In this document: positions 1-64,000 of the stretch, piece by piece | How positions within the stretch are numbered: position 1 is the first letter of the stretch | How the letters are laid out: every line of letters begins with the position of its first letter | Origin: Chryseobacterium camelliae | GTDB taxonomy: Bacteria > Bacteroidota > Bacteroidia > Flavobacteriales > Weeksellaceae | Assembly: GCF_030818575.1 (NCBI RefSeq) | Contig: NZ_JAUTAL010000001.1 | Location: forward strand, 3,162,001 to 3,226,000 | Length of the DNA: 64,000 nt | Reading direction: 5' to 3' | Program-made: the position numbers and the translations under genes | The notes under the pieces: generated by a model | The model's database searches: none | Seen by the model: only the letters and a program-made list of their open reading frames with translations | Told to the model about the DNA's origin: nothing

Positions 1-1
1 T

Positions 2-877
2 GTTATCCACATTAATTCTACAGAACCTTACAGGTATAAAAATTTGGCAGAAAAAATTTATAATTTTTTCTTAAAACTTTTTCTAAAAAAAAATATAAAG
101 GATATCAAAAGAGGGCAGCATATTAAAAGGATTATTGCTAAGCACAAATATGATTTATTACTTGTAAACCGACCTGATGTCCTAAGTGAAGATGATTTTA
201 GTTTAGCAATTAATCAGTCAATATTTTCTATAGTTTTATTTTGGGATAGCATACAGAAAATTCCTGCTCAAAAAAAATTCATTAACCTTTTTGATATTTG
301 TTGCAGTTTTGATTCTGATGATTGTAATCATTATAGTTTAAAATATATTACCAATTTTTATTTTGTCAAAGAAAAAAGTTCTAATATAAAGTATGATGTT
401 TCTTACCTAGCAACTTATGATCAAAGAATTAATGAAAGTATATCTTTTTTCAAATATTTCAAACAACAAGGAATATCTGCTAAGGGTAGAATATTTACGT
501 ATAAATCAATGCCTTTAAAAGAAAAGCTACCTCAGGCTATAGAAGTTATTCACCAAGTTATTCCTTTTGCTGAATCCTATAAGTATTATTTGGATAGTAA
601 AATTATATTGGATATTGCTCATCCTCATCAGAAGGGATTATCATTTAGGCCATTTGAAGCTATTGGATTGCAAAAAAAAATAATTACCACGAATAAAGAA
701 ATTATTAATTATGATTTTTATAATCCAAATAATATTCTTGTTATCGATGATGTAAAAAATATTACAATACCACTTTCTTTTTTACAAAGCGAATATCAAC
801 AGCCTACAGAAAAAATTAAAGAAAAGTATCACATTAAGAACTGGATAAGAACTATATTATCATATAATGAAAACTAA
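2..877 (+). CDS. Glycosyltransferase-like protein of surface polysaccharide synthesis (5' end outside window)
   Basis: The frame is open to the left edge of the window, so the true start lies upstream; the TTG at 44 is only the first start-like codon inside. The C-terminal part carries a segment around nt 600-700 (DIAHPHQKGLSFRPFEAIG) that resembles the donor-binding region of CgeB-like and related GT-B glycosyltransferases, where a conserved Glu sits in a (K/R)PFE motif. There is no signal peptide in the visible part and the protein is lysine-rich. It overlaps the next glycosyltransferase by 11 bp, so the two are cotranslated. Base composition is clearly more AT-rich than from 2 kb onward, as is usual for O-antigen or capsule clusters. 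The acceptor sugar cannot be read from the sequence. Confidence 0.6.
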   Translation, partial: VIHINSTEPYRYKNLAEKIYNFFLKLFLKKNIKDIKRGQHIKRIIAKHKYDLLLVNRPDVLSEDDFSLAINQSIFSIVLFWDSIQKIPAQKKFINLFDICCSFDSDDCNHYSLKYITNFYFVKEKSSNIKYDVSYLATYDQRINESISFFKYFKQQGISAKGRIFTYKSMPLKEKLPQAIEVIHQVIPFAESYKYYLDSKIILDIAHPHQKGLSFRPFEAIGLQKKIITTNKEIINYDFYNPNNILVIDDVKNITIPLSFLQSEYQQPTEKIKEKYHIKNWIRTILSYNEN

Positions 878-1907
878 ACTATATTTTATTTGTCCAAATA
901 ACAAATTTGCTAGCGGTGGCGTCAAACAAATCTATCGTCAGGTTCAGATATTAAATAACAATGGATTTGATGCCTATATTTTACATAAAAAAATAGGGAA
1001 ACGTGAAAAATGGTTTAATGTGAATGTTCCCATATTATACAGTCCCAGCTTATTTAAACAAATCAAATACTCATATAAAGGCAAAAAATTAAATTTTATA
1101 AGAAAATTGATCATAAGCATTTTAAAACTACAAAGTAAAAGCATTGAAAAAAACTCTATTCTTATTTTTCCTGAAATCTATGGCCCTGAAATTTACAAAA
1201 TCGAGCCAGAAATATCTAAGGTAATATTTAATCAAAATTGTTATTACACATTTAGTTATTTTTCAATTTATACCGATTATTCATCAAATATTTATAATCA
1301 TCCAAAAACATTGGCCACTATTGTAGCTTCAGATGATGCTCAGAAATATATGAATTATTCATTTCCTCAATTAAAAATATATAAAATGCGGCTTGGTATA
1401 GATAATTTAATATTTAATTATTACCCTAATAAAGAGAGGCAAATTTGTTTTATGCCTAGAAAACTCAGCGATGATGTAAATCAGGTCATTAATATCTTAC
1501 ATGGAAGAAACGTTTTGAAGAATTGGAATCTTGTTTCTATCGACAATAAAACAGAAACTGAAGTGGCAGAAATTATGAAAAAAAGTATAATTTTCTTAAG
1601 TTTTAACCATAAGGAGGGATTTGGTTTGCCACCTGTTGAAGCAATGGCATGTGGGTGCTATGTAATTGGATACACAGGACAAGGTGGTAAAGAATATTTT
1701 AAAAAAGATTTTTCTAGACATGTTGAAGATGGAAATATTATTGAATTTGTTAAAAAAATTGAAGAAGCTATTAAAATATATGAAGTCAACCCCAAAGAAA
1801 TACTTGAAAAAGGCAAGGCAGCATCTGAGTTTATATTGGAAAATTACAGTCTTGAGCACGAAACTAAAGATACCATGGAAATTTGGAAAGATATAATCTC
1901 TAAGTAG
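867..1907 (+). CDS. Glycosyltransferase, GT4-like (glycosyl transferase group 1)
   Basis: A 346-aa cytoplasmic protein. Near residue 250 it has the GT-B/GT4 donor-site signature KEGFGLPPVEAMACG, the E-x7-E type motif that binds the nucleotide-sugar phosphate and ribose. The N-terminus contains FASGGVKQIYRQ, matching the glycine-rich acceptor loop of this fold. It probably transfers a sugar to a growing lipid-linked surface glycan at the inner face of the membrane. The start ATG lies inside the end of the preceding glycosyltransferase gene (11-bp overlap), showing one operon. The gene is AT-rich and ends the polysaccharide cluster; a hairpin terminator follows at 1985-2013. The linkage it makes is unknown. 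Confidence 0.85.
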   Translation: MKTKLYFICPNNKFASGGVKQIYRQVQILNNNGFDAYILHKKIGKREKWFNVNVPILYSPSLFKQIKYSYKGKKLNFIRKLIISILKLQSKSIEKNSILIFPEIYGPEIYKIEPEISKVIFNQNCYYTFSYFSIYTDYSSNIYNHPKTLATIVASDDAQKYMNYSFPQLKIYKMRLGIDNLIFNYYPNKERQICFMPRKLSDDVNQVINILHGRNVLKNWNLVSIDNKTETEVAEIMKKSIIFLSFNHKEGFGLPPVEAMACGCYVIGYTGQGGKEYFKKDFSRHVEDGNIIEFVKKIEEAIKIYEVNPKEILEKGKAASEFILENYSLEHETKDTMEIWKDIISK

Positions 1908-1984
1908 TATTTTCTTTCAAAAAAGAATAATAAATATTTTCTTTACTATAACAGATAAACATAACCCTTATCTATAAATAACAT

Positions 1985-2013
1985 AAAAGGTAACAATTAA
2001 ATCGTTACCTTTT
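1985..2013. terminator. Bidirectional hairpin terminator between convergent genes
   Basis: Perfect 10-bp arms AAAAGGTAAC (1985-1994) and GTTACCTTTT (2004-2013) with a 9-nt loop. The A-run and T-run at the stem base let it act for the glycosyltransferase operon (+) and for the cupin gene (-). Confidence 0.75.
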
Positions 2014-2057
2014 AATATAAATATTCTAAATATCAGCAGAAAAAAATACCTAATAAA

Positions 2058-2402
2058 CTATTTCCTGTCGTACTCATCTTCTACCCGGACGATATCATCC
2101 TCACCAAAATAGGTACCTGTCTGGACCTCGATAAAAACAACCGGCTGGTCAGAAAGATTCATCATACGGTGTCTGGCACCAAGAGGAATGAATATGCTCT
2201 CTCCATATTCTAAATTAATTTCCTGGTCTTCAAGGACTACCGTAGCACTTCCTTCAATAACAGTCCATTGTTCCTGTCTTTTATGATGGTACTGATACGA
2301 TAATTTCTGTCCAGGATTTACCTCAATCCTTTTCAGTTTATAATTCGGCTCGTCTGCCAACACATAATATTTACCCCAAGGCCTTTCTCCGATTTCTAGC
2401 AT
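2058..2402 (-). CDS. Cupin protein, mannose-6-phosphate isomerase type II (C-terminal domain) family
   Basis: A 114-aa single-domain cupin. It matches the C-terminal isomerase domain of bifunctional ManC/AlgA enzymes: an N-terminal RPWGKYYVL segment, the metal-site cupin motif 1 (LSYQYHHKRQEQWTVIEG, two His plus Glu), then GESIFIPLGARHRMMN as motif 2 and the closing FGEDDIVRVEDEYDR stretch. As a stand-alone protein it may interconvert mannose-6-P and fructose-6-P or isomerise or epimerise another sugar phosphate for the polysaccharide genes that converge on it. Full-length type II enzymes are about 470 aa, so the guanylyltransferase half is absent here. The activity is inferred from the family, not shown. 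Confidence 0.8.
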   Translation of the reverse strand: MLEIGERPWGKYYVLADEPNYKLKRIEVNPGQKLSYQYHHKRQEQWTVIEGSATVVLEDQEINLEYGESIFIPLGARHRMMNLSDQPVVFIEVQTGTYFGEDDIVRVEDEYDRK

Positions 2403-2423
2403 AAAATGTATTTTTTATTTGTA

Positions 2424-2431
2424 CAAAAGTA
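2424..2431 (-). promoter_or_regulatory. -7 promoter element of the cupin gene
   Basis: On the minus strand this reads TACTTTTG, matching the Bacteroidota -7 consensus TAnnTTTG. It lies 21 bp before the ATG, implying a very short leader. Confidence 0.6.
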
Positions 2432-2609
2432 TAAATAAGATTACAGATATATACAATGAGTTTTATATTTAATAAGGAAATATGAAGATGGTTTAAAGAT
2501 AAAAAACCTGGTATTCATTCAATTTTATAGCTGTAGGCACACGAATAAAAATTGAAATAATCAGAAATAGAATAGCCTCTTTATTACACAGCAATTCATT
2601 TCCTTTGCC

Positions 2610-2617
2610 TAAATTTG
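2610..2617 (+). promoter_or_regulatory. -7 promoter element of gltX
   Basis: TAAATTTG fits TAnnTTTG, 17 bp before the ATG at 2635. Confidence 0.6.
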
Positions 2618-2634
2618 CAGAAATTTAAATTGAA

Positions 2635-4143
2635 ATGGAGAAAGTAAGAGTACGTTTTGCTCCAAGTCCTACGGGACCATTGCATTTGGGAGGCGTAAGA
2701 ACTGCATTATATGATTATCTTTTTGCTAAAAACCAGGGGGGTGAATTTGTACTGAGAATTGAAGATACCGATACCGCGAGATATGTGGAGGGTGCTGAAG
2801 AATATATTGAGGAAGCCCTGGAATGGTGTGGCATCATTCCTGACGAAAGCCCTAAAAAAGGAGGAAAATTCGCACCTTACAGACAATCTGAAAGAAGGGA
2901 TATCTATGACCGCTATACAGAGCAGATCCTGAAAACGGATTATGCTTACCTTGCTTTTGACACTCCGGAAGAACTGGATGCCATCCGTACCGAATTTGAA
3001 GCCCGTGGAGACGTTTTTTCATACGATAACAAAACCAGGAACCGCTTAAAGAATAGCATTGCACTTTCTGAAGAGGAAGTTCAAAAACTACTGGACAATA
3101 AGACTCCATATGTGGTACGGTTCAGGATGCCCGTGGACAGAACGCTTAACCTTGAAGATATTATCCGGGGGAATTTCTCGGTGAATACCGATACGCTGGA
3201 CGATAAGGTACTCGTAAAAAATGACGGGATGCCTACGTATCATTTTGCCAATATTATCGATGACCATGAAATGGAAATTACCCATGTTATCCGTGGCGAA
3301 GAGTGGCTGCCTTCATTAGGACTGCATACATTATTATATGAAGCTATGGGATGGACCGCTCCGAAATTTGCCCACCTTTCTCTTATCTTAAAACCGGAAG
3401 GTAAAGGCAAACTGAGCAAAAGAGATGGCGATAAGTTCGGATTCCCTGTATTCCCGCTGGACTTCAAAGATCCGGCAACCGGAATGGTGTCTAAAGGATA
3501 CAGAGAAAACGGATATTTACCTGAAGCATTCATCAATATGGTCGCATTGCTAGGCTGGTCACCGGTGGATGACAAGGAAATCCTGTCGCTGGAAGAAATG
3601 ACCAGAGAATTTGACCTGTATAAAGTTCATAAAGCAGGAGCCCGTTTCAGTAAAGAAAAAGCGGAATGGTTCAACCATCAATATATGCAGGCAAAACCGG
3701 ATGAAGAGTTGCTTCAGATCCTGAAAATGTCAGGCTTTGATTTTGGAGGTGCTTCGGATGACAAACTTCTTAAAGTGATCCGTCTCATGAAAGAAAGGGC
3801 TACGTTCCCGAAAGATATTTATGAGAATGGAAAATTCTTCTTTGAAGCGCCGGCTTCCTATGATGAAAAAGCGCTGAAGAAAGCCTGGAACGATGAGACC
3901 TCTTCTGTTTTAAGTGAACTTGCAGAAAGGCTTGAAGGTTCAGATTTCAACGCAGAAGCCGTAAAGCAAACCATCCATGATTTTGCAGAAAGCAAAGGAT
4001 TGGGGATGGGAAAAGTGATGATGCCTCTCCGCCTTGTACTGGTAGGTGAGCTGAAGGGACCTGATGTTCCGGATATCCTGGAAATCATTGGTAAAGAAGA
4101 AAGTTTAGCCAGAATCAAAACGGCTGTTGAGCAATTAAAATAA
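2635..4143 (+). CDS. gltX: Glutamate--tRNA ligase
   Basis: A 502-aa class I aminoacyl-tRNA synthetase that charges tRNA-Glu in the cytoplasm. The HIGH-like motif is PSPTGPLHLGG at residues ~10-20, and the KMSKS-like loop is KLSKRDGD near residue 260. The Glu/Gln-specific catalytic domain is followed by the helical anticodon-binding region (ADEELL... to the end). Length is normal for the bacterial discriminating enzyme. It is monocistronic by appearance: a -7 element lies just upstream and accA has its own promoter 142 bp downstream. Base composition is typical of the core chromosome here. Whether the enzyme also charges tRNA-Gln cannot be told from the sequence alone. Confidence 0.97.
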   Translation: MEKVRVRFAPSPTGPLHLGGVRTALYDYLFAKNQGGEFVLRIEDTDTARYVEGAEEYIEEALEWCGIIPDESPKKGGKFAPYRQSERRDIYDRYTEQILKTDYAYLAFDTPEELDAIRTEFEARGDVFSYDNKTRNRLKNSIALSEEEVQKLLDNKTPYVVRFRMPVDRTLNLEDIIRGNFSVNTDTLDDKVLVKNDGMPTYHFANIIDDHEMEITHVIRGEEWLPSLGLHTLLYEAMGWTAPKFAHLSLILKPEGKGKLSKRDGDKFGFPVFPLDFKDPATGMVSKGYRENGYLPEAFINMVALLGWSPVDDKEILSLEEMTREFDLYKVHKAGARFSKEKAEWFNHQYMQAKPDEELLQILKMSGFDFGGASDDKLLKVIRLMKERATFPKDIYENGKFFFEAPASYDEKALKKAWNDETSSVLSELAERLEGSDFNAEAVKQTIHDFAESKGLGMGKVMMPLRLVLVGELKGPDVPDILEIIGKEESLARIKTAVEQLK

Positions 4144-4255
4144 TCAAACCTGACCTGAGTGCCGTAAAAGGATTATATCCTTTAATATTAAGAAAATTAT
4201 ACAGGCTAAAGACCTGTAAAGATTATTTTTAAGCGGTCAGTTTCATAATTTTTCA

Positions 4256-4263
4256 TAAATTTG
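4256..4263 (+). promoter_or_regulatory. -7 promoter element of accA
   Basis: TAAATTTG, matching TAnnTTTG, 22 bp before the accA ATG. Two weak hairpins in 4144-4220 could end gltX transcription, but neither has a good T-run. Confidence 0.55.
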
Positions 4264-4285
4264 AAAGATTTAATTTACTTCAAGA

Positions 4286-5242
4286 ATGGAATATTTAAGT
4301 TTCGAGCTGCCTATTAAAGAATTGATGGATCAATATCAGACCTGTTCTTTGGTAGGAGAAGAAAGTGGTGTTGATGTAAAATTAGCATGTAGCCAGATAG
4401 AGGATAAAATCATAGAAAAGAAAAAAGAAATCTATGGCAACCTCACGCCTTGGCAAAGAGTACAGTTATCCCGCCATCCAGACCGTCCGTATACTTTGGA
4501 TTATATCAACGGGATGACCGACAAAGGCAGTTTCCTTGAACTTCACGGAGACCGTAATTTTGCTGATGACCCGGCTATGATTGGTGGATTGGCAACTCTG
4601 GATGGCCATAAGGTAATGATCATCGGAACCCAAAAAGGAAGAACCACCAAAGAAAGACAGCACAGAAGGTTCGGAATGCCCAACCCTGAAGGTTACAGAA
4701 AGGCTTTACGACTGATGAAGCTTGCTGAGAAATTCAATATTCCTGTAGTAACTTTAGTGGATACCCCGGGAGCTTATCCGGGACTTGAAGCAGAGGAAAG
4801 AGGCCAAGGAGAAGCGATTGCCAGAAACATTTTTGAGATGGTACAGCTGAAAACCCCTATCTTCACTTACGTGATTGGTGAAGGAGCCAGCGGCGGAGCG
4901 TTGGGAATAGGTGTGGGAAACAAAGTGTATATGCTTGAAAACACCTGGTACACTGTAATTGCACCGGAAAGCTGTTCTTCCATTCTGTGGAGGAACTGGG
5001 ACCATAAGGAAGATGCAGCCAATGCACTTAACCTCACTCCGGCTGATGCATTAAGGGAAAAATTCATTGACGGAATTATTCAGGAGCCTCTGGGAGGTGC
5101 CCATTATGATCCGGAAACAACGTTCTTAAATCTGAAAAACTCCATTCTGCAGAATATTAAGGCTTTCTCAAAGTTTACCGGACAGGAACTGGAAACCCAA
5201 AGACAGGAAAAATTCATTGCCATGGGGCAATTTAAAGGATAA
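4286..5242 (+). CDS. accA: Acetyl-CoA carboxylase carboxyltransferase subunit alpha
   Basis: A 318-aa cytoplasmic subunit. With AccD it forms the carboxyltransferase that moves CO2 from carboxybiotin to acetyl-CoA, the first committed step of fatty acid synthesis. The crotonase-like core is evident: [27 protein letters not shown]..., then the glycine-rich oxyanion segment [16 protein letters not shown] and [14 protein letters not shown]. The N-terminal helical arm and total length match the family. It has its own promoter and a strong hairpin terminator directly after the stop, so it looks monocistronic; accD is not in this window. Confidence 0.97.
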
Positions 5243-5249
5243 AAATCGA

Positions 5250-5280
5250 AAAAGGTTAAGAATACTCTTCTTAACCTTTT
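5250..5280 (+). terminator. Rho-independent terminator of accA
   Basis: Perfect 13-bp stem: AAAAGGTTAAGAA (5250-5262) and TTCTTAACCTTTT (5268-5280), 5-nt loop, followed by more T. It starts 8 bp after the accA stop. Confidence 0.85.
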
Positions 5281-5315
5281 TCTTTACCAATTATTTATAC
5301 ACGAATTATTTTCTG

Positions 5316-6023
5316 CTAATCTCTTAAGTTGAGCTCAATCTCAATATCCTTATTGATTTTTTTCAGGGAAGAATATTTGGCATCACACACCATAGTGGTC
5401 AGTACATATTCTCCCTTCTCTACCAAAAGGTAGTTCTGCCCATTGGCCGGAACTTCCAGATTGTAATATTTTAAACCGCTGATCTTTACGATAAGATTAC
5501 ATTTAGACCTGTTTTTTATATTGATGTAAGCTTCTCTATCCATAGGATCATTATTAAAAAGATGCGTCAGCATGGAAGCTGTCTTTTTATCTTTTTCGCT
5601 GGGCCCGGCTTTTTTGGAGGTACTTCCCACCGATGCATAATTAACCGTCCTTGCTGTACCAGATGAACCCGCCTTGGTATTAGAAGCCAGTGTTTTTGAG
5701 CTGTTCAGCTCACTGTTGTTGGTGATTTTCGCAATTTCATTTTTGCTGAGCGGCTTGATAACGGGCTTCGCCTCAGGGGAATTATCTGCTGTAATGATTG
5801 CAATAAGCTTCCTCTTAAAATAATCGGTCTTGGCATGACCGGGATTCTGTTTCAGGAATCCGGCAATAACCCTTGCTTCCTTGGTATTTTCCGCATCGCT
5901 TTCCGTATAGATGATGACTGTCTCTTTTTCAACAATGGCTTTAGATTTTGTTGCCTTTTTCTTTTTTTGCGAAAACCCCAGTGTAAAAAGGCACAAGAAT
6001 ATAAGGAGGAAGATTTTTTTCAT
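5316..6023 (-). CDS. Exported DUF6759-like protein (paralogue 1 of 4)
   Basis: A 235-aa protein with a clear Sec signal peptide (MKKIFLLIFLCLFTLGFSQ, cut near residue 19) followed by a lysine-rich linker. The last ~85 residues form a domain shared with the proteins at 21249, 22789 and 23464. The domain starts with LFNNDPM, has two conserved cysteines (SKCNLIVKISG and MVCDAKYSS), and ends in a short beta-rich tail. I recall this family as DUF6759, found in Chryseobacterium; the number is from memory. The function is unknown, and the fold is probably a small exported beta-sandwich. It is the only one of the four paralogues on the minus strand, which matters for the inversion proposed around tsf. 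Confidence 0.75.
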   Translation of the reverse strand: MKKIFLLIFLCLFTLGFSQKKKKATKSKAIVEKETVIIYTESDAENTKEARVIAGFLKQNPGHAKTDYFKRKLIAIITADNSPEAKPVIKPLSKNEIAKITNNSELNSSKTLASNTKAGSSGTARTVNYASVGSTSKKAGPSEKDKKTASMLTHLFNNDPMDREAYINIKNRSKCNLIVKISGLKYYNLEVPANGQNYLLVEKGEYVLTTMVCDAKYSSLKKINKDIEIELNLRD

Positions 6024-6096
6024 GAATGAAATATAAAATATTATTAAATAATCAAATAACGCAAAAAGTCGTTTTTTAGTTTATCATTAAAATCAT

Positions 6097-6104
6097 TATC
6101 TTTG
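6097..6104 (+). promoter_or_regulatory. -7 promoter element of tsf
   Basis: TATCTTTG, matching TAnnTTTG, 64 bp before the tsf ATG. It gives tsf its own promoter although tsf is normally cotranscribed with rpsB. Confidence 0.55.
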
Positions 6105-6167
6105 CACAGCTCTAAAATTAGGCTAAAAAATCTATAATAACTTTACAACAAAAAAATAACAGATATT

Positions 6168-6995
6168 ATGTCTTATACACCAGCTGCTGCAGACGTAGCA
6201 AAATTGAGAAACACGACAGGTGCAGGAATGATGGACTGCAAAAAAGCTTTAGTGGAAGCTGAAGGAGACTTCGAAAAAGCAATCGAGATCCTAAGAAAAA
6301 AAGGTCAGAAAGTGGCTGCTAACAGAGCTGACAGAGAATCTACCGAAGGAGCGGTAATCGCAAGAGTAAATGAAGACAACACTTTAGGTGCTATCATTTC
6401 TCTTAACTGCGAAACTGACTTCGTTGCTAAAAATGAAGCGTTCATCGAACTGGCTTATGAATTGGCTGAAATGGCTATCTTCGCTGCTTCTAAAGAAGAG
6501 CTTTTAGCAACAGATTTCCACGGAATTACAGTGGCTGACAAATTGGTAGAGCAAACCGGTGTTATCGGTGAAAAAATTGAGATCGGTGCTTTCGAAAGAC
6601 TTGAAGGGCCTTTCTTAGGTGCTTATATCCATGCAGGGAACAAAATTGCTGCCATCACTTCACTTTCTGCTAAGGTAGACGGTGCTGATGAAGTAGCGAA
6701 AACAGTTTCTATGCAGGTAGCTGCGATGAACCCTATCGCTCTTGACGAGAATGCGGTTTCTCAGGCTACAATCGACAAAGAATTGGAAATCGAAAGACAT
6801 AAACTTACGGAAGAAGGTAAGCCTGCAAACATTATCGATAACATTCTTAAAGGTAAAATGCAGAGATTCTACAAAGACAATACTTTGGTACACCAGGATT
6901 TTATTAAAGACAGCAGCATGTCTGTTGCTGACTATGTAAAATCTGCCAACGGAGATTTAAAAGTTACAGGATTCGTAAGAGTAAGCTTGTCTTAA
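6168..6995 (+). CDS. tsf: Translation elongation factor Ts
   Basis: A 275-aa guanine nucleotide exchange factor that reloads EF-Tu with GTP. The N-terminal UBA-like helix bundle contains the signature LRNTTGAGMMDCKKALVEAEGD (around residues 12-33), and ISLNCETDFVAKNEAF is the second family signature (near residue 80). The length is normal for Bacteroidota. The unusual point is context: rpsB, its usual direct upstream partner, lies 17 kb away on the other strand, and tsf instead has its own promoter and terminator. Confidence 0.97.
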   Translation: MSYTPAAADVAKLRNTTGAGMMDCKKALVEAEGDFEKAIEILRKKGQKVAANRADRESTEGAVIARVNEDNTLGAIISLNCETDFVAKNEAFIELAYELAEMAIFAASKEELLATDFHGITVADKLVEQTGVIGEKIEIGAFERLEGPFLGAYIHAGNKIAAITSLSAKVDGADEVAKTVSMQVAAMNPIALDENAVSQATIDKELEIERHKLTEEGKPANIIDNILKGKMQRFYKDNTLVHQDFIKDSSMSVADYVKSANGDLKVTGFVRVSLS

Positions 6996-7017
6996 TCCTT
7001 TCTTTAAAAATATACTT

Positions 7018-7047
7018 GATCCCGGTGAATGACTCACCGGGATTTTT
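7018..7047 (+). terminator. Rho-independent terminator of tsf
   Basis: A perfect 10-bp stem, ATCCCGGTGA (7019-7028) with TCACCGGGAT (7034-7043), followed by T-rich sequence 50 bp after tsf. Confidence 0.85.
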
Positions 7048-7156
7048 ATTTGCTATAACACTGGTATTAAAATTAAAATAATATTAAATATTCAACAAAT
7101 GGACATAATATTTAATACATCTTAATATCTTTCAGGAAATTTTCGTCATTAATGCT

Positions 7157-7164
7157 TACATTTG
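7157..7164 (+). promoter_or_regulatory. -7 promoter element of the first giant secreted protein
   Basis: TACATTTG, matching TAnnTTTG, 17 bp before the ATG at 7182. Confidence 0.6.
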
Positions 7165-7181
7165 CAGCCCTATTTTAAAGT

Positions 7182-10100
7182 ATGAAAAAATTTCTATCAA
7201 TTATTTTTGCGATTTTTTGCATATCTGCTCATGCACAACTGGATACGGAACACTGGTTTGCCCCTATGGCTGTAAGATCCGGCATCACAGGACTGCAGAG
7301 TTACCTCTATCTTTCTACCAACGAAACCACTCCGTTCTCTGTACAGATTTACAATAATAATATACTTTATAATACGGTTCAGGTAAGCAAAGGAAATCCC
7401 GTTCAGGTAAGCATTCCTGCTTATTTCTTAATGGTGACCAATCAGGGCGACCTGTTTACGCCCACTTCTATGGGAATGTATGTGAAAGGATCTAAAAAAT
7501 TCTTTGCCAATTACCGTTTTTCCGTCCCCAACCACGCTGAAATTATTACATCAAAAGGGTTGGCGGGACTTGGGAAAAAATTCTATGCTGCCATGGCCCC
7601 TAATACCGCATCTGAAGATTACGTTAATTCTACCATCGGCATAACGGCGACAGAAGACAATACTTCAGTTGTAGTTTCCGGATACGATCCTAATGTTGTA
7701 TTTTCCGACGGCAGCTCCACACCTACCAAGATTTTCGTCCTCAACAGGGGGCAATCGTACACGATGGATGTGAAAAGCATTGATTCGCCCTACAACCTCA
7801 CCGGTCTTGTAGGTGCTAAAATTGAATCTGACAAACCTGTTTCTGTAACGAACGGAAACTTCAATGGTATTTATACCAATCAGAATTTCACCAATAATGA
7901 TATATTGATGGATCAGTCTGTCCCGGTAGAAAAACTCGGGAAAGATTTTGTAGTGGTAAAAGGCAACGGAACCATTGCAACAGGCATGGAAACCGCGCTG
8001 ATCATTGCTACAGAAAATAATACCGCACTGACAATTAACGGAGTGAATACCGGCATTTCGCTGAACGCCGGCCAGTATTACATGGTTCCTACAACCAGCT
8101 ATATTAATCAGGGGAACAACAATTTTAACATGAGTATTTCGGCTTCAAAAAATATTTATGTATATCAGTTGCTTGCCGGAATTGCAGCCAGTTCTTCAGC
8201 CAATGAATATGCTACCGGGGGCATGAATTTTATCCCTCCCCTCAGCTGCTTCATGCCTAATAAGATTGATGAAATTGGATTTATCAATAAAATAGGAAGC
8301 TCCACATTCAATACCAAGCTTAATATCATCACACAGACCGGCGCAACGGTAACGCTGAACGGAAATCCTATAGCTTCTGCCAACGGACCTTATTCGGTAA
8401 CGGGAAACCCTAACTGGGTTACCTATTCTGTTCCGAATGTATCCGGAAATATCACCGTAAATTCCACGAAATCAGTAACTGCAGGTATCGCTGCGGGAAG
8501 CGGCGCGGTAGGATTTGGGGGATATTTTGCCGGATTTTCTTCAGTTCCGGCCATTACCAAAACCGGAGACTGTTATGCTGGCATACTGTTGCAGGTAGAT
8601 AATACCTATGACGGATATCAATGGTACCTCAATGGAAATCCTATTCCGGGAGCCACATCATATTCTGTTAATCCTGAGTTGTATGGCGCCGGAACCTATA
8701 CCTGCCTTGTGACCAAAAACAACTGTGAATCCAGGATGACGAATCCTTACCAATATACCTTGTGCCCACCCATCACCACGACAACCTACAATATAGGGTC
8801 TTGCGGTACTAAAACGATCTCACCGGCTTTTACCAATTCAACACAAGCCATTGTTCCCACCAATACGGCCATTATCTCGGCTCCTGTTTCCGGGACAGCT
8901 GCAGTGGATCCTGCCAGCGGTCAGATTACCTATACCCCGAATCCCGGCCTTACTACAGACACTACCGATAGCTTTATCTATTATATTCAGGGTAACGCAA
9001 ACCCCTTTGATTTCGAATATTTTAAAATCATCATTAATATTGATGTGCTACAGGTAAACACCGGACTGGCCCTGACCGCATGTTCTGCATCTAATGGTAA
9101 CGGAACGTTTGACTTGACTTCCCTAACCTCTTCTCCTGATACAGGAACTACAACCACTTATTTCACGAATTCCAATCTTACCGGGCCTATTGCAACACCT
9201 TCCGCCTACAGCGGACCTACCGGAACGGTATATGCCAATGTAACATCGCAGTACGGCTGCTCGAAAACGACTCCGATTTCGCTCACTGCCAACCCGGGAC
9301 CAAGTGTAAATACATCCGCTTTTAACGGAATACTCTGTGATGATAATTTTGACGGGATCATCAGTGTTAATTTTGCTACTGTTACACCACAGATCGTTGC
9401 CAACTCAGGCAACTTTACGGTACGATACTATCTCACCCAAGCCGATGCCAATGCCGGTAATAATAATACATTACCCACCAACTGGACATTCACTGCAAAT
9501 ACTACCGTATACGTACGCGCCGACAGCAATAACAGCTGCCCTCCTGCTTTCGGACAGATTAATTTCAGTATCGGGAATAAGATTGCTCTGCTTACCAATA
9601 CAGCAACTACTGACATCTGTGACAATGACCTGAATGGATCTGAAAATGTGAATCTTAACGATTATAAAAATTTACTTACTGCCAATCCTGCAGCAACACT
9701 GACCTTCTACTCTTCACTGGCCAATGCACAGGCAGGAACGAATGCAATTCCCGCGTCACAAATCATTACTACCGCGTCAACCTTCTTCATAAGGGTGGTA
9801 AGTTCTACCGAATGTCCTAATACGGCAGTTATCAATATCAACCTGAAAAGACCGAAAAAATCTGATACCCTCCACGATAGGGTTGTCTGCGCCAACGATC
9901 AGGCTGTGTTGGATGCGGGAAGCGGATTCAGTTCCTATGCATGGAGTACCGGAGCCACTACACAGACGATAACTGCAGGAGCCGGAAACTATTATGTAGA
10001 TCTTGGTTTTAATGGGTGCACTTACCGTCAACAGGTTAGCATACTCACCGCACAGGCTCCGATTATCAACAAAATTGATGTTTCCGGATTCAATGCGACA

Positions 10101-10535
10101 GTTTATGTTTCCGGAGGAACCTCACCATACCAGTATTCCCTGAATGGTATAGATTACCAGACTTCTAATGTGTTTACCGGCTTATCCAGAGGACTTCATA
10201 CGGCTTATGTCCTGGGATCAGACGGATGCTCACCGGTGATTAAGGAATTTCTGGTACTAAACCTTGTCAATGCTATCACCCCGAATGGCGACGGCATAAA
10301 TGACGTCCTGAATTATTCGGATCTGATGATCAAACAAAATGTCTCTATAGAGGTGGTGGACCGCTACGGTGCCCCGGTCTACAAATCTTCGGGTAAGAAT
10401 TATGTCTGGGACGGTAAATCCGGAGGCAGGCCTTTATCCACCGGCACTTACTGGTATATTCTGAAATGGATAGAACCTGACACTAAATTGCCGGTTTCAT
10501 ATTCAGGATGGCTATTAATTAAAAATCGTGAATAA
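7182..10535 (+). CDS. Giant secreted protein, IgGFc-binding-like N-terminus and T9SS type B sorting domain (tandem copy 1)
   Basis: 1117 aa. A Sec signal peptide ends near residue 18 (AHAQ). Residues ~20-450 are a beta-rich region like IgGFc-binding N-terminal domains, marked by NHAEIITSKG, ATEDNT and MDQSVPVEKLG motifs. Then follow an Ig-like module (~465-525, YQWYLNG), a Tyr/Thr-rich repeat-like module (~540-625), and two CDDN-type modules with acidic loops (~719 and ~812). A WSTGATTQTI module lies at ~910-945 and an SprB-repeat-like module at ~977-1025 (GGTSPYQYSLNG). The last ~88 residues (ITPNGDGINDV... to SGWLLIKNRE) are the gliding-motility-associated C-terminal domain that directs export by the type IX system. 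It is probably a surface adhesin; the ligand is unknown. Confidence 0.9.
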   Translation: MKKFLSIIFAIFCISAHAQLDTEHWFAPMAVRSGITGLQSYLYLSTNETTPFSVQIYNNNILYNTVQVSKGNPVQVSIPAYFLMVTNQGDLFTPTSMGMYVKGSKKFFANYRFSVPNHAEIITSKGLAGLGKKFYAAMAPNTASEDYVNSTIGITATEDNTSVVVSGYDPNVVFSDGSSTPTKIFVLNRGQSYTMDVKSIDSPYNLTGLVGAKIESDKPVSVTNGNFNGIYTNQNFTNNDILMDQSVPVEKLGKDFVVVKGNGTIATGMETALIIATENNTALTINGVNTGISLNAGQYYMVPTTSYINQGNNNFNMSISASKNIYVYQLLAGIAASSSANEYATGGMNFIPPLSCFMPNKIDEIGFINKIGSSTFNTKLNIITQTGATVTLNGNPIASANGPYSVTGNPNWVTYSVPNVSGNITVNSTKSVTAGIAAGSGAVGFGGYFAGFSSVPAITKTGDCYAGILLQVDNTYDGYQWYLNGNPIPGATSYSVNPELYGAGTYTCLVTKNNCESRMTNPYQYTLCPPITTTTYNIGSCGTKTISPAFTNSTQAIVPTNTAIISAPVSGTAAVDPASGQITYTPNPGLTTDTTDSFIYYIQGNANPFDFEYFKIIINIDVLQVNTGLALTACSASNGNGTFDLTSLTSSPDTGTTTTYFTNSNLTGPIATPSAYSGPTGTVYANVTSQYGCSKTTPISLTANPGPSVNTSAFNGILCDDNFDGIISVNFATVTPQIVANSGNFTVRYYLTQADANAGNNNTLPTNWTFTANTTVYVRADSNNSCPPAFGQINFSIGNKIALLTNTATTDICDNDLNGSENVNLNDYKNLLTANPAATLTFYSSLANAQAGTNAIPASQIITTASTFFIRVVSSTECPNTAVININLKRPKKSDTLHDRVVCANDQAVLDAGSGFSSYAWSTGATTQTITAGAGNYYVDLGFNGCTYRQQVSILTAQAPIINKIDVSGFNATVYVSGGTSPYQYSLNGIDYQTSNVFTGLSRGLHTAYVLGSDGCSPVIKEFLVLNLVNAITPNGDGINDVLNYSDLMIKQNVSIEVVDRYGAPVYKSSGKNYVWDGKSGGRPLSTGTYWYILKWIEPDTKLPVSYSGWLLIKNRE

Positions 10536-10582
10536 TTTTTAAATTTGTTAACATATAATTAAATATATTTCAAATATTATTT

Positions 10583-10590
10583 TAATTTTG
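10583..10590 (+). promoter_or_regulatory. Possible -7 promoter element of giant protein copy 2
   Basis: TAATTTTG, 24 bp before the ATG at 10614, fits TAnnTTTG. No clear -33 TTG at normal spacing, so cotranscription across the 78-bp gap from copy 1 is also possible. Confidence 0.4.
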
Positions 10591-10613
10591 TAGGAATCCT
10601 AACATTTCATTTC

Positions 10614-13600
10614 ATGAAAAGATTTCTACTAAGCTTGATCTTAATTTTCTTTACGGCTTTGCCCCTGTTCGGACAGAGGGATACTGAGCACTGGATTGCC
10701 CCTTACTATGATTCGTCTGGAGGGTACACCAATGCTTTATATTTATCTACAGATTCAACCACACCGTTTGAAGTAAAGATTTACAGCAATAATAACCAGA
10801 TTGCCGCAGTAACCATAAGTAAAGGAAGCCCAGCAACATATACGGTTAACAACACCCTTATTTTGGCCTCTACTGCTACAAATGCTCTTACCGTTATTAA
10901 CAAAGGGCTTTATCTTAATGCAGACAAACCTTTTTACTGCAGTTTAAGGCTGGCACAGCTTGCCCACGGAGAAATTATTACCAGTAAAGGAAAAGCCGGT
11001 ATTGGTAAAGAGTTTTATGTCGCTACCAGCCCTAATACCAGCACAAGTACATTATACAACTTTACTGCCGGTATTTTGGCAACAGAAGACAATACGTCTG
11101 TTACGGTAACCTGGAATAACCCGGGATTAACCTTTTTCGGAGGATCTCCGGGAGGAAATACCCAGACTTTTACGTTAAACAAAGGACAATCTTACATATT
11201 GGCCGGTCCAGGAACAGCGAGTCCCAATCTATCCGGATTTATGGGAGCCAAAATCGTAGCTACAAAACCTGTTTCGCTAACCAACGGTAGCTGCAACGGT
11301 AATTTCGGATTAGGTTCTTCAGACGGCTCTGATGCAGTTCTCGATCAGTCAGTACCCGTAGAAAGACTTGGCAATACCTTCGCAATGGTTAAAACCAAAT
11401 CCACTGTACCCAGTGAGAATATGGAGGGGGGAATTGTTATTGCTACAGAAGACAATACGCAAATATTCCTGAACGGATCTACTACTGCTATCGCAACCAT
11501 TAATGCGGGCCAGTTCTATAGGATCAATGAAACGAATTATATCACGCAGCCCGGAGCCGGCACCCATGCCAATATGTTCATTTCCACATCCCATAACGTA
11601 TATCTTTATCAGCTGGTTGCTGTAGGTGACAGTAATGCTACCTGCGGCTTCAACTATATTCCGCCTCTGAACTGTTTCTTACCGAGAAAAATTGATGAAA
11701 TCGGAAAGATCAACGAAATGCCGAATATTACCAGTGCAATCAGCCTGAAACTGAATATCCTTACGGAAGCCGGAGCTTCGGTTCTGGTTAACGGTATAGC
11801 ACCGACCGCTGCACAGGGACCATATCCTTTAACCGGGAATACCCAGTGGCAAACCTATGCTATTGAGGGAATCACCGGAAATGTAACCATCACGTCTACC
11901 AAAGCGGTAACTGCAGGAATTAACGGAGGATACAGTACCGCAGGATACGGAGGTTATTTTGCAGGGTTCTCATCTATCCCTGTTATTGCCAAGAAAAACG
12001 GAGACTGTATTCCGGGCATCACCCTGGAAGTAGATGATAGCTATGAAACCTATCAGTGGTCCCTGAATGGAGTTCCAATTAACGGAGCCACCAATAATAC
12101 GTATGTACCTACCGTAGCCGGTAATTACACCGTAAAAGTAACAATGGGAACATGCCCGCCTGTAACCACTCCTGTTTACAAAGTGTTTGCCTGCCTTAAG
12201 CAAACGACAACGTCACTGAATGCATGTGCTACCAAAGTGATCAACCCGGCATTCTCTTATACAACTTCACAAACTCCCGTTCCAGGAACCGTAACCATTA
12301 TTACTTATCCTACTCATGGAACAGCATCCATAAATGCATCAACAGGGGCCATTACCTATATTCCGCAGGCAGGATATCTAGGTCCGGACCAGATCGTGTA
12401 TAAATTCTGCGGTAATGCACCTGAATTCATAGAATGCGAACAAGTGACCCTGAACCTGAATGTAGTACCATTTACCCTGAACGATGCAACAGTGAAAGCC
12501 TGTCAGTACAGCGGAAATGGCTATTTTGACCTTACAGCAGCAGATGTTACCAATTATACTCCTGTAACCAAAAAGTTCTACAAGACCCTCAATGACCTCA
12601 ATGCATCAATTGAAATCAGCAATCCGGATCATTATTTTTCGGCAGAAGGGTTTGTTTACGTAAAAGTAACTACCAATGAGGGCTGTACAGGCGTTGCCAA
12701 AATCACTCTTGCATTCCTGCCTTCCCCTGTAGTTTATGAGGCTACTCTAAATGAATGTTTTGTAGAGAATAAAGAAAACATGGCCGTATTTAATTTAACT
12801 ACAGCCAATGTTACTGCAGAAACTCCTGTAACTAAAATGTTTTATCCGACATTTACTGATGCAAGCAACGGGACTAATGTCATCATGAACAACCTTAACA
12901 GCTATCTATCTACGGACGGAGTACTGTATGTAAGGGTTATTAATTCCAATGGCTGTTATTCAATTGCAAAAATCAACCTTCACGTCATTCCTCCTAAAAG
13001 ATCCGCGTTACTGGTAGACCAGTACATTTGTATCGATGACAGGACAACCATAGACGCAGGTCCCGGCTACCAGTCTTATCAGTGGAGTACGGGTGCGACA
13101 ACGCAGGCAATTCAGGGCGTTCCTGTAGGTACGTACTGGGTTATCCTTAAAGATAACGGTTGCTTCGTTAAGCAGACTGTCAATATCAGAAAAGCTGAAG
13201 ATCCGGTAATCAAGGAAATAGAAATTTCCAACAACACAGCTACTGTAATAGTAACGGGCGGAAAAGCACCGTATAAATATTCCGTAGACAATATGACCAC
13301 ATGGCAGGAATCCAATGTTTTCACTGGGCTTACCCGAGGTCAGCATACCTTCCATGTTAAAGATGCCTATGACTGTACTACTCCGATTTCCGTTGAAATA
13401 ACAGTACCGAACCTCATCAATGTCATTACTCCGAATGGGGATAACAAAAATGATTATATTGATTATAGTGAGCTCGGCTACAAGGACAACCTTTCTTTTG
13501 TAATCTATGACCGATACGGTAATAAAATATTTACCGGAGACCGGTTCAATAATTACAAGTGGGACGGTAAGCATTTCGGGAAAAAGATCTCTACCGGAAC

Positions 13601-13691
13601 CTATTGGTATCACATTAACTGGACTGAACCGAATAAACAGAAAACTCCGGTGAAATATACCGGATGGATCCTGGTGAAAAACATAGAATAA
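10614..13691 (+). CDS. Giant secreted protein, IgGFc-binding-like N-terminus and T9SS type B sorting domain (tandem copy 2)
   Basis: 1025 aa, with a signal peptide ending near residue 21 (LPLFGQ). Domain order matches copy 1 but lacks the two acidic CDDN modules: IgGFc-like region (~22-455), Ig-like (~478-515, YQWSLNG), module with CATKVINPAFSY (~533-620), two CF/CQ-type modules (~629 and ~714), WSTGATTQ module (~815), SprB-like (~882, GGKAPYKYSVDN), and type B sorting domain (~936-1025). In the sorting domain TPNGDG is TPNGDN and the motif ends YTGWILVKNIE. It is closest to copy 3: both share LPRKIDEIGKINEMP and GGYSTAGYGGYFAGFSSIP, pointing to recent duplication. A terminator follows, so transcription ends here. 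Confidence 0.9.
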   Translation: MKRFLLSLILIFFTALPLFGQRDTEHWIAPYYDSSGGYTNALYLSTDSTTPFEVKIYSNNNQIAAVTISKGSPATYTVNNTLILASTATNALTVINKGLYLNADKPFYCSLRLAQLAHGEIITSKGKAGIGKEFYVATSPNTSTSTLYNFTAGILATEDNTSVTVTWNNPGLTFFGGSPGGNTQTFTLNKGQSYILAGPGTASPNLSGFMGAKIVATKPVSLTNGSCNGNFGLGSSDGSDAVLDQSVPVERLGNTFAMVKTKSTVPSENMEGGIVIATEDNTQIFLNGSTTAIATINAGQFYRINETNYITQPGAGTHANMFISTSHNVYLYQLVAVGDSNATCGFNYIPPLNCFLPRKIDEIGKINEMPNITSAISLKLNILTEAGASVLVNGIAPTAAQGPYPLTGNTQWQTYAIEGITGNVTITSTKAVTAGINGGYSTAGYGGYFAGFSSIPVIAKKNGDCIPGITLEVDDSYETYQWSLNGVPINGATNNTYVPTVAGNYTVKVTMGTCPPVTTPVYKVFACLKQTTTSLNACATKVINPAFSYTTSQTPVPGTVTIITYPTHGTASINASTGAITYIPQAGYLGPDQIVYKFCGNAPEFIECEQVTLNLNVVPFTLNDATVKACQYSGNGYFDLTAADVTNYTPVTKKFYKTLNDLNASIEISNPDHYFSAEGFVYVKVTTNEGCTGVAKITLAFLPSPVVYEATLNECFVENKENMAVFNLTTANVTAETPVTKMFYPTFTDASNGTNVIMNNLNSYLSTDGVLYVRVINSNGCYSIAKINLHVIPPKRSALLVDQYICIDDRTTIDAGPGYQSYQWSTGATTQAIQGVPVGTYWVILKDNGCFVKQTVNIRKAEDPVIKEIEISNNTATVIVTGGKAPYKYSVDNMTTWQESNVFTGLTRGQHTFHVKDAYDCTTPISVEITVPNLINVITPNGDNKNDYIDYSELGYKDNLSFVIYDRYGNKIFTGDRFNNYKWDGKHFGKKISTGTYWYHINWTEPNKQKTPVKYTGWILVKNIE

Positions 13692-13701
13692 CCACTAAAA
13701 T

Positions 13702-13732
13702 AAAAACCACGATTACACCAATCGTGGTTTTT
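13702..13732 (+). terminator. Rho-independent terminator after copy 2
   Basis: A 13-bp perfect stem, AAAAACCACGATT (13702-13714) with AATCGTGGTTTTT (13720-13732), and a 5-nt loop. Confidence 0.85.
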
Positions 13733-13781
13733 ATTACTATACGTAAATTATCAAATACAATACAAATCCTAATTCCAGCCT

Positions 13782-16607
13782 ATGAAAAAATTTTTATTCA
13801 CTTTTCTATGTATTTTTTTTACTGCTAATATACTTTTTGCCCAAAGGGATACTGACCATTGGTTTGCTCCCTATTATGACAGCTCGTCTACCTCTTCAAC
13901 CAATTACATCCATGGACTGTACTTCTCTACAGACTCCACCACACCGTTTGAAGTAAAGATTTACAGCAATAATGCTGTAATAGGAACGGTAAACATAAGC
14001 AAGGGAAATCCTCAGATGTTTTCATTAGGGGCTCAGTACATACGGACAATAGCTTCTTCAAGCGCTGCAGTACCTACTAATCTCGGGGTATATACAAAAG
14101 GGGATAGACCTTATTTTGCATCCCTCAGGATTTATAACTCTTCTCATGGCGAGATTATTACTTCCAAGGGTAAAGCAGGCATCGGAACACAGTTTTATGC
14201 TGCTGCGACACCCATGACCGTAAGCTCCTCTTCGAATAATTTCACTACAGGGATCATGGCTACAGAAGACAATACGACAGTAACCGTTTCCGGGTATGAT
14301 CCTAATATACAGTTTATCAATGTATCCCAACCTACACCGCTTACGTTTACTATTACCCTTAATAAAGGGCAATCGTATATCTTAGCCGGCCTGGGAAATG
14401 TAATTGCCAACCGGGAAGGTTTCATTGGTGCTAAAATTGTTGCCGATAAACCTATATCTGTTACTAATGGTAATTCCAACGGATTTTATGCAACAACCAC
14501 TTCCAGTGACGGCTCGGACCTTATTATGGACCAGTCTGTCCCGACCCAGCGTCTGGGTAACGAATTTGCCATGGTAAAAAGCATATCTACGAGCCCCAGC
14601 AATATGGAAGGCGGGATCATTATTGCTACGGAAAATAATACAGGGATTTATATCAACAATTCCACAACCCCTATCGCCACGATTGATGAAGGCGAATACT
14701 ACCGTATTCTAGCCAATGCATATGCTACACAGGCAGGAGGTCACTCCAATATATACATCCGTACCACAAAGAATGTATATCTATATCAGCTTATAGGAGC
14801 GGGCTCTGCCAATAATACCGGAGGATATAATTATATTCCACCATTAAACTGCTTCCTTCCCAGAAAAATCGATGAAATAGGAAAGATCAACGAAATGCCT
14901 TCATACAACGGCAATGTAACATTAAAGCTCAACATTCTTACAGAAGCCGGTGCAGCAGTAACTGTAAACGGTGTTACACCTACAGCGGCCCAAGGGCCTT
15001 TTCCTCTTACGGGAAATACTCAATGGGTGACATATGCCATGCAGGGAATTACAGGAAATGTAACCATTACTTCCACAAAAGCTGTAACAGCAGGAGTCAA
15101 CGGCGGTTACAGCACTGCAGGATATGGCGGATATTTTGCCGGGTTCTCCTCTATTCCGTTAATCTCTAAACAAACCGGAGATTGTATTCCCGGAATTAAG
15201 CTGGAAGTGGATGACAGTTATGATACCTACCAATGGTACCTGAACGGAAACCCTATTTCCGGGGCAACCGGTAATACTTACACGCCGACAGTCGCAGGGA
15301 ATTATACCGTTAAAATTACGGTAGGATCCTGCCCGCCCGCCATTACGCCGGTATATAAGGTATTTACCTGCCTCCAGAAAACGAATAAGTCTATGACGGT
15401 ATGTGAAGGATATCAAACAATCGTTCCTGATTTCACAAATTCTACACAAACCTATGTGCCAGGATCGGTAACCATCGTAACTCCTCCTGCAAACGGGACA
15501 GCTAGCATTGATCCTAATGGCGTCATCACTTATATACCGAATTTCGGTTATTTCGGAAATGATACATTTGTGTATAAATTCTGCGGCAATGCCCCTGAGT
15601 TTGTCGACTGTGAACAGGTGACCTTAACCCTTACCGTTTCCAAAAGCCCTGTTGTCAACAATGCTACGCTAAGGTCATGCTTTATAGAAAGCAATCCGGC
15701 TACGGCATTGTTCAATCTTACCGCTGCAGGAGTAACTACTGAAAACGGCATCACCAAAAAATATTATCCATCTCCTACAGACGCCGTTAATGGGACCAAT
15801 GAGATCGGCAATCCGGCCAACTATATTGCTCCTAATGGAGTCGTATATGTCAAAGTGATCAATGCCAATGGCTGTTACAGGGTCGCTGAAGTTACCCTTG
15901 TGGTTCTCCCTCCGGTAACCTCCAGTGTGCTTATGGATAAAATTATTTGCATAGAAGACAAAACGACGTTGGATGCAGGTACAGGGTTTGCTGCCTATGA
16001 ATGGAGCACAGGGGCCACAACATCTTCCATAAGTAATGTGGGCGTAGGAACTTACTGGGTAAAGCTTAAAACCGGAGACTGTGTAGCTGTTCAGACGGTC
16101 AAAGTATATGCTTCAGAGCAGCCTGTGATTTCAAATATAGAAATCAGCAATAGCACCGTCACGGTATATACTGTAGGCGGTACTGCACCATACCAATACT
16201 CACTGGATAATATCCACTGGCAGCAGTCTAATGTTTTTAACGAAGTACCGCGAGGAGATGGAACCGTGTATGTAAAAGATGCCTATGACTGTGAGCCCAT
16301 CCATGTAACCATCACAGTTCCTAATCTTATTAATGTGATTACCCCTAACAGCGATGGTATCAACGATATCCTGGATTATTCGGCACTGGCGCATAAACCG
16401 AATTTCAAGTTCAGCATCTATGACCGTTACGGAACCAAAATCCACGAGGGCAATAAAACCAACGGATACCAATGGAACGGGCACATCAACGGACAAAAGA
16501 AGGTATCTACCGGAAACTACTGGTTTGACATCAGCTGGAATGAAAATAATGACAAAAAGACACCTGTAAAATACACCGGATGGATCATGGTGAAAAACAG
16601 GGATTGA
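13782..16607 (+). CDS. Giant secreted protein, IgGFc-binding-like N-terminus and T9SS type B sorting domain (tandem copy 3)
   Basis: 941 aa, the shortest of the four. The signal peptide ends near residue 21 (NILFAQ). IgGFc-like region ~22-460, Ig-like ~482-513 (YQWYLNG), VPDFTNSTQTYVPG module ~545-620, a single CFIES-type module ~632 (copy 2 has two), WSTGATTS module ~735, SprB-like ~796 (GGTAPYQYSLDN), type B sorting domain ~850-941 (ITPNSDGINDI ... YTGWIMVKNRD). The Gly of the usual NGDG is Ser-Asp here (NSDG). It sits between two strong terminators, so it must have its own promoter; I see no clear TAnnTTTG in the 50 bp before the ATG. It was probably made by duplication of copy 2 with loss of one module. 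Confidence 0.9.
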   Translation: MKKFLFTFLCIFFTANILFAQRDTDHWFAPYYDSSSTSSTNYIHGLYFSTDSTTPFEVKIYSNNAVIGTVNISKGNPQMFSLGAQYIRTIASSSAAVPTNLGVYTKGDRPYFASLRIYNSSHGEIITSKGKAGIGTQFYAAATPMTVSSSSNNFTTGIMATEDNTTVTVSGYDPNIQFINVSQPTPLTFTITLNKGQSYILAGLGNVIANREGFIGAKIVADKPISVTNGNSNGFYATTTSSDGSDLIMDQSVPTQRLGNEFAMVKSISTSPSNMEGGIIIATENNTGIYINNSTTPIATIDEGEYYRILANAYATQAGGHSNIYIRTTKNVYLYQLIGAGSANNTGGYNYIPPLNCFLPRKIDEIGKINEMPSYNGNVTLKLNILTEAGAAVTVNGVTPTAAQGPFPLTGNTQWVTYAMQGITGNVTITSTKAVTAGVNGGYSTAGYGGYFAGFSSIPLISKQTGDCIPGIKLEVDDSYDTYQWYLNGNPISGATGNTYTPTVAGNYTVKITVGSCPPAITPVYKVFTCLQKTNKSMTVCEGYQTIVPDFTNSTQTYVPGSVTIVTPPANGTASIDPNGVITYIPNFGYFGNDTFVYKFCGNAPEFVDCEQVTLTLTVSKSPVVNNATLRSCFIESNPATALFNLTAAGVTTENGITKKYYPSPTDAVNGTNEIGNPANYIAPNGVVYVKVINANGCYRVAEVTLVVLPPVTSSVLMDKIICIEDKTTLDAGTGFAAYEWSTGATTSSISNVGVGTYWVKLKTGDCVAVQTVKVYASEQPVISNIEISNSTVTVYTVGGTAPYQYSLDNIHWQQSNVFNEVPRGDGTVYVKDAYDCEPIHVTITVPNLINVITPNSDGINDILDYSALAHKPNFKFSIYDRYGTKIHEGNKTNGYQWNGHINGQKKVSTGNYWFDISWNENNDKKTPVKYTGWIMVKNRD

Positions 16608-16626
16608 AAATATTCCCCTTACTTTT

Positions 16627-16657
16627 AAAAACCGCGGTATACCTACCGCGGTTTTTT
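16627..16657 (+). terminator. Rho-independent terminator after copy 3
   Basis: A 13-bp stem, AAAAACCGCGGTA (16627-16639) with TACCGCGGTTTTT (16644-16656), 4-nt loop, then T. Confidence 0.85.
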
Positions 16658-16690
16658 ATTATTTTTCAGGCGATCAACCGTTTTTATTAT

Positions 16691-16698
16691 TAAATTTG
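16691..16698 (+). promoter_or_regulatory. -7 promoter element of giant protein copy 4
   Basis: TAAATTTG, matching TAnnTTTG, 19 bp before the ATG at 16718 and just after the copy 3 terminator. Confidence 0.6.
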
Positions 16699-16717
16699 TG
16701 ACAAAAGCGGTCACTGA

Positions 16718-19700
16718 ATGAAGAAAATTCTATCTTTTATATTCCTGTTTTTTGTTTTCATCTGTACTTTTGCCCAGCTGGACAGGGAACACTGGTTTGC
16801 ACCTATGGTAGACAGGACTACAGCGACGAATCCTTACCAGAGACTGTACCTGTCCACCAACAGAACAACACCGTTTCCGGTAAGCATTTATAACAATAAT
16901 ATCCTAATCGGTACGGTAACAATCAGTAAAAACAATCCTCAGAAATTTGACGTACTCAGGAATTATATCATTACTACTTTACAGACGGACCTTTTTACTC
17001 CTACAACAAAAGGACTGTATCTGAAAGCGGAGTTTCCTTTTTACGCCAACCTCCGGTTTTCTGTTATGAATCATGCCGAAATCATTACATCCAAAGGAAT
17101 TCCTTCTACCGGTAAAAATTTCTATGTAGCTACTGCTCCTATCAGCGTAAACAACCAGATCCTGAATTTTATGACCAGCGTGCTGGCAACGGAGGACAAT
17201 ACCACGGTAACCATAACCGGCTATAAAAATACGGTTCAGTTTTCCAACGGAACAACCGGAGCAACCAATCCCACGCTTACATTTACTTTGAATAAAGGCC
17301 AGTCTTACATTATAGACGGTATTGGTACTATTGCAGGAAATTTCAATGGCTTTATCGGAGCGCATATTACTTCCACCAAGCCGGTCAATATTACGAACGG
17401 AAATTTTAACGGTCAATATGCAGGAAGTTTCCAGAACAATTCGGACATCCTGATGGACCAGTCCGTCCCTGTGGAAAGGCTGGGGAATGAATTTGCCCTG
17501 GTAAAAGGAAACGGAAGTATAGGCTCCAATATGGAAGGTGCCATCATCATTGCTACAGAAGATAATACCCAAATATTCGTCAATAACGAAACGGTTGCGC
17601 TGACCACTTTAAATACGGGGCAGTATTTTGTTGTCCCGGATTCAAAATACCAGCTTCACGGCAGCAGTCACTACAACCTGTACATCAGGACCTCCAAAAA
17701 TGCTTATGTGTATCAGATCCTGGCTGGCGATTCCAATCCTTCCAATGAAGTGGCCACCGGCGGCTTTAATTTTATTCCTGCGCTCAACTGTTACCTGCCC
17801 AAGAAGATTGACGAATTGGGACTGATCAATGAAAATTTTGTCTACTCTATCAATAACCCTTCTGGTATCCTGAATATTCCCACTAAGCTGAACCTGATCA
17901 CCGAAAGAGGCGCTGTCGTTAACGTCAATGGTGCCGTACCTCCTGTTTCTACAGGTCCCTTTGATATGACAGGAACCAATAATTGGGTTACCTACGGAAT
18001 CCCCAATGTAACAGGGACACTTACGATTACTTCAACCAAAGCGATTACAGCAGGAATTACGGCAGGAACAGACGCTGTGGGTTACGGCGGTTTCTTTGCG
18101 GGCTTTCCTACCCAGCCAGTCATCCTGAAATCCGGTGGCGATTGTGCGCCGGGGATAGTTCTTACTGTAGACCCTATAATCTACGACACGTACCAGTGGT
18201 TTGTAAACAATACGCCCATCCCCGGGGCTACATCATCTTCCTACACGCCTACCCAATCCGGATATTATACCTGTTCGGTAACCATGGGAAGCTGTGCCCC
18301 GCTGATCACTGAAAAATTTAAGGTCTTAAATTGCACCAAACAGAGTACTGCCATCTATGATGTATGTACTTCCAAAACCATAACTCCGGCATTCAGCAGT
18401 TCAACACAGACTCCGGTTCCTTCCACAGCTGCGATTACCACAGCTCCAACGTTGGGAACAGCTACCGTAAATCCAGCGACAGGTGTTATCACCTACATCG
18501 TAAATAATCCGGGAACAACCGGAACCGACACTTTTACCTACACTTTCTGCGGTAATAACATCGACTTTCCGGATTGTGAAACGGTTACTGTAAACATCAA
18601 TATTCAGGTCCTAACCGTAACCAACGCTTCACTCTCTGCCTGCACAGTCAATGGCCAGGGAACTTTTAACCTGACTACCGCCAATGTCACCTCCAGTTCC
18701 GGGACAACCGTTACTTATTACCCTACATTAACAGATGCACAGAACGAAAATCCAGCTGCACTGATCACAACCCCTACAGCGTACACAGCCGCTAACGGTA
18801 CGATCATATATGCAGTGGTAAAAAATAACCTGGACTGTAAAAGCATTGCCCAGATTACCCTTACCCTCTTCCCTCTGGCAGTAGTAACAGAAAACTACAC
18901 AGGAGCATTTTGCGATGATAACCTTGACGGAACCGTTACCATAACACTATCAGACATTACTGCTATTGTCCTGAACAACCCTTCGTATTTTACCAATGTC
19001 CGGTATTATGCTAATCTTAGCGACGCTACAGCAGGCAATAATAATATCCTGCCCAATACCTGGAGCTATACGACAGCGACAACGATTTACATCCGGGTAG
19101 AGTCTCCGAACGGATGTGCACCGGTAATTAAACCACTGAATTTTACGATAGGATCGAAAATTCCATTACAGAAAACCTCTCTGTCCATAAGTGTCTGTGA
19201 TGATGACCTGGATGGGATAAAACAGGTCAGCCTTTCGTCTTATATCAGCCAGTTTACTACAGACCCCGCCGTTACAGTAACTTATCATGGAAGTCTTCAG
19301 GAAGCACAGAATGATGTGAATCCGCTGAACAATCCTATCAATCTGACAGGATCACAGACTATATATGTAAGATTTGAAAAAACCGGTGTCTGCCCTAATA
19401 TTGCTTCCATTAATGTTACCATTAAAATCCCTAAAAAATCCGATCTTCTCACTGACCAGGTGATCTGCCCCAAAGCTAAGACCAACCTGGATGCAGGACC
19501 AAATTTTGAAAGCTATCATTGGAGCACAGGAGCGACGTCACAGTCTATCACCAATGTTCCTGCCGGAAATTATTGGGTAGACCTTACCTATCAGGGATGT
19601 GTATACCGGCAACATGTATCGGTTACCGAATCTCAGCTTCCGGTAATTACGTCTATAGAAATCAATGGCCAGGTAGTAACGGTAGGCGCAAGCGGCGGTA

Positions 19701-20116
19701 ATCCTCCGTATGAATATTCACTGGACGGAGTGACATGGCAGAGTTCGAACGTTTTCAATAATGTACCGAGAGGAAACCATACGTTGTATGTCAGGGATTC
19801 CAAACGCTGCGAGGATGTGACAAGAACCTTCGTGATCATTAACCTGATCAATACCATCACGCCTAATGGTGACGGTACTAATGATGACATAGACTATTCT
19901 GCCCTGATGAACAATAAAAACCTTGAATTCAGAATTTTTGACCGGTATGGTGCAGAAGTTTTCAGGGGCACACCTTCTAACTGGTATACATGGGATGGCA
20001 ATATGGGCGGAAGACCTGTAAATACAGCAACATACTGGTACTTTATCAGCTGGACGGAACTTGGCGGAACCACCACGGTTAAATATACCAGCTGGCTGCT
20101 GGTAAAACATAGATAA
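16718..20116 (+). CDS. Giant secreted protein, IgGFc-binding-like N-terminus and T9SS type B sorting domain (tandem copy 4)
   Basis: 1132 aa, with a signal peptide ending near residue 20 (ICTFAQ). It is built like copy 1: IgGFc-like region ~20-460, Ig-like ~488-517 (YQWFVNN), CTSKTITPAFSS module ~544-630, a CTVNGQGTFNLTTANV module ~641, two acidic CDDNLDG / CDDDLDG modules (~731 and ~827), WSTGATSQSI ~930, SprB-like ~990 (GGNPPYEYSLDG), and type B sorting domain ~1043-1132 (ITPNGDGTNDD ... YTSWLLVKHR). Copies 1 and 4 also share LDTEHW/LDREHWFAPM at the mature N-terminus, while 2 and 3 share RDTEHW/RDTDHW. The acidic loops may bind calcium (inference). Own promoter; no terminator hairpin seen after the stop. 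Confidence 0.9.
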   Translation: MKKILSFIFLFFVFICTFAQLDREHWFAPMVDRTTATNPYQRLYLSTNRTTPFPVSIYNNNILIGTVTISKNNPQKFDVLRNYIITTLQTDLFTPTTKGLYLKAEFPFYANLRFSVMNHAEIITSKGIPSTGKNFYVATAPISVNNQILNFMTSVLATEDNTTVTITGYKNTVQFSNGTTGATNPTLTFTLNKGQSYIIDGIGTIAGNFNGFIGAHITSTKPVNITNGNFNGQYAGSFQNNSDILMDQSVPVERLGNEFALVKGNGSIGSNMEGAIIIATEDNTQIFVNNETVALTTLNTGQYFVVPDSKYQLHGSSHYNLYIRTSKNAYVYQILAGDSNPSNEVATGGFNFIPALNCYLPKKIDELGLINENFVYSINNPSGILNIPTKLNLITERGAVVNVNGAVPPVSTGPFDMTGTNNWVTYGIPNVTGTLTITSTKAITAGITAGTDAVGYGGFFAGFPTQPVILKSGGDCAPGIVLTVDPIIYDTYQWFVNNTPIPGATSSSYTPTQSGYYTCSVTMGSCAPLITEKFKVLNCTKQSTAIYDVCTSKTITPAFSSSTQTPVPSTAAITTAPTLGTATVNPATGVITYIVNNPGTTGTDTFTYTFCGNNIDFPDCETVTVNINIQVLTVTNASLSACTVNGQGTFNLTTANVTSSSGTTVTYYPTLTDAQNENPAALITTPTAYTAANGTIIYAVVKNNLDCKSIAQITLTLFPLAVVTENYTGAFCDDNLDGTVTITLSDITAIVLNNPSYFTNVRYYANLSDATAGNNNILPNTWSYTTATTIYIRVESPNGCAPVIKPLNFTIGSKIPLQKTSLSISVCDDDLDGIKQVSLSSYISQFTTDPAVTVTYHGSLQEAQNDVNPLNNPINLTGSQTIYVRFEKTGVCPNIASINVTIKIPKKSDLLTDQVICPKAKTNLDAGPNFESYHWSTGATSQSITNVPAGNYWVDLTYQGCVYRQHVSVTESQLPVITSIEINGQVVTVGASGGNPPYEYSLDGVTWQSSNVFNNVPRGNHTLYVRDSKRCEDVTRTFVIINLINTITPNGDGTNDDIDYSALMNNKNLEFRIFDRYGAEVFRGTPSNWYTWDGNMGGRPVNTATYWYFISWTELGGTTTVKYTSWLLVKHR

Positions 20117-20257
20117 GTCTTTATTGGTCGGGAATTTGCATCAATCCGTAAACAGTATGCATTCTCATAACATACGTTAACATTTACCGGAAAAAGTTTA
20201 ATATAACTTTAACCGTTGTAAAAGTTTTCAATGCATATAACTTGATGGATTTCTGTG

Positions 20258-20265
20258 TAATTTTG
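20258..20265 (+). promoter_or_regulatory. -7 promoter element that fixes the start of the 20275 gene
   Basis: TAATTTTG, matching TAnnTTTG. It lies downstream of an in-frame ATG at 20242, so that ATG would not be in the transcript; the ATG at 20275, 10 bp after the element, fits better. Confidence 0.55.
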
Positions 20266-20274
20266 CCACATTAT

Positions 20275-21069
20275 ATGAACAAGTGTATCACCCTACTGCT
20301 GCTGATTTTTCTGATCAAAATCAATGCGCAACAATTTTCCGGAGAAGTTTTTATGAAAGACAATTCTGTCTTCTATCTCAATCAGGTATATGTTACAAAT
20401 CTTAACACCCAGAAAACCGTTCTGACCAATTACAACGGAAATTTTACCCTAGCTGCTGCTCCGGGAGATGTCATACGCTTTACCTCTATTGTTACGGAAA
20501 GGAAAGATGTTAAACTATCCCCACAGATGCTGGATCAGAAGAACCTGATTGAGTTGAAAATTGCCTACCACGATATCCAGGAAGTTGTCATCAGCAGATT
20601 CAAACCTACCGGCAACCTCAGATATGATGTGAATGCACTGAGAAAAGAAGATAAAGGACTGGCCATTAAAAAAGTCATCGGGCTGCCTGAACCTAAAGGA
20701 GACGGTACACCGCCTCAGCTGCCTGTGGCAGGACTGAGGGATGGCGGACTGACTTTCAGTCTGGAAAGCATCTATGACATTCTTTCAGGGGAAAGAAAGA
20801 AAAAACAGCGGTATATGGCTTACGAAAAAATGAATACCTCCATTACACAGATTAAAAACTATCTGGGCAAGGATTATTTTGTTAAATTCAAAATACCGGA
20901 GAATCTTATTGACAATTTCCTTCAGTTTGTATACACTTCAGAAAATATTGAACCTTATGTATCGGTGGGAAATTTTGAAGCCGTAAAGGTCCCTATCGAA
21001 AAATATATACCGATCTATCAGCGGAGATTAAAGAACTCTCACCTTCAGGAAGTGATCAGTAAACCTTAA
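20275..21069 (+). CDS. Exported carboxypeptidase-regulatory-like domain protein
   Basis: 264 aa from the chosen ATG, which begins a good signal peptide (MNKCITLLLLIFLIKINAQ); an in-frame ATG 33 nt upstream is disfavoured because the promoter lies between them. After cleavage, FSGEVFMKDNSVFYLNQVYVTNL and TNYNGNFTLAAAPGDVIRF form a CarboxypepD_reg-like beta-sandwich (residues ~20-100), the domain that precedes the plug in SusC/TonB-type receptors. No TonB plug or barrel follows, so the protein is stand-alone. The C-terminal two thirds (EVVISRFKPTGNLRYDVNAL...) is typical of many Flavobacteria proteins of unknown role. Probably periplasmic or outer-membrane associated. Not in an obvious operon. 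Confidence 0.75.
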   Translation: MNKCITLLLLIFLIKINAQQFSGEVFMKDNSVFYLNQVYVTNLNTQKTVLTNYNGNFTLAAAPGDVIRFTSIVTERKDVKLSPQMLDQKNLIELKIAYHDIQEVVISRFKPTGNLRYDVNALRKEDKGLAIKKVIGLPEPKGDGTPPQLPVAGLRDGGLTFSLESIYDILSGERKKKQRYMAYEKMNTSITQIKNYLGKDYFVKFKIPENLIDNFLQFVYTSENIEPYVSVGNFEAVKVPIEKYIPIYQRRLKNSHLQEVISKP

Positions 21070-21118
21070 GGGTATTGAATTGATGAATTGATGTCCTGTC
21101 ATGTAATTTACTGTTAAC

Positions 21119-21151
21119 TTGTCTGGCATAAAGATTATTTTTTTAAATTTG
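21119..21151 (+). promoter_or_regulatory. Promoter of DUF6759-like gene 2
   Basis: TTG at 21119-21121 and TAAATTTG at 21144-21151, 22 bp apart, fit the Bacteroidota -33/-7 pattern. This predicts a leader of ~90 nt before the ATG at 21249. Confidence 0.5.
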
Positions 21152-21248
21152 TTCAACCGAAGGGATGTAAAACTGTCATTGATTACTGTTGCTTTTAAAA
21201 CTATGGTCAAAAATACAAGGCTTTTTAATCTCTTAAAATTTGACCTGA

Positions 21249-22028
21249 ATGAGAAAATTTATTTTAATCTTCAGCACGGTACTGTTTACCGGTCTTTCTG
21301 CCCAGAAAAAGGGCAAGGACTACAGTGATATCTTAAAAAGCAAAAATATCTACGAAATCAATGCCTTTCTCAGGGATGCCCATCCCGATGATCCCCGCAG
21401 GTCTGTCCTAAAGCCACGGGTAATGGAAATGATGAAGGAGTATATCAAAAATGCCCATCCTGCCGACCAGAAAGTCAAACAGATGCAGGAATGGCTGGCG
21501 ATGCTCAAAAGAAGGCCGTCCACAAAAATTACCTTTGATGAGATGAATGCGATCATTAGGCAGAAACAGATCGCCAAGTATAAAGCTGAGCTGGCTGCCA
21601 AACAGCCTACAGTAGCATACACGCCCAGCAATCCCAGCAATGCCATTGTTACCGGGGCAGAAGCAGCGAGTACTGCGGCTATACCGGATGCAGAAGCAGA
21701 AGAATTCAATATGCTGATGACCGTATCTCCGGTAGAACACAAAAATAAAACGGTTAAGATCCTTAATTCCCTGTTTGATAATGATCCGATGAGCAAAGAA
21801 TGTATTGTCCTGATAGAAAATAAATCAGACTGTAACATTATCATGCGGATGGAAGGTATCGGTACCATTAAATACAGGCTTCCTATCCCTGCCCGCAGTG
21901 ATAATTCCATAGTAGTGCAAAAAGGTGACTACCTGTTTACCAGTATCGTATGTGGTGCTCAGTATGCTTCCCAGAAAACCATTCAGAAACCCGTGATGGT
22001 TTCTCTCGGCACATCAGCCTCAAAATAA
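21249..22028 (+). CDS. Exported DUF6759-like protein (paralogue 2 of 4)
   Basis: 259 aa with a signal peptide (MRKFILIFSTVLFTGLSAQ). The N-terminal half holds HPDDPRRSVLKPRVMEM, a segment repeated almost unchanged in paralogue 3 (YPDDPRRSILKPKLIAL) and apparently helical. An Ala-rich linker follows (~115-150). The C-terminal ~85 residues are the shared domain: LFDNDPMSKE, SDCNIIMRMEG and IVCGAQYASQK, with the two conserved cysteines. The protein is exported to the periplasm or surface; no catalytic motif is visible. It is followed by trmB with its own promoter 43 bp on, so it is probably not a functional partner of trmB. Confidence 0.75.
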   Translation: MRKFILIFSTVLFTGLSAQKKGKDYSDILKSKNIYEINAFLRDAHPDDPRRSVLKPRVMEMMKEYIKNAHPADQKVKQMQEWLAMLKRRPSTKITFDEMNAIIRQKQIAKYKAELAAKQPTVAYTPSNPSNAIVTGAEAASTAAIPDAEAEEFNMLMTVSPVEHKNKTVKILNSLFDNDPMSKECIVLIENKSDCNIIMRMEGIGTIKYRLPIPARSDNSIVVQKGDYLFTSIVCGAQYASQKTIQKPVMVSLGTSASK

Positions 22029-22070
22029 TCCTGTACCTATCGGTAATGACCATATGTGCATAAATTTTAG

Positions 22071-22078
22071 TACTTTTG
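22071..22078 (+). promoter_or_regulatory. -7 promoter element of trmB
   Basis: TACTTTTG, matching TAnnTTTG. It overlaps the in-frame TTG at 22076, ruling that out as a start; the ATG at 22097 is left. Confidence 0.6.
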
Positions 22079-22096
22079 CAGGGTTTTTATACAATC

Positions 22097-22774
22097 ATGG
22101 GAAAGAATAAATTAGCAAGGTTTGCCGAAAATAAAATATTACCGAATGTCATCCAGCCAACCCGGGAAGAAGCTTTACAGGGCTTTGACCTGAAGGGCAA
22201 ATGGAGAACTGATTTCTTTAAAAATGACCATCCCATCGTTCTGGAGCTGGGATGCGGGAAGGGAGAATATTCCGTAGGTCTTGCCAAGACTTTTCCTGAA
22301 AAGAACTTTATCGGAATAGACATTAAAGGCGCAAGGTTCTGGTTCGGTGCTAAGGAAGCAGTGGAAAACAATATGCATAATGTTGCCTTCTTAAGAACCC
22401 AGATTGAGCTTGTAGATTATTTCTTTGCAGAAAACGAAGTGGATGAAATCTGGATCACGTTCCCGGATCCGCAGATCAAGTACAAGCGTACAAAACACAG
22501 ATTGACGCACCCGGATTTTTTAGCACGTTATAAGAAATTTCTTAAGCCAGGCGGAATTATCCATTTAAAGACCGACTCCGAATTCCTTCACGGATATACA
22601 TTGGGTTATCTTCAGGGTGCAGGACATGAGATCATCACGGCTCACCATGATATTTACGGTGCTCCGGAATACGATCCGAAAACAGAACACCTGCGAGACA
22701 TCAGGACATATTACGAAGAACTGTTCTCATCGAAAGGCAAAACCATAACCTATATAAAATTCCGGATCCACTGA
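22097..22774 (+). CDS. trmB: tRNA (guanine-N7-)-methyltransferase
   Basis: 225 aa. It methylates G46 of tRNAs using S-adenosylmethionine. The Rossmann SAM site is VLELGCGKGEYSVGLA (near residue 55), then FIGIDIKGARFWFGAKEA, and the family signature WITFPDPQIKYKRTKHRLTHPDFL (near residues 122-145), whose Asp and Arg/Lys residues contact the target base. The start at 22097 (MGKNKLARF) is preferred because a promoter element overlaps the upstream TTG. The next gene begins 14 bp after the stop, so trmB and the two small lipoproteins may share a transcript, though nothing links their roles. Confidence 0.95.
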   Translation: MGKNKLARFAENKILPNVIQPTREEALQGFDLKGKWRTDFFKNDHPIVLELGCGKGEYSVGLAKTFPEKNFIGIDIKGARFWFGAKEAVENNMHNVAFLRTQIELVDYFFAENEVDEIWITFPDPQIKYKRTKHRLTHPDFLARYKKFLKPGGIIHLKTDSEFLHGYTLGYLQGAGHEIITAHHDIYGAPEYDPKTEHLRDIRTYYEELFSSKGKTITYIKFRIH

Positions 22775-22788
22775 TGAAATAACATTTG

Positions 22789-23433
22789 ATGAAAAATACA
22801 ATTTTGATGGTTCTCATTTCTTTACTGGCAGCCTGTTCCCCTACCAAAGCCAGAAAGGAAAACGAGGATATTCTGACGACAACAGACATCAGCAGGATTG
22901 AAAAATATCTTGCATCTACCTATCCTGATGATCCCAGAAGAAGCATCCTGAAGCCTAAGCTCATTGCGTTAAAGAATGCGGCATGGACAAAAGGCAGGAA
23001 AGATGCCAAACCTATGGAAGCCAGGCCTGTGATGTATGAAATCTCCGGCAATGCCATTAAAAATTCCGGTTCTGCTGAAGCAGAAGAGTTTAAGCGCCTG
23101 ATCACTGCAACATCACAAGGGCATACCGCTAAGACCCTAAAGCTTCTCAATACGCTTTTTGACCAGGATATAAGCAGTAAGGAAGTTATCATCCTGTTCA
23201 GGAATCTCTCAGACTGTAATATGATTTTAAGAATCCAGGGAAAGGATTTTTATAATCTGGCCGTTCCGGCAAAGGGCGATAATTTTATGGTCATCAACAA
23301 AGGAAATTATAAGCTTACCAGCAATGTATGCGATGTTATATACTCTTCCAGCAAAAATATTACATCAAGCCTGCTACTTACGATCCAAAATCCTGCACCA
23401 TCCGGAAACGCACATGCTGAAATAAAAAAGTAA
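22789..23433 (+). CDS. DUF6759-like lipoprotein (paralogue 3 of 4)
   Basis: 214 aa starting at ATG 22789 (a TTG directly before is less likely). It is a lipoprotein: the lipobox LLAAC puts the acylated Cys near residue 15. The N-terminal part contains YPDDPRRSILKPKLIAL, shared with paralogue 2. The C-terminal domain has LFDQDISSKE, SDCNMILRIQG and NVCDVIYSSSK, with the two conserved cysteines. It follows trmB by 14 bp and precedes paralogue 4 by 30 bp. Since paralogues 1 and 2 have ordinary signal peptides and this one a lipobox, the same domain is being placed at different envelope sites. Confidence 0.75.
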   Translation: MKNTILMVLISLLAACSPTKARKENEDILTTTDISRIEKYLASTYPDDPRRSILKPKLIALKNAAWTKGRKDAKPMEARPVMYEISGNAIKNSGSAEAEEFKRLITATSQGHTAKTLKLLNTLFDQDISSKEVIILFRNLSDCNMILRIQGKDFYNLAVPAKGDNFMVINKGNYKLTSNVCDVIYSSSKNITSSLLLTIQNPAPSGNAHAEIKK

Positions 23434-23463
23434 AAGCTTACATTTACTTGATAAAGCAAGTTT

Positions 23464-23928
23464 ATGAAAAAGCATTTCAGTTTTTGTCTCTATATCATTG
23501 CCGCTGCAATAGCATACGGCTGTGGCAATAAAAATACTCCCGTGAGAACGTATCCTGTAAGAAAACCTGTCACAAGGACGTATAGTACCGGTAGCAGCAC
23601 CTCTCCTGCAGCCCAGGTAGAACGAGAATACCAGAACCTCAGCAAGACCTATAAGCCTGAAACAGCCGCTGTGCTGACAGATCTGTTAAATGATTCTCCC
23701 AACAGCATCACAACGTCTTTTATGATCGAAAATAAATCCCGGTGTAATATTGTGTTAACCATCAGTGGCAATAATTATTTTAAAAAGATTCCGATTGGGG
23801 CCGGGAAAAACGGAGTAGTCATGGTCCCTAAAAACCAGACTTATAATCTTTCGGGAATGGTTTGTGATGCTGTATATCAGAAAACTAAGCTGATAACAGG
23901 CCCATCCCGCATTACATTATCAAACTGA
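23464..23928 (+). CDS. Short DUF6759-like lipoprotein (paralogue 4 of 4)
   Basis: 154 aa with a lipoprotein signal (lipobox AYGC, Cys at residue 20) and a Thr/Ser/Pro-rich linker (residues 25-55). The C-terminal domain is the shared one (LLNDSPNSITTSF, SRCNIVLTISG, MVCDAVYQKTK). It lacks the N-terminal DDPRRS segment of paralogues 2 and 3, showing that the two-cysteine C-terminal domain is the conserved core of the family. It lies 119 bp from the convergent rpsB gene, with a terminator in between. Function unknown. Confidence 0.7.
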   Translation: MKKHFSFCLYIIAAAIAYGCGNKNTPVRTYPVRKPVTRTYSTGSSTSPAAQVEREYQNLSKTYKPETAAVLTDLLNDSPNSITTSFMIENKSRCNIVLTISGNNYFKKIPIGAGKNGVVMVPKNQTYNLSGMVCDAVYQKTKLITGPSRITLSN

Positions 23929-23992
23929 CCGCAGACCAGAAATGCATTCAATGCGAAGAACATTTCTCTTATTTTCTGAATTACTCAATCAC

Positions 23993-24023
23993 AAAAAAAC
24001 CATTGGATTGATCCAATGGTTTT
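23993..24023. terminator. Terminator between DUF6759-like gene 4 and rpsB
   Basis: Stem ACCATTGGAT (23999-24008) with ATCCAATGGT (24011-24020), an A7 run on the left (T-run for the minus strand) and T4 on the right. It mainly serves the ribosomal operon. Confidence 0.75.
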
Positions 24024-24046
24024 AATATTTTAAAGAAAATCTTTAA

Positions 24047-24808
24047 TTATTCAGCATCAAAGTCAGCATCTTTATCAGCAGATACTACTTCTCCTTCTTC
24101 TTTAGATTTTTCTTTGTCAGCTTTTCTCTGAGACTGACCTTCTTTGATAGAATCTGAAACAATATTCAGGATCATATCAATAGATTTAGAAGCATCATCG
24201 TTTCCTGGGATTACGAAATCAACTTTTCTTGGGTCAGAGTTTGTATCAACAATACCGAAAACAGGAATACCTAATTTCTTAGCTTCTGTTACAGCGATAT
24301 GTTCTCTCATGATATCTACAACGAAGATTGCAGAAGGAAGTCTCACCATGTCAGCGATAGAACCTAAGTTCTTCTCTAGGTTAGCTCTTTGTCTGTCTAC
24401 CTGTAATCTTTCTTTTTTAGATAAAGTTTCGAACGTACCGTCTTTTTTCATTTTGTCGATAGAGTTCATTTTCTTAACAGCCTTTCTGATCGTAACGAAG
24501 TTCGTTAACATACCACCCGGCCATCTTTCTGTAATATAAGGCATATTCAGTTCAGAAGCGTGTTTTGCCACCACTTCTTTCGCCTGCTTCTTAGTAGCTA
24601 CGAAAAGAACTTTTTTACCTGCAGAAGTTAATTTTTCTAAAGCGCTGCAAGCTTCATCCAATTTAACAGCTGTTTTATGTAAATCTACGATGTGAATACC
24701 ATTTTTCTCCATGAAAATGTATGGAGCCATATTTGGGTTCCACTTTCTGGTCATGTGACCGAAGTGTACACCAGCCTCTAAAAGGTCTTTTACATTTGCT
24801 TTTGCCAT
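24047..24808 (-). CDS. rpsB: 30S ribosomal protein uS2
   Basis: 253 aa. S2 binds the 30S head-body junction together with S1. Signatures visible: LLEAGVHFGHMTRKWNPNM (residues 10-28), YITERWPGGMLTNF, and IPVFGIVDTNSDPRKVDFVIPGNDDA near residue 195. The C-terminus is an acidic/lysine tail (KEKSKEEGEVVSADKDADFDAE) typical of Bacteroidota. It is the third gene of rplM-rpsI-rpsB; a 203-bp gap separates it from rpsI, and a terminator follows. tsf, normally next, is missing from this position and sits at 6168 on the opposite strand. Confidence 0.97.
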   Translation of the reverse strand: MAKANVKDLLEAGVHFGHMTRKWNPNMAPYIFMEKNGIHIVDLHKTAVKLDEACSALEKLTSAGKKVLFVATKKQAKEVVAKHASELNMPYITERWPGGMLTNFVTIRKAVKKMNSIDKMKKDGTFETLSKKERLQVDRQRANLEKNLGSIADMVRLPSAIFVVDIMREHIAVTEAKKLGIPVFGIVDTNSDPRKVDFVIPGNDDASKSIDMILNIVSDSIKEGQSQRKADKEKSKEEGEVVSADKDADFDAE

Positions 24809-24905
24809 GTCTTTGTTTTTTGTTAGTTTACTTTCCGTCTTTTAAACAATCAACAACTTCTTTAGATGGGAGAAGCGTTTGGATGCTAAACGTAACGGGC
24901 AATTG

Positions 24906-25001
24906 TTGCTTTAAGCTTCAGGCAGTAAGCCGTAGGCTTTGAAGCGAATTAAAAATTTTAATAAGTTTTTCAAAAAGCTTATTGCATATTGCTTTAAGCT
25001 T
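24906..25001. repeat. Two copies of a 13-nt sequence in the rpsI-rpsB gap
   Basis: TTGCTTTAAGCTT occurs at 24906-24918 and again at 24989-25001, with related GCTTT/AAGC words between them. The 203-bp spacer holds no gene. It may be a decayed intergenic repeat or a processing site; no function can be assigned. Confidence 0.4.
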
Positions 25002-25011
25002 ATCGCAATTC

Positions 25012-25398
25012 TTAACGTTTTGAGAATTGGAATCTCTTTCTCGCTTTTTTCTGACCTGGCTTCTTTCTTTCCACCATTCTTGCGTCTCTTGTAAGTAAAC
25101 CAGCTGGTTTCAATGCTAATCTGAACTCAGCGTTGATTTCGCATAAAGCTCTTGAAATCCCTAATCTGATTGCTTCTGCCTGTCCTGTATTTCCACCACC
25201 GAATACGTTTACGGTAACGTCATACTGACCAACAGTCTCAGAAAGGATAAATGGTTGGTTTAATTTGTAAACCATTACATCTGTAGAGAAGTATTCCTTA
25301 GCATCTTTACCGTTTACTGTAATGTTACCAGTTCCTGGCTTTACGTAAACTCTTGCTACAGAAGTTTTTCTTCTTCCGATTTTGTGAACTGTAGACAT
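25012..25398 (-). CDS. rpsI: 30S ribosomal protein uS9
   Basis: 128 aa. S9 contacts the P-site tRNA through its C-terminal tail. Family features: N-terminal [18 protein letters not shown], the central [22 protein letters not shown], and the basic tail [25 protein letters not shown] ending in the invariant Ser-Lys-Arg. It begins 5 bp after the rplM stop, the universal rplM-rpsI pair. Confidence 0.97.
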
Positions 25399-25403
25399 AT
25401 TAA

Positions 25404-25859
25404 TTATTTAAATTCGTTAACATTAATTGTTTTAGGCTGTTGAGCTTCATGTTTGTGCTCAGTTCCTTCATATAAGTAAAGGTTCTTCAGTAAAGCAGCT
25501 CCCAATCTGTTTTTAGGCAACATCCCTTTTACAGATTTTTCCAATACTTTTAAAGAATCTTTCTTTTGAAGTTCAGCCGCAGTCATAGACTTCTGTCCTC
25601 CAGGATATCCTGTATGCCAGATGTAAGTCTTGTCGTCCCACTTGTTTCCGGAAAGGGTAACTTTCCCAGCGTTCAAAACGATAACGTTATCACCACAATC
25701 TACGTGAGGTGTAAAGTTTGTTTTGTGCTTACCTCTCAAAATCTTTGCAACCGTAGAAGCTAGTCTTCCTAACGGCTGTCCTTCAGCGTCTACCACAACC
25801 CATTCTTTATTCGCAGTAGCTTTGTTCGCTGAAACAGTTTTGTAACTTAATGTATTCAC
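25404..25859 (-). CDS. rplM: 50S ribosomal protein uL13
   Basis: 151 aa. L13 is an early assembly protein of the large subunit. Signatures: [44 protein letters not shown] and [20 protein letters not shown]. It is the first gene of the ribosomal operon; a good -7 element lies 47 bp upstream on the minus strand. In the leader a small CCC/GGG hairpin (about 25890-25903) could serve feedback control, but it is too short to claim a known L13 leader. Confidence 0.97.
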
Positions 25860-25905
25860 ACGTTTTAGTTAAAGATTAAACATAATTTCCCCCTAAAAGG
25901 GTGTG

Positions 25906-25913
25906 CAAAGGTA
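25906..25913 (-). promoter_or_regulatory. -7 promoter element of rplM-rpsI-rpsB
   Basis: Minus strand reads TACCTTTG, matching TAnnTTTG, 47 bp before the rplM ATG. Confidence 0.65.
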
Positions 25914-26093
25914 TGAATTATTTTTGTAACGAAAAAACTTATTTTATGTATTGGCTGACATAGGATCAGATTTCAACCTGATGACAGACATGAAAGCTGG
26001 AAATTAAAACCTAATGATAAGCATTCAAATCATAAGAAAGTAATGTCTTAAATCTGACCAGGGTATGCAGGACATGATCTGGAAAATTACGGC

Positions 26094-26432
26094 TTAGCCT
26101 CTAAGTGATTTATTGCCCCTGAAGCTTGCAATAAGATAGTAGGCGACAAATACTGTTGAGAATTTCAGGATGGATGGGATAGCCAGCTCAAGATTAAATA
26201 TAAGGGTACCGATCAAAACCAATATTGCCATAGCCGCGAATGAAAGCCCAAGTTTCTGAGGCAATGTAAAATCTGGCGTATCCAGATAATAGGCAATACC
26301 CCAGGCAAAGCCGAAAGCAACTGCATAAAAAATATCCAGTGCGATATTCTCTGAACTGTAAAAGAAATAATTGATCAGAAAACTGATCACTGTGCCCAAA
26401 GCAAAATATAATAAAGCCTTTTTCATACCCAT
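26094..26432 (-). CDS. Small integral membrane protein
   Basis: About 112 aa (from ATG 26432; ATG 26426 is an equal choice). An upstream TTG at 26447 is excluded because it overlaps the -7 element. Four hydrophobic stretches are visible: ALLYFALGTVISFLINYFFY, IFYAVAFGFAWGIAYYL, LSFAAMAILVLIGTLIF and FSTVFVAYYLIA, ending in a short basic tail (SFRGNKSLRG) that is probably cytoplasmic. No family recognised. Monocistronic by position, between the ribosomal promoter and icmF. Confidence 0.65.
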   Translation of the reverse strand: MGMKKALLYFALGTVISFLINYFFYSSENIALDIFYAVAFGFAWGIAYYLDTPDFTLPQKLGLSFAAMAILVLIGTLIFNLELAIPSILKFSTVFVAYYLIASFRGNKSLRG

Positions 26433-26444
26433 ATTAATAGGATG

Positions 26445-26452
26445 CAAAAATA
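26445..26452 (-). promoter_or_regulatory. -7 promoter element of the small membrane protein gene
   Basis: Minus strand reads TATTTTTG, matching TAnnTTTG, 13 bp before ATG 26432. Confidence 0.55.
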
Positions 26453-26644
26453 GAGAAATTAATCTGAGAATAGATATTTAGAATGAACTGACGGTTTTAT
26501 TAAAACAGTTCTGATTCCATGGTGTATTTCAGGTTCCCACTTCTAACAAATGTTTGTTAACGGTCAACAGACGCAAACAATTACACATATAACAAATTGA
26601 AAATTAACATATTAAACATAAAACAAAGGTTGTTATTTTATTAT

Positions 26645-26652
26645 TATATTTG
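26645..26652 (+). promoter_or_regulatory. -7 promoter element of icmF
   Basis: TATATTTG, matching TAnnTTTG, 27 bp before the ATG. A TTG at 26630-26632 is nearer than the usual -33 spacing. Confidence 0.5.
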
Positions 26653-26678
26653 AGAATTCAGAAATGTTTTAGATTTTT

Positions 26679-29600
26679 ATGGAAACCCAAAAATATACTC
26701 CAAACAATAAAGTAAGAATTGTAACGGCTGCATCGCTATTTGATGGCCATGATGCTGCCATCAATATCATGCGCCGTGTCATCCAGGGAACAGGATGTGA
26801 AGTCATACACCTCGGTCACGACAAATCCGCTGAAGAAGTGGTAAACACTGCCATTCAGGAAGATGCTAATGCAATTGCCCTGACTTCCTACCAGGGAGGG
26901 CATAATGAATATTTCAAATATATTTATGACCTTCTCAGGGAGAAGAATTCACCGCAGATCAAGATTTTCGGCGGTGGCGGCGGGGTAATCCTTCCTGAAG
27001 AGATAAAAGACCTCATGGATTACGGAATCGACAGGATTTATTCCCCGGATGACGGCCGTGAGCTGGGCCTTCAGGGGATGATTGACGATCTGGTAAACAG
27101 GTCAGATTTCGCAACGGGTAAGGAAGTAACAGCGGAAGATCTCAACTCCATCAGCTTTGAAAACCCGACAAGCATTGCCAAAATCATTTCAGCGGTTGAG
27201 AATTTCTCCGATGAAAAACCGGAGCTGGTAAAAGCCATTGATGAGCAGTCGAAAGACCTGCATATCCCGATAATCGGGATTACCGGTACAGGAGGTGCCG
27301 GAAAGTCTTCTTTAACAGATGAACTGGTACGACGTTTCTTACGCTCCAATACCGATAAAAAGATCGCCATTATTTCCATTGACCCTTCCAAAAAGAAAAC
27401 AGGAGGGGCACTTTTAGGAGACCGAATCCGTATGAATGCAATCAATGATCCGAGAGTCTACATGCGTTCCATGGCAACCAGGGAAAACAATGTTTCCGTC
27501 TCCCCATTCATTCAGTCGGCACTCAATGTCCTGAAACTGGCCCATCCGGATGTAATCATCCTGGAAACTTCGGGTATCGGACAATCAGGTTCGGAAGTTT
27601 CTGATTTTGCCGATGTTTCCATGTATGTGATGACGCCTGAATACGGAGCTTCCACACAGCTGGAGAAAATCGACATGCTGGATTATGCAGACCTGGTCGC
27701 TTTAAATAAATCTGACAAAAGAGGCGCGCTGGATGCCCTGCAGGCCGTAAGAAAGCAGTTCCAGAGAAACCATCTTTTATGGGAACAGCCATTGGATGAA
27801 ATGCCGGTTTATGCTACCAAGGCCTCCCAGTTTAATGACCATGGGACTACGGAACTTTACAATAGGCTGGTTTCTAAAATCAACGATAAATTTGCTGATT
27901 TAAATCTGAAACCTTTTTCAGAACAGGAAATCACGGAAGAGGTAACGATTATCCCTCCAAAAAGGGTGCGCTACCTTTCTGAAATTGTGGAAAACAACAG
28001 GCAATATGACGCTGCCGTTGAAAAACAGGCAGAACTGGCGAGAACCCTGTATCATATTGACGGAGTAAAGAAAATTATTTCCAGCGAAACTCTGGATGCC
28101 GAGTACCAGAAGGCTGAAAAGGAGCTTCAGCAGGAGAATATCGACTTCCTGAAAACCTGGGACGACACTAAAAAAGCTTTTCATGCTGAGTTCTATTCTT
28201 ATTTTGTTAGAGGGAAAGAAATCAAAGTAGAGACTTCAACTGAATCCCTGTCACATTTGAGAATCCCTAAAATAGCCTTGCCCAAATACAACGACTGGGG
28301 CGACCTGATCAAATGGAAAGGCCAGGAAAACCTTCCGGGAAGCTTTCCTTACACCGCGGGAATTTATCCGTTCAAAAGAACCGGAGAAGACCCCACCCGG
28401 ATGTTCGCCGGGGAAGGCGGTCCCGAAAGGACAAACAGGAGATTTCATTACGTTTCTGCTGAAATGCCGGCCAAACGTCTTTCCACTGCATTCGATTCTG
28501 TTACCTTATATGGACAGGACCCTGCCCTTCCGCCGGACATTTACGGAAAAATCGGAAATGCAGGAGTTTCCATCGCCACTCTGGATGACGCCAAAAAACT
28601 ATATTCGGGCTTCGACCTGGTAAATGCCCTGACTTCCGTTTCGATGACCATTAACGGACCTGCACCGATGCTGCTGGCATTTTTCATGAATGCAGCCATT
28701 GACCAGAATGTAGAGAAATATATTGTAGAAAACGGACTGGAATCTAAAGTTGAAGATGTTTTAAAAGCAAAATTCGATGAGAAAGGATTGGCAAGACCGA
28801 AATATAATGGGGAACTTCCCCCTTCCAACAATGGTTTAGGTTTACAACTTTTAGGCATCACCGGAGATGAAATCATCCCGGCAGAGGCATATGCTGAAAT
28901 CAAGGCCAAAACCATTGCAACGGTTCGCGGTACAGTTCAGGCGGATATCTTAAAAGAAGACCAGGCTCAGAATACCTGTATCTTCTCCACTGAATTTGCA
29001 CTGAGGCTTATGGGTGATGTTCAGGAATACTTCATCAAAGAAAAAGTGAGGAACTTTTATTCCGTTTCCATTTCAGGATACCATATTGCAGAAGCGGGCG
29101 CCAATCCGGTTTCCCAGCTTGCTTTTACCCTCGCTAATGGATTCACCTATGTGGAATATTACCTTTCCAGAGGCATGGATATCAACGACTTTGCCCCTAA
29201 CCTGTCTTTCTTCTTCTCCAATGGAATCGATCCTGAATATTCTGTGATCGGCCGTGTGGCCAGAAGGATCTGGGCCAAAGCCATGAAGCTGAAATACGGC
29301 GCCGATGAAAGAAGTCAGATGCTGAAATACCACATCCAGACTTCCGGACGTTCACTTCATGCCCAGGAAATTGATTTTAATGATATCAGAACTACCTTAC
29401 AGGCACTTTATGCCATCTATGACAACTGTAATTCCTTGCACACGAATGCGTATGATGAAGCAATCACGACACCTACGGAACAATCCGTGCGAAGGGCAAT
29501 GGCCATCCAGCTGATCATCAACAAAGAACTGGGACTGGCCAAAAATGAAAACCCGCTTCAGGGCTCATTTATTATTGAAGAATTAACAGACCTGGTTGAA

Positions 29601-29996
29601 GAAGCCGTTTATGCTGAATTCGACCGTATTACGGAAAGAGGCGGCGTACTGGGTGCCATGGAAACCATGTACCAGCGTTCCAAAATCCAGGAGGAATCCA
29701 TGCATTACGAATGGCTGAAACATACCGGCGAGTATCCGATTATCGGGGTAAATACGTTCTTAGGAAAAGACGGTTCACCAACAGTCCGCCCGGGAGAGGT
29801 TATCCGTTCTACGGAAGAAGAGAAACAGGCACAGATTGAAGCCCTGCATAATTTCCAGAATGCCAATTCCGGTAAATCTGAGGAAGCCCTGAAAAATTTA
29901 CAGTATGCCGCCATCAATCAGCAGAACCTGTTTGAGGTGATGATGGACGCCGTAAAATACTGTTCATTAGGCCAGATTACCAATTGCCCTGTTTGA
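26679..29996 (+). CDS. icmF: Fused isobutyryl-CoA mutase IcmF (B12 domain + MeaB-like GTPase + mutase barrel)
   Basis: 1105 aa, normal for IcmF. Residues ~12-140 bind adenosylcobalamin (FDGHDAAIN, the lower-ligand His24 in a DxH motif). Residues ~195-420 are a MeaB-type G-protein chaperone: P-loop GTGGAGKS at 203-210, ETSGIGQS near 296, NKSD at 343-346. Residues ~540-1105 are the TIM-barrel mutase. Two positions separate it from methylmalonyl-CoA mutase: RMFAG has Phe576 where MCM has Tyr, and AQNTC has Gln764 where MCM has the carboxylate-binding Arg. This favours isobutyryl/n-butyryl-CoA or a similar non-carboxylated acyl-CoA. The role is radical carbon-skeleton rearrangement in branched-chain acyl-CoA metabolism. 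Monocistronic with own promoter and terminator. Confidence 0.9.
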
Positions 29997-30030
29997 AGTG
30001 GGTGGAAAGTATAGAAGAAATATGTAGTAC

Positions 30031-30051
30031 TTAGCCAGACTGGCTAATTTT
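30031..30051 (+). terminator. Rho-independent terminator of icmF
   Basis: TTAGCCA (30031-30037) pairs with TGGCTAA (30041-30047) and is followed by T4. Confidence 0.65.
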
Positions 30052-30056
30052 AATAC

Positions 30057-30089
30057 AACCCTTTAAGGTTTTGAAAATCTTGAAGGGTT
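30057..30089. repeat. REP-like palindrome, left of the transposase remnant
   Basis: A 33-nt imperfect palindrome with outer arms AACCC/GGGTT and inner arms CTTTAAG/CTTGAAG, one G-T wobble. A 21-nt core from AAGGTTTTGAAA through TCTTGAAGG is identical to the copy at 30739-30775. It begins 28 bp before the transposase start. Confidence 0.7.
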
Positions 30090-30116
30090 ACTTTACACAC
30101 AAATACATGAATAAAA

Positions 30117-30731
30117 ATGAATCACAAACCTCTTCTGGAAGCAGGGAAATATTATCATATTTACAACAGAGGCAATAATGGACAGAATATTTTCTTTGAT
30201 AATGAAAACTATACATTTTTCCTCAACCGGTATGACCAGTACCTATCACCACTTTGTGATACAATTGCCTGGGTTTTACTGAAAAACCACTTTCACCTGC
30301 TCATTTACGTAAAACCTACAGAGGAAATTAATATTGAAAAATTGCACTATACAGCTACCTAAAAACCGAAAAGAATTGACATCCATTTACAATTCGGACA
30401 CTTTTTCAATTCTTACGCTAAAGCTGTCAATAAAAGATATAACAGGACTGGAAGTTTACTGGAAAAAAATTTTGAGAGAAAAGAAGTTTCTTCACCAGCC
30501 TATCTCAAAAAATTAATACATTACATCCATTTTAACCCTGTCAAACACGGATTTTCAGACTATACCTGGGATTACCCGTGGAGTTCTTACAAAAGCATCA
30601 TTTCCCATAGCCCCACTAAACTTAATAGAAAATTTGTTTATCAACTTTTTAAAAGTGAGGAATACTTCAGGCTTTATCATGCTGATCATAAAGATTATTC
30701 AGATATAAATGAACTTATTATTGAATTTTAA
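30117..30731 (+). pseudogene. REP-associated tyrosine transposase (RAYT, Y1_Tnp family) interrupted by a stop codon
   Basis: One frame from ATG 30117 to TAA 30731 would give ~204 aa, but an in-frame TAA at 30360-30362 cuts it after 81 codons. The first part has KYYHIYNRGNNGQNIFF and the HUH metal site LKNHFHLLIYV. After the stop the same frame continues with QFGHFFNSYAKAVNKRYNR, the candidate catalytic-tyrosine helix SSPAYLKKLIHYIHFNPV, and DYPWSSYKSI. A single C-to-T change (CAA to TAA) would explain the break. The family nicks single-stranded DNA at REP hairpins; matching palindromes flank the gene on both sides. No other disabling change is visible, so the loss looks recent. Confidence 0.85.
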
Positions 30732-30738
30732 CCTCATC

Positions 30739-30775
30739 TTAAACCTTCAAGGTTTTGAAAATCTTGAAGGTTTAA
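30739..30775. repeat. REP-like palindrome, right of the transposase remnant
   Basis: A 37-nt palindrome with perfect 12-nt outer arms TTAAACCTTCAA / TTGAAGGTTTAA and an AT-rich centre. It starts 7 bp after the transposase stop and shares its core with the copy at 30057-30089. Confidence 0.75.
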
Positions 30776-30826
30776 ATAAACACTTTTATATTAGATACAG
30801 CAGATAGCCATACAAAATATAAATCC

Positions 30827-30834
30827 TATTTTTG
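30827..30834 (+). promoter_or_regulatory. -7 promoter element of the 30873 gene
   Basis: TATTTTTG, matching TAnnTTTG, 39 bp before the ATG. Confidence 0.5.
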
Positions 30835-30872
30835 TGTAATATAAAACAGCTAATCATTAAACTCAAGGCAAT

Positions 30873-31928
30873 ATGAAGTATTCTTTAAAAAACATTCTGC
30901 TTTTCTGCGGTATTATCACCGCATCTTTTACGACTGCCCAGAAAAAAACCGAGGATTTTTCCATCAGCCTTCCTGATCAGAAACCGGAAAAAAGTTATTA
31001 CAAAAAACTCAAACTGATCGATGCCAGAACTGATACCACTTCACTGGGAATCGTTCAGAAAGGGGCGTTTAATACCAAGGCAAAAGTAGTTCCCGCAACA
31101 CCTCTTTCGGGACAGTTCCAGAATTTACTGACTGATCTTGATAATGGAAATGCTGAAGACGGAACGGTTGTCATGTATTTAAAACAGCTGTATTTTGCAG
31201 AACTTACGGGAGCATTCAGCGAGCATGGCTACTGTTACTTCCAGGCCTATCTGTTTGCTAAAAATGACGACGGCACCTATTCGTACCTGGATAAAATAGA
31301 TTCTGTGATCGATCATTCTTCTATGGATGTAACTAAAGCCACCATGAAAAAGGGCAGTGATATGGTAAGCAATTTTATCAGCCGCAATATTTCAAAGAAA
31401 GCAGCAACAACAGATCAGTATTCTTTTACCGATCTCAAAAACTTCGATAACATAGAAAAACAGAAATTAACTCTGTACAATGCTTCTGAACTTCAGGACG
31501 GAATCTACCCTGATTATGCTTCATTCAGAGATCAAAAGCCTGCAAAGGAAATTGCCAATGTAAAATTTTACGGTAAATCGTCTAAAATCATCAAAATCTA
31601 TGAGGCAGAAGAGGGAAAGGAAAAAGAAATCAGGAAAAATAATATCTATGCGATCGTATATAAAGGCACTCCTTATCTGCATCTTCCCATAGAAGATGCC
31701 TTCACGCCAGCAGAAAAAAAGGATGGAGATTTTTACTTTACCGGAAAAATAAAATCTACGGCGAAAACAGGAGATGTGGTACTGGCATCGGCATTTTTCG
31801 GAATTATCGGTGGATTGATTGCTTCAGGGCCTTCTTCAACCCTGTTCGAACAGAAACTGGACTATATGAACGGAGGTTTCATACCGCTCAAAGAGGTTGG
31901 TAATAAAAGAACCGCTCCCCAGCCGTAA
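30873..31928 (+). CDS. Exported protein of unknown function
   Basis: 351 aa with a Sec signal peptide (cleavage near residue 22, FTTAQ). The mature part begins with acidic/lysine-rich sequence, then KKLKLIDARTDTTSLGIVQKGAFN, a beta-rich block that recalls exported lipoprotein-like repeats in Flavobacteria. A later hydrophobic stretch, VVLASAFFGIIGGLIASGP (~residues 302-320), could insert in a membrane or be a buried glycine-rich hairpin. No catalytic motif recognised. The Dph6-like gene starts 26 bp after its stop, so the two may share a transcript although their cell locations differ. Confidence 0.7.
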   Translation: MKYSLKNILLFCGIITASFTTAQKKTEDFSISLPDQKPEKSYYKKLKLIDARTDTTSLGIVQKGAFNTKAKVVPATPLSGQFQNLLTDLDNGNAEDGTVVMYLKQLYFAELTGAFSEHGYCYFQAYLFAKNDDGTYSYLDKIDSVIDHSSMDVTKATMKKGSDMVSNFISRNISKKAATTDQYSFTDLKNFDNIEKQKLTLYNASELQDGIYPDYASFRDQKPAKEIANVKFYGKSSKIIKIYEAEEGKEKEIRKNNIYAIVYKGTPYLHLPIEDAFTPAEKKDGDFYFTGKIKSTAKTGDVVLASAFFGIIGGLIASGPSSTLFEQKLDYMNGGFIPLKEVGNKRTAPQP

Positions 31929-31954
31929 GTTTAAAAAGCCTTAAAAAATTTAAT

Positions 31955-32668
31955 ATGAAGCCAAAAGCTGTTTTCAACTGGAGCAGCGGAAAAGATTCTG
32001 CCCTTGCTTTATACAAGATATTACAGGAAGACCGGTATGAAATGACCGCTTTGCTGACCAGTATCAACAAAGAATTCCGGCGTGTTTCGATGCATGGCCT
32101 TCCGGTGGCTCTTTTGGAGCAGCAGGCAGAAAGCCTGGGATTTCCCCTTATCAAAATTGAACTTCCTAAAGAACCATCCATGGAGGAATACCGGCAGATT
32201 ATGGATACCACGATGAAAGAAGTCCTGAATATGGGAGTTACCCATTCGATATTTGGTGATATTTTCCTGGAAGACCTGAGGAAATACCGGGAAAACCAGT
32301 TACAGGCTATGGGGATACAGGCTGTTTTTCCGCTGTGGCAGCAGGATACCACCCGGCTGATCCATGAATTTCTTGACTTAGGATTCAAAACGATTGTTAC
32401 CTGTGTCAATGAAACCTATCTGGATTCAGGTTTTGCAGGAAGGATCATTGATCAGGATTTCCTTAAAGACCTTCCTGATGATGTTGATCCATGCGGGGAA
32501 AACGGAGAATTCCACACCTTCACTTTTGACGGCCCTATTTTTAAAAATCCTGTTGCATTTGATATCGGAGAAACCGTCAGAAAAACCTATCCTAAACCAA
32601 AATCTCATGAAGACGAAGAATCAGGAGAGTATGTTTTCTGGTTTAGTGATCTTATAAAAAGTGATTAG
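31955..32668 (+). CDS. Dph6-like ATP-pyrophosphatase (diphthine--ammonia ligase family)
   Basis: 237 aa, the whole length of the family domain. The PP-loop that binds ATP is at the N-terminus: FNWSSGKDSALAL (residues 8-20). The family features HGLPVALLEQQAESLGF, IFGDIFLEDLRKYREN and the C-terminal ENGEFHTFTFDGPIF all match the archaeal/eukaryotic diphthamide enzyme. Bacteria do not make diphthamide, so the true substrate here is unknown; the chemistry is probably ATP-dependent amide or thioamide formation through an adenylate. Cytoplasmic. It follows the exported protein gene closely. Confidence 0.88.
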   Translation: MKPKAVFNWSSGKDSALALYKILQEDRYEMTALLTSINKEFRRVSMHGLPVALLEQQAESLGFPLIKIELPKEPSMEEYRQIMDTTMKEVLNMGVTHSIFGDIFLEDLRKYRENQLQAMGIQAVFPLWQQDTTRLIHEFLDLGFKTIVTCVNETYLDSGFAGRIIDQDFLKDLPDDVDPCGENGEFHTFTFDGPIFKNPVAFDIGETVRKTYPKPKSHEDEESGEYVFWFSDLIKSD

Positions 32669-32785
32669 ACGGGAAAAGTTAATATGAACACTACGATTGC
32701 AACTAAGTTTCTCGTTGAATAAATCCTGATTAAAAGTCATAAAGTTTTCAGGGCATACATATTGCTGGAAGATTGAAAACACCCA

Positions 32786-33931
32786 ATGATTAAAAGATTA
32801 TCCTTACTTACTGCATTTATTTTTCTGTTGAACGCATTAACAAGCTGTCAACAGGAGATTAAGCCTGCAAAAATTTCGGATACAAACAGAAAGCTTTTGA
32901 TCGACAGTACTGTTACAGCCTTTGAAAAAGCTCTCCTTCGAAATCAGATTGATTCCGTTTTTAAGAAATATCAGTTTAACGGAAGTGTTGCCGTTTTCAA
33001 AGATTCTGTTGAACTTTACCGAAAAAACCAGGGCTTCTCAGATTTCAAACAAAAAATAGACATTGATGACCAGACCATTTTTGCAATAGGATCGGTCAGC
33101 AAGCAGTTTACGGCTGTATTGATCCTGCTTCAGGAAGAACAGGGCAAACTCAATGTTGAGGATAAGGTTTCAAAATACTTAACGGCTTTTCAGAATAAAG
33201 AATATGAAAACATTACTATCCGTCAGCTTTTAAACCATACTTCCGGACTCAATACCATGGGCGGAAAACTTCATTTTAAAAGCGGTACAGGATTCCTATA
33301 CTCCAATGACGGGTTTAATGCCCTGGGGAAAGTTCTGGAAAAGGTGACCGGAAAATCCTATGACGAAAATATTTCTGAACTGTTTAAAAAAGCAGGCATG
33401 AACCATTCTTCTACCGGCAGTTCACTTAAAAATCAAAACGGAAACTTTGCCGGTGCTCATCTGGGTAACGGAAAGATCGTTGAAGAGGTACATCCTATGC
33501 CGGAAAGGCTTGCCAGTAGAGAGATTGGTATTCCCGCAGGCGGTGTCCTGTCCAGTATCGATGATCTTCATCAATGGAACAATGCCTTATATAGCGGAAA
33601 AATCCTCCGTCCTGAAACCCTGAAGATGTTCGTGGCCAATAGTGCAGAAAGACACCATGCTATTTTCGGAAAGATGGGCTATGGTGACGGAATTATGACC
33701 AATCCCGGAACACCCGCCACATATTTTCACAGCGGTTACGTAAAAGGCTCCCCGTCTTTAAATATTTTTTATCCTAAAACAAAAACTTCTGTTATCATCC
33801 TGTCTAATATCGCGGATGAAGAAAGAGGGAAAGGATTTACTTTCAGACCGCATGTGGAAATTAAGAAAATTACCGATGCTTTGGAAAATGTTATTTCAGA
33901 AATGAATGTTCATCAACAGAATCAAATGTAA
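32786..33931 (+). CDS. Beta-lactamase-family serine hydrolase (lipoprotein)
   Basis: 381 aa. It is a lipoprotein by its N-terminus (lipobox ALTSC, Cys21), so it is anchored in the envelope. The penicillin-binding/class C beta-lactamase fold is marked by the nucleophile motif SVSK (Ser103, Lys106), YSN at 172-174, and a late YFHSGYVKG where HSG replaces the KTG triad. Family members are carboxypeptidases, esterases or peptidases more often than true beta-lactamases; antibiotic hydrolysis should not be assumed. No operon partner is evident: the gap before is 117 bp and the next genes run the other way. Confidence 0.85.
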   Translation: MIKRLSLLTAFIFLLNALTSCQQEIKPAKISDTNRKLLIDSTVTAFEKALLRNQIDSVFKKYQFNGSVAVFKDSVELYRKNQGFSDFKQKIDIDDQTIFAIGSVSKQFTAVLILLQEEQGKLNVEDKVSKYLTAFQNKEYENITIRQLLNHTSGLNTMGGKLHFKSGTGFLYSNDGFNALGKVLEKVTGKSYDENISELFKKAGMNHSSTGSSLKNQNGNFAGAHLGNGKIVEEVHPMPERLASREIGIPAGGVLSSIDDLHQWNNALYSGKILRPETLKMFVANSAERHHAIFGKMGYGDGIMTNPGTPATYFHSGYVKGSPSLNIFYPKTKTSVIILSNIADEERGKGFTFRPHVEIKKITDALENVISEMNVHQQNQM

Positions 33932-34056
33932 ATATATTTTACAGAATAATGTAATGTTGATTTTCAAAGCTATAGGATTCCGTCCTTTTTGTGTCCGGTA
34001 TTTAAACAAAAGTTCTCATTTGGTTAATCATTAGAATGATATTTCTTTTTTGACTT

Positions 34057-34668
34057 TTATATCAGCACATTTATCTTTTTGGAATTGAAATACAGCAGCT
34101 GTATCTGAACAATCAGTCCGAAAACCATAGGTATATGACCGAATAGATTTTTGGAAACTCCCAGGTAAGGCAGTATGAAAAATCTTGTCCCTATACAAAG
34201 AAAAATCAGAACGATATTCCGTATAAGAAGAGGATGGAAACTCAATTGTATATAATCTGAAAACTTCATTTTCCTGAATGCGAAATTGAAGATTAAAAAA
34301 CCAGTCAAAGTCAATAGCAAAGCTATCTGAACATAGAATTGTGTATCAGGAAATCTAACAGACATCCATTCGGCCAATATTGATATCAGCAATGAAGAAA
34401 TGAGGATATTCCTGAATCTCAGCTGTAAGGTATTCTTTTCTAGACGGGTAATTTTCCTGAAAGAAAAAATATCTGCCTTTACCATTTCAAGCTCATATGC
34501 CCAATCCAGCTGTACCTGATAAAAAGCTTTTTGAAAACTTATGTCCTCACAATCCATATTTTCTGAGATCTGAATAATAAAGTGATCCAGAACTTCATCG
34601 TAAAGCTGGGAACTCAGTTTTCTCTTTTTCAAATACTGTTCGATTTGAAGAATTTCTTCTTGGCGCAT
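34057..34668 (-). CDS. Membrane protein partnered with PadR regulator
   Basis: 203 aa. The cytoplasmic N-terminal ~75 residues are helical and basic/acidic (EQYLKKRKLSSQLYDEVLDHF), like the HAAS/DUF1700 domains that often accompany PadR regulators. Four hydrophobic segments follow: ILISSLLISILAEWM, FYVQIALLLTLTGFLIF, NIVLIFLCIGTRFFIL, and GHIPMVFGLIVQIQLLYF. The gene starts 10 bp after the padR stop, so it is the second gene of that operon and falls under its operator. It may sense membrane state or act as the regulator's target; which is not clear. Confidence 0.7.
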   Translation of the reverse strand: MRQEEILQIEQYLKKRKLSSQLYDEVLDHFIIQISENMDCEDISFQKAFYQVQLDWAYELEMVKADIFSFRKITRLEKNTLQLRFRNILISSLLISILAEWMSVRFPDTQFYVQIALLLTLTGFLIFNFAFRKMKFSDYIQLSFHPLLIRNIVLIFLCIGTRFFILPYLGVSKNLFGHIPMVFGLIVQIQLLYFNSKKINVLI

Positions 34669-34678
34669 AGTTGTTAAA

Positions 34679-35005
34679 TTATTGAATATTAAAAATGTTT
34701 CCTAAATTCAGTAGGTAGTTCTTCATTTCCGTTTCCTGTTCCGCCTGTTGCGTTTTACCTTTTTCAGTCAGCAAATAGTATTTCCTGCTTCTCCCATTGA
34801 TTTCTTTTACCTCAGACATGATCATGCCTTCACTTTCCAGTTTATGAAGCAGCGGGTATAAAGCACCTTCCGTCATCTGAAGCTCACCTTCCGTAAGCTC
34901 TTTAGCGCGTTGCGTAATCTGGTAGCCATACATTTTTACTTCTCTGGAGAGAAGTTTTAAAATGATATTCTGAAGCGTTCCTTTATAGAGACTATTCTTT
35001 TTCAT
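34679..35005 (-). CDS. PadR-family transcriptional regulator
   Basis: 108 aa, the short (type 2) PadR form. The winged helix is complete: MKKNSLYKGTLQNIILKLLS, VKMYGYQITQRAKELT (recognition helix region), and MTEGALYPLLHKLESEGMI with the wing SEVKEINGRSRKYYLLTEKGK, then a C-terminal dimerising helix. PadR proteins are usually repressors released by small phenolic or hydrophobic ligands, or by membrane stress. A perfect inverted repeat that overlaps its own promoter (35023-35055) shows autoregulation. It forms an operon with the membrane protein downstream. Confidence 0.92.
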   Translation of the reverse strand: MKKNSLYKGTLQNIILKLLSREVKMYGYQITQRAKELTEGELQMTEGALYPLLHKLESEGMIMSEVKEINGRSRKYYLLTEKGKTQQAEQETEMKNYLLNLGNIFNIQ

Positions 35006-35022
35006 TCTGGATCAATACCTTA

Positions 35023-35055
35023 CAAATATATGCATAATTTTCTTATGCATATATT
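35023..35055 (-). promoter_or_regulatory. PadR operator overlapping the padR -7 element
   Basis: A perfect 13-bp inverted repeat, AATATATGCATAA (35025-35037) and TTATGCATATATT (35043-35055), with a 5-nt spacer. On the minus strand TATATTTG (35023-35030) is the padR -7 element, so bound repressor would block RNA polymerase. It is 18 bp from the padR ATG. The binding assignment is inferred from position and symmetry. Confidence 0.75.
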
Positions 35056-35142
35056 ATTTTCAAAAATTATTATTTATGAATTGATAATCAACAAGATAGA
35101 AGGATACAATAAAGAATACTTTCAGCAGAAAAACAGATGTAC

Positions 35143-35150
35143 TATCTTTG
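35143..35150 (+). promoter_or_regulatory. -7 promoter element of ruvC
   Basis: TATCTTTG, matching TAnnTTTG. It lies after an in-frame ATG at 35137 and 5 bp before a GTG at 35155, so the GTG (near leaderless) is the more likely start. Confidence 0.5.
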
Positions 35151-35154
35151 GACA

Positions 35155-35709
35155 GTGATTGCAGAAAAAATAATTTTAGGAATTGACCCCGGGACTACAG
35201 TGATGGGTTTTGGCCTTATTTCAGTAAAAAAAGGCGTAATGGAAATGGTGTCCATTCATGAACTGTTGCTGAAAAAATACCCTAACCACGAAACGAAACT
35301 CAAATATATTTTTGATAAGACCCTGGCCCTTATCGACGAATTCCACCCGGATGAGGTAGCCCTGGAAGCTCCGTTCTTCGGAAAGAATGTCCAGAGTATG
35401 CTCAAACTTGGGCGCGCGCAGGGAGTAGCCATGGCTGCAAGTTTATACAGGAATATCCCGATTACGGAATATTCACCAAAAAAAATCAAAATGGCCATCA
35501 CAGGCAACGGAAATGCAAGTAAGGAACAGGTGGCAGGCATGCTGCAAAACCTCCTGAAATTGAAAGAATTTCCAACCAAGTACCTTGATGCCTCAGACGG
35601 ACTGGCCGTAGCGGTTTGCCATCATTTTAACTCCGGAACCATTGCAGATACGAAATCCTATACGGGATGGGAAAGTTTCTTAAAACAGAATCCGGACCGC
35701 CTTAAATAA
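35155..35709 (+). CDS. ruvC: Crossover junction endodeoxyribonuclease RuvC
   Basis: 184 aa from GTG 35155; an ATG 18 nt upstream would precede the promoter element. The RNase H-like resolvase core is complete: IILGIDPGTTVMGFG with the first catalytic Asp, VALEAPFFGKNVQSMLKLGRAQG with the Glu and the DNA-contact helix, and DASDGLAVAVCHH with the last acidic residues. It cuts four-way Holliday junctions behind RuvAB during recombinational repair. ruvAB is not nearby. It is divergent from the padR operon, whose operator lies about 90 bp upstream of the ruvC promoter. Confidence 0.95.
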   Translation: MIAEKIILGIDPGTTVMGFGLISVKKGVMEMVSIHELLLKKYPNHETKLKYIFDKTLALIDEFHPDEVALEAPFFGKNVQSMLKLGRAQGVAMAASLYRNIPITEYSPKKIKMAITGNGNASKEQVAGMLQNLLKLKEFPTKYLDASDGLAVAVCHHFNSGTIADTKSYTGWESFLKQNPDRLK

Positions 35710-35721
35710 CAGTCCGGATTC
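35689..35721. terminator. Possible terminator hairpin spanning the ruvC stop
   Basis: 10-bp arms GAATCCGGAC (35689-35698) and GTCCGGATTC (35712-35721) with a 13-nt loop, then AGGATTTATTTTT. The stem includes the end of ruvC; it lies between convergent genes. Confidence 0.5.
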
Positions 35722-35726
35722 AGGAT

Positions 35727-36140
35727 TTATTTTTCCTTACCTTTATATTCCTCCGGACTGACGGTAAAATCAGTTAGTGGCTTGCCGTTTTTGTCGTAGT
35801 AAGAGTATTTGAAGGTTACCCCATAGTCTTTCAGGTCCTTCATTTCGGCAGAAGTTTTCAAACTGTTTAGTGCACCGTTTTTAGCTTCCTGCTTGAAATC
35901 CCCGATCTCCTCCGGTGTTACCTGTTCTTTGGTATCTTCAGTAAGCGTGTAATTGTACTTCAATGTCTTATTTCCCGTCGTAACGCTGTCGAAACGGATG
36001 CCATCACTCAGCACCTGGGGGGTAAGCTTGTTCATATTGGCTGCCGCTTCTTTCAGTTCATCATCAATAGCCTTTTCCTTGGTACAAGAGGTTAAGGCCA
36101 ACACCAGACAGGCCGCCGAAACCCTGATTAAATTTTTCAT
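35727..36140 (-). CDS. Small lipoprotein of unknown function
   Basis: 137 aa with a lipoprotein signal (ALTSC, Cys at residue 19). The mature part is charged and begins with a helical stretch (DDELKEAAANMNK), followed by alternating strands, including DSVTTGNKTLKYNYTL and GVTFKYSYYDKNGKPLTDFTV, as in small periplasmic sandwich proteins. No catalytic motif. It converges on ruvC across an 17-bp gap. Composition is that of the core chromosome; the AT-rich block begins just beyond it. Confidence 0.7.
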   Translation of the reverse strand: MKNLIRVSAACLVLALTSCTKEKAIDDELKEAAANMNKLTPQVLSDGIRFDSVTTGNKTLKYNYTLTEDTKEQVTPEEIGDFKQEAKNGALNSLKTSAEMKDLKDYGVTFKYSYYDKNGKPLTDFTVSPEEYKGKEK

Positions 36141-36215
36141 ACTCTGATTTTTGTGGATTGATGACTAAAGATAAGAAAAATTCTGCGGATAGGTATGAGT
36201 TGGAGGTTATTACAA

Positions 36216-36599
36216 TTATTTAGTATGTTTCTTGTCCAATCCTATAATCAAAACTAATATTGAAGTAACTATGGCATATATAATAGGGGGACTGGGAATA
36301 TGCATTTCAGGATTTTTTAAAGCCATAGAACCTGTACAGTAAAAAGTACCCACAACTAAGAGTATAGAAATAAAAGCTAATATCACTTTATTTCTTGTCC
36401 ACAATCTAATGAGTAAACCTAAAATCAGCATTGCCGGGATTGAATACATTAAACCCATCATGGCAATAAAAAGAACAGCCTGCCAAAACTCTTTTTTAAA
36501 TAGAATTGTATCATAATTCACAACGCCATGGATACCATAGTCATTTACCCAAACAAAAAGAAATGCTGATATGCTATTTGTGAAAATCCATATCTTCAA
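36216..36599 (-). CDS. Small membrane protein of unknown function
   Basis: 127 aa with four hydrophobic segments: IFTNSISAFLFVWV near the N-terminus, FWQAVLFIAMMGLMYSIPAM..., VILAFISILLVVGTFYC, and IIYAIVTSILVLIIGL, ending in a basic tail (DKKHTK). No family recognised. It opens the AT-rich stretch that runs to about 40.9 kb and may belong to it; it is 142 bp from the DUF2931 gene. Function cannot be inferred. Confidence 0.6.
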   Translation of the reverse strand: MKIWIFTNSISAFLFVWVNDYGIHGVVNYDTILFKKEFWQAVLFIAMMGLMYSIPAMLILGLLIRLWTRNKVILAFISILLVVGTFYCTGSMALKNPEMHIPSPPIIYAIVTSILVLIIGLDKKHTK

Positions 36600-36741
36600 T
36601 AAGAAAAAAAAGATTGCATTACCTGAAATAAGATTTAATTTTAAATTTTAAACCCTTGCCTTCCTTCAGACAGGAGAATAATACTATGCTAAAATAAATT
36701 AAAATCTATAAGATTCGGACTGTAAGACAGCTATTTATTTA

Positions 36742-37887
36742 TTAAGGAATAAAGTATTCTATTTCTTTAGCATAAGCATAGTCGCCAAAATCCTGATTGT
36801 CTTTAGATGAGATTTCTCCCTTGAATCTTAAAAGTTTTATGATTTTATCTTTTGTTTTTAAATAAACAACAGCATGTTGTTTATCCTTTTCTAACTCGAT
36901 AATGAAATTACTATACGCAAATTTCTCATTAGCCTGATAAGTTTCATCAAATAATCTTTTTAATGTTTCAGGCATTACTATGTTAGTATCATAATACGTT
37001 CCAGTGGATTTATCCTGCCATGAAACTGATAAATGTACTGGAATTTTACCTTTGGAACCATTATTACTAAAGTCATTAATATCTTCTGATAGTTTTTCTG
37101 TATAAAATGAAGAATACCATCCATCTGCTGAAACAACGTAACTCCTATCTAATTTTGCATCCTTATTTTGTGTCACAAATTTTATGTCATAATAATATTC
37201 TTTTTCATTATTAGCCCAAGCCTTGGCTGGTGTTCCATGATGTTGCCAATAGGTATAATATTTACCCCAATTCTTAAAATTTCTTAACTGGTATTCATCA
37301 TTAGCAGTACTATCGTATCGCCCTTTTAATTGTGCTTTTAAAATTTCTACCTTGTCAAAGTCTCCATTTCCTTCGAACCAAATTTTTATCCAACCTTTAG
37401 GCGCCATTCCTACAATCAACTGAAAATTAGAGTTATCTAATTTTTTCGCTTTATTATCTATTTTGTGTTTAATACGAGATCGCTCATTAAAAAGAGAAAA
37501 AATTTTCTTCTTAGGCAATTGCAATACTCCTTCATAAATAAAATTGTTTTCTCCGCTAGAATAATGTATATATACATTTTCAGGTAATACTTTGTATTTA
37601 TCTCCTGTTATAAAATTTCCTGCAGTATCCCCCCAACCGGGATCTATTCCTGTTAGGACACTTGCCGTAGCACCTCCTTGGTTAAACTTTACAAGTATAT
37701 TGCTCGCAGGGTAAAATTTTGGAGCAGAAATTCCTGCAGACCAATTGTAATGGTCTGCAGGAATTTGTTTTTCAGTATTTTTACTACAACTCACAGTAAG
37801 AAAGGCACTAATGAGAGTTAATTTTATCTTATTTACATAATTTCGGTGTGTAGAATAAACGTTTGTAAGGTTGTATTGCACGTTCAT
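36742..37887 (-). CDS. DUF2931-family lipoprotein
   Basis: About 381 aa from ATG 37887; other in-frame ATGs at 37941, 37920, 37914 and 37899 exist and none stands out. A hydrophobic stretch LTLISAFLTVSC forms a lipobox, but the n-region before it is unusually long (~20 residues), as if the original start near it had been lost. The core has family features: HYNWSAGISAPKFYP, DPGWGDT, MAPKGWIKIWFEG, and ADGWYSSFYTEKL. DUF2931 proteins are known next to type VI secretion genes in Bacteroidota, though their role is unknown. AT-rich, like its neighbours. The 5' end overlaps a degenerate reading frame. Confidence 0.65.
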   Translation of the reverse strand: MNVQYNLTNVYSTHRNYVNKIKLTLISAFLTVSCSKNTEKQIPADHYNWSAGISAPKFYPASNILVKFNQGGATASVLTGIDPGWGDTAGNFITGDKYKVLPENVYIHYSSGENNFIYEGVLQLPKKKIFSLFNERSRIKHKIDNKAKKLDNSNFQLIVGMAPKGWIKIWFEGNGDFDKVEILKAQLKGRYDSTANDEYQLRNFKNWGKYYTYWQHHGTPAKAWANNEKEYYYDIKFVTQNKDAKLDRSYVVSADGWYSSFYTEKLSEDINDFSNNGSKGKIPVHLSVSWQDKSTGTYYDTNIVMPETLKRLFDETYQANEKFAYSNFIIELEKDKQHAVVYLKTKDKIIKLLRFKGEISSKDNQDFGDYAYAKEIEYFIP

Positions 37888-38120
37888 TTTGGTTTTCATT
37901 AAATCGAGGTTCATTAGCATATAACCTTCCGATATGATCAAGCCTATCAGAGATTGTACTGCCGAAGTACTTATCCATTTGATCTTTTGTTAATCTTCCC
38001 GTATAACTTGCTGATAAATGTACAAATTTCGATACTATAGCCGTTAATTTTTTCAACTGTCAAAACATCGTCTTTATCAAGCATATTATATAATTTGAGC
38101 AAACTTGTTTTTATATTTTG
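37829..38120 (-). pseudogene. Degenerate gene remnant upstream of the DUF2931 gene
   Basis: Two overlapping minus-strand frames look like parts of one protein broken by a frameshift. One runs RRHQNIKTSLLKLYNMLDKD... through 38084 and stops at 37971. The other (38056-37829) gives SKFVHLSASYTGRLTKDQMD and on to YKRLFYTPKLCK. They meet around 38035-38045 at AC-rich/A-rich sequence. Neither has a convincing start. The second frame runs into the signal sequence of the DUF2931 gene. Likely the tail of a lost gene in the accessory block; family not recognised. Confidence 0.4.
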
Positions 38121-38132
38121 ATGCCTTCTTTG

Positions 38133-38162
38133 AAAAAACCGCAACTGGGAAAGTTGCGGTTT
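38133..38162 (-). terminator. Terminator of the 38171 gene
   Basis: 11-bp stem AAACCGCAACT (38136-38146) with AGTTGCGGTTT (38152-38162) and an A-run to the left, which is a T-run on the minus strand. It ends transcription 8 bp after the 38171 gene. Confidence 0.75.
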
Positions 38163-38170
38163 AAAATCTA

Positions 38171-38854
38171 TTATTTATTTGGTGAAGGCGGCGGAGTATA
38201 CACTTTTCCCTTACAATTTTCATCTGGTAAAATGTCTTTTTTAAACATTTTCAAAATCAGATTTTCTTTTTCCATCGACCAATCTATATAATTCCATTCA
38301 TCATTAGAGAAATTATATCTATTTAAACCATTATCCGGAAACGCCATATATTTTTCAAATTTTCCATTCTTCTTAAATAAGAAAATTATTTTAGGATATT
38401 CAAACTGAATACAGTCACAACCAATATCTTCATGAAAGCTAGTTACTGCTCCGAAGGAATTCAAATAATAATGATTAAATAAAATATCAGAAAGTCTATC
38501 TCTTTCGGTTTTTGAAAGTAGTCGTTTTACATTGTGGTATTTTTCATCTATGTAGTTTCTAGGTTCATTGACATTTTTTACATAAACAGGATTTACAACA
38601 TAAATTGAATCATACTTATTGAATGGATAAAGTTTCATCCTATCATTAAATTGGATATTAAATATTCTTTTCAATTTTGGATAAACACCAACTTTAGGCA
38701 GTGGAGGTGGATTATTTTGCTTTATCCAATTCTGTTCTATTTGAAACTTATTACAGTCTTTGATACAATAAGACCTTCTTAAATCCTGTAAAGTTTTTTC
38801 TTGTGAAAAATATGCATATGGAATGAGCATAAGAACTAAAACTATATTTTTCAT
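38171..38854 (-). CDS. Exported protein, possible immunity-type partner
   Basis: 227 aa with a signal peptide (MKNIVLVLMLIPYAYFSQ). Mature protein has cysteines in YCIKDCNKF and DIGCDCIQFEYP, possibly two disulfides in the periplasm, and a proline-rich end (YTPPPSPNK). No enzyme motif. It is AT-rich and follows the 147-aa exported protein and the GH19 gene on the same strand, with a 177-bp gap and its own terminator. Small exported proteins of unknown family beside a wall hydrolase often protect the producer, but that role is only an inference here. Confidence 0.6.
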   Translation of the reverse strand: MKNIVLVLMLIPYAYFSQEKTLQDLRRSYCIKDCNKFQIEQNWIKQNNPPPLPKVGVYPKLKRIFNIQFNDRMKLYPFNKYDSIYVVNPVYVKNVNEPRNYIDEKYHNVKRLLSKTERDRLSDILFNHYYLNSFGAVTSFHEDIGCDCIQFEYPKIIFLFKKNGKFEKYMAFPDNGLNRYNFSNDEWNYIDWSMEKENLILKMFKKDILPDENCKGKVYTPPPSPNK

Positions 38855-39031
38855 GACGTATAATTTTTCTCATAAATCTATAAGCTTGTTTAAATTATTT
38901 TAATAATAATTTTATAGCAGATAATTCTGCCATGTTTCAGCATATTCCATTAGCAGCTTATAGAAATAAAGTATAAAACTAAATTTAATATTTAGCTTTG
39001 AAAAAATTATATTAAAAATTATCCATGATAA

Positions 39032-39475
39032 TTATTTACATTTTTTTAAAAATATAGTCTTTTTATGATTATCATTATCCTCTACAAATATTGCATTATT
39101 AAAAAAATCTCTCTTTCCTGTCTGAGTATTATATAATCCTTTCCATTGCATAATTATTCCTCCTTTTGTTTTTTTTATAGTTGCAAATGAAACTGTCTTG
39201 GAAATATTTAATGAATCAATTTCTTTCTCCCATTTAGGAATAGGTTCATTATAAGAATAAAATAATTCATAAATCATTTTATTTTTCTTTACTATTGCAT
39301 TAACAAATATATTATTGTACACAGATATATAAGCTTTATCGTTGGAAATATCTAATATTTGATACGGATTATTACAATTCAACTTGTACTCACCATTACT
39401 TAATTTTTCTTGAGATTTACCAGTAAATGAGACCATAATTAAAATAGAAAAAATAATTTTCTTCATAAATATCAA
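39032..39475 (-). CDS. Small exported protein directly after the GH19 gene, candidate immunity protein
   Basis: 147 aa, signal peptide up to FTGKSQ (cleavage near residue 21). The mature ~125 residues alternate polar and hydrophobic strands (YQILDISNDKAYISVYNN, KMIYELFYSYNEPIP, GIIMQWKGLYN), as in a small beta-barrel. Two possible disulfide cysteines: Cys34 (KLNCNNP) and the Cys next to the C-terminus. It starts 6 bp after the GH19 stop, the tightest spacing in the block, so it is surely cotranscribed with it. The pairing suggests a periplasmic inhibitor of the GH19 enzyme; unproven. Confidence 0.6.
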   Translation of the reverse strand: MIFMKKIIFSILIMVSFTGKSQEKLSNGEYKLNCNNPYQILDISNDKAYISVYNNIFVNAIVKKNKMIYELFYSYNEPIPKWEKEIDSLNISKTVSFATIKKTKGGIIMQWKGLYNTQTGKRDFFNNAIFVEDNDNHKKTIFLKKCK

Positions 39476-39481
39476 TTTTAT

Positions 39482-40852
39482 TTAAACCTTAAAAACTCTT
39501 AATCCTTTTTCAAAGAATATTTTAGCATCCTTCCAGCCTGTAGTAGCACCATTAACTCTTCGTCTTATTTTTTTTATATTTTCTTCACTTGAAATTTTAA
39601 GTGTATCTGCTGTTTTCCATATTGTATGCTTTTCCCAAAATGCTAATGCTGAAAGTACGGCATATTTTGGTTCTTTGATTTTATCCGGAAATTTTTCCAA
39701 ATCAATATATTCTGTTGGGAAAATTTCTTGTAAAATCTCAGAAGCATCCTCATAATTCCCCCTTCCGGTAAGTTGTTTTAAGCCTCTCCCTCTATATTTA
39801 TAGCCATCTCCGCTTGCTTCATTACCATTACCATTACCTTTACCATTTTCCGCAGCATACATAAAGTTCAATAGCCTTTTCTGAGGATTATCATTACAAT
39901 AAATTTTTAATAATCCTTTTGCTTCTAATTTTTTTGCCCTATCTCCAAACACGGCTTTACAATTAGCTACTGTATATCTATGTACATCAGTTTCGACCAT
40001 CCAATCTGGGTTAATTCCTAAAGTTTCTGCACCTACTTGAGCAAAAAAATGAGCTTTTCTTAAAGGCGTATCCAAATGAATTGGGCTGCCACCAAACGTA
40101 TTTAAAAAGTTTACTATTTCTTGTCTAATTTTTCGATGTTTAGAATAAATACCAAAAATATCTTCAAGTTGTTTCAGCGTTATAATTTCACTTCCGTTCC
40201 CTATCTCAAAATAAGTTCCTTCAGAATTAGAAAAATTTTGCTCTCCCTGAGAATGATCAAAGTTAGAGAATTTAATCTCCGTATTTGGCTCATCCAGTAC
40301 CTCTGCATGAAAATACAAATATAGTTTCTTTTCTCTTGAGTTTTCTATAACTTTTTTCCATCTTTCGAATTCACTGTCACTTTCAGGTTTTAACAAAAAA
40401 CTTTTCCAAGCTAAGTTTTCCAATCTATTAGCATTTGCATATTTAGAAAAATAGTCTTGTCCATTTTCATCTTTATCTTTTGTACCTTTTCCTACAGTAA
40501 TAATAATACTTCCAACTCTGTCTTGATTCTTAAAAACTATAGGCTTATCTTTATCTGTAATCTGGTTTTCTTTTGCTTGCCTTATTTCAATTTTAAGCTT
40601 TTTGCCTATCAAGTTTTCTGTTATTGCGACCAAAAATATTTCTTCACCTAAATTAGCTTTATGGATTTCAGGAAAAAACTTTTTTTGCTTCAGTTGTCCA
40701 GCTGTGCTATTTTCAGAATCGCTAATTGTAGGTATAGAAAAATAAACATTAATAACTTTTTTTTCACCTTGGACAGAGATACTATTACTTCTCTTTTCTT
40801 CATCAGCCAAAGCCTTAGCAGCATATATTCCTATTGGTTTATAATTATACAT
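39482..40852 (-). CDS. GH19-type lysozyme/chitinase with a large N-terminal non-catalytic domain
   Basis: 456 aa, no signal peptide. Residues 1-~220 are a beta-rich domain of unrecognised type (VINVYFSIPTI, KLKIEIRQAKENQ, EKKLYLYFHAEVLDE). Residues ~225-456 match the GH19/endolysin fold: RKAHFFAQVGAETLG with the likely catalytic Glu276, a second Glu at 287, YRGRGLKQLTGRGNY (353-367), FPDKIKEPKYAVLSALAFWE, and RRRVNGATTGWKDA. It should cleave peptidoglycan or chitin. Lack of a Sec signal plus a large N-terminal domain suggests export by a contractile or other dedicated machine, or release on lysis. AT-rich, followed at 6 bp by a small exported protein. Confidence 0.8.
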   Translation of the reverse strand: MYNYKPIGIYAAKALADEEKRSNSISVQGEKKVINVYFSIPTISDSENSTAGQLKQKKFFPEIHKANLGEEIFLVAITENLIGKKLKIEIRQAKENQITDKDKPIVFKNQDRVGSIIITVGKGTKDKDENGQDYFSKYANANRLENLAWKSFLLKPESDSEFERWKKVIENSREKKLYLYFHAEVLDEPNTEIKFSNFDHSQGEQNFSNSEGTYFEIGNGSEIITLKQLEDIFGIYSKHRKIRQEIVNFLNTFGGSPIHLDTPLRKAHFFAQVGAETLGINPDWMVETDVHRYTVANCKAVFGDRAKKLEAKGLLKIYCNDNPQKRLLNFMYAAENGKGNGNGNEASGDGYKYRGRGLKQLTGRGNYEDASEILQEIFPTEYIDLEKFPDKIKEPKYAVLSALAFWEKHTIWKTADTLKISSEENIKKIRRRVNGATTGWKDAKIFFEKGLRVFKV

Positions 40853-40873
40853 AATTTCATTTTTTTATCCTTC

Positions 40874-40900
40874 CAAAACCTCCTTTTAAAAGAGGTTTTG
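40874..40900 (-). terminator. Hairpin between the 1280-aa gene and the GH19 gene
   Basis: Arms CAAAACCTC (40874-40882) and GAGGTTTTG (40892-40900), with an inner TTTT/AAAA pairing. It lies 16 bp after the 1280-aa gene and probably separates its transcript from the GH19 operon. Confidence 0.65.
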
Positions 40901-40915
40901 AAAAGATTAGATTAA

Positions 40916-43900
40916 TTATTTATTGATGATTGTTGTTAATTCTCTTGGTAATGTTGTAGAATCACCACTATGCGACAGCTGCGCAGTCGTATCCAAAGTG
41001 AAACTTGTTTCAAATTCCAGTTCTTTCGGATTCTCACAGTTCTTCGGATCATCTTCAGGGAAAATCGGAAGCGGTTGCTTCACCGGTAAACCTGTAGAAG
41101 ATTCCTGAAGGATGGTCAATGTAGTCGGCATTCTGGTGATCCAGTATTTCCCTTGAGGTTCTCCGGTAGGTTTTCTCATCTCGTCAACGATACTCATGTA
41201 CATCGGGTCTCCGATTACCGGAACCGCTCCTCCGTTCCAGATCAGTCCGGTTTCCATAAACAACTGTACAGCGGCTTCAAAACCGGGCTTCACAGTTACG
41301 ATAATCCTGGCCATTCCTGCCTGTAAGAAACTTCTGAACAATGGGTCCATGCTTTCCGTCAGGTAGAATTCCTGCCAGCTCTTACGGTTGGCCCAGTAGT
41401 AAGGATAGAACGTATAGTCCATGATCTCCCACTCAAAAGCCTGTTCCATGAATTTTGCCAGTGCAGTATATTTATCAAGCTCTTCACCCAGGTATACCTG
41501 GAAATTATCCATTCTGGTCGTATCTGCTGTTGCATTGGTGGTTTCCCTGCCTAATGTTGTTGAATCCAGGTAATTTTGCAACAGGTAAGCAATACAGTTA
41601 TGCTTCAGTGTATCATGTTCCATATAGCGGTAGAAATTCCCCTGTCTTTCTTTCGCTGCTGCTTCTTTTTCTTTTTGTTCAGCATCCAGTTTGGCCTGCT
41701 CTTCCTGGAATTTAGCATAAGCATCTTCGTAGGCCTTGATAATGGCATTGAAGCTCTCTGTCTTCCATTTATTGATGTAGTCTTCACTCAGCTCACAGTT
41801 AACCGTTGCTTTCACGTTATAATGTCTGACGTTATGCCCTTTAACCTGGAAAGAAACTGTTCCTGTAAGGTTTAGTCCGGATGATGACCGGTCAAAGACA
41901 ATATCACCATAATAACTGTCTCCTGTAAATCCTCCTTTCAAATCAGAACAAGTCACTTCGGAATAACGGGCTCCTGACCAACCGCCACCTCTGTTTCGGG
42001 CAGAATCACAATGGAAGCTCGCATTTTTTGCAGCATAATTATCCGGGATCACAAAACTTGTATAATCTACTCCGAAATCATCATTGGTTTGAGGGACGCT
42101 CGCCGCATTATGGATGATTTGTTTGGTTGCAGGTAAGAATGCTTCCAGTTGTACTCCATAGATGTCCGCCCAGTGCTGGATTTGTGGGACTGTAGCAGAC
42201 TTCGGGTCAGCCATCGTCCACGGTTCCGGCGCTCTTCGGGGATCTACCGGTGCCGTAAGCACCTGGGCTTTCGCTACGGTAAGCGCCAGACGGTGTAATC
42301 TTGAAGGTTCAGGAACCATAAATTCAAACATGGTCCGCATACCATAGTTATAGATCTGGTTTTTATATTTGACGTCGATCCATCGGTATACACCGGTAAT
42401 GTGTTTTGGGGCTGCATTTGAAGAATCCGTAGTAGCGGTTATCTTACCTCTGTTATCATATTCATGCACATTAGTTTCGGTGTATTCTTTGATGATTTTC
42501 TGAACCCTTTCCTCTGAAATTTTAGTCAGAACCCTTTCCATGGCCCTTTCCGTAATTTCCTGAGATTTCATCATGGCCTGTCTGGTACTGTCATGTTGTG
42601 CGGTATTGTTAGCATAATCAGCTCCGATCTCAAACTTCATGCCACTATCATTACCGTAGCTGAATCTTGTATATGCTGTAATACTCTGCTGTTTATCAAT
42701 TTCCTTGGCAACTTCTGTCTGCATGTCCGTTCTGGAAGTCTTGGTAGTATCAGAAATTTTCTCGGTTTCCTGAGATTTGGATGTGGTATCCGTAATTTCA
42801 GAATATTCTCTTGATACGGAAGATTTATGCCTCAGCTCGCTGGCCATAACGTTTTCCACATTGGAAACTTCCCCGGGAACGTACGCATGGACACTCTGTA
42901 CCACTTTCAGGTAATCTGCCACTCCAAGTCTCTTGATCCCGAAGTTTTTACGCTTTTGAACGGTAACCGGTTCAGCATCATTTGCAACGGGTTTTAAAGT
43001 CAGCATACCGGTACGCAGGATATCTTCTTTAGGATACATCTGGCCGAGATCTGCATACGCTTCTCTTCCGTTTTCAAAGATAATTTCTATCCTGAAAGCC
43101 AGGCTGCCCCTGAATTTGTTAATTACACTTGCAGGTATGGTAATTTTGTTGTCAACGACCGGGATGTCATTAAAATATTCCACAAACGATCCCGCAGTAT
43201 CCGTAGTGGCGATAATTTTAACACTGGTGACATTCCATGAAACATCTTCCACTTCAAAAGAAAAATCCACAAATCCTCTGCTCCCGAAAAGGCTGGCGTT
43301 GTTGTGGGCCCAAAAACTGTAGGCCATCGGTGTTACTGCTCTTGCATTATTAACAGGTACGGAAGCACCACCTACATTAACATACTGTTGCTCCGGTAAA
43401 ACAGAATTCTCCAATGCGGTCTGTATTGAATCGGAAATATGAGTATTGACCGCATTCATGGCATCTGCGTAAGTCGCTACATCACTATCCAGGACCAGGC
43501 TTTGGGTACCGATTCTCATCGTATCGTCAGAAACGATCTCGGCTTTTGACGCCTCTGATGCATCGAATTTCAGCTCTCCGTCAGATTCAGCGAAAAGCTC
43601 CAGGAAGAGATCATAGGACTCTGGTGTAAGCTGCCTTTGTAAATCTGACAGGTTAATTTCTTTCTTATAGGTAAATTGAAATGGCTCTACTACATACTTT
43701 AAGAGGCCTTCATACAGCTTATCCTTTTCTTCTTCGGTCATTTCAGGCTTGATCTGATCTTCCACTTCCTGCAGTCTCTTTTTGTATTCTTCCAAACGGG
43801 CTCCGTTTTCTGTAATATAAGCAGCATACGCCTCCTGATAAGCCTGATGGCTGGATTTATAGTATTTCTTCTGGGCCTTTTCGAGTTCTGAATTCAGTTT

Positions 43901-44758
43901 CTCTAAAGCGGCTTTTCTTTGAACAGCCTTGCTAACCAATCCGTTGGCTCTGGCTTCAGATTCAAGCCTCTGAATCGTTCTTGCAGATAAAGCAGGTAAT
44001 GCGTCCGGAATAAAACCATCAATCTCTCCTGAGCCTCTGGAAGTACTGCCCGATCCTGCAACTCCGTCATCCTCTACAAAAAGCGATTGAGGAAGGACAA
44101 TCTTAGCTTCTTTCGCTTTTTCCATGGGCTTTTCACCATTGATTTTGATCATTTCATCAGAAGAAATATCAAGAGTGTTGGCAAAGGCAAGATGAAGCGC
44201 CATTAAAATATGGCTGATGGCTTCCTTTACGTAGAAATCACGCTGGGTTACAATCTGGAAAATATAATTATCCCAGAGCGTTTTGAAAATTTTAATACCA
44301 TCAGCAGTAAGCTCTTTATTGGAATCGATAAGGTTTGCGTAATAATTCTTGATATACATCCAGTCATTATCACTCAATGCTTCCCGTTTCGATATTTTAC
44401 GTCCAGCGATGAGAAGCTGCCCGAAAACCCCTTCTTCAATCACTTTTTCCGTTTCGAATCCGGCTGTGCTGAAACTGGCGGCAGTCCTTTGCATGGCGCC
44501 TAATTTTAAGGTTTTGGCAGCTCTTGTACTTACGGCCGTATCAAAATCACCTGTTACTTCCTTTGGCCTGTGAATAAATCCAAGGTTTCTTTTTTTAGTC
44601 TCGGTCAACTGTGGATTTCTCAAGCTGACAAATCTGAAAAGCGTCTGCGACGCATTATTTACTGGTTCCATACTATTGTTTGATGTGTTGATAATGCCTT
44701 TCCCAATAACAGACTCTCCTACAGTAAATTCTGTATATGTTGTATTATTTGTTGACAT
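40916..44758 (-). CDS. Large 1280-aa protein of unknown family, no signal peptide
   Basis: Not recognised with confidence. No signal peptide, no lipobox, no obvious membrane segment. Visible parts: a Thr/Asn-rich N-terminus; a Gly/Ser linker (residues ~232-245); a coiled coil (~262-350) rich in Glu/Lys/Ala; a beta-rich region (~470-600); a polar helical stretch rich in Ser, Thr, Glu and Lys (~630-765, including ENVMASELRHKSS). A block follows with YRWIDVKYKNQ and MFEFMVPEPS (~790-818). There is a cysteine-containing region (~915-990), a second coiled coil (~1000-1040), then a C-terminal part with FRSFLQAGMARIIVTVKPGF. This may be a large cytoplasmic or structural protein. Composition is that of the core chromosome, unlike the AT-rich block downstream. 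It is separated from GH19 by a hairpin and is divergent from a DUF4407 gene. Confidence 0.6.
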   Translation of the reverse strand: MSTNNTTYTEFTVGESVIGKGIINTSNNSMEPVNNASQTLFRFVSLRNPQLTETKKRNLGFIHRPKEVTGDFDTAVSTRAAKTLKLGAMQRTAASFSTAGFETEKVIEEGVFGQLLIAGRKISKREALSDNDWMYIKNYYANLIDSNKELTADGIKIFKTLWDNYIFQIVTQRDFYVKEAISHILMALHLAFANTLDISSDEMIKINGEKPMEKAKEAKIVLPQSLFVEDDGVAGSGSTSRGSGEIDGFIPDALPALSARTIQRLESEARANGLVSKAVQRKAALEKLNSELEKAQKKYYKSSHQAYQEAYAAYITENGARLEEYKKRLQEVEDQIKPEMTEEEKDKLYEGLLKYVVEPFQFTYKKEINLSDLQRQLTPESYDLFLELFAESDGELKFDASEASKAEIVSDDTMRIGTQSLVLDSDVATYADAMNAVNTHISDSIQTALENSVLPEQQYVNVGGASVPVNNARAVTPMAYSFWAHNNASLFGSRGFVDFSFEVEDVSWNVTSVKIIATTDTAGSFVEYFNDIPVVDNKITIPASVINKFRGSLAFRIEIIFENGREAYADLGQMYPKEDILRTGMLTLKPVANDAEPVTVQKRKNFGIKRLGVADYLKVVQSVHAYVPGEVSNVENVMASELRHKSSVSREYSEITDTTSKSQETEKISDTTKTSRTDMQTEVAKEIDKQQSITAYTRFSYGNDSGMKFEIGADYANNTAQHDSTRQAMMKSQEITERAMERVLTKISEERVQKIIKEYTETNVHEYDNRGKITATTDSSNAAPKHITGVYRWIDVKYKNQIYNYGMRTMFEFMVPEPSRLHRLALTVAKAQVLTAPVDPRRAPEPWTMADPKSATVPQIQHWADIYGVQLEAFLPATKQIIHNAASVPQTNDDFGVDYTSFVIPDNYAAKNASFHCDSARNRGGGWSGARYSEVTCSDLKGGFTGDSYYGDIVFDRSSSGLNLTGTVSFQVKGHNVRHYNVKATVNCELSEDYINKWKTESFNAIIKAYEDAYAKFQEEQAKLDAEQKEKEAAAKERQGNFYRYMEHDTLKHNCIAYLLQNYLDSTTLGRETTNATADTTRMDNFQVYLGEELDKYTALAKFMEQAFEWEIMDYTFYPYYWANRKSWQEFYLTESMDPLFRSFLQAGMARIIVTVKPGFEAAVQLFMETGLIWNGGAVPVIGDPMYMSIVDEMRKPTGEPQGKYWITRMPTTLTILQESSTGLPVKQPLPIFPEDDPKNCENPKELEFETSFTLDTTAQLSHSGDSTTLPRELTTIINK

Positions 44759-45121
44759 TTTGTAAATTTGTTTTGATATTTTTGAGGTTAAGATTTGAAA
44801 GGCTTTTTCATTAAGCCCATTCAGGTTTTAGCCTTATTTTTTTAGGTGGTTTCCGGCGAAGATATCCACCTTATATTTTGATATCGAGTTTCATTGTCTG
44901 TATTTTTCTGAAGCAAATATCAGCGTGTGTAACGACAAAACTTGACGTATAAAAATAAATCTCAAAAAATTCACTTTATTTAGAATTCTGGAATTTTGAA
45001 TCATCATTCATGAAGCATTTAAGCCGTAAAGAATAAAAGCCACAGCATACTTGGTAAAACATAATACTATCTTTTGCATTGGTATCTTTTTTTGTATTAC
45101 CTTTGTTCTAAATTTTCAATT
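44759..45121. other. Intergenic region between the divergent 1280-aa and DUF4407 genes
   Basis: 363 bp without a gene. It holds a promoter for the DUF4407 gene (45079-45105) and two small hairpins: GGCTT/AAGCC near 44802-44818 and AGGTGG/CCACCT at 44844-44871. No minus-strand TAnnTTTG element was found for the 1280-aa gene. Confidence 0.6.
45079..45105 (+). promoter_or_regulatory. Promoter of the DUF4407 gene
   Basis: TTG at 45079-45081 and TACCTTTG at 45098-45105, 16 bp apart, 16 bp before ATG 45122. This fixes the ATG over an in-frame TTG or ATG at 45074-45078, which precede it. Confidence 0.6.
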
Positions 45122-46192
45122 ATGAAAAACAGCCAACAAACTATAAATCAACCCAGTCATTCCATTAATTGGTTTCAGAAATTTCTAATGATCTGCTCCG
45201 GAGGAAACATTCACATCATGCGAAAAACACCCAGTGAATGGAATAAATTTGCCGGTATCGGAGGCATTGTACTTTTTACGGCAGTGTTTGCTACACTTTC
45301 CGCCGGCTATGCCATGTATACAGTTTTCGATACTATCTGGGCATCCATTGGTTTTGGTGCCCTGTGGGGACTTATGATCTTCAATTTGGACCGTTATATT
45401 GTTTCTTCCATCAAAAAGACGGGAACATGGTGGAACCAGATCCTGATGGCCATACCAAGACTAATCCTGGCTACTTTTTTGGGGATTATCATCTCTAAGC
45501 CGCTTGAGCTTAAGATTTTTGAGAAAGAAGTGAACAAACAGCTGAATACCATTATCCAGAGAAACAAAAAGCAGCTTCAGGTGGAAATGAACGGAAGGAT
45601 CCTTCAGCAAAGCGGGCCTTTTGAGACCGAGAAAAAACAGATCTCGGATAAGATCGCACAATACCAGAAATCTTATGATTCTGCATCTGTAGAGTTGGAA
45701 AAGGAAATTTTGGGAAAACAATCGGGTCTGACCAGCGGAAAAGAAGGTTTCGGGCCGAATGCCAAAAGGAAACAGGAACTGAAAGAGCAGAGAAGACAGG
45801 ACCTTGAAAATTATCAGAAACAGGCCGCTCCGCGACTGGCCTATCTTGATCAGGAAATCTCAAAGGTATATACTAACCTGGAAACGGAAAGGAAGTCTAC
45901 GGAAACTTTTGAGGATAAATTCAACGGATTTGCTGCAAGGCTTCAGGCGTTGGACGAGCTGGGAAAGAATTCTGCAATTATAGGTCTCGCAGCCACTTTC
46001 ATTATGGGACTTTTCATCTGCCTGGAAATATCCCCGGTTTTGGTTAAGCTGATTTCTCACATTGGTCCTTATGATTATCTGCTGGAAAAAACCGAAAACG
46101 ATTTCCGTCTCTATGCTAAAGAGAAAATTGAAAAAGGCAATGCCCTTACGGAATACCGGATTGATGATTTTAAAGATACCCTTAACAAGTAA
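45122..46192 (+). CDS. DUF4407-family membrane protein with long coiled coil
   Basis: 356 aa from ATG 45122 (MKNSQQTINQ), chosen because the promoter lies between it and an upstream in-frame start. Four membrane segments: GIGGIVLFTAVFATLSAGYAMY and TIWASIGFGALWGLMIFNL near the N-terminus, ILMAIPRLILATFLGIIIS (~120-140), and a last one NSAIIGLAATFIMGLFICLE (~290-310). Between the third and fourth lies a ~140-residue charged helical region (EVNKQLNTIIQRNKKQLQVE... to RKSTETFEDKF). The arrangement is that of the DUF4407 family, found widely in Bacteroidota and Actinobacteria. Function unknown. It is divergent from the 1280-aa gene and followed by a terminator for the convergent peptidase gene. 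Confidence 0.8.
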   Translation: MKNSQQTINQPSHSINWFQKFLMICSGGNIHIMRKTPSEWNKFAGIGGIVLFTAVFATLSAGYAMYTVFDTIWASIGFGALWGLMIFNLDRYIVSSIKKTGTWWNQILMAIPRLILATFLGIIISKPLELKIFEKEVNKQLNTIIQRNKKQLQVEMNGRILQQSGPFETEKKQISDKIAQYQKSYDSASVELEKEILGKQSGLTSGKEGFGPNAKRKQELKEQRRQDLENYQKQAAPRLAYLDQEISKVYTNLETERKSTETFEDKFNGFAARLQALDELGKNSAIIGLAATFIMGLFICLEISPVLVKLISHIGPYDYLLEKTENDFRLYAKEKIEKGNALTEYRIDDFKDTLNK

Positions 46193-46400
46193 GGATCAGC
46201 ATAATATTGATCTTTTACAAACATATTAAAAGCAAAAGCCTCTGTTGTTGCTGAGCCGTTGAATAAAAGTGCTCCATAAATAATTGTTCTTTTCATTAAT
46301 CAAATTTTAAAGTTTTTTATCAGGCTTTTAGAATAATGTATTCTGTTTAGGCAGATGTTGCTACAAATACGATTTTAAACAATATAGGGAACATATAATA

Positions 46401-46427
46401 AAAGAGCCCGGCAAAGTACCGGACTCT
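46401..46427. terminator. Terminator of the S8 peptidase gene within a 314-bp spacer
   Basis: AAAGAG-C-CCGG pairs with CCGG-A-CTCTTT around a 7-nt loop, one mismatch, T-rich on both sides. The remaining spacer 46193-46506 holds nothing else I can support. Confidence 0.65.
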
Positions 46428-46506
46428 TTAGTTAAACAATTGCTTGCTTATGTATAACTTCTGTATGAAATCTGTTTTATATGATTAACTATATAAAAAT
46501 CTCTAA

Positions 46507-48636
46507 TTATTCTTTGATCACTTTCTTTGAAACAGTGCCCTGCTCTGTCTTAATTTCAATGATGTAAATACCTTTAGGATAGGATGACAGGTCAACTGGC
46601 TCCTTGCTGTTACGGATGCTTCCGCTCTGTAGCTTTTTACCTGATGTGTCATATACATTGAATACAGATTTTTCAGGTGCTTTTAAAATATTAACCACAT
46701 CATGGGTGACGGATGGGGCTATAGCTATGCCATCTTTTACCGTGCCGGTGTCGTTTGTTCCCAGCAACTGGCTGTATCCCGTTACGATAACAGAATAGTT
46801 TTGTGGTGCGGCAGCTCCTGAATTGTTCACCAAAGTACCTTTGTTGGTAATCTCTATCCTGTATTTCCTTCCGGCTACCGGGTTGTCGATAACTACCTGT
46901 TCTACATTGTCGACTTTATTGTCTGCTTTGGTGGCAGGAGTCATCGGGTTGTTGGCATCCAGCTTCCATGGGTAATACACGGTATTGGTTGTCGTATCGA
47001 TGATCCTTACGTCAAGATCATTGACAAGCCTTGAACTCCTATCATTATGGGCGGTCTGCCAATCTAAATTGGGAGATATTACATATTCAGGATCAATCCA
47101 TGAAATGGTAGCTTTAATCGGTTCGCTGCCTGATGCAATGATATTTTTGGCATTGACCGTACCGCTGGTTAAGGTTTCATCCTTGAAAATAACGGTGTTG
47201 TTTGCTTTTCCTACCAGGATTTCAGCACCTTTTTTGGCATTGATGTATCCCCATCCGAACCATGGATCAGGACCTATATTACCTGCTTCGGAAGCAGAAT
47301 GCACCATCAGGGTCTTGGCACTGGCGGCATTGAGCGACTGGCCGGAGAAAAGATCTTTGCTGATCTGCATCCAGAGCCCAATAACCCCTGTCACTACCGG
47401 TGCAGAATATGAGGTCCCGCTGCCATAATCATATGTATTACTTCCTGTAGTATTTTCTGCCGTTGCCGGAGAGAATACATCGGTACCGGTAGTAGCAATA
47501 TCCGGTTTTATAGCACCGTCATCCCTTGGCCCTGCACTGCTGTAGCTGGAATGTACTACATCTGCAGCAGAGGTATATCTGTAGTTATTGGTAGAGATCA
47601 CATCCGTAGCTCCTACAACAATAATGTTTTTAGCCAGTGAACCAGGCCCAATGCAATCGAAGCCCTGTGCACAGTTGGTCTGTGGCAGTACATCGGTGGA
47701 TGTAAACTGCGCAGCGTTTCCATTCTCGTCTTCGTAATATTTAGGAAGTGAACCCGCGTTAGGATAATCCGGTCCCATACCGTATGTGTTCCCGGCAGAT
47801 TTCACGATAACATAAGAAGGGTTTTGATAGACGATATTATCATAATTTTGGTCACTATCCAAATATGTTCCCTGAAGGTCATAAGATGTTGAAGGACTGG
47901 TGAAGTCCCCCATCCATATCCAGGCAACAGTGCCGTTGACCATGCCGATGTCCCAACCAAGATTGCTTCCATAGGAATGGTTGGAAATAGCAGGCTGTGC
48001 AGTCAGGATTTTATCAAATACTGTGCTTGGAGCTGTGTTTCCAGGTAAAATGGTGGTGGCAAACATATACGAATCCATAGTAGATGAGGAAGCAACTCCC
48101 TTGATGTCACCTGAAACAGGTGTTCCATTGATGGTACCGCTTATAGTCTTACTTTTGGCACCGATAAATCCGGCTACGCTGGTAGAGTGCGAACTGTAAA
48201 TCTGGGAGGAAGCTTCTTTGTTCGTAATTCTTCCTGGAATATTATCAAATGCAGTATGAGCTGCATAAACCCTGCCGCCATCAAAAATAGTATACTTTAT
48301 GCCTTCACCATTATAGGCATTGGTAAGGCCGGTTACGCCTCCTGCTGTATTGATAAGGTCTGCATTGGCATTCTTTCCCTGACGGATATCCTGTGATTTA
48401 TAAAAGAAAGGCTTTCCATCGGGTGTAAATCCTGCTAGATTGCTTCTTTTTTCTTCTAAAGACCGTAGTAATTCCGGAGATTTGTCATTCCCATACTTTT
48501 TAGCCACGTAAGTATCAAATTTCCGGTTATTTTCCTGATTCTGTTTTGCAAAATCTTTTTTAAGGATCTCATTTTTATCCTGGGCGTTGATTATGATAGC
48601 CATTAAAGAGGCTACAGTAAGTAGATACTTTTTCAT
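46507..48636 (-). CDS. Secreted S8 subtilisin-like peptidase with T9SS type A sorting signal
   Basis: 709 aa from ATG 48636, which begins the signal peptide (MKKYLLTVASLMAIIINAQ); an ATG 48 nt upstream would bury it. A propeptide-like region (~20-95) leads to the catalytic domain: Asp119 (YTIFDGG), His150 (SSHSTSVAG), oxyanion Asn283 (SAGNTYG) and Ser409 (GTSYSAPVVTG). The catalytic domain continues to ~475 (DPWFGWGYINAKKG), then a P/galactose-binding-like beta region (~500-630). The C-terminal ~75 residues (APSVTHDVVNILKAPEKSVF ... VSKKVIKE) are the type A sorting domain, cut on export by the type IX system. It should degrade external protein. Monocistronic, with its own terminator. Confidence 0.92.
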   Translation of the reverse strand: MKKYLLTVASLMAIIINAQDKNEILKKDFAKQNQENNRKFDTYVAKKYGNDKSPELLRSLEEKRSNLAGFTPDGKPFFYKSQDIRQGKNANADLINTAGGVTGLTNAYNGEGIKYTIFDGGRVYAAHTAFDNIPGRITNKEASSQIYSSHSTSVAGFIGAKSKTISGTINGTPVSGDIKGVASSSTMDSYMFATTILPGNTAPSTVFDKILTAQPAISNHSYGSNLGWDIGMVNGTVAWIWMGDFTSPSTSYDLQGTYLDSDQNYDNIVYQNPSYVIVKSAGNTYGMGPDYPNAGSLPKYYEDENGNAAQFTSTDVLPQTNCAQGFDCIGPGSLAKNIIVVGATDVISTNNYRYTSAADVVHSSYSSAGPRDDGAIKPDIATTGTDVFSPATAENTTGSNTYDYGSGTSYSAPVVTGVIGLWMQISKDLFSGQSLNAASAKTLMVHSASEAGNIGPDPWFGWGYINAKKGAEILVGKANNTVIFKDETLTSGTVNAKNIIASGSEPIKATISWIDPEYVISPNLDWQTAHNDRSSRLVNDLDVRIIDTTTNTVYYPWKLDANNPMTPATKADNKVDNVEQVVIDNPVAGRKYRIEITNKGTLVNNSGAAAPQNYSVIVTGYSQLLGTNDTGTVKDGIAIAPSVTHDVVNILKAPEKSVFNVYDTSGKKLQSGSIRNSKEPVDLSSYPKGIYIIEIKTEQGTVSKKVIKE

Positions 48637-49048
48637 GATAATATTTGTATTAATATTTTTTATGTTTTGAGATCTGGCTGACACTAAGGGGGTCAGCTAG
48701 CTATTACTAAAAACTAATAACATTTAGCTTATTACTCTAGAACTTTAATGACATCTGCCTTTTTTATCAGATCTGCACTCCCGGCTCCGGTGATAAACCT
48801 CATATTTATTTTATTTCTATAACTAAAGACAACAAAAATTAAATATTGGTTACAAAAATTTTCTTTTCCTTAAAAACAGTATAAACGTCGACAATAATAA
48901 AATTAACTGAACAACATATCAAAATGCATCCTCTTCTACATTCAGAAATAAAGACTTAAAGATATTAACACATTTTAGCGATAGTCGTAAAATAAAAAAG
49001 GCTGTATGGTAGTACCATACAGCCTGATCTATTATTTACTTTTACTTA
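48637..49048. other. Intergenic region between S8 peptidase and guaB genes
   Basis: 412 bp, AT-rich, no gene. It contains the guaB terminator (48993-49025) and must hold the peptidase promoter. No clear minus-strand TAnnTTTG lies within 100 bp of ATG 48636. Confidence 0.55.
48993..49025 (-). terminator. Rho-independent terminator of guaB
   Basis: 13-bp stem AGGCTGTATGGTA (48999-49011) with TACCATACAGCCT (49013-49025), and an A-run on the left that is the T-tract on the minus strand. Confidence 0.85.
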
Positions 49049-50509
49049 CTACAAAGAATAATTAGGAGCTTCCTGAGTAATAATTACATCATGAGGATGG
49101 GATTCTTTCAATCCGCTTCCCGTAATCATTACCATTTTGGTGTCTTTTTGCAATGCTTCGATATCTTTAGCTCCGCAATACCCCATTCCGGCTCTTAATC
49201 CGCCCGTCAGCTGGAAAATAACATCTTCCAATTTTCCCTTGCTCGGTACACGTCCTTCAATTCCTTCCGGTACGAATTTCTTGGCTTCACTCTGGAAATA
49301 CCTTTCTTTTCCGCCTCTTTTCATAGCTGAAAGGCTTCCCATGCCCTGATAGGTCTTGAACTTCCTGCCCTGGAAGATTATTTCTTCACCCGGTGCTTCA
49401 TCTGTCCCGGCCAGGAGTGATCCCAGCATTACTGCTCCGGCACCACTTGCAATCGCTTTGACGATATCGCCTGAAAGTTTGATTCCCCCATCAGCAATTA
49501 CAGCTACATTTTTAGACTGTGCATACTCATATACATTATAAATAGCGGATAACTGAGGTACCCCTACTCCGGCAACTACTCTTGTCGTACAGATGGAACC
49601 AGGCCCTACTCCTACTTTAAGCACGTTGGCTCCGGCTTTAATAAGGTCTTCGGCAGCTTCAGCTGTTACGATATTCCCACCTACAATGTCAAGATCCGGA
49701 TACGCTTTTCTGATCTCAGAAATTTTATCCAGTACGCCTTTTGAATGGCCGTGAGCAGAGTCAATCCCGATGATATCCACTCCGGCTTTCACTAAAGCTT
49801 CGATTCTTTCAAGGGTATCTTCACCTACTCCAACGCCGGCTCCTACAATAAGGCGCCCGTTCTGGTCTTTATTGGCATTAGGATATTCAAGCTGATTATC
49901 AATATCTTTAATGGTAATCAATCCCACCAGTTTATTGGCTGAATCTACAATCGGAAGTTTTTCCACTCTGTTCTTCAGAAGAATTTCCTTAGCTTTCTCC
50001 AGGTTCGTATTTTTATCGGAAGTAATCAGATTTTCTTTGGTCATGATCTCTTCCACCTTCATATCAAGATTTTCCTGATATTTCACGTCCCTGTTGGTAA
50101 TAATCCCGATCAGGGTATTTTCTGTATCCACTACAGGCAATCCGGAAATTTTATATTTTGCCATCAGTTCCCTGGCTTCTCCAAGCGTGTGATCTTTAGA
50201 AAGTGTAACAGGATCTGAAATCATTCCGTTTTCTGAACGCTTTACCCTGTTCACCTGTGCTGCCTGTTCAGCGATGGTCATATTTTTATGGATGAAACCC
50301 AATCCTCCCACTCTTGCCAGAGCAATAGCCAGCTCAGCTTCCGTAACCGTATCCATAGCAGCGGAAACAATCGGAACATTGAGGGTAATTTTGTCGGTAA
50401 GTCTTGATTTTAATGAAACCTGATTAGGTAAAACTTCTGAATAAGAAGGGACTAGAAGAACGTCATCGAAAGTGATGGCTGTCTCTACAATTTTGTTATG
50501 AATAGACAT
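49049..50509 (-). CDS. guaB: Inosine-5'-monophosphate dehydrogenase
   Basis: 486 aa. It oxidises IMP to XMP with NAD+, the first step to GMP, as a tetramer in the cytoplasm. The TIM barrel is split by two CBS domains (~95-210: [27 protein letters not shown]), which bind purine nucleotides and regulate. The active-site loop is [17 protein letters not shown] with the catalytic Cys; the flap region has [18 protein letters not shown], and [18 protein letters not shown] comes late. Length and order are standard. Own -7 element 14 bp before the ATG, and a strong terminator. Nothing unusual. Confidence 0.97.
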
Positions 50510-50522
50510 CTTTACTTTCTTG

Positions 50523-50530
50523 CAAAATTA
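50523..50530 (-). promoter_or_regulatory. -7 promoter element of guaB
   Basis: Minus strand reads TAATTTTG, matching TAnnTTTG, 14 bp before the guaB ATG. Confidence 0.6.
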
Positions 50531-50665
50531 AGGTATTTTGCTGACATACGAAAATGCTTTTTAATAGTTTAAATAAAACTTAATAATCAATGATTTAAAT
50601 GAAAAAACCATCCGCAGCGAATGGTTTCAACAAAATATTTATATGCTTAAAATATGGCCGGCGTG

Positions 50666-51382
50666 CTATAAATTATTCTTTACAACATTTCCGTTTTCAT
50701 CCAGTGACTCTAAATGGGTCTTGTCATTTTTGTCAACATAAATCCTTAGGCGGACTTTTCCTTTATTATCCCGCAGGAACAGACCTACATCACCATCTGC
50801 CGTTTTGCCGGCGAAAAAACGCTCACTACCCAGTTTCCCTTCCTCATTCAGCTTAGCAAATGCTTTTTTGTACAGTACAGGATCATTAAGTTTCTTCAGT
50901 GAATCGTCAACTTTTATCAGTTTTTCCAAGGTGAAATCATCCGGTCTGTCCCAGAGCTTCAGCCCGTAAATTCTTCTCTTCTCCTTTCCAACTGTTTCAG
51001 AATACTGCAGCTGCATGATCTGATCCGTATTTCTCTGATCTATAGAGTATGCCATCCCGGATCCTTTTTCATCACCATCATAAACGAGACCGCCGCATTC
51101 ATCCCCTTTGGAATTAAAAAAAATCATACCGGCTTCTCTTTCCCTGGGTTTCATCATCGTGTGATTTACCATTCCCGGATGCTGCCTTTCTTTATTACTG
51201 ATGACCATTTTCAGCGTCCCGTCTTTTTCTACAATATTAATCCTTTCGACATCAATTTCTTTAAAATGCGGTTCCGAACTGCCCCTGAATGCCAGAAAAA
51301 TGAATACAATGCACACTAAGGTAAGTGCAGCAGAATACAATTTAAGAATGCGTATTTCTTTAAGTAATCTTTCCATAACCAA
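50666..51382 (-). CDS. Membrane-anchored protein of unknown function, last gene of the sigma-factor operon
   Basis: 238 aa (ATG 51382; ATG 51376 also possible). One N-terminal membrane segment (LYSAALTLVCIVFIFLAF, ~14-31) anchors a periplasmic domain of ~200 residues. The domain starts EIDVERINIVEKDGTLKMVISN and ends KVRLRIYVDKNDKTHLESLDENGN, with repeated charged turns, typical of a beta-rich exported domain in Flavobacteria. No enzyme motif. It starts 23 bp after the DUF4252 lipoprotein, so it shares the operon of the ECF sigma factor and is probably part of the same envelope response. Confidence 0.65.
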   Translation of the reverse strand: MVMERLLKEIRILKLYSAALTLVCIVFIFLAFRGSSEPHFKEIDVERINIVEKDGTLKMVISNKERQHPGMVNHTMMKPREREAGMIFFNSKGDECGGLVYDGDEKGSGMAYSIDQRNTDQIMQLQYSETVGKEKRRIYGLKLWDRPDDFTLEKLIKVDDSLKKLNDPVLYKKAFAKLNEEGKLGSERFFAGKTADGDVGLFLRDNKGKVRLRIYVDKNDKTHLESLDENGNVVKNNL

Positions 51383-51404
51383 TGTAGTTTTGGTAAATGT
51401 AAGA

Positions 51405-51905
51405 TTATTTGTCAGAAACCGAATTGATCATTTTTGAAATATCATTGGCTGTAAAACTCCCTCTTACATCTACAAATACAAGATCTTTATCTGAATTAAT
51501 GGTAATCAGCATATTCTTGATAGCATTTCCTTTTTGTTTCACCCTGATGTTAACATTATCTCCATCATGCTTTATCGTCGCCCAATCTTCATAATGATTA
51601 TTGTTCAGATAGCCTGCAAAATCCTTCAGCATTTTCCGGTCACCATTTTCTACAGTCATTACCCTTATTTTTGAGATTTTTTTCACCATCTTCCACAACT
51701 CTTCATCGTCCGCGTCTTCTTTTAAAGCTTTCCTGATGTATGGTTTAGCCAGAAACATCGGGACATTGATGCTTACAAACTTAGCCTCTTTAAAATCATA
51801 GCCGGAATCATTAAAGAAAGCCATATTGGGCTTTTCTGAAACCATACAGGACTGAAGCATCCAGAAAGCAAGTAGGGCCAGTACTAAATTTTTAAATGTT
51901 TTCAT
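51405..51905 (-). CDS. DUF4252-family lipoprotein
   Basis: 166 aa. Lipobox MLQSC (Cys20). Mature sequence matches DUF4252: VPMFLAKPYIRKALKEDADD..., SKIRVMTVENGDRK, a DFAGYLNNNHYEDWATIKHDGDNVNIRVKQ stretch, then MLITINSDKDLVFVDVRGSFTANDISKMI. Function unknown; the family is common in Bacteroidota next to ECF sigma/anti-sigma pairs. It lies between a DUF4252+GIN protein (77 bp upstream) and a membrane protein (23 bp downstream) and repeats the same domain as its upstream neighbour. Confidence 0.85.
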   Translation of the reverse strand: MKTFKNLVLALLAFWMLQSCMVSEKPNMAFFNDSGYDFKEAKFVSINVPMFLAKPYIRKALKEDADDEELWKMVKKISKIRVMTVENGDRKMLKDFAGYLNNNHYEDWATIKHDGDNVNIRVKQKGNAIKNMLITINSDKDLVFVDVRGSFTANDISKMINSVSDK

Positions 51906-51982
51906 AACTTGGGTATTAGTCGATTGATCTTAAACTTCCGCCGGACGTTTTGCTGATATCAGAACGGATCTCAGGATTTCCT

Positions 51983-53188
51983 TTAATACCTCACAGATCC
52001 ACCGGAAGATGCCTTAACTTTAAGTCTGCGGGTAGCAAAGACACCCAGGCTCGCTCCTGAAGTAGATTCCGCTTCCACATTTTCTATTCTAAGTCCTTCG
52101 GCTTTACATACTGCACCGCTGCTGATATCAAGGCTTCCGGAAAGGGCTTCCCCGCTTAGAGAGGTGCTGGAACCACTGGAACCCTTTACAGTGATAGTGC
52201 CTGCATTAATATCGGCTTTCAAATCTGAACCTGAAGAGGCTTCAACCCTTGCTGCACCCGAAATATTGAAGTTTCCTTTAATTACGGATCCGGAAGATGC
52301 ATCAAGAACAAGATCTTTTTCTTCAATAGTATTCAAAGTGGCAAAACTTGCTCCTGAAGAGGTTTTAATCTCATTCAGCCTCGGAGAGGATACATTAACG
52401 CTGATATTCTTAAACTTGAGGTTTTTCACACCTTTATTATCGATATAAACTTTAAGGATGCCGCCCTCAACCTTCGTAATGATATACTGAAGCTTATCCG
52501 CATCTGCGATTACTTTTACACTGGTCTGGCCTTCCTGCCTGAAAACCACATTCACGCCAGTGCTTACCTGGATCCCGCTGAACTGCGGCACATTCCTGGC
52601 CTCACCGTTAAGGTAAGAAGTCGTATCACCGGAAGAGACGCTGGTTTTGGTATTTGTTCTTGTACTGGTATTGGTTTCGCTTGAATTGATGATCTTATTG
52701 ATATCATCCATGGAGAGTTTCCCATCCAGTTTGATCAGGATGTTTTCACCTTGCCCGCTGTCAATGCTTAAAAGAAGGTCGTCCATAATGCCGTTCTTGG
52801 CTTCTGAAGAAAGGAATTTGATTTTGCTTCCTGAACTTTTAACCGCCATGATTTCATTGTACTTCAGATTGGACAAGTACGATGCTATATCCCTGTTTAG
52901 CTCAGACAGATTCACAAGGTTATTTTTTCCGGTTCCCGTTTCCGAACCTTCCGTAATGAGGATCTTCAATCCATTGATCTTTGAGAGCAGCGGTTTGATC
53001 TGATCCAACTGTGAATCATCGATATTGAGGCTGCTCAGCATGCCAAACATAGGTTTCGCGATTTTAATCGTGGTTACCCCTTCCACCTCCTGATACTTAT
53101 CAAAAAGTTTATCAAATTTATCTTCCTGCCCGTACACATTGAAAAAGTGTGAAAAGGCTAATGCAAATATTATCAGTAATTTTTTCAT
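51983..53188 (-). CDS. Exported DUF4252 plus GIN (DUF2807) domain protein
   Basis: 401 aa, signal peptide to NVYGQ (near residue 21). Residues ~22-165 are DUF4252 (FDKLFDKYQEVEGVTTIKIA, LKILITEGSE, SMDDINKIINS). A Ser/Thr/Asn-rich linker follows (~166-195). Residues ~200-401 are a GIN domain, the beta-helix-like repeat of DUF2807: FSGIQVSTGVNVVFRQEG, then repeated ASSGS/SSGA turns (GNFNISGAARVEASSGSDLK, STSGASLGVF, KASSGGSVRY). The domain may bind the envelope or form an adhesin-like surface. Third gene of the ECF sigma operon. Its domains show the DUF4252 half is shared with the lipoprotein downstream. Confidence 0.88.
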   Translation of the reverse strand: MKKLLIIFALAFSHFFNVYGQEDKFDKLFDKYQEVEGVTTIKIAKPMFGMLSSLNIDDSQLDQIKPLLSKINGLKILITEGSETGTGKNNLVNLSELNRDIASYLSNLKYNEIMAVKSSGSKIKFLSSEAKNGIMDDLLLSIDSGQGENILIKLDGKLSMDDINKIINSSETNTSTRTNTKTSVSSGDTTSYLNGEARNVPQFSGIQVSTGVNVVFRQEGQTSVKVIADADKLQYIITKVEGGILKVYIDNKGVKNLKFKNISVNVSSPRLNEIKTSSGASFATLNTIEEKDLVLDASSGSVIKGNFNISGAARVEASSGSDLKADINAGTITVKGSSGSSTSLSGEALSGSLDISSGAVCKAEGLRIENVEAESTSGASLGVFATRRLKVKASSGGSVRY

Positions 53189-53247
53189 GAGTCAATTTTA
53201 TTTATGAGTAAGTATGCCCTGATCAGGTTGCATTACCTTATTTAAGT

Positions 53248-53919
53248 TTAATAATTATCATCCACTACCTTCGTTTGCGCCAGTTTTTTACTGACGTGGT
53301 TGGCAAATACCTGGAATGAATATTTGGTTACGTTAATCGCTTCTTCCACATTTTCAATACGCTTACCATTAACAATCACATAATTGGCATTATAGCCTGT
53401 AGAATCTTTTGCCGGAGCATAATAAGTAGTATTTTTCACAAATTTCGGCTTCTTTTCTTTTTTAAGCCGTCCTCTTTTAGAAAGGATTTTATCCATCACA
53501 TCATTCTCGGCAATACTGTTCTCCTGAAAAACAGAATCTTTTTTGGCTCCTGAAACGGAATCGCTGACAGTGTTGACCGCTACCTGTTCCTGATGTTCAT
53601 TATTTTCTTCTATAAAGGTATTTTTCTGCTGCCTGATCTGGTGTTCCACCATTTTTGATCGGTCATCAATATCCGTTTTCTGGAGGTAGCTTACCACAAA
53701 GCCTGTCCCTAACAGCAAAGCTAATGCTGCAGCCATCCAGAACCATTTCGGAAAGGAAGGTTTACTTTTAGTTCCGATTGTGATGATTGGCGTCCCCGGA
53801 TCATCCTGATGGGTTCCTTCCGCTTTTTCCAGGAAGTCATCAAAATCCCAGTCCATTTTTTCTTCCTTGATACTCTGGAAGATTTCGTTGTATTTATCTT
53901 GAAATTGGTCTTTGCTCAT
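53248..53919 (-). CDS. Anti-sigma-factor-like membrane protein
   Basis: 223 aa. A cytoplasmic N-terminal domain (~1-60) with MDWDFDDFLEKAEG and basic residues, one membrane segment (WFWMAAALALLLGTGFVVSYL, ~64-84), then a charged periplasmic domain. This is the layout of anti-sigma factors that sequester a partner sigma. Its start overlaps the sigma gene by 26 bp, which gives balanced synthesis of the pair. No zinc-binding HxxxCxxC motif of the ZAS type is seen, so it is a divergent or DUF-type anti-sigma. Signal and release mechanism unknown. Confidence 0.7.
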   Translation of the reverse strand: MSKDQFQDKYNEIFQSIKEEKMDWDFDDFLEKAEGTHQDDPGTPIITIGTKSKPSFPKWFWMAAALALLLGTGFVVSYLQKTDIDDRSKMVEHQIRQQKNTFIEENNEHQEQVAVNTVSDSVSGAKKDSVFQENSIAENDVMDKILSKRGRLKKEKKPKFVKNTTYYAPAKDSTGYNANYVIVNGKRIENVEEAINVTKYSFQVFANHVSKKLAQTKVVDDNY

Positions 53920-54403
53920 AGCTCATCAGTTGTGAGATTTGTTCTTTTACTTTCTGTCTTGCACGCATAAGGTTCACTCTTACAGCGTTTTCTTCCATAT
54001 CGAGGATTTCGGAAATTTCAGAAACCTCGTATTCTTCTACGTCTTTCAGGTGTATCACCATTTTCTGCTTTTCCGGAAGCTGGCTGATAAACCCTATGAT
54101 CTGCTCCTTCAGGTTATTCACATCCATACTGTACAGTTCAGACCGGTGCAACTGAAGGTCTGCAAAACCCTGCTTTACTTCATGGTGCTTGAGACGATTC
54201 AGGCATTCATTGCGGACCGCCTTCAGGGCATAGGATTTCAGATTCCCAAACTGCCCCAGTTCATCCTTTTTCTGCCAGAATTTAATCATAAGGTCCTGTA
54301 CCACATCTTCTGCCTCATCACTGCTCATGACGAATCTTTTCGCAAAACGATACATATCGTCTTTGAGAATAAATACCGTAGCCTTGAAAATTTCCTGGGT
54401 CAT
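53894..54403 (-). CDS. ECF-type RNA polymerase sigma factor
   Basis: 169 aa, normal for extracytoplasmic function sigmas. Region 2 is DDMYRFAKRFVMSSDEAEDVVQDLMIKFWQK (residues ~14-45), and region 4 is LPEKQKMVIHLKDVEEYEVSEISEILDMEENAVRVNLMRARQKVKE (about 114-158). It should drive transcription of its own operon and of other envelope genes, held off by the membrane protein that follows. The operon order is sigma, anti-sigma, DUF4252-GIN, DUF4252, membrane protein. No autoregulatory promoter could be recognised upstream. Confidence 0.92.
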   Translation of the reverse strand: MTQEIFKATVFILKDDMYRFAKRFVMSSDEAEDVVQDLMIKFWQKKDELGQFGNLKSYALKAVRNECLNRLKHHEVKQGFADLQLHRSELYSMDVNNLKEQIIGFISQLPEKQKMVIHLKDVEEYEVSEISEILDMEENAVRVNLMRARQKVKEQISQLMSYEQRPISR

Positions 54404-54460
54404 GAGTTTTGCTTCTATAGGTAAGACAATTAGAAGTAAGATCTTATTACACCATAAATA

Positions 54461-54493
54461 AAAAAAACTTCAAAAAAATTGAAGTTTTTTTTT
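54461..54493 (-). terminator. Terminator of the XRE regulator gene
   Basis: 13-bp stem AAAAAAACTTCAA (54461-54473) with TTGAAGTTTTTTT, the left A-run serving as the T-tract on the minus strand. It overlaps the stop of the XRE gene and separates it from the sigma-factor gene. Confidence 0.75.
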
Positions 54494-54833
54494 ATTTACC
54501 GAGCAATTTTCTGAGGAATGCAATCTCCTCATCTTTATCCTTAAGCCGCTGCTCATACTGTTCTACTAGCTTTTCTGGGTGTTGATTTTGATAAATAAAT
54601 CCACTATGATCTCCATTAGTACTGTTAATAGTAATATTATCACCGCTCAGGAAATCCAGCACACTGACTTCCAGCGCCTTTGCAATATCTTCCACCTGAT
54701 GAAAATCCGGTTTGGTTTTATCATTTTCAAAATTGGAATAGGTCTTCTGGGAAACCTGGAGCACTTCTGCCAGGTATTCCTGCGTAAAGTTTTTATTGAT
54801 CCTCGCTTTTTTCAGTTTTTCTCCCAGTGTCAT
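54492..54833 (-). CDS. XRE-family helix-turn-helix regulator
   Basis: 113 aa from ATG 54833 (MTLGEKLKKA); an upstream TTG at 54854 is excluded because it overlaps the promoter element. Residues ~5-60 are the HTH: LKKARINKNFTQEYLAEVLQ, VSQKTYSNFENDKTKPDF (recognition helix), and VEDIAKALEVSVLDFL. The C-terminal ~50 residues contain a coiled coil (LVEQYEQRLKDKDEEIAFLRKLL) for dimerisation. The target genes are unknown; it is divergent from the JAMM-like lipoprotein gene at 54989, which it may control. Monocistronic. Confidence 0.9.
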   Translation of the reverse strand: MTLGEKLKKARINKNFTQEYLAEVLQVSQKTYSNFENDKTKPDFHQVEDIAKALEVSVLDFLSGDNITINSTNGDHSGFIYQNQHPEKLVEQYEQRLKDKDEEIAFLRKLLGK

Positions 54834-54851
54834 AGCATAATGTATTTTTAT

Positions 54852-54859
54852 CAAAAGTA
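54852..54859 (-). promoter_or_regulatory. -7 promoter element of the XRE regulator
   Basis: Minus strand reads TACTTTTG, matching TAnnTTTG, 19 bp before ATG 54833. It overlaps an in-frame TTG and rules it out as start. Confidence 0.6.
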
Positions 54860-54988
54860 CATATTTTTTTCTTTCAGAAAAAGGCTACGGAAATCAGTAA
54901 TTTTTTACTGTATTTTCTCAGATTGTTTTTCACACCTTTGTAGAATAAGAAAAATAATATATCTTTAACCTACTAAAAACCAAAACTT

Positions 54989-56290
54989 ATGATGAGAAAA
55001 TTAATTTCGTGGCTGTCTTTCATGATGGCCTTCTCCCTTGTACTGCTTTCCTGCGTCCATGATGAGATCTATACGGCCTCTGATCCGGCTTCTAAGGAAT
55101 ACCATTCCAAAAGTGTCTTCAGAGAAGATGAAAAATACATTAAAAATGTAATGCAGATCTATTTTGAACATGAAGCTGAGATTAAAAAAGGAAATGCCGT
55201 ACCTTTATGGGACTATGCCATGACCATGGGAAACTATGATGAAAGCTTTTTAATTGTCCCTTTGGCAGAAGGAGGAAAAGTTACCGCCTGTCTTCAGGTT
55301 CCAAGAAACGGAGATCACGTTACTTTCCTGGAGGATCGTGACTCTGAACATATTAAATTCTTCCAGAGGTATATTGCTTCTAAAAAAAGAAAAGCTGTAA
55401 AATCAGAGCCTTACAGTTCAGCTGAAAGTAAAGGAATTACAGAGTGCCAGATCTCTGCGGTATCCATGTGGTATCCTGCAGATGAATACGGATCCAATGC
55501 CGGGCATTGGGAAACCAATTATATTGTTACCTGTCCTCCTGAGCCAACCGATGGAGACGGAAACGGAGGCGGAGAACAGCCTACCTACCCTTATCCGGGA
55601 GGAGGAGGAAGCACAAGCCCGCAGAATCCTAAAAATCCCTGTGATAAGTTGAAGAATCAATCACAGAACCAGGCTTTTAAAAATAAAGTAGCTGCATTGG
55701 ATAAACCTGAAGTATTAAATTATGATCATGAAATGGGTTACGCCGCAGGATATCCGCCTGCTAACACAGGCGTTACCGGGACACAATATCCTCCTATGGA
55801 AAATACATTAGGCTCACATTCTGTCTCATTACCAGATGGCAACCAATATTTTGGATTCATGCATACACATAACAACGAAAGTAATGGAGGAATTCCTGTA
55901 AAGATCTTTTCCCCTGCCGATTTAGCTACTTTCTTAACTAGTTGTGTCGCTAACGCAGATGCACATGGAAGTATTGGAGACGCTTTTGCAATGGTAGTTA
56001 CTTCTGAAGGAAATTATATGTTACAGTATACTGGTAGTTCTTCTGGCTTTGGAATTGGATCCAATACTATTAAGTTTTGGAAGTTATGGTATGAAAGAGA
56101 AATAAAAGCAATTCAAGATGAAGATGGAACAATCAATCAAAATAAAGTTGAAAACCTATTTTTAAGATTTTTAAAAGAAAAAGTAAAAATAGATGGTATA
56201 GAATTATACCAGATAGCTAAGACAACAGGCCAGGCTCAAAAATTGAATCTGAATAATGATAATACTGTAGTCTCTATTCCATGTCCCTAA
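54989..56290 (+). CDS. Lipoprotein with a JAMM/MPN-like metal-binding motif
   Basis: 433 aa. Lipobox LLSC (Cys22). The first ~150 mature residues are helical/charged; a Gly/Pro/Ser-rich linker follows (~185-212, including DGDGNGGGE). Residues ~225-345 carry FGFMHTHNNESNGG and KIFSPADLATF: His292, His294, Ser308 and Asp311 give HxH...SxxD, the JAMM zinc site, although the spacing between the second His and Ser is 13 rather than the usual 7. A JAMM-like domain in an exported lipoprotein would be a metalloisopeptidase or deamidase-type enzyme; this is tentative. Composition becomes AT-rich in the last ~250 bp. Two paralogous small lipoproteins follow within 16 and ~30 bp. Confidence 0.65.
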   Translation: MMRKLISWLSFMMAFSLVLLSCVHDEIYTASDPASKEYHSKSVFREDEKYIKNVMQIYFEHEAEIKKGNAVPLWDYAMTMGNYDESFLIVPLAEGGKVTACLQVPRNGDHVTFLEDRDSEHIKFFQRYIASKKRKAVKSEPYSSAESKGITECQISAVSMWYPADEYGSNAGHWETNYIVTCPPEPTDGDGNGGGEQPTYPYPGGGGSTSPQNPKNPCDKLKNQSQNQAFKNKVAALDKPEVLNYDHEMGYAAGYPPANTGVTGTQYPPMENTLGSHSVSLPDGNQYFGFMHTHNNESNGGIPVKIFSPADLATFLTSCVANADAHGSIGDAFAMVVTSEGNYMLQYTGSSSGFGIGSNTIKFWKLWYEREIKAIQDEDGTINQNKVENLFLRFLKEKVKIDGIELYQIAKTTGQAQKLNLNNDNTVVSIPCP

Positions 56291-56306
56291 AAGTAAAAAA
56301 ATTATT

Positions 56307-56867
56307 ATGAAAAAAATACTTATAATCATATCCATTCACTTGATACTCTTAAGTTGTGCTCAGGTGTACCCTTTGAACACCAATACTGATGTACCAACCG
56401 ATGCTTATATTAAGGATCTTAATAACGAACTTATCCCATATGAAGGAACCTGGAAAGGTACATGGGACAATAAGACCATTTTTATTTATTTAAAAAAAAT
56501 AAAAAAATATTTGGATCATAGGGAAAACAATCCTTATTACAAAGATATATTAATTGGAAAATTCAAAGTTATAGATTCCAATGGCCAAGTTTTATTTGAT
56601 AACACTAATCTATCTGATAATGATGCTAAGATTGAAGGAACTCGTTTTTTTTCTATACCATATAAGAAATATTCGTTATTTTATTTGGATCCAGATATTT
56701 GTAATTCTACTGGTGATATATTAATAAAGTTTTTAAATAATGCTTCAACACAATTAGACTGGAAGTTTTCAGATACAACCGATATTATTGATTCTTCATG
56801 TCAATATTATAATGCCAATCAATTTCCCCAGCCGCTGCCTAAAGAAATTATTTTAACTAAACAATAA
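56307..56867 (+). CDS. Small lipoprotein (DUF6705-like), paralogue A
   Basis: 186 aa, lipobox LLSC (Cys17). After a short linker the core reads YEGTWKGTWDNKTIFIYLKKI, YKDILIGKFKVIDSNGQVLFDNTNL, AKIEGTRFF, YSLFYLDPDICNSTGDILI and LDWKFSD. It ends PLPKEIILTKQ. I recall similar proteins as DUF6705 of Chryseobacterium (number from memory). Beta-rich, with a possible disulfide (Cys in DPDIC and DSSC). It starts 16 bp after the JAMM-like lipoprotein and is followed by a hairpin. A periplasmic-face partner or protector of the preceding protein is possible but unproven. Confidence 0.65.
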   Translation: MKKILIIISIHLILLSCAQVYPLNTNTDVPTDAYIKDLNNELIPYEGTWKGTWDNKTIFIYLKKIKKYLDHRENNPYYKDILIGKFKVIDSNGQVLFDNTNLSDNDAKIEGTRFFSIPYKKYSLFYLDPDICNSTGDILIKFLNNASTQLDWKFSDTTDIIDSSCQYYNANQFPQPLPKEIILTKQ

Positions 56868-56871
56868 TGTG

Positions 56872-56891
56872 AAGCCCCGGAAATGGGGCTT
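56872..56891 (+). terminator. Hairpin after paralogue A
   Basis: Stem AAGCCCC (56872-56878) with GGGGCTT (56885-56891), loop GGAAAT. An ATG at 56883 lies inside this hairpin, so translation of the next gene begins later. A weaker copy follows paralogue B. Confidence 0.6.
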
Positions 56892-56897
56892 TGTCTG

Positions 56898-57452
56898 ATG
56901 ATGAAAATTATATTTTTATTAATACTATTTAGTTTTGCTTTATCTTGCAAAGCTCAACAAATTTATTCTCTAAGACCTAAAGAAATAGATCTTCCAGAAA
57001 ATTCTTATGAAAAAGATACTAATAATGAACTTCTAGATTATGTAGGAACTTGGAACAATAAAATTATTACCATCACTTTTAAGAAAATTACTAATAAATA
57101 TGACACGACTTTTAAGCATTATAGAGATTACTTAATAGGAAAGTTTATTGTAAAAGATTCTAATGGAAATATTTTATTTGACAATACAAATCTTTCTGAT
57201 GATCAAGCTAAAATTGAAGGCGTAAGTTTTAGAAAATATGGGACTAAATATTCTTTGATATATATTGACCCTGATTTATGTCATATGACAGGCAGCGCAA
57301 GAATTAGTTTTACAGATGCAACTAAAACAAAGCTGGAATGGAAATATTCCCAAGATAATGACTGGGTAGAAAATGAATGTTTTTATCATGGCCTTCCTTA
57401 TTCACAAAGACCAGAACCTCTGCCTTCAAATATTATTTTGACAAGACAATAA
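56898..57452 (+). CDS. Small lipoprotein (DUF6705-like), paralogue B
   Basis: About 184 aa from ATG 56898 (or 56901); an ATG at 56883 is inside a hairpin and gives a poor signal. Lipobox ALSC near residue 15. The core repeats paralogue A: YVGTWNNKIITITFKKITNK, YRDYLIGKFIVKDSNGNILFDNTNLSDD, AKIEGVSF, YSLIYIDPDLCHMTGSARI, LEWKYSQDNDWVENEC, and the end PLPSNIILTRQ. Conserved cysteines match those of A. The two arose by tandem duplication, with a hairpin between. AT-rich like A. Function unknown. Confidence 0.65.
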   Translation: MMKIIFLLILFSFALSCKAQQIYSLRPKEIDLPENSYEKDTNNELLDYVGTWNNKIITITFKKITNKYDTTFKHYRDYLIGKFIVKDSNGNILFDNTNLSDDQAKIEGVSFRKYGTKYSLIYIDPDLCHMTGSARISFTDATKTKLEWKYSQDNDWVENECFYHGLPYSQRPEPLPSNIILTRQ

Positions 57453-57455
57453 TGC

Positions 57456-57477
57456 GAATCTCCTGAAATGGGGCTTC
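57456..57477 (+). repeat. Degenerate hairpin after paralogue B
   Basis: GAATCTCC / GGGGCTTC around TGAAAT, 4 bp after the stop. The same loop and right arm as the hairpin after paralogue A show that the gene and its trailing hairpin were duplicated together. Confidence 0.5.
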
Positions 57478-57541
57478 ATTTAATAAATGTAAATATTATT
57501 ATTCAGTGCAATAATTTTTGTATAGTACAAATACAGACGTA

Positions 57542-58369
57542 ATGAAAAAACAAATTAGAATTCAAACTCCCTGCCCTGAAAACTGGGACCATATGCAGAA
57601 TACTTCTGACGGAAAATTCTGCGAAAAATGCTCCAAATGCGTGGTTGATTTTACAGATAAAACAGATGAGCAGGTAGAGAAGATTATAGGAGATGCTGGA
57701 GGAAGAGAAATATGCGGCAGAATTTCCATTCGGTCATTATCTGTGGCAACAGCAGGAATTGTTCTTATTACCAATCTTACATTCATACAGGCTCAAACTA
57801 AAAGTAATCCCGGAGTTAATACTGAACAAAAGATAGACCGTATTACAAAAGTTTCGGGTAAGCTTACTTTTAAAAGGGCTAAAAAGGGGATAGCGGATGC
57901 TGAGGTATTCTTTATCTGTAAATCGAAATACATTAAAACAAAAACGGATAAAGACGGAAATTTCGTTTTAAACATTCCAAATGATTTGATCAGGAGAAAA
58001 AATGTTTTGTACTTTAGTTTTAACCAATTAAATGATGAAACCTATAAAAATTTAGACAGAGCACCTTCCAGTCTGATGAATGGTGATATTTATGAAAATA
58101 CATCTGTTATTTTTACTAAAAAGGAACAAATTAAAGAAAGGGAATTTCAGATAGATTCACAGCATGCCTATGTAGGAGGCATTGCTGTTATGGAAGAAAG
58201 GCCACCTGATTACTATTATTTTGATGGGAAAAGCATCAGTAAAAACAAGTTTGAAAAGTTGAAAAAAGGAAATCCGGACTATCAGTTTTTCACTTTCAAT
58301 GGTAAAGAGGCTGAAGTAATAGCAGGAAAGAATTATCTCGAAACTGTCCAGTTGCTATTTTCAAAGTGA
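57542..58369 (+). CDS. Membrane protein: cytoplasmic Cys cluster + TM + carboxypeptidase-regulatory-like domain, paralogue 1
   Basis: 275 aa from ATG 57542; a TTG at 57518 is a weaker choice. The N-terminus has five cysteines at 11, 27, 30, 33 and 58 (TPCPENWDHM, GKFCEKCSKCVVDF, EICGR), a likely zinc-binding cluster on the cytoplasmic side. One membrane segment follows (TAGIVLITNLTFIQAQ, ~69-84). Residues ~100-185 form a CarboxypepD_reg-like domain (KVSGKLTFKRAKKGIADAEV, KTKTDKDGNFVLNIPNDLI). The rest is short and charged. Its first ~180 nt are nearly identical to the next gene. A metal cluster inside and a sandwich domain outside suggest signal transfer, but that is inference. Confidence 0.7.
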   Translation: MKKQIRIQTPCPENWDHMQNTSDGKFCEKCSKCVVDFTDKTDEQVEKIIGDAGGREICGRISIRSLSVATAGIVLITNLTFIQAQTKSNPGVNTEQKIDRITKVSGKLTFKRAKKGIADAEVFFICKSKYIKTKTDKDGNFVLNIPNDLIRRKNVLYFSFNQLNDETYKNLDRAPSSLMNGDIYENTSVIFTKKEQIKEREFQIDSQHAYVGGIAVMEERPPDYYYFDGKSISKNKFEKLKKGNPDYQFFTFNGKEAEVIAGKNYLETVQLLFSK

Positions 58370-58397
58370 AAGTTGAATCTCTTATTATCCACATTCG

Positions 58398-59219
58398 ATG
58401 AAAAAACAGTTTAAAATTCAAACTCCCTGCCCTGAAGTCTGGGACCATATGCAGGATACTCCTGACGGAAAATTCTGCGAAAAGTGCTCCAAATGCGTGG
58501 TTGATTTTACAAATAAAACAGATCAGCAGGTACATAAGATTATTGGAGATGCTGGGGAAAGAGAAATATGCGGCAGGATTTATACAAAGCCCCTATCTAT
58601 TGTGGCGGCAGGAATAATTCTTGTGACTCATCTCAGCCTGGTACAAGCCCAGACTAAGAGTAATCCTGAATTTCTTACAGAAGCCACGTCATCCCATATG
58701 ACGAAAATTTCAGGCAGGTTAATTTTCGGAGAGACCCAACAACCTATTCCAAATGCTGATGCTTTTTTTATTACAAAACACAGATTTTTAAAATCAACGA
58801 CAAATGAAAATGGCTATTTTTCATTAGAAATCCCCGATGATCTTTTGGAAGATGAAAATGTATTGTATCTTAATTTCGATAATTTAAACGAGAAACGAAG
58901 AAAAGAACACAACGAAAAAGATACGATAATCGGACATAATTACGGGGATCAAACAATCATTTTTTCAAAAAATGAACGCATTGAAAACAGACTATTTCAG
59001 GTTGGCCATAAAGTATTTGAAATGGGAGCAGTATTCATCGTAAAAGACCCGCCCCCGAACTATTATTACTTTAACGGTAAAAGAATGGATCAAATAAAAT
59101 TTGAACAGCTGCACAAAGAAAACCCCGAATATCCGTATTTTGTATTTGAAGGAAAAGCAGCCGACATTATTTCACAGGACACATCTATAGATCAACTTTA
59201 TCTACTCTATTCAAAATAA
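58398..59219 (+). CDS. Membrane protein: cytoplasmic Cys cluster + TM + carboxypeptidase-regulatory-like domain, paralogue 2
   Basis: 273 aa. Same plan as the preceding gene: cysteines in TPCPEVWDHM, GKFCEKCSKCVVDF and EICGR; a membrane segment VAAGIILVTHLSLVQAQ; and a CarboxypepD_reg-like domain (KISGRLIFGETQQPIPNADA, STTNENGYFSLEIPDDLLED). The C-terminus has PPNYYYFNGKRMDQIKFEQL, also matching paralogue 1 (PPDYYYFDGKSI). It starts 28 bp after paralogue 1. The N-terminal codons are almost unchanged at the DNA level while the extracytoplasmic half is diverged, so the two halves evolved at different rates. A terminator follows. Confidence 0.7.
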   Translation: MKKQFKIQTPCPEVWDHMQDTPDGKFCEKCSKCVVDFTNKTDQQVHKIIGDAGEREICGRIYTKPLSIVAAGIILVTHLSLVQAQTKSNPEFLTEATSSHMTKISGRLIFGETQQPIPNADAFFITKHRFLKSTTNENGYFSLEIPDDLLEDENVLYLNFDNLNEKRRKEHNEKDTIIGHNYGDQTIIFSKNERIENRLFQVGHKVFEMGAVFIVKDPPPNYYYFNGKRMDQIKFEQLHKENPEYPYFVFEGKAADIISQDTSIDQLYLLYSK

Positions 59220-59224
59220 AAAAG

Positions 59225-59250
59225 AAAACCTCAGCAATCCTGAGGTTTTT
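59225..59250. terminator. Bidirectional terminator between convergent genes
   Basis: 10-bp stem AAAACCTCAG (59225-59234) with CTGAGGTTTT (59240-59249), loop CAATC. Confidence 0.85.
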
Positions 59251-59256
59251 TATCTG

Positions 59257-60420
59257 TTAATGGTACGTATCAAAAATATGCTTGAAAATCGCTTTGTCTT
59301 CTTCCGTTAAAGCGACTTTCCTCCTCGCCATGGCACGTTCCGCCACTTCGTAGGCTTTATCCAGCTTGAAGCGTTCATCTTCCTTCCTTCCGCCCCAGGA
59401 AAAGTTTTCTACCAGGTTCGGCGGGAAGCCTTCCCGGAAGATATTGGAGGCTACGCCAACTACGGTTCCGGTATTCAGCTGGGTATTGATGGCCGTTTTG
59501 GAATGGTCGCCCATGATCAGGCCGGCAAACTGGAGGCCTGTATCTTCAAATGCTTTGGTACGGTAACTCCAGAGCCTTACGTGGCTGTAGTTGTTTTTCA
59601 GGTTGGAGGAATTGGTATCGGCGCCGAAGTTGCACCACTCCCCGATCACGGAATTCCCGATGAATCCGTCGTGGCCTTTGCTGGTATATCCGAAAATAAT
59701 GATGTTGTTCACCTCACCGCCTACTTTGCAATGCGGACCAATGGTTGTGGCGCCATAAATTTTAGCCCCAAGGTTAAACTTGGATTCTTCACCCAGAACA
59801 ATCGGGCCACGGAGATGGCAGCCCTCCATCACTTCTGCATTTTTCCCGATATAGATTTTCCCGGTTTTCGTATTGAGGGTAGAAAACTCGATTTCCGCAC
59901 CTTCTTCAATAAACAGGTCTTTCTTATCGCCTAAAAATCCATTGGTTGATGACAGTTTCTGTGAAGTCCGCCCGTTGGTCAGCAATTCAAAATCAAAATC
60001 AATCGCTTGTTTATTATAGGTAAAAAGGTCGGAGGGTTTTTTAAAGAAGATCAGCTCCTCTTTAATATCCGTCATTTTTTCAATCTGATGGAGTGAAAAA
60101 CCTTCCATATTGATTTTTGCAGCAATCAGTTCATCTTCGTATACCAGAGCTTCTCCCTGCTTCAGGTCTTTGATCTGCCGGATCACCGTTTCTGTCGGTA
60201 AAAAATTGGTTACGAGGAAAAGGCTCTCCTTTTTTTCCGGTTCCGGGAATTTCTTCTGAAGGTACGTTTCCGTAAAATAAGACACCTCTGTGGTATCGAG
60301 GATTTTCTGCCATCTTTCCGCAAATGTGAGGATCCCGCAGCGCATGGCTGCCACAGGGCGGGTGAAAGTCAGTGGAAGAAAATCTTCCCAGTATTGAGCA
60401 TCTGAAAATACCAATTGCAT
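59257..60420 (-). CDS. GlmU-like sugar nucleotidyltransferase
   Basis: 387 aa. The N-terminal ~150 residues (MQLVFSDAQYWEDFLPLTFTRPVAAMRCG) are the short nucleotidyltransferase-like domain of the Bacteroidota GlmU family. The C-terminal half has left-handed beta-helix repeats: IYIGKNAEVMEGCHLRGPIVLGE, IIIFGYTSKGHDGFIGNSVIGEWCNFGADTNSSNLKNNY and HSKTAINTQLNTGTVVGVASNIF. Classical GlmU makes UDP-GlcNAc from glucosamine-1-P; this family member is smaller (387 vs ~455) and its substrate is not certain. It is a candidate for lipopolysaccharide or peptidoglycan precursor supply. Convergent with the paralogue pair; no operon partner. Confidence 0.82.
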   Translation of the reverse strand: MQLVFSDAQYWEDFLPLTFTRPVAAMRCGILTFAERWQKILDTTEVSYFTETYLQKKFPEPEKKESLFLVTNFLPTETVIRQIKDLKQGEALVYEDELIAAKINMEGFSLHQIEKMTDIKEELIFFKKPSDLFTYNKQAIDFDFELLTNGRTSQKLSSTNGFLGDKKDLFIEEGAEIEFSTLNTKTGKIYIGKNAEVMEGCHLRGPIVLGEESKFNLGAKIYGATTIGPHCKVGGEVNNIIIFGYTSKGHDGFIGNSVIGEWCNFGADTNSSNLKNNYSHVRLWSYRTKAFEDTGLQFAGLIMGDHSKTAINTQLNTGTVVGVASNIFREGFPPNLVENFSWGGRKEDERFKLDKAYEVAERAMARRKVALTEEDKAIFKHIFDTYH

Positions 60421-60583
60421 GTTATTGAAATTAGAAGTTAGATATTTAATATTTTTAAGCCTGAAACAAAAAATGAAGCATGATCATTCATAATAGCTGC
60501 TGTTCTTCCTGCTTTACGGCAGAAACAAAAATACGAATACTATCGCTAATTTCCTGCCTGGATGAGAATTATCCGGAAACAAA

Positions 60584-60610
60584 AAAGTCTCCCGGAATCC
60601 GGAAGACTTT
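60584..60610 (-). terminator. Terminator of rpmE
   Basis: AAAGTCTCCCGG (60584-60595) pairs with CCGGAAGACTTT (60599-60610), one mismatch, and an A-run at the left is the T-tract on the minus strand. Confidence 0.75.
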
Positions 60611-60630
60611 TATATGGTAACATCAAAAAA

Positions 60631-60882
60631 TTACTTAGCGAATTTTTTGTATTTGTTCATGAACTTATCTACTCTACCTGCAGTATCAACCAACTTCACT
60701 TTTCCTGTGTAGAATGGGTGAGAAGTAGAAGAGATCTCCATTTTGATCAATGGGTACTCCTGTCCTTCATATTCAATGGTATCTTTTGTTTCTGCAGTAG
60801 ATTTGCAAAGAAACACCTCGTCGTTACTCATATCTTTGAAAACAACAAGTCTATAATTTTCTGGGTGAATTCCGTTTTTCAT
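60631..60882 (-). CDS. rpmE: 50S ribosomal protein bL31, type B
   Basis: 83 aa from ATG 60882 ([19 protein letters not shown]); upstream in-frame codons at 60966 are not starts because they lie next to the promoter. The type B form lacks the zinc-binding cysteines (only one Cys, in [10 protein letters not shown]) and has the characteristic [29 protein letters not shown] ending. It joins the central protuberance of the 50S subunit and the bridge to the 30S. Type B is the zinc-independent form. The leader of ~80 nt between promoter and start may hold regulation; I see no clear structure. Confidence 0.95.
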
Positions 60883-60963
60883 AATACAATTTTTAAAATC
60901 TTTGAAAAAATTAAATTTTGCTTTCGAAATAGTAATGGATATTTCTCTGCTAATTTTAGGTTG

Positions 60964-60971
60964 CAAAAGTA
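60964..60971 (-). promoter_or_regulatory. -7 promoter element of rpmE
   Basis: Minus strand reads TACTTTTG, matching TAnnTTTG, 82 bp before ATG 60882. Confidence 0.6.
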
Positions 60972-61043
60972 CAACATTTTTTTAAATATCCAAACGGCCG
61001 ATTCAATAATTTTTTCATAATAAGAAATTCAAAGTATTTTCGT

Positions 61044-61051
61044 TACATTTG
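61044..61051 (+). promoter_or_regulatory. -7 promoter element of the 61075 operon
   Basis: TACATTTG, matching TAnnTTTG, 23 bp before the ATG at 61075. Confidence 0.6.
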
Positions 61052-61074
61052 AAATCTGTTTAAACATAATTTCA

Positions 61075-62484
61075 ATGAAATTCAAACTATTACTGGCTTT
61101 TTCTTTCTGGATGCTTGTTATGGCGGTATCCTGTAATAAGGATGACATTAATTTTGATACGCCTTCCCAGGCACTGAGGTTTTCCAAGGATACGGTCTTC
61201 TGTGATACAGTATACCATCAGGTACGTTCTGAAACGTATGCCGTAAAGGTTTATAACAATGAAGACAAAGATGTGCTGATCCCAAGAATCAATCTTGAAA
61301 AAGGAGCATCCTCTCTTTATAAGATCAATGTAGACGGGAAATCCGGTTATGATTTTAAAAATGTTCCGCTGAGGAAGAAAGACAGCCTTTATATTTTTGT
61401 TGAAATTGCACCTGAAGCTTCCGGTCCCCAGGCGATTGCTGAAGACAGGATCTTATTTGACAGCCCCGCCGGACAACAGCACGTGACCTTGTTCTCTGTA
61501 GTTCAGGATGCAGAATTTTTTATCCAGACGCCCAACAATTCCAATACCATCAGCGGAAATACAACTTGGACCAATAACAAAGCGAAAATCATTTATGGTG
61601 ACCTGACGATCAATTCTGGCGTAACATTAGACATCCAGGCCGGAACCAAAGTATATTTCCATAAAAACAGCGGGATGAAAGTCTCTTCAGGTGCCACCCT
61701 GAACATCAATGGTGCCCTGAATAATGAAGTGGTCCTCCGCGGCGACCGCAACGATCCTTATTATGATACGATCCCTAAAAACTGGAATTCGATACGGATG
61801 CAGGCCAACTCCAACCTCAACATGAATTTCGCCAGGCTTTTCGGAGGTACGAATGGTATTGAAATGAGACAGGCGAATGCCAACATCAGCAATTCGTTTA
61901 TCCATACGTTCCAGGATTACGGGCTGTATGCCGTAGCGTCTACCGTAAATGCCAGAAACCTGGTGATGAATAACTGCGGGGAATCCTGCATCGGCATTTT
62001 CAAAGGCGGAAATCATAGCTATACCCATGCCACTATTGCCAACTATTCCGGAACCATGGGTTCACGCAACAGGAACGGTATTTTTGCCGGCAATGAATGG
62101 AAAAATGATGCCGGACAGACAGAACAGGGCGCTTTGCAACAACTGAATATCAGGAACTGCATCGTCTATTCTGACCGGGATAATGCCGTGAATTTCGAAC
62201 CTACGATGGGACAGCAGTTTAACTTTCTGATCCAGAATTCCCTCCTGAAATATTCAGGCACATCAGAAGCCGGCTTCACATTCGATAATAATCCGAATGT
62301 GGTACAGAGCCTTAAAAACCAGGATCCGCTTTTCGTGAACTATTTCATAGCCCACCAGAACTTACGGGTACGGCAAAACTCACCAGCGCGCGGAAAAGGA
62401 AATGTTTCCGTAGCCGCAACCGTCCCTCTTGATATCGTAAATGCATCCAGAACTTCAAACCCTACCCTAGGCGCCTATCAATAA
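61075..62484 (+). CDS. Lipoprotein with right-handed beta-helix-like repeats
   Basis: 469 aa. Lipobox AVSC (Cys20). Residues ~30-150 form an Ig-like/abnormal-spindle-like sandwich (VRSETYAVKVYNNEDKDV, DSLYIFVEIAPEASGP, ILFDSPAGQQHVTLFSVV). From ~165 the sequence has repeating hydrophobic strands with Asn/Gly turns (IIYGDLTINSGVTLDIQAGT, MKVSSGATLNINGALNNEV, NLNMNFARLFGGTNGIEM, ANANISNSFIHTFQDYGL), as in pectate-lyase-like beta helices. No catalytic Asp cluster is evident. It ends RTSNPTLGAYQ, directly overlapping the ATG of the MazG-like gene by one base, so it heads that operon. Surface role unknown. Confidence 0.75.
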   Translation: MKFKLLLAFSFWMLVMAVSCNKDDINFDTPSQALRFSKDTVFCDTVYHQVRSETYAVKVYNNEDKDVLIPRINLEKGASSLYKINVDGKSGYDFKNVPLRKKDSLYIFVEIAPEASGPQAIAEDRILFDSPAGQQHVTLFSVVQDAEFFIQTPNNSNTISGNTTWTNNKAKIIYGDLTINSGVTLDIQAGTKVYFHKNSGMKVSSGATLNINGALNNEVVLRGDRNDPYYDTIPKNWNSIRMQANSNLNMNFARLFGGTNGIEMRQANANISNSFIHTFQDYGLYAVASTVNARNLVMNNCGESCIGIFKGGNHSYTHATIANYSGTMGSRNRNGIFAGNEWKNDAGQTEQGALQQLNIRNCIVYSDRDNAVNFEPTMGQQFNFLIQNSLLKYSGTSEAGFTFDNNPNVVQSLKNQDPLFVNYFIAHQNLRVRQNSPARGKGNVSVAATVPLDIVNASRTSNPTLGAYQ

Positions 62485-62810
62485 TGGAAATCACCCATCT
62501 GCAGCAGCAAGTAGACGAATGGATCAAGACTATTGGTGTACGCTATTTCAATGAACTGACCAATATGGCCATGCTTACCGAAGAGGTAGGCGAAGTGGCG
62601 CGGATTATCGCCCGGAGATACGGTGAGCAAAGCGAAAAGGAAAGCGATAAAACCAAAGACCTGGGCGAAGAACTGGCCGATGTCCTGTTTGTGACGCTTT
62701 GCCTGGCCAACCAGACCGGCGTAAATCTCCAGGAAGCATTCGACAGAAAAATGAAGGTAAAAACTGATCGCGATAAGGAACGGCATCAGAATAATGAAAA
62801 GTTGAGATAG
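62484..62810 (+). CDS. MazG-like nucleotide pyrophosphohydrolase
   Basis: 108 aa, all-alpha NTP pyrophosphatase. Metal-binding acidic residues are in LTEEVGEVARIIARRYGE (ExxE, residues ~32-50) and DLGEELADVLFVTLCLAN (ExxD, residues ~60-80). Such proteins remove non-canonical or excess nucleotides in the cytoplasm. The ATG overlaps the preceding stop (TAATG), so it is translated from the same transcript as the lipoprotein. A long imperfect inverted repeat with a T-run follows, then aroA 111 bp on. Confidence 0.9.
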   Translation: MEITHLQQQVDEWIKTIGVRYFNELTNMAMLTEEVGEVARIIARRYGEQSEKESDKTKDLGEELADVLFVTLCLANQTGVNLQEAFDRKMKVKTDRDKERHQNNEKLR

Positions 62811-62811
62811 A

Positions 62812-62909
62812 TGTTAGATTTAGACATCAGATAATAGATGGTAGTTAATCACTTAAAGTTTACAAAGACATCTGGAATCTGATATCTGCTATCTAACAGT
62901 CTTTTTTTT
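62812..62909. repeat. Long imperfect inverted repeat with T-run between the MazG-like gene and aroA
   Basis: Left arm ~62812-62840 and right arm ~62869-62897 pair imperfectly (roughly three in four positions) around a ~28-nt loop, followed by T8 at 62902-62909. It could stop the first transcript, or be a decayed member of a TAGAT/ATCAGAT-rich intergenic repeat family. Confidence 0.5.
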
Positions 62910-62921
62910 AAAAAAACAATA

Positions 62922-64000
62922 ATGAAGTTAGGAAAATCAGAATTAAAAGAAAACATGGTTATACAGATCACGGGCTCGAAAAGTATTTCGAATCGTTTGC
63001 TGATCCTTGAAAACCTGTTCAAAAATATACGGATTGGAAACCTCTCCAATTCCCAGGACACTCAATTGCTGAAAAAAGCATTATCCGAAAATACGGAAAC
63101 GGTAGATATCCACCATGCAGGTACCGCTATGCGATTCCTGACATCGTATTATTCTATTATAGACGGCAAAACAACCGTGCTTACGGGATCAAAACGAATG
63201 AAGGAAAGACCCATCGGATATCTAGTCAACGCATTAAGGGATTTGGGTGCTGAAATAGAATATCTTGAAAATGAAGGCTTCCCACCCTTAAAAATCACCG
63301 GAAAGAAGATCGTTAAAACTGCGGTGGACGTTCCTGCCCATATTTCAAGCCAGTTCATCACATCGCTTCTGCTGATTGCCGGGAAGCTGGAAAACGGACT
63401 GGAAATACATCTTGTGGGTGAGATAACGTCAAGGTCATATATTGAAATGACCCTGGATATCCTGACAAAAGCCGGAATTCAGAACAATTTTACCGGAAAT
63501 ACGATTAAAGTGGAGCCATTCGCCGGGGATCCGTCAGGAATAATAGATTACGAAGTGGAAAGCGACTGGAGCTCTGCTTCTTATTTCTATTCTTTTGCAG
63601 CCTTAGGGAGAAAAACCATTCACCTGAAAAGTTTCTACAGGGAATCGACACAAGGAGACTCGGCAATCGCAGCAATTTATAAGGAATTTTTTGGAATCAA
63701 TACTACATTTACTGAAGAGGAGCATAAGGTGACCCTCGAACCTGTGCAGGCATTCATCTTCCCGGAAAAGATTGTACTGGATATGAACAATTGCCCGGAT
63801 ATTGCCCAGACGCTTTGCGTGACCGCAGCAGCACTGCATATTCCGTTTGAGATTTCAGGGCTTGGAACACTTAGGGTAAAGGAAACCGACCGCCTTTTAG
63901 CTTTGTACCATGAACTAAAAAAACTGGGTACAGAAACGGAAATTACGGACTCTACCATTGCCTCCGTGAGTTTCAGTGAACCCCAGAATGATATCTCCAT
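62922..64000 (+). CDS. aroA: 3-phosphoshikimate 1-carboxyvinyltransferase (3' end outside window)
   Basis: About 359 codons are visible; the frame is open to the right edge, and full-length enzymes in this phylum are ~400-430 aa. Start ATG 62922 (MKLGKSELKENMV). Features: ITGSKSISNRLLIL (substrate and PEP-site Lys/Ser/Arg), HHAGTAMRFLTSYYS, MKERPIGYLVNALRDLGAEIEY, and LGTLRVKETDRLLALYHELK, the R-x-K-E-(S/T)-D-R signature of EPSP synthases. It makes 5-enolpyruvylshikimate-3-phosphate in aromatic amino acid synthesis. Glyphosate sensitivity class cannot be decided from the visible part. The upstream spacer holds a long inverted repeat. Confidence 0.95.
   Translation, partial: MKLGKSELKENMVIQITGSKSISNRLLILENLFKNIRIGNLSNSQDTQLLKKALSENTETVDIHHAGTAMRFLTSYYSIIDGKTTVLTGSKRMKERPIGYLVNALRDLGAEIEYLENEGFPPLKITGKKIVKTAVDVPAHISSQFITSLLLIAGKLENGLEIHLVGEITSRSYIEMTLDILTKAGIQNNFTGNTIKVEPFAGDPSGIIDYEVESDWSSASYFYSFAALGRKTIHLKSFYRESTQGDSAIAAIYKEFFGINTTFTEEEHKVTLEPVQAFIFPEKIVLDMNNCPDIAQTLCVTAAALHIPFEISGLGTLRVKETDRLLALYHELKKLGTETEITDSTIASVSFSEPQNDIS

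What the first reader, a model, noticed from the sequence alone, without database searches (positions are those of the whole stretch)
40916..44758. 1280-aa protein of no recognised family, with two coiled coils and no export signal
It is one of the largest genes here and no domain could be named with confidence. It combines coiled coils (~262-350, ~1000-1040), a beta-rich centre, a long polar helical zone (~630-765) and a conserved-looking block (YRWIDVKYKNQ, MFEFMVPEPS). Core-like base composition means it is not part of the AT-rich block next door. Such size and lack of signal suggest a structural or delivered protein. It is the best candidate in the window for something undescribed.
Basis: inference. 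Interest (0 to 1): 0.62.

Follow-up and report, generated by a model that had tools for sequence, protein, structure and literature searches.

The report
Carrier protein of swappable bacterial toxins
The 1280-residue protein is the constant partner in a bacterial weapon locus: the gene right after it is a toxin that differs from strain to strain, followed by its antidote, and the protein belongs to an unnamed family found from soil bacteria to a salt-loving archaeon that probably carries such toxins into rival cells.

Summary
In detail: a 1280-aa ORF (window 40916-44758, minus strand), no signal peptide, two coiled coils, a beta-rich centre, and no hit in Pfam, NCBIfam, PHROGs, PADLOC or PDB. 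It is not an isolated oddity. It belongs to a large unnamed family (3 copies in this genome; 66/198 Weeksellaceae genomes; its C-terminal half also in Actinomycetota, Pseudomonadota, Cyanobacteriota, a Gram-positive-type prophage and a haloarchaeon). In 37/37 chryseobacterial loci with sequence downstream it is followed on the same strand by a variable gene and, nearly always, a small gene. This is a polymorphic toxin locus: carriers >=80% identical are followed by unrelated genes in 77/93 pairs; some carry toxin or hydrolase domains (Tox-MPTase4, lysozyme/GH19-like, reprolysin-like, LysM); the small genes look like immunity genes, exported or cytosolic according to effector class. The carrier also has a swapped beta-sandwich domain. 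It occurs intact in genomes without any detected type VI, tailocin or eCIS sheath marker, so a dedicated contractile-independent delivery protein is the best reading. Delivery itself is inferred, not shown.

The parts
40916..44758 (-). Carrier gene, 1280 aa; invariant member of the locus
44606..44641 (-). N-terminal motif LFRFVSLRNPQL (res. 40-51), the most conserved N-terminal element; similar start in Flavobacterium and rhizobial homologs
   Evidence: sequence reading
43754..43984 (-). First coiled coil / long helix (res. about 259-335)
42989..43546 (-). Beta-rich region (res. about 405-590)
42239..42943 (-). Near-invariant core (res. 606-840), GEVxxIEN...HITGVYRWID...NYGxRTMFEFMVPEPS; shared with Actinomycetota, Pseudomonadota, Cyanobacteriota and haloarchaeal homologs
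41759..42151 (-). Swapped beta-sandwich domain (res. about 870-1000); about 7 allelic types
41645..41785 (-). Second coiled coil (res. about 992-1038)
41069..41506 (-). Conserved C-terminal region (res. 1085-1230), FMEQAFEWE..YYW..DPLFRSFLQAGMARV..PGFE; partial copies of it occur in and beside several loci elsewhere
39482..40852 (-). Variable effector, 456 aa; N-terminal tag MYNYKPIGIYAAKALADEE, C-terminal endolysin/GH19-like peptidoglycan hydrolase
39032..39475 (-). Putative cognate immunity gene, 147 aa, hydrophobic signal-type N-terminus
38171..38854 (-). Putative orphan immunity gene, 227 aa, exported; 47-49% identical to the gene that follows a different effector in L013/L033
36742..37941 (-). 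DUF2931 protein, 399 aa; homologs recur in several sampled loci; accessory or further immunity gene (uncertain)

Best explanation
The protein is the invariant carrier of a polymorphic, probably antibacterial toxin locus. SHOWN by comparative genomics: (a) it sits upstream of a strain-variable effector gene and, nearly always, a small immunity-like gene; (b) the effector/immunity cassette is exchanged independently of the carrier; (c) effectors lack export signals and start with short conserved tags; (d) the small genes carry an export or membrane signal with the shorter effectors (several of them wall hydrolases or proteases) and none with the long ones; (e) the carrier itself has a swapped beta-sandwich domain; (f) carrier and effector pairing extends to a cyanobacterium. 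INFERRED: effector and carrier bind through the effector's N-terminal tag; the complex leaves the producer (by lysis or an unknown route) and binds a rival through the variable beta-sandwich and, where present, fibre proteins encoded upstream; the conserved core takes the cargo across the outer membrane, leaving short effectors in the periplasm, while long effectors with hydrophobic segments reach the cytosol. In the window the cargo is a cell-wall hydrolase. That the locus is a polymorphic toxin locus I put at about 0.85; that this protein is the delivery agent at about 0.5-0.6.
For: 37/37 chryseobacterial loci with downstream sequence have a same-strand gene right after the carrier, typically 55-80 bp away. 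At carrier identity >=80%, 77 of 93 pairs have unrelated next genes (L007/L009 carriers 95.7% identical); conversely L020/L041 effectors are 93% identical with carriers at 63%. Effector GC is below carrier GC in 36/36 loci. Toxin or hydrolase domains in the next genes: Tox-MPTase4 in this genome's second locus (E=2e-8) and weakly in L087, endolysin/GH19-like in the window, reprolysin-like, LysM; immunity-type SUKH and MORN. Export pattern of the small genes: 0/6 for effectors of 858-913 aa against 27/31 for <=673 aa. Tag [IV]K[APN]LG: 13/49 next genes against 2/893 other ORFs, p=4e-16. Partial carrier copies in or beside loci and an array of truncated toxin-like fragments in L129. Domain swap: L020/L025 95% outside and 26% inside residues 870-1000. 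Aulosira's carrier-adjacent gene is homologous to the L031 effector, E=2.5e-40. Intact carrier plus downstream gene in genomes with no TssR, TssD, PF04984 or DUF2586.
Against: No experiment: neither toxicity, immunity, binding nor export is shown. The carrier core was modelled only at low confidence, so no translocation fold is demonstrated. No secretion route is known for either protein. This genome also encodes a T6SSiii, which could be the exporter here. The third copy in this genome (1025 kb) has no obvious effector after it, and distant homologs are followed by genes whose toxicity is unknown.
Confidence: 0.6

Rival explanations
1. The carrier is a cargo adaptor of the Bacteroidota T6SS (T6SSiii): it docks toxins to the spike and is fired by the contractile machine.
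For: This genome has TssR and TssD; variable effector plus immunity genes with exported immunity for wall-targeting effectors is also a T6SS pattern (general knowledge).
Against: In the sampled genus 36 genomes have both, 36.7 expected by chance. G193, G127, G039, G010, G100 and G148 have an intact carrier with no TssR, TssD, PF04984 or DUF2586. Homologs occur in Actinomycetota, a Gram-positive-type prophage and a haloarchaeon. No VgrG, PAAR or Hcp gene was seen beside it.
Confidence: 0.15
2. It is a structural part of a headless phage tail (tailocin), such as a baseplate or fibre-attachment protein, with toxins as passengers.
For: Two IMG/VR records carry the locus beside a contractile tail module with DUF2586 sheath, gp25-like and fibre genes; upstream fibre-like genes share the P-x-Q-x-x-F-W-x-W-x-x-S-Y-x-H-K motif with those tail fibres; the beta domain resembles viral jelly rolls and tail-fibre domains.
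Against: DUF2586 sheath in 43/198 genomes but only 10 overlap with the carrier (14.3 expected); none in this genome, and no PF04984 either. No homolog in 50,697 phage records.
Confidence: 0.1
3. The 1280-aa protein is itself the toxin (for example pore-forming) and the following genes are independent passengers at a recombination hot spot.
For: The core is predicted as helix, beta-hairpin, helix, a layout also seen in alpha-pore-forming toxins; low confidence only.
Against: Its core is nearly invariant while toxin and immunity vary; the carrier-effector link holds between Bacteroidota and Cyanobacteriota; the next genes share N-terminal tags.
Confidence: 0.1
4. Intracellular conflict system (abortive infection or toxin-antitoxin) rather than delivery.
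For: No export signal on carrier or effector (sequence reading).
Against: The small genes next to the shorter effectors are exported or membrane-bound, which makes no sense for a toxin acting only inside the producer; no PADLOC hit.
Confidence: 0.05

Closest known systems
Polymorphic toxin systems (PMC3482391; TANFOR class of Bacteroidetes, PMC7073777)
   Same: Variable toxin domains, adjacent immunity genes, truncated/orphan cassettes, SUKH and MORN partners, Tox-MPTase4.
   Different: The constant part is here mostly a separate protein, not an N-terminal domain of the toxin polypeptide; no Sec signal or T9SS link as in TANFOR; the carrier family has no model in the libraries searched.
Type VI secretion effector/immunity modules with adaptor or VgrG
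   Same: Effector and immunity genes follow a conserved partner gene; exported immunity with wall-targeting effectors.
   Different: No T6SS genes beside it and no co-occurrence with T6SSiii markers.
Extracellular contractile injection systems and tailocins
   Same: Scattered distribution including archaea, Streptomyces and cyanobacteria; short N-terminal tags on cargo; fibre-like genes nearby.
   Different: No sheath family in this genome; no PF04984 in twelve carrier genomes tested.
Tc toxin complexes
   Same: Works like: a large carrier plus an exchangeable toxic part (idea only).
   Different: No sequence match to any solved structure, and no Rhs or Tc domain hit.

Membership tests
Polymorphic toxin locus | Toxin gene varies between close relatives while the constant part is conserved | tested here: met
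   77/93 pairs with carriers >=80% identical have unrelated next genes
Polymorphic toxin locus | Recognised toxin domains | tested here: met
   Tox-MPTase4 E=2e-8 in a sister locus of this genome; endolysin/GH19-like in the window; many other effectors unrecognised
Polymorphic toxin locus | Adjacent immunity gene | tested here: met
   Small gene follows in nearly all loci; SUKH and MORN cases; export pattern follows effector class. Neutralisation not tested.
Polymorphic toxin locus | Orphan cassettes | tested here: met
   L129 array; partial carrier copies; orphan immunity gene in the window
Polymorphic toxin locus | Constant N-terminal trafficking region fused to the toxin | tested here: not met
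   Constant part is mostly a separate gene; only short N-terminal tags are shared by the Chryseobacterium effectors
T6SS cargo/adaptor | Presence of T6SS wherever the system is intact | tested here: not met
   Six genomes with intact carrier lack TssR and TssD
Tailocin or eCIS component | Contractile sheath in the genome | tested here: not met
   No PF04984 or DUF2586 in own genome
Tc toxin / Rhs | Homology to TcA/TcB/TcC or Rhs repeats | tested here: not met
   No Pfam or PDB-sequence hit
T9SS substrate | Sec signal and C-terminal sorting domain | tested here: not met
   No Por_Secre_tail hit and no signal-like N-terminus in the sequence
Any delivery system | Export from the producer and entry into a target | not testable with these tools
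   Needs experiments

The most novel reading that the evidence does not exclude
A toxin-delivery system that needs no contractile machine, built around a carrier family spread over Bacteria and at least one archaeon, loaded by short N-terminal tags on interchangeable effectors and aimed by an interchangeable beta-sandwich domain.
Probability: 0.35. Interest if true: 0.9.

Novelty: new variant of a known kind. Interest (0 to 1): 0.72.

Why it matters
Bacteroidota and Actinomycetota carry many orphan polymorphic toxins with no known route out of the cell. A conserved partner family that precedes them, present also in genomes without a detected contractile system, gives a concrete candidate for that route. 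It makes a large set of unannotated toxin/immunity pairs findable by one profile, and it has a swappable domain that may set target range.

Tried and rejected
Pfam, NCBIfam, PHROGs, PADLOC and PDB sequence searches of the protein: nothing. Structure prediction twice: only the helical N-part, the beta regions and the coiled coils are credible, the core is not. Foldseek matches are short beta-sandwich matches only. DUF4407 as partner: rejected. T6SSiii dependence: rejected by co-occurrence. Tailocin dependence: rejected. eCIS sheath: absent. TANFOR class: different. Phage origin: no hit in phage records. DUF2589 literature: nothing useful. A search meant for another phylum re-sampled Bacteroidota because the 'Limnohabitans' MAG L038 groups there. 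Literature searches found no description of the family, in an open-access library only.

Full report
1. The observation. The ORF at 40916-44758 reads on the minus strand as 1280 aa without interruption. Searches against Pfam, NCBIfam, PHROGs and PDB sequences gave no significant match, nor did PADLOC. Residues 592-832 were not modelled with confidence; a second attempt with more distant relatives again gave low confidence for the core and suggests helix, beta-hairpin, helix there. I draw no mechanistic conclusion from that.

2. It is a family. The genome (one 4.19 Mb contig) has two further copies, 47% and 43% identical. Forty loci were fetched from GTDB genomes, nearly all Chryseobacterium and relatives. 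In a sample of the family, 66 of 198 genomes have it; in the phylum sample 17 of 395. The C-terminal half is recognisable at 25-36% identity in plasmid-borne 'hypothetical proteins' of Tsukamurella, Ensifer/Sinorhizobium, Cupriavidus, Streptomyces, Aulosira and the haloarchaeon Natronorubrum, and in a prophage-like contig with a Gram-positive-type lysis cassette (the host type is my reading). An alignment across these shows one conserved signature: GEVAHIEN, then HG-DN, GVYRWVDK, NYGKRLMFEFMVPEPA, F-EQAFEW, YPYYW, DPLF-FL-AG-ARV. None of six tested members has a significant Pfam hit. There was no match in 50,697 phage records.

3. What follows the gene. In all 37 chryseobacterial loci with downstream sequence, a same-strand gene follows, typically 55-80 bp away, and nearly always a small gene after it. 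The first gene varies: the loci compared fall into 18 groups without full-length similarity to one another. When two carriers are at least 80% identical, the next genes have no detectable similarity in 77 of 93 pairs; L007 and L009 carriers are 95.7% identical with unrelated next genes. The reverse also occurs: L020 and L041 effectors are 93% identical while carriers are 63%. The next gene is lower in GC than its carrier in 36 of 36 loci. This is cassette exchange.

4. The next genes look like toxins. In this genome's second locus the following gene has a Tox-MPTase4 domain (E=2e-8). In the window it is a 456-aa protein whose C-terminal half matches endolysins and GH19-type enzymes (PHROG 181 E=2.6e-40; PDB 8xcl and 9eoi E about 3e-15). 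Others match reprolysin-type metalloproteases or carry LysM. By eye, the 858-aa effector of L028 ends in a motif resembling nucleic-acid deaminases (HGE...PCVHC); this is a reading, not a search result, and Pfam gave nothing. The small genes include SUKH and MORN proteins. Partial carrier copies lie in or beside several loci, and one Flavobacterium-type locus has an array of truncated toxin-like fragments, each followed by a small gene (L129). The window itself has an orphan: the 227-aa gene at 38171-38854 is 47-49% identical to the gene that follows a different effector in L013 and L033.

5. Compartment logic. None of the effectors was seen to start with an export signal. Using the maximal hydrophobicity of the first 28 residues, the small gene has no export or membrane signal in 6 of 6 loci with effectors of 858-913 aa, but has one in 27 of 31 loci with effectors of 673 aa or less (in L014 the signal lies behind an internal start, L010 is an ORF-calling overlap, L037 and L043 have broken ORFs). 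That is expected if short effectors act in the periplasm of a target and long ones in its cytosol. The effectors start with short shared tags, in the window MYNYKPIGIYAAKALADEE. The tag [IV]K[APN]LG occurs in 13 of 49 next genes and 2 of 893 other ORFs, both in genes that are themselves effectors by position or tag (p=4e-16). Different toxins sharing a tag suggests a common docking site; the carrier is the obvious candidate. Binding is inferred.

6. The carrier has its own variable part. Residues 606-840 and 1085-1230 are nearly invariant (median pairwise identity 86 and 90%), whereas 870-1000 has a median of 29%. Close carriers differ abruptly there (L020/L025 95% outside, 26% inside; L012/L014 95 and 29%), and distant ones agree (L014/L020 72% outside, 89% inside). 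The domain is a confidently predicted beta sandwich resembling viral jelly rolls, tail-fibre domains and carbohydrate-binding domains in short Foldseek matches. A target-binding role is inference.

7. Not tied to a contractile machine. T6SSiii marker TssR is in 71 of 198 genomes. In the 50 sampled genomes of the genus, 39 have the carrier, 47 have TssR and 36 have both, with 36.7 expected. DUF2586 sheaths are in 43 genomes, overlapping with the carrier in 10 (14.3 expected). Six genomes with an intact carrier (G193, G127, G039, G010, G100, G148) show no TssR, TssD, PF04984 or DUF2586, and in them a toxin-like gene follows the carrier, with a small gene where the sequence extends far enough. 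The family also occurs in Actinomycetota and an archaeon, where a T6SS is not expected. Absence by profile is not proof of absence. Two IMG/VR records do carry the locus beside a headless contractile tail module; upstream fibre-like genes in many loci share an N-terminal motif with those tail fibres, so fibres may decorate the complex.

8. Link across phyla. The gene after the carrier homolog in the cyanobacterium Aulosira laxa is homologous to the gene after the carrier in Chryseobacterium L031 (E=2.5e-40), while the carrier cores themselves are about 19% identical between Aulosira and the window. Patatin genes adjoin carriers in Chryseobacterium and in Natronorubrum, but patatin and M15 peptidase genes are absent from many loci, the window's included.

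9. Verdict. A polymorphic toxin locus with a separate, widespread, undescribed carrier. The toxin-locus part is well supported. The delivery role and its mechanism are inferred. The literature searches found no description, within an open-access library only.

Noticed in passing
own genome G000:C1 3771000-3796000 (L045, L046): Second carrier locus with M15 peptidase, patatin, a DUF2589 protein, two unknown genes, a 1678-aa fibre-like protein and a Tox-MPTase4 effector with an 88-aa follower.
   Followed up: partly
own genome G000:C1 1023000-1029100 (L047, L048): Third carrier copy (1309 aa) preceded by two fibre-like genes but with no obvious effector after it.
   Followed up: partly
L091, L092 (G584, G585): Headless contractile tail module with DUF2586 sheath, flanked (in L091) by a UmuC-like gene as at the chromosomal site where other Chryseobacterium carry only the carrier locus.
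   Followed up: partly
L129:12000-18001: Array of truncated toxin fragments sharing the sequence AAIKGGLRKSAKEVLEHADDVKK, each followed by a small gene: a likely orphan toxin/immunity store.
   Followed up: no
window 36742-37941: DUF2931 protein has homologs in L016, L029, L031 and twice in L036, usually behind effector and immunity genes; role unknown.
   Followed up: partly
window 16718-20116 and 21249-22028: Each belongs to a group of four similar ORFs within the window; not examined.
   Followed up: no
L038 (JASGCW010000010.1): Record titled Limnohabitans MAG groups with Bacteroidota in the genome search and carries Chryseobacterium-like genes; probably misnamed or contaminated.
   Followed up: partly
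L012, L013, L050:16837-17922: Effectors of Chryseobacterium and the carrier-adjacent Tsukamurella gene share a histidine-glycine and cysteine pattern reminiscent of caspase-like peptidases; read by eye, not tested.
   Followed up: no
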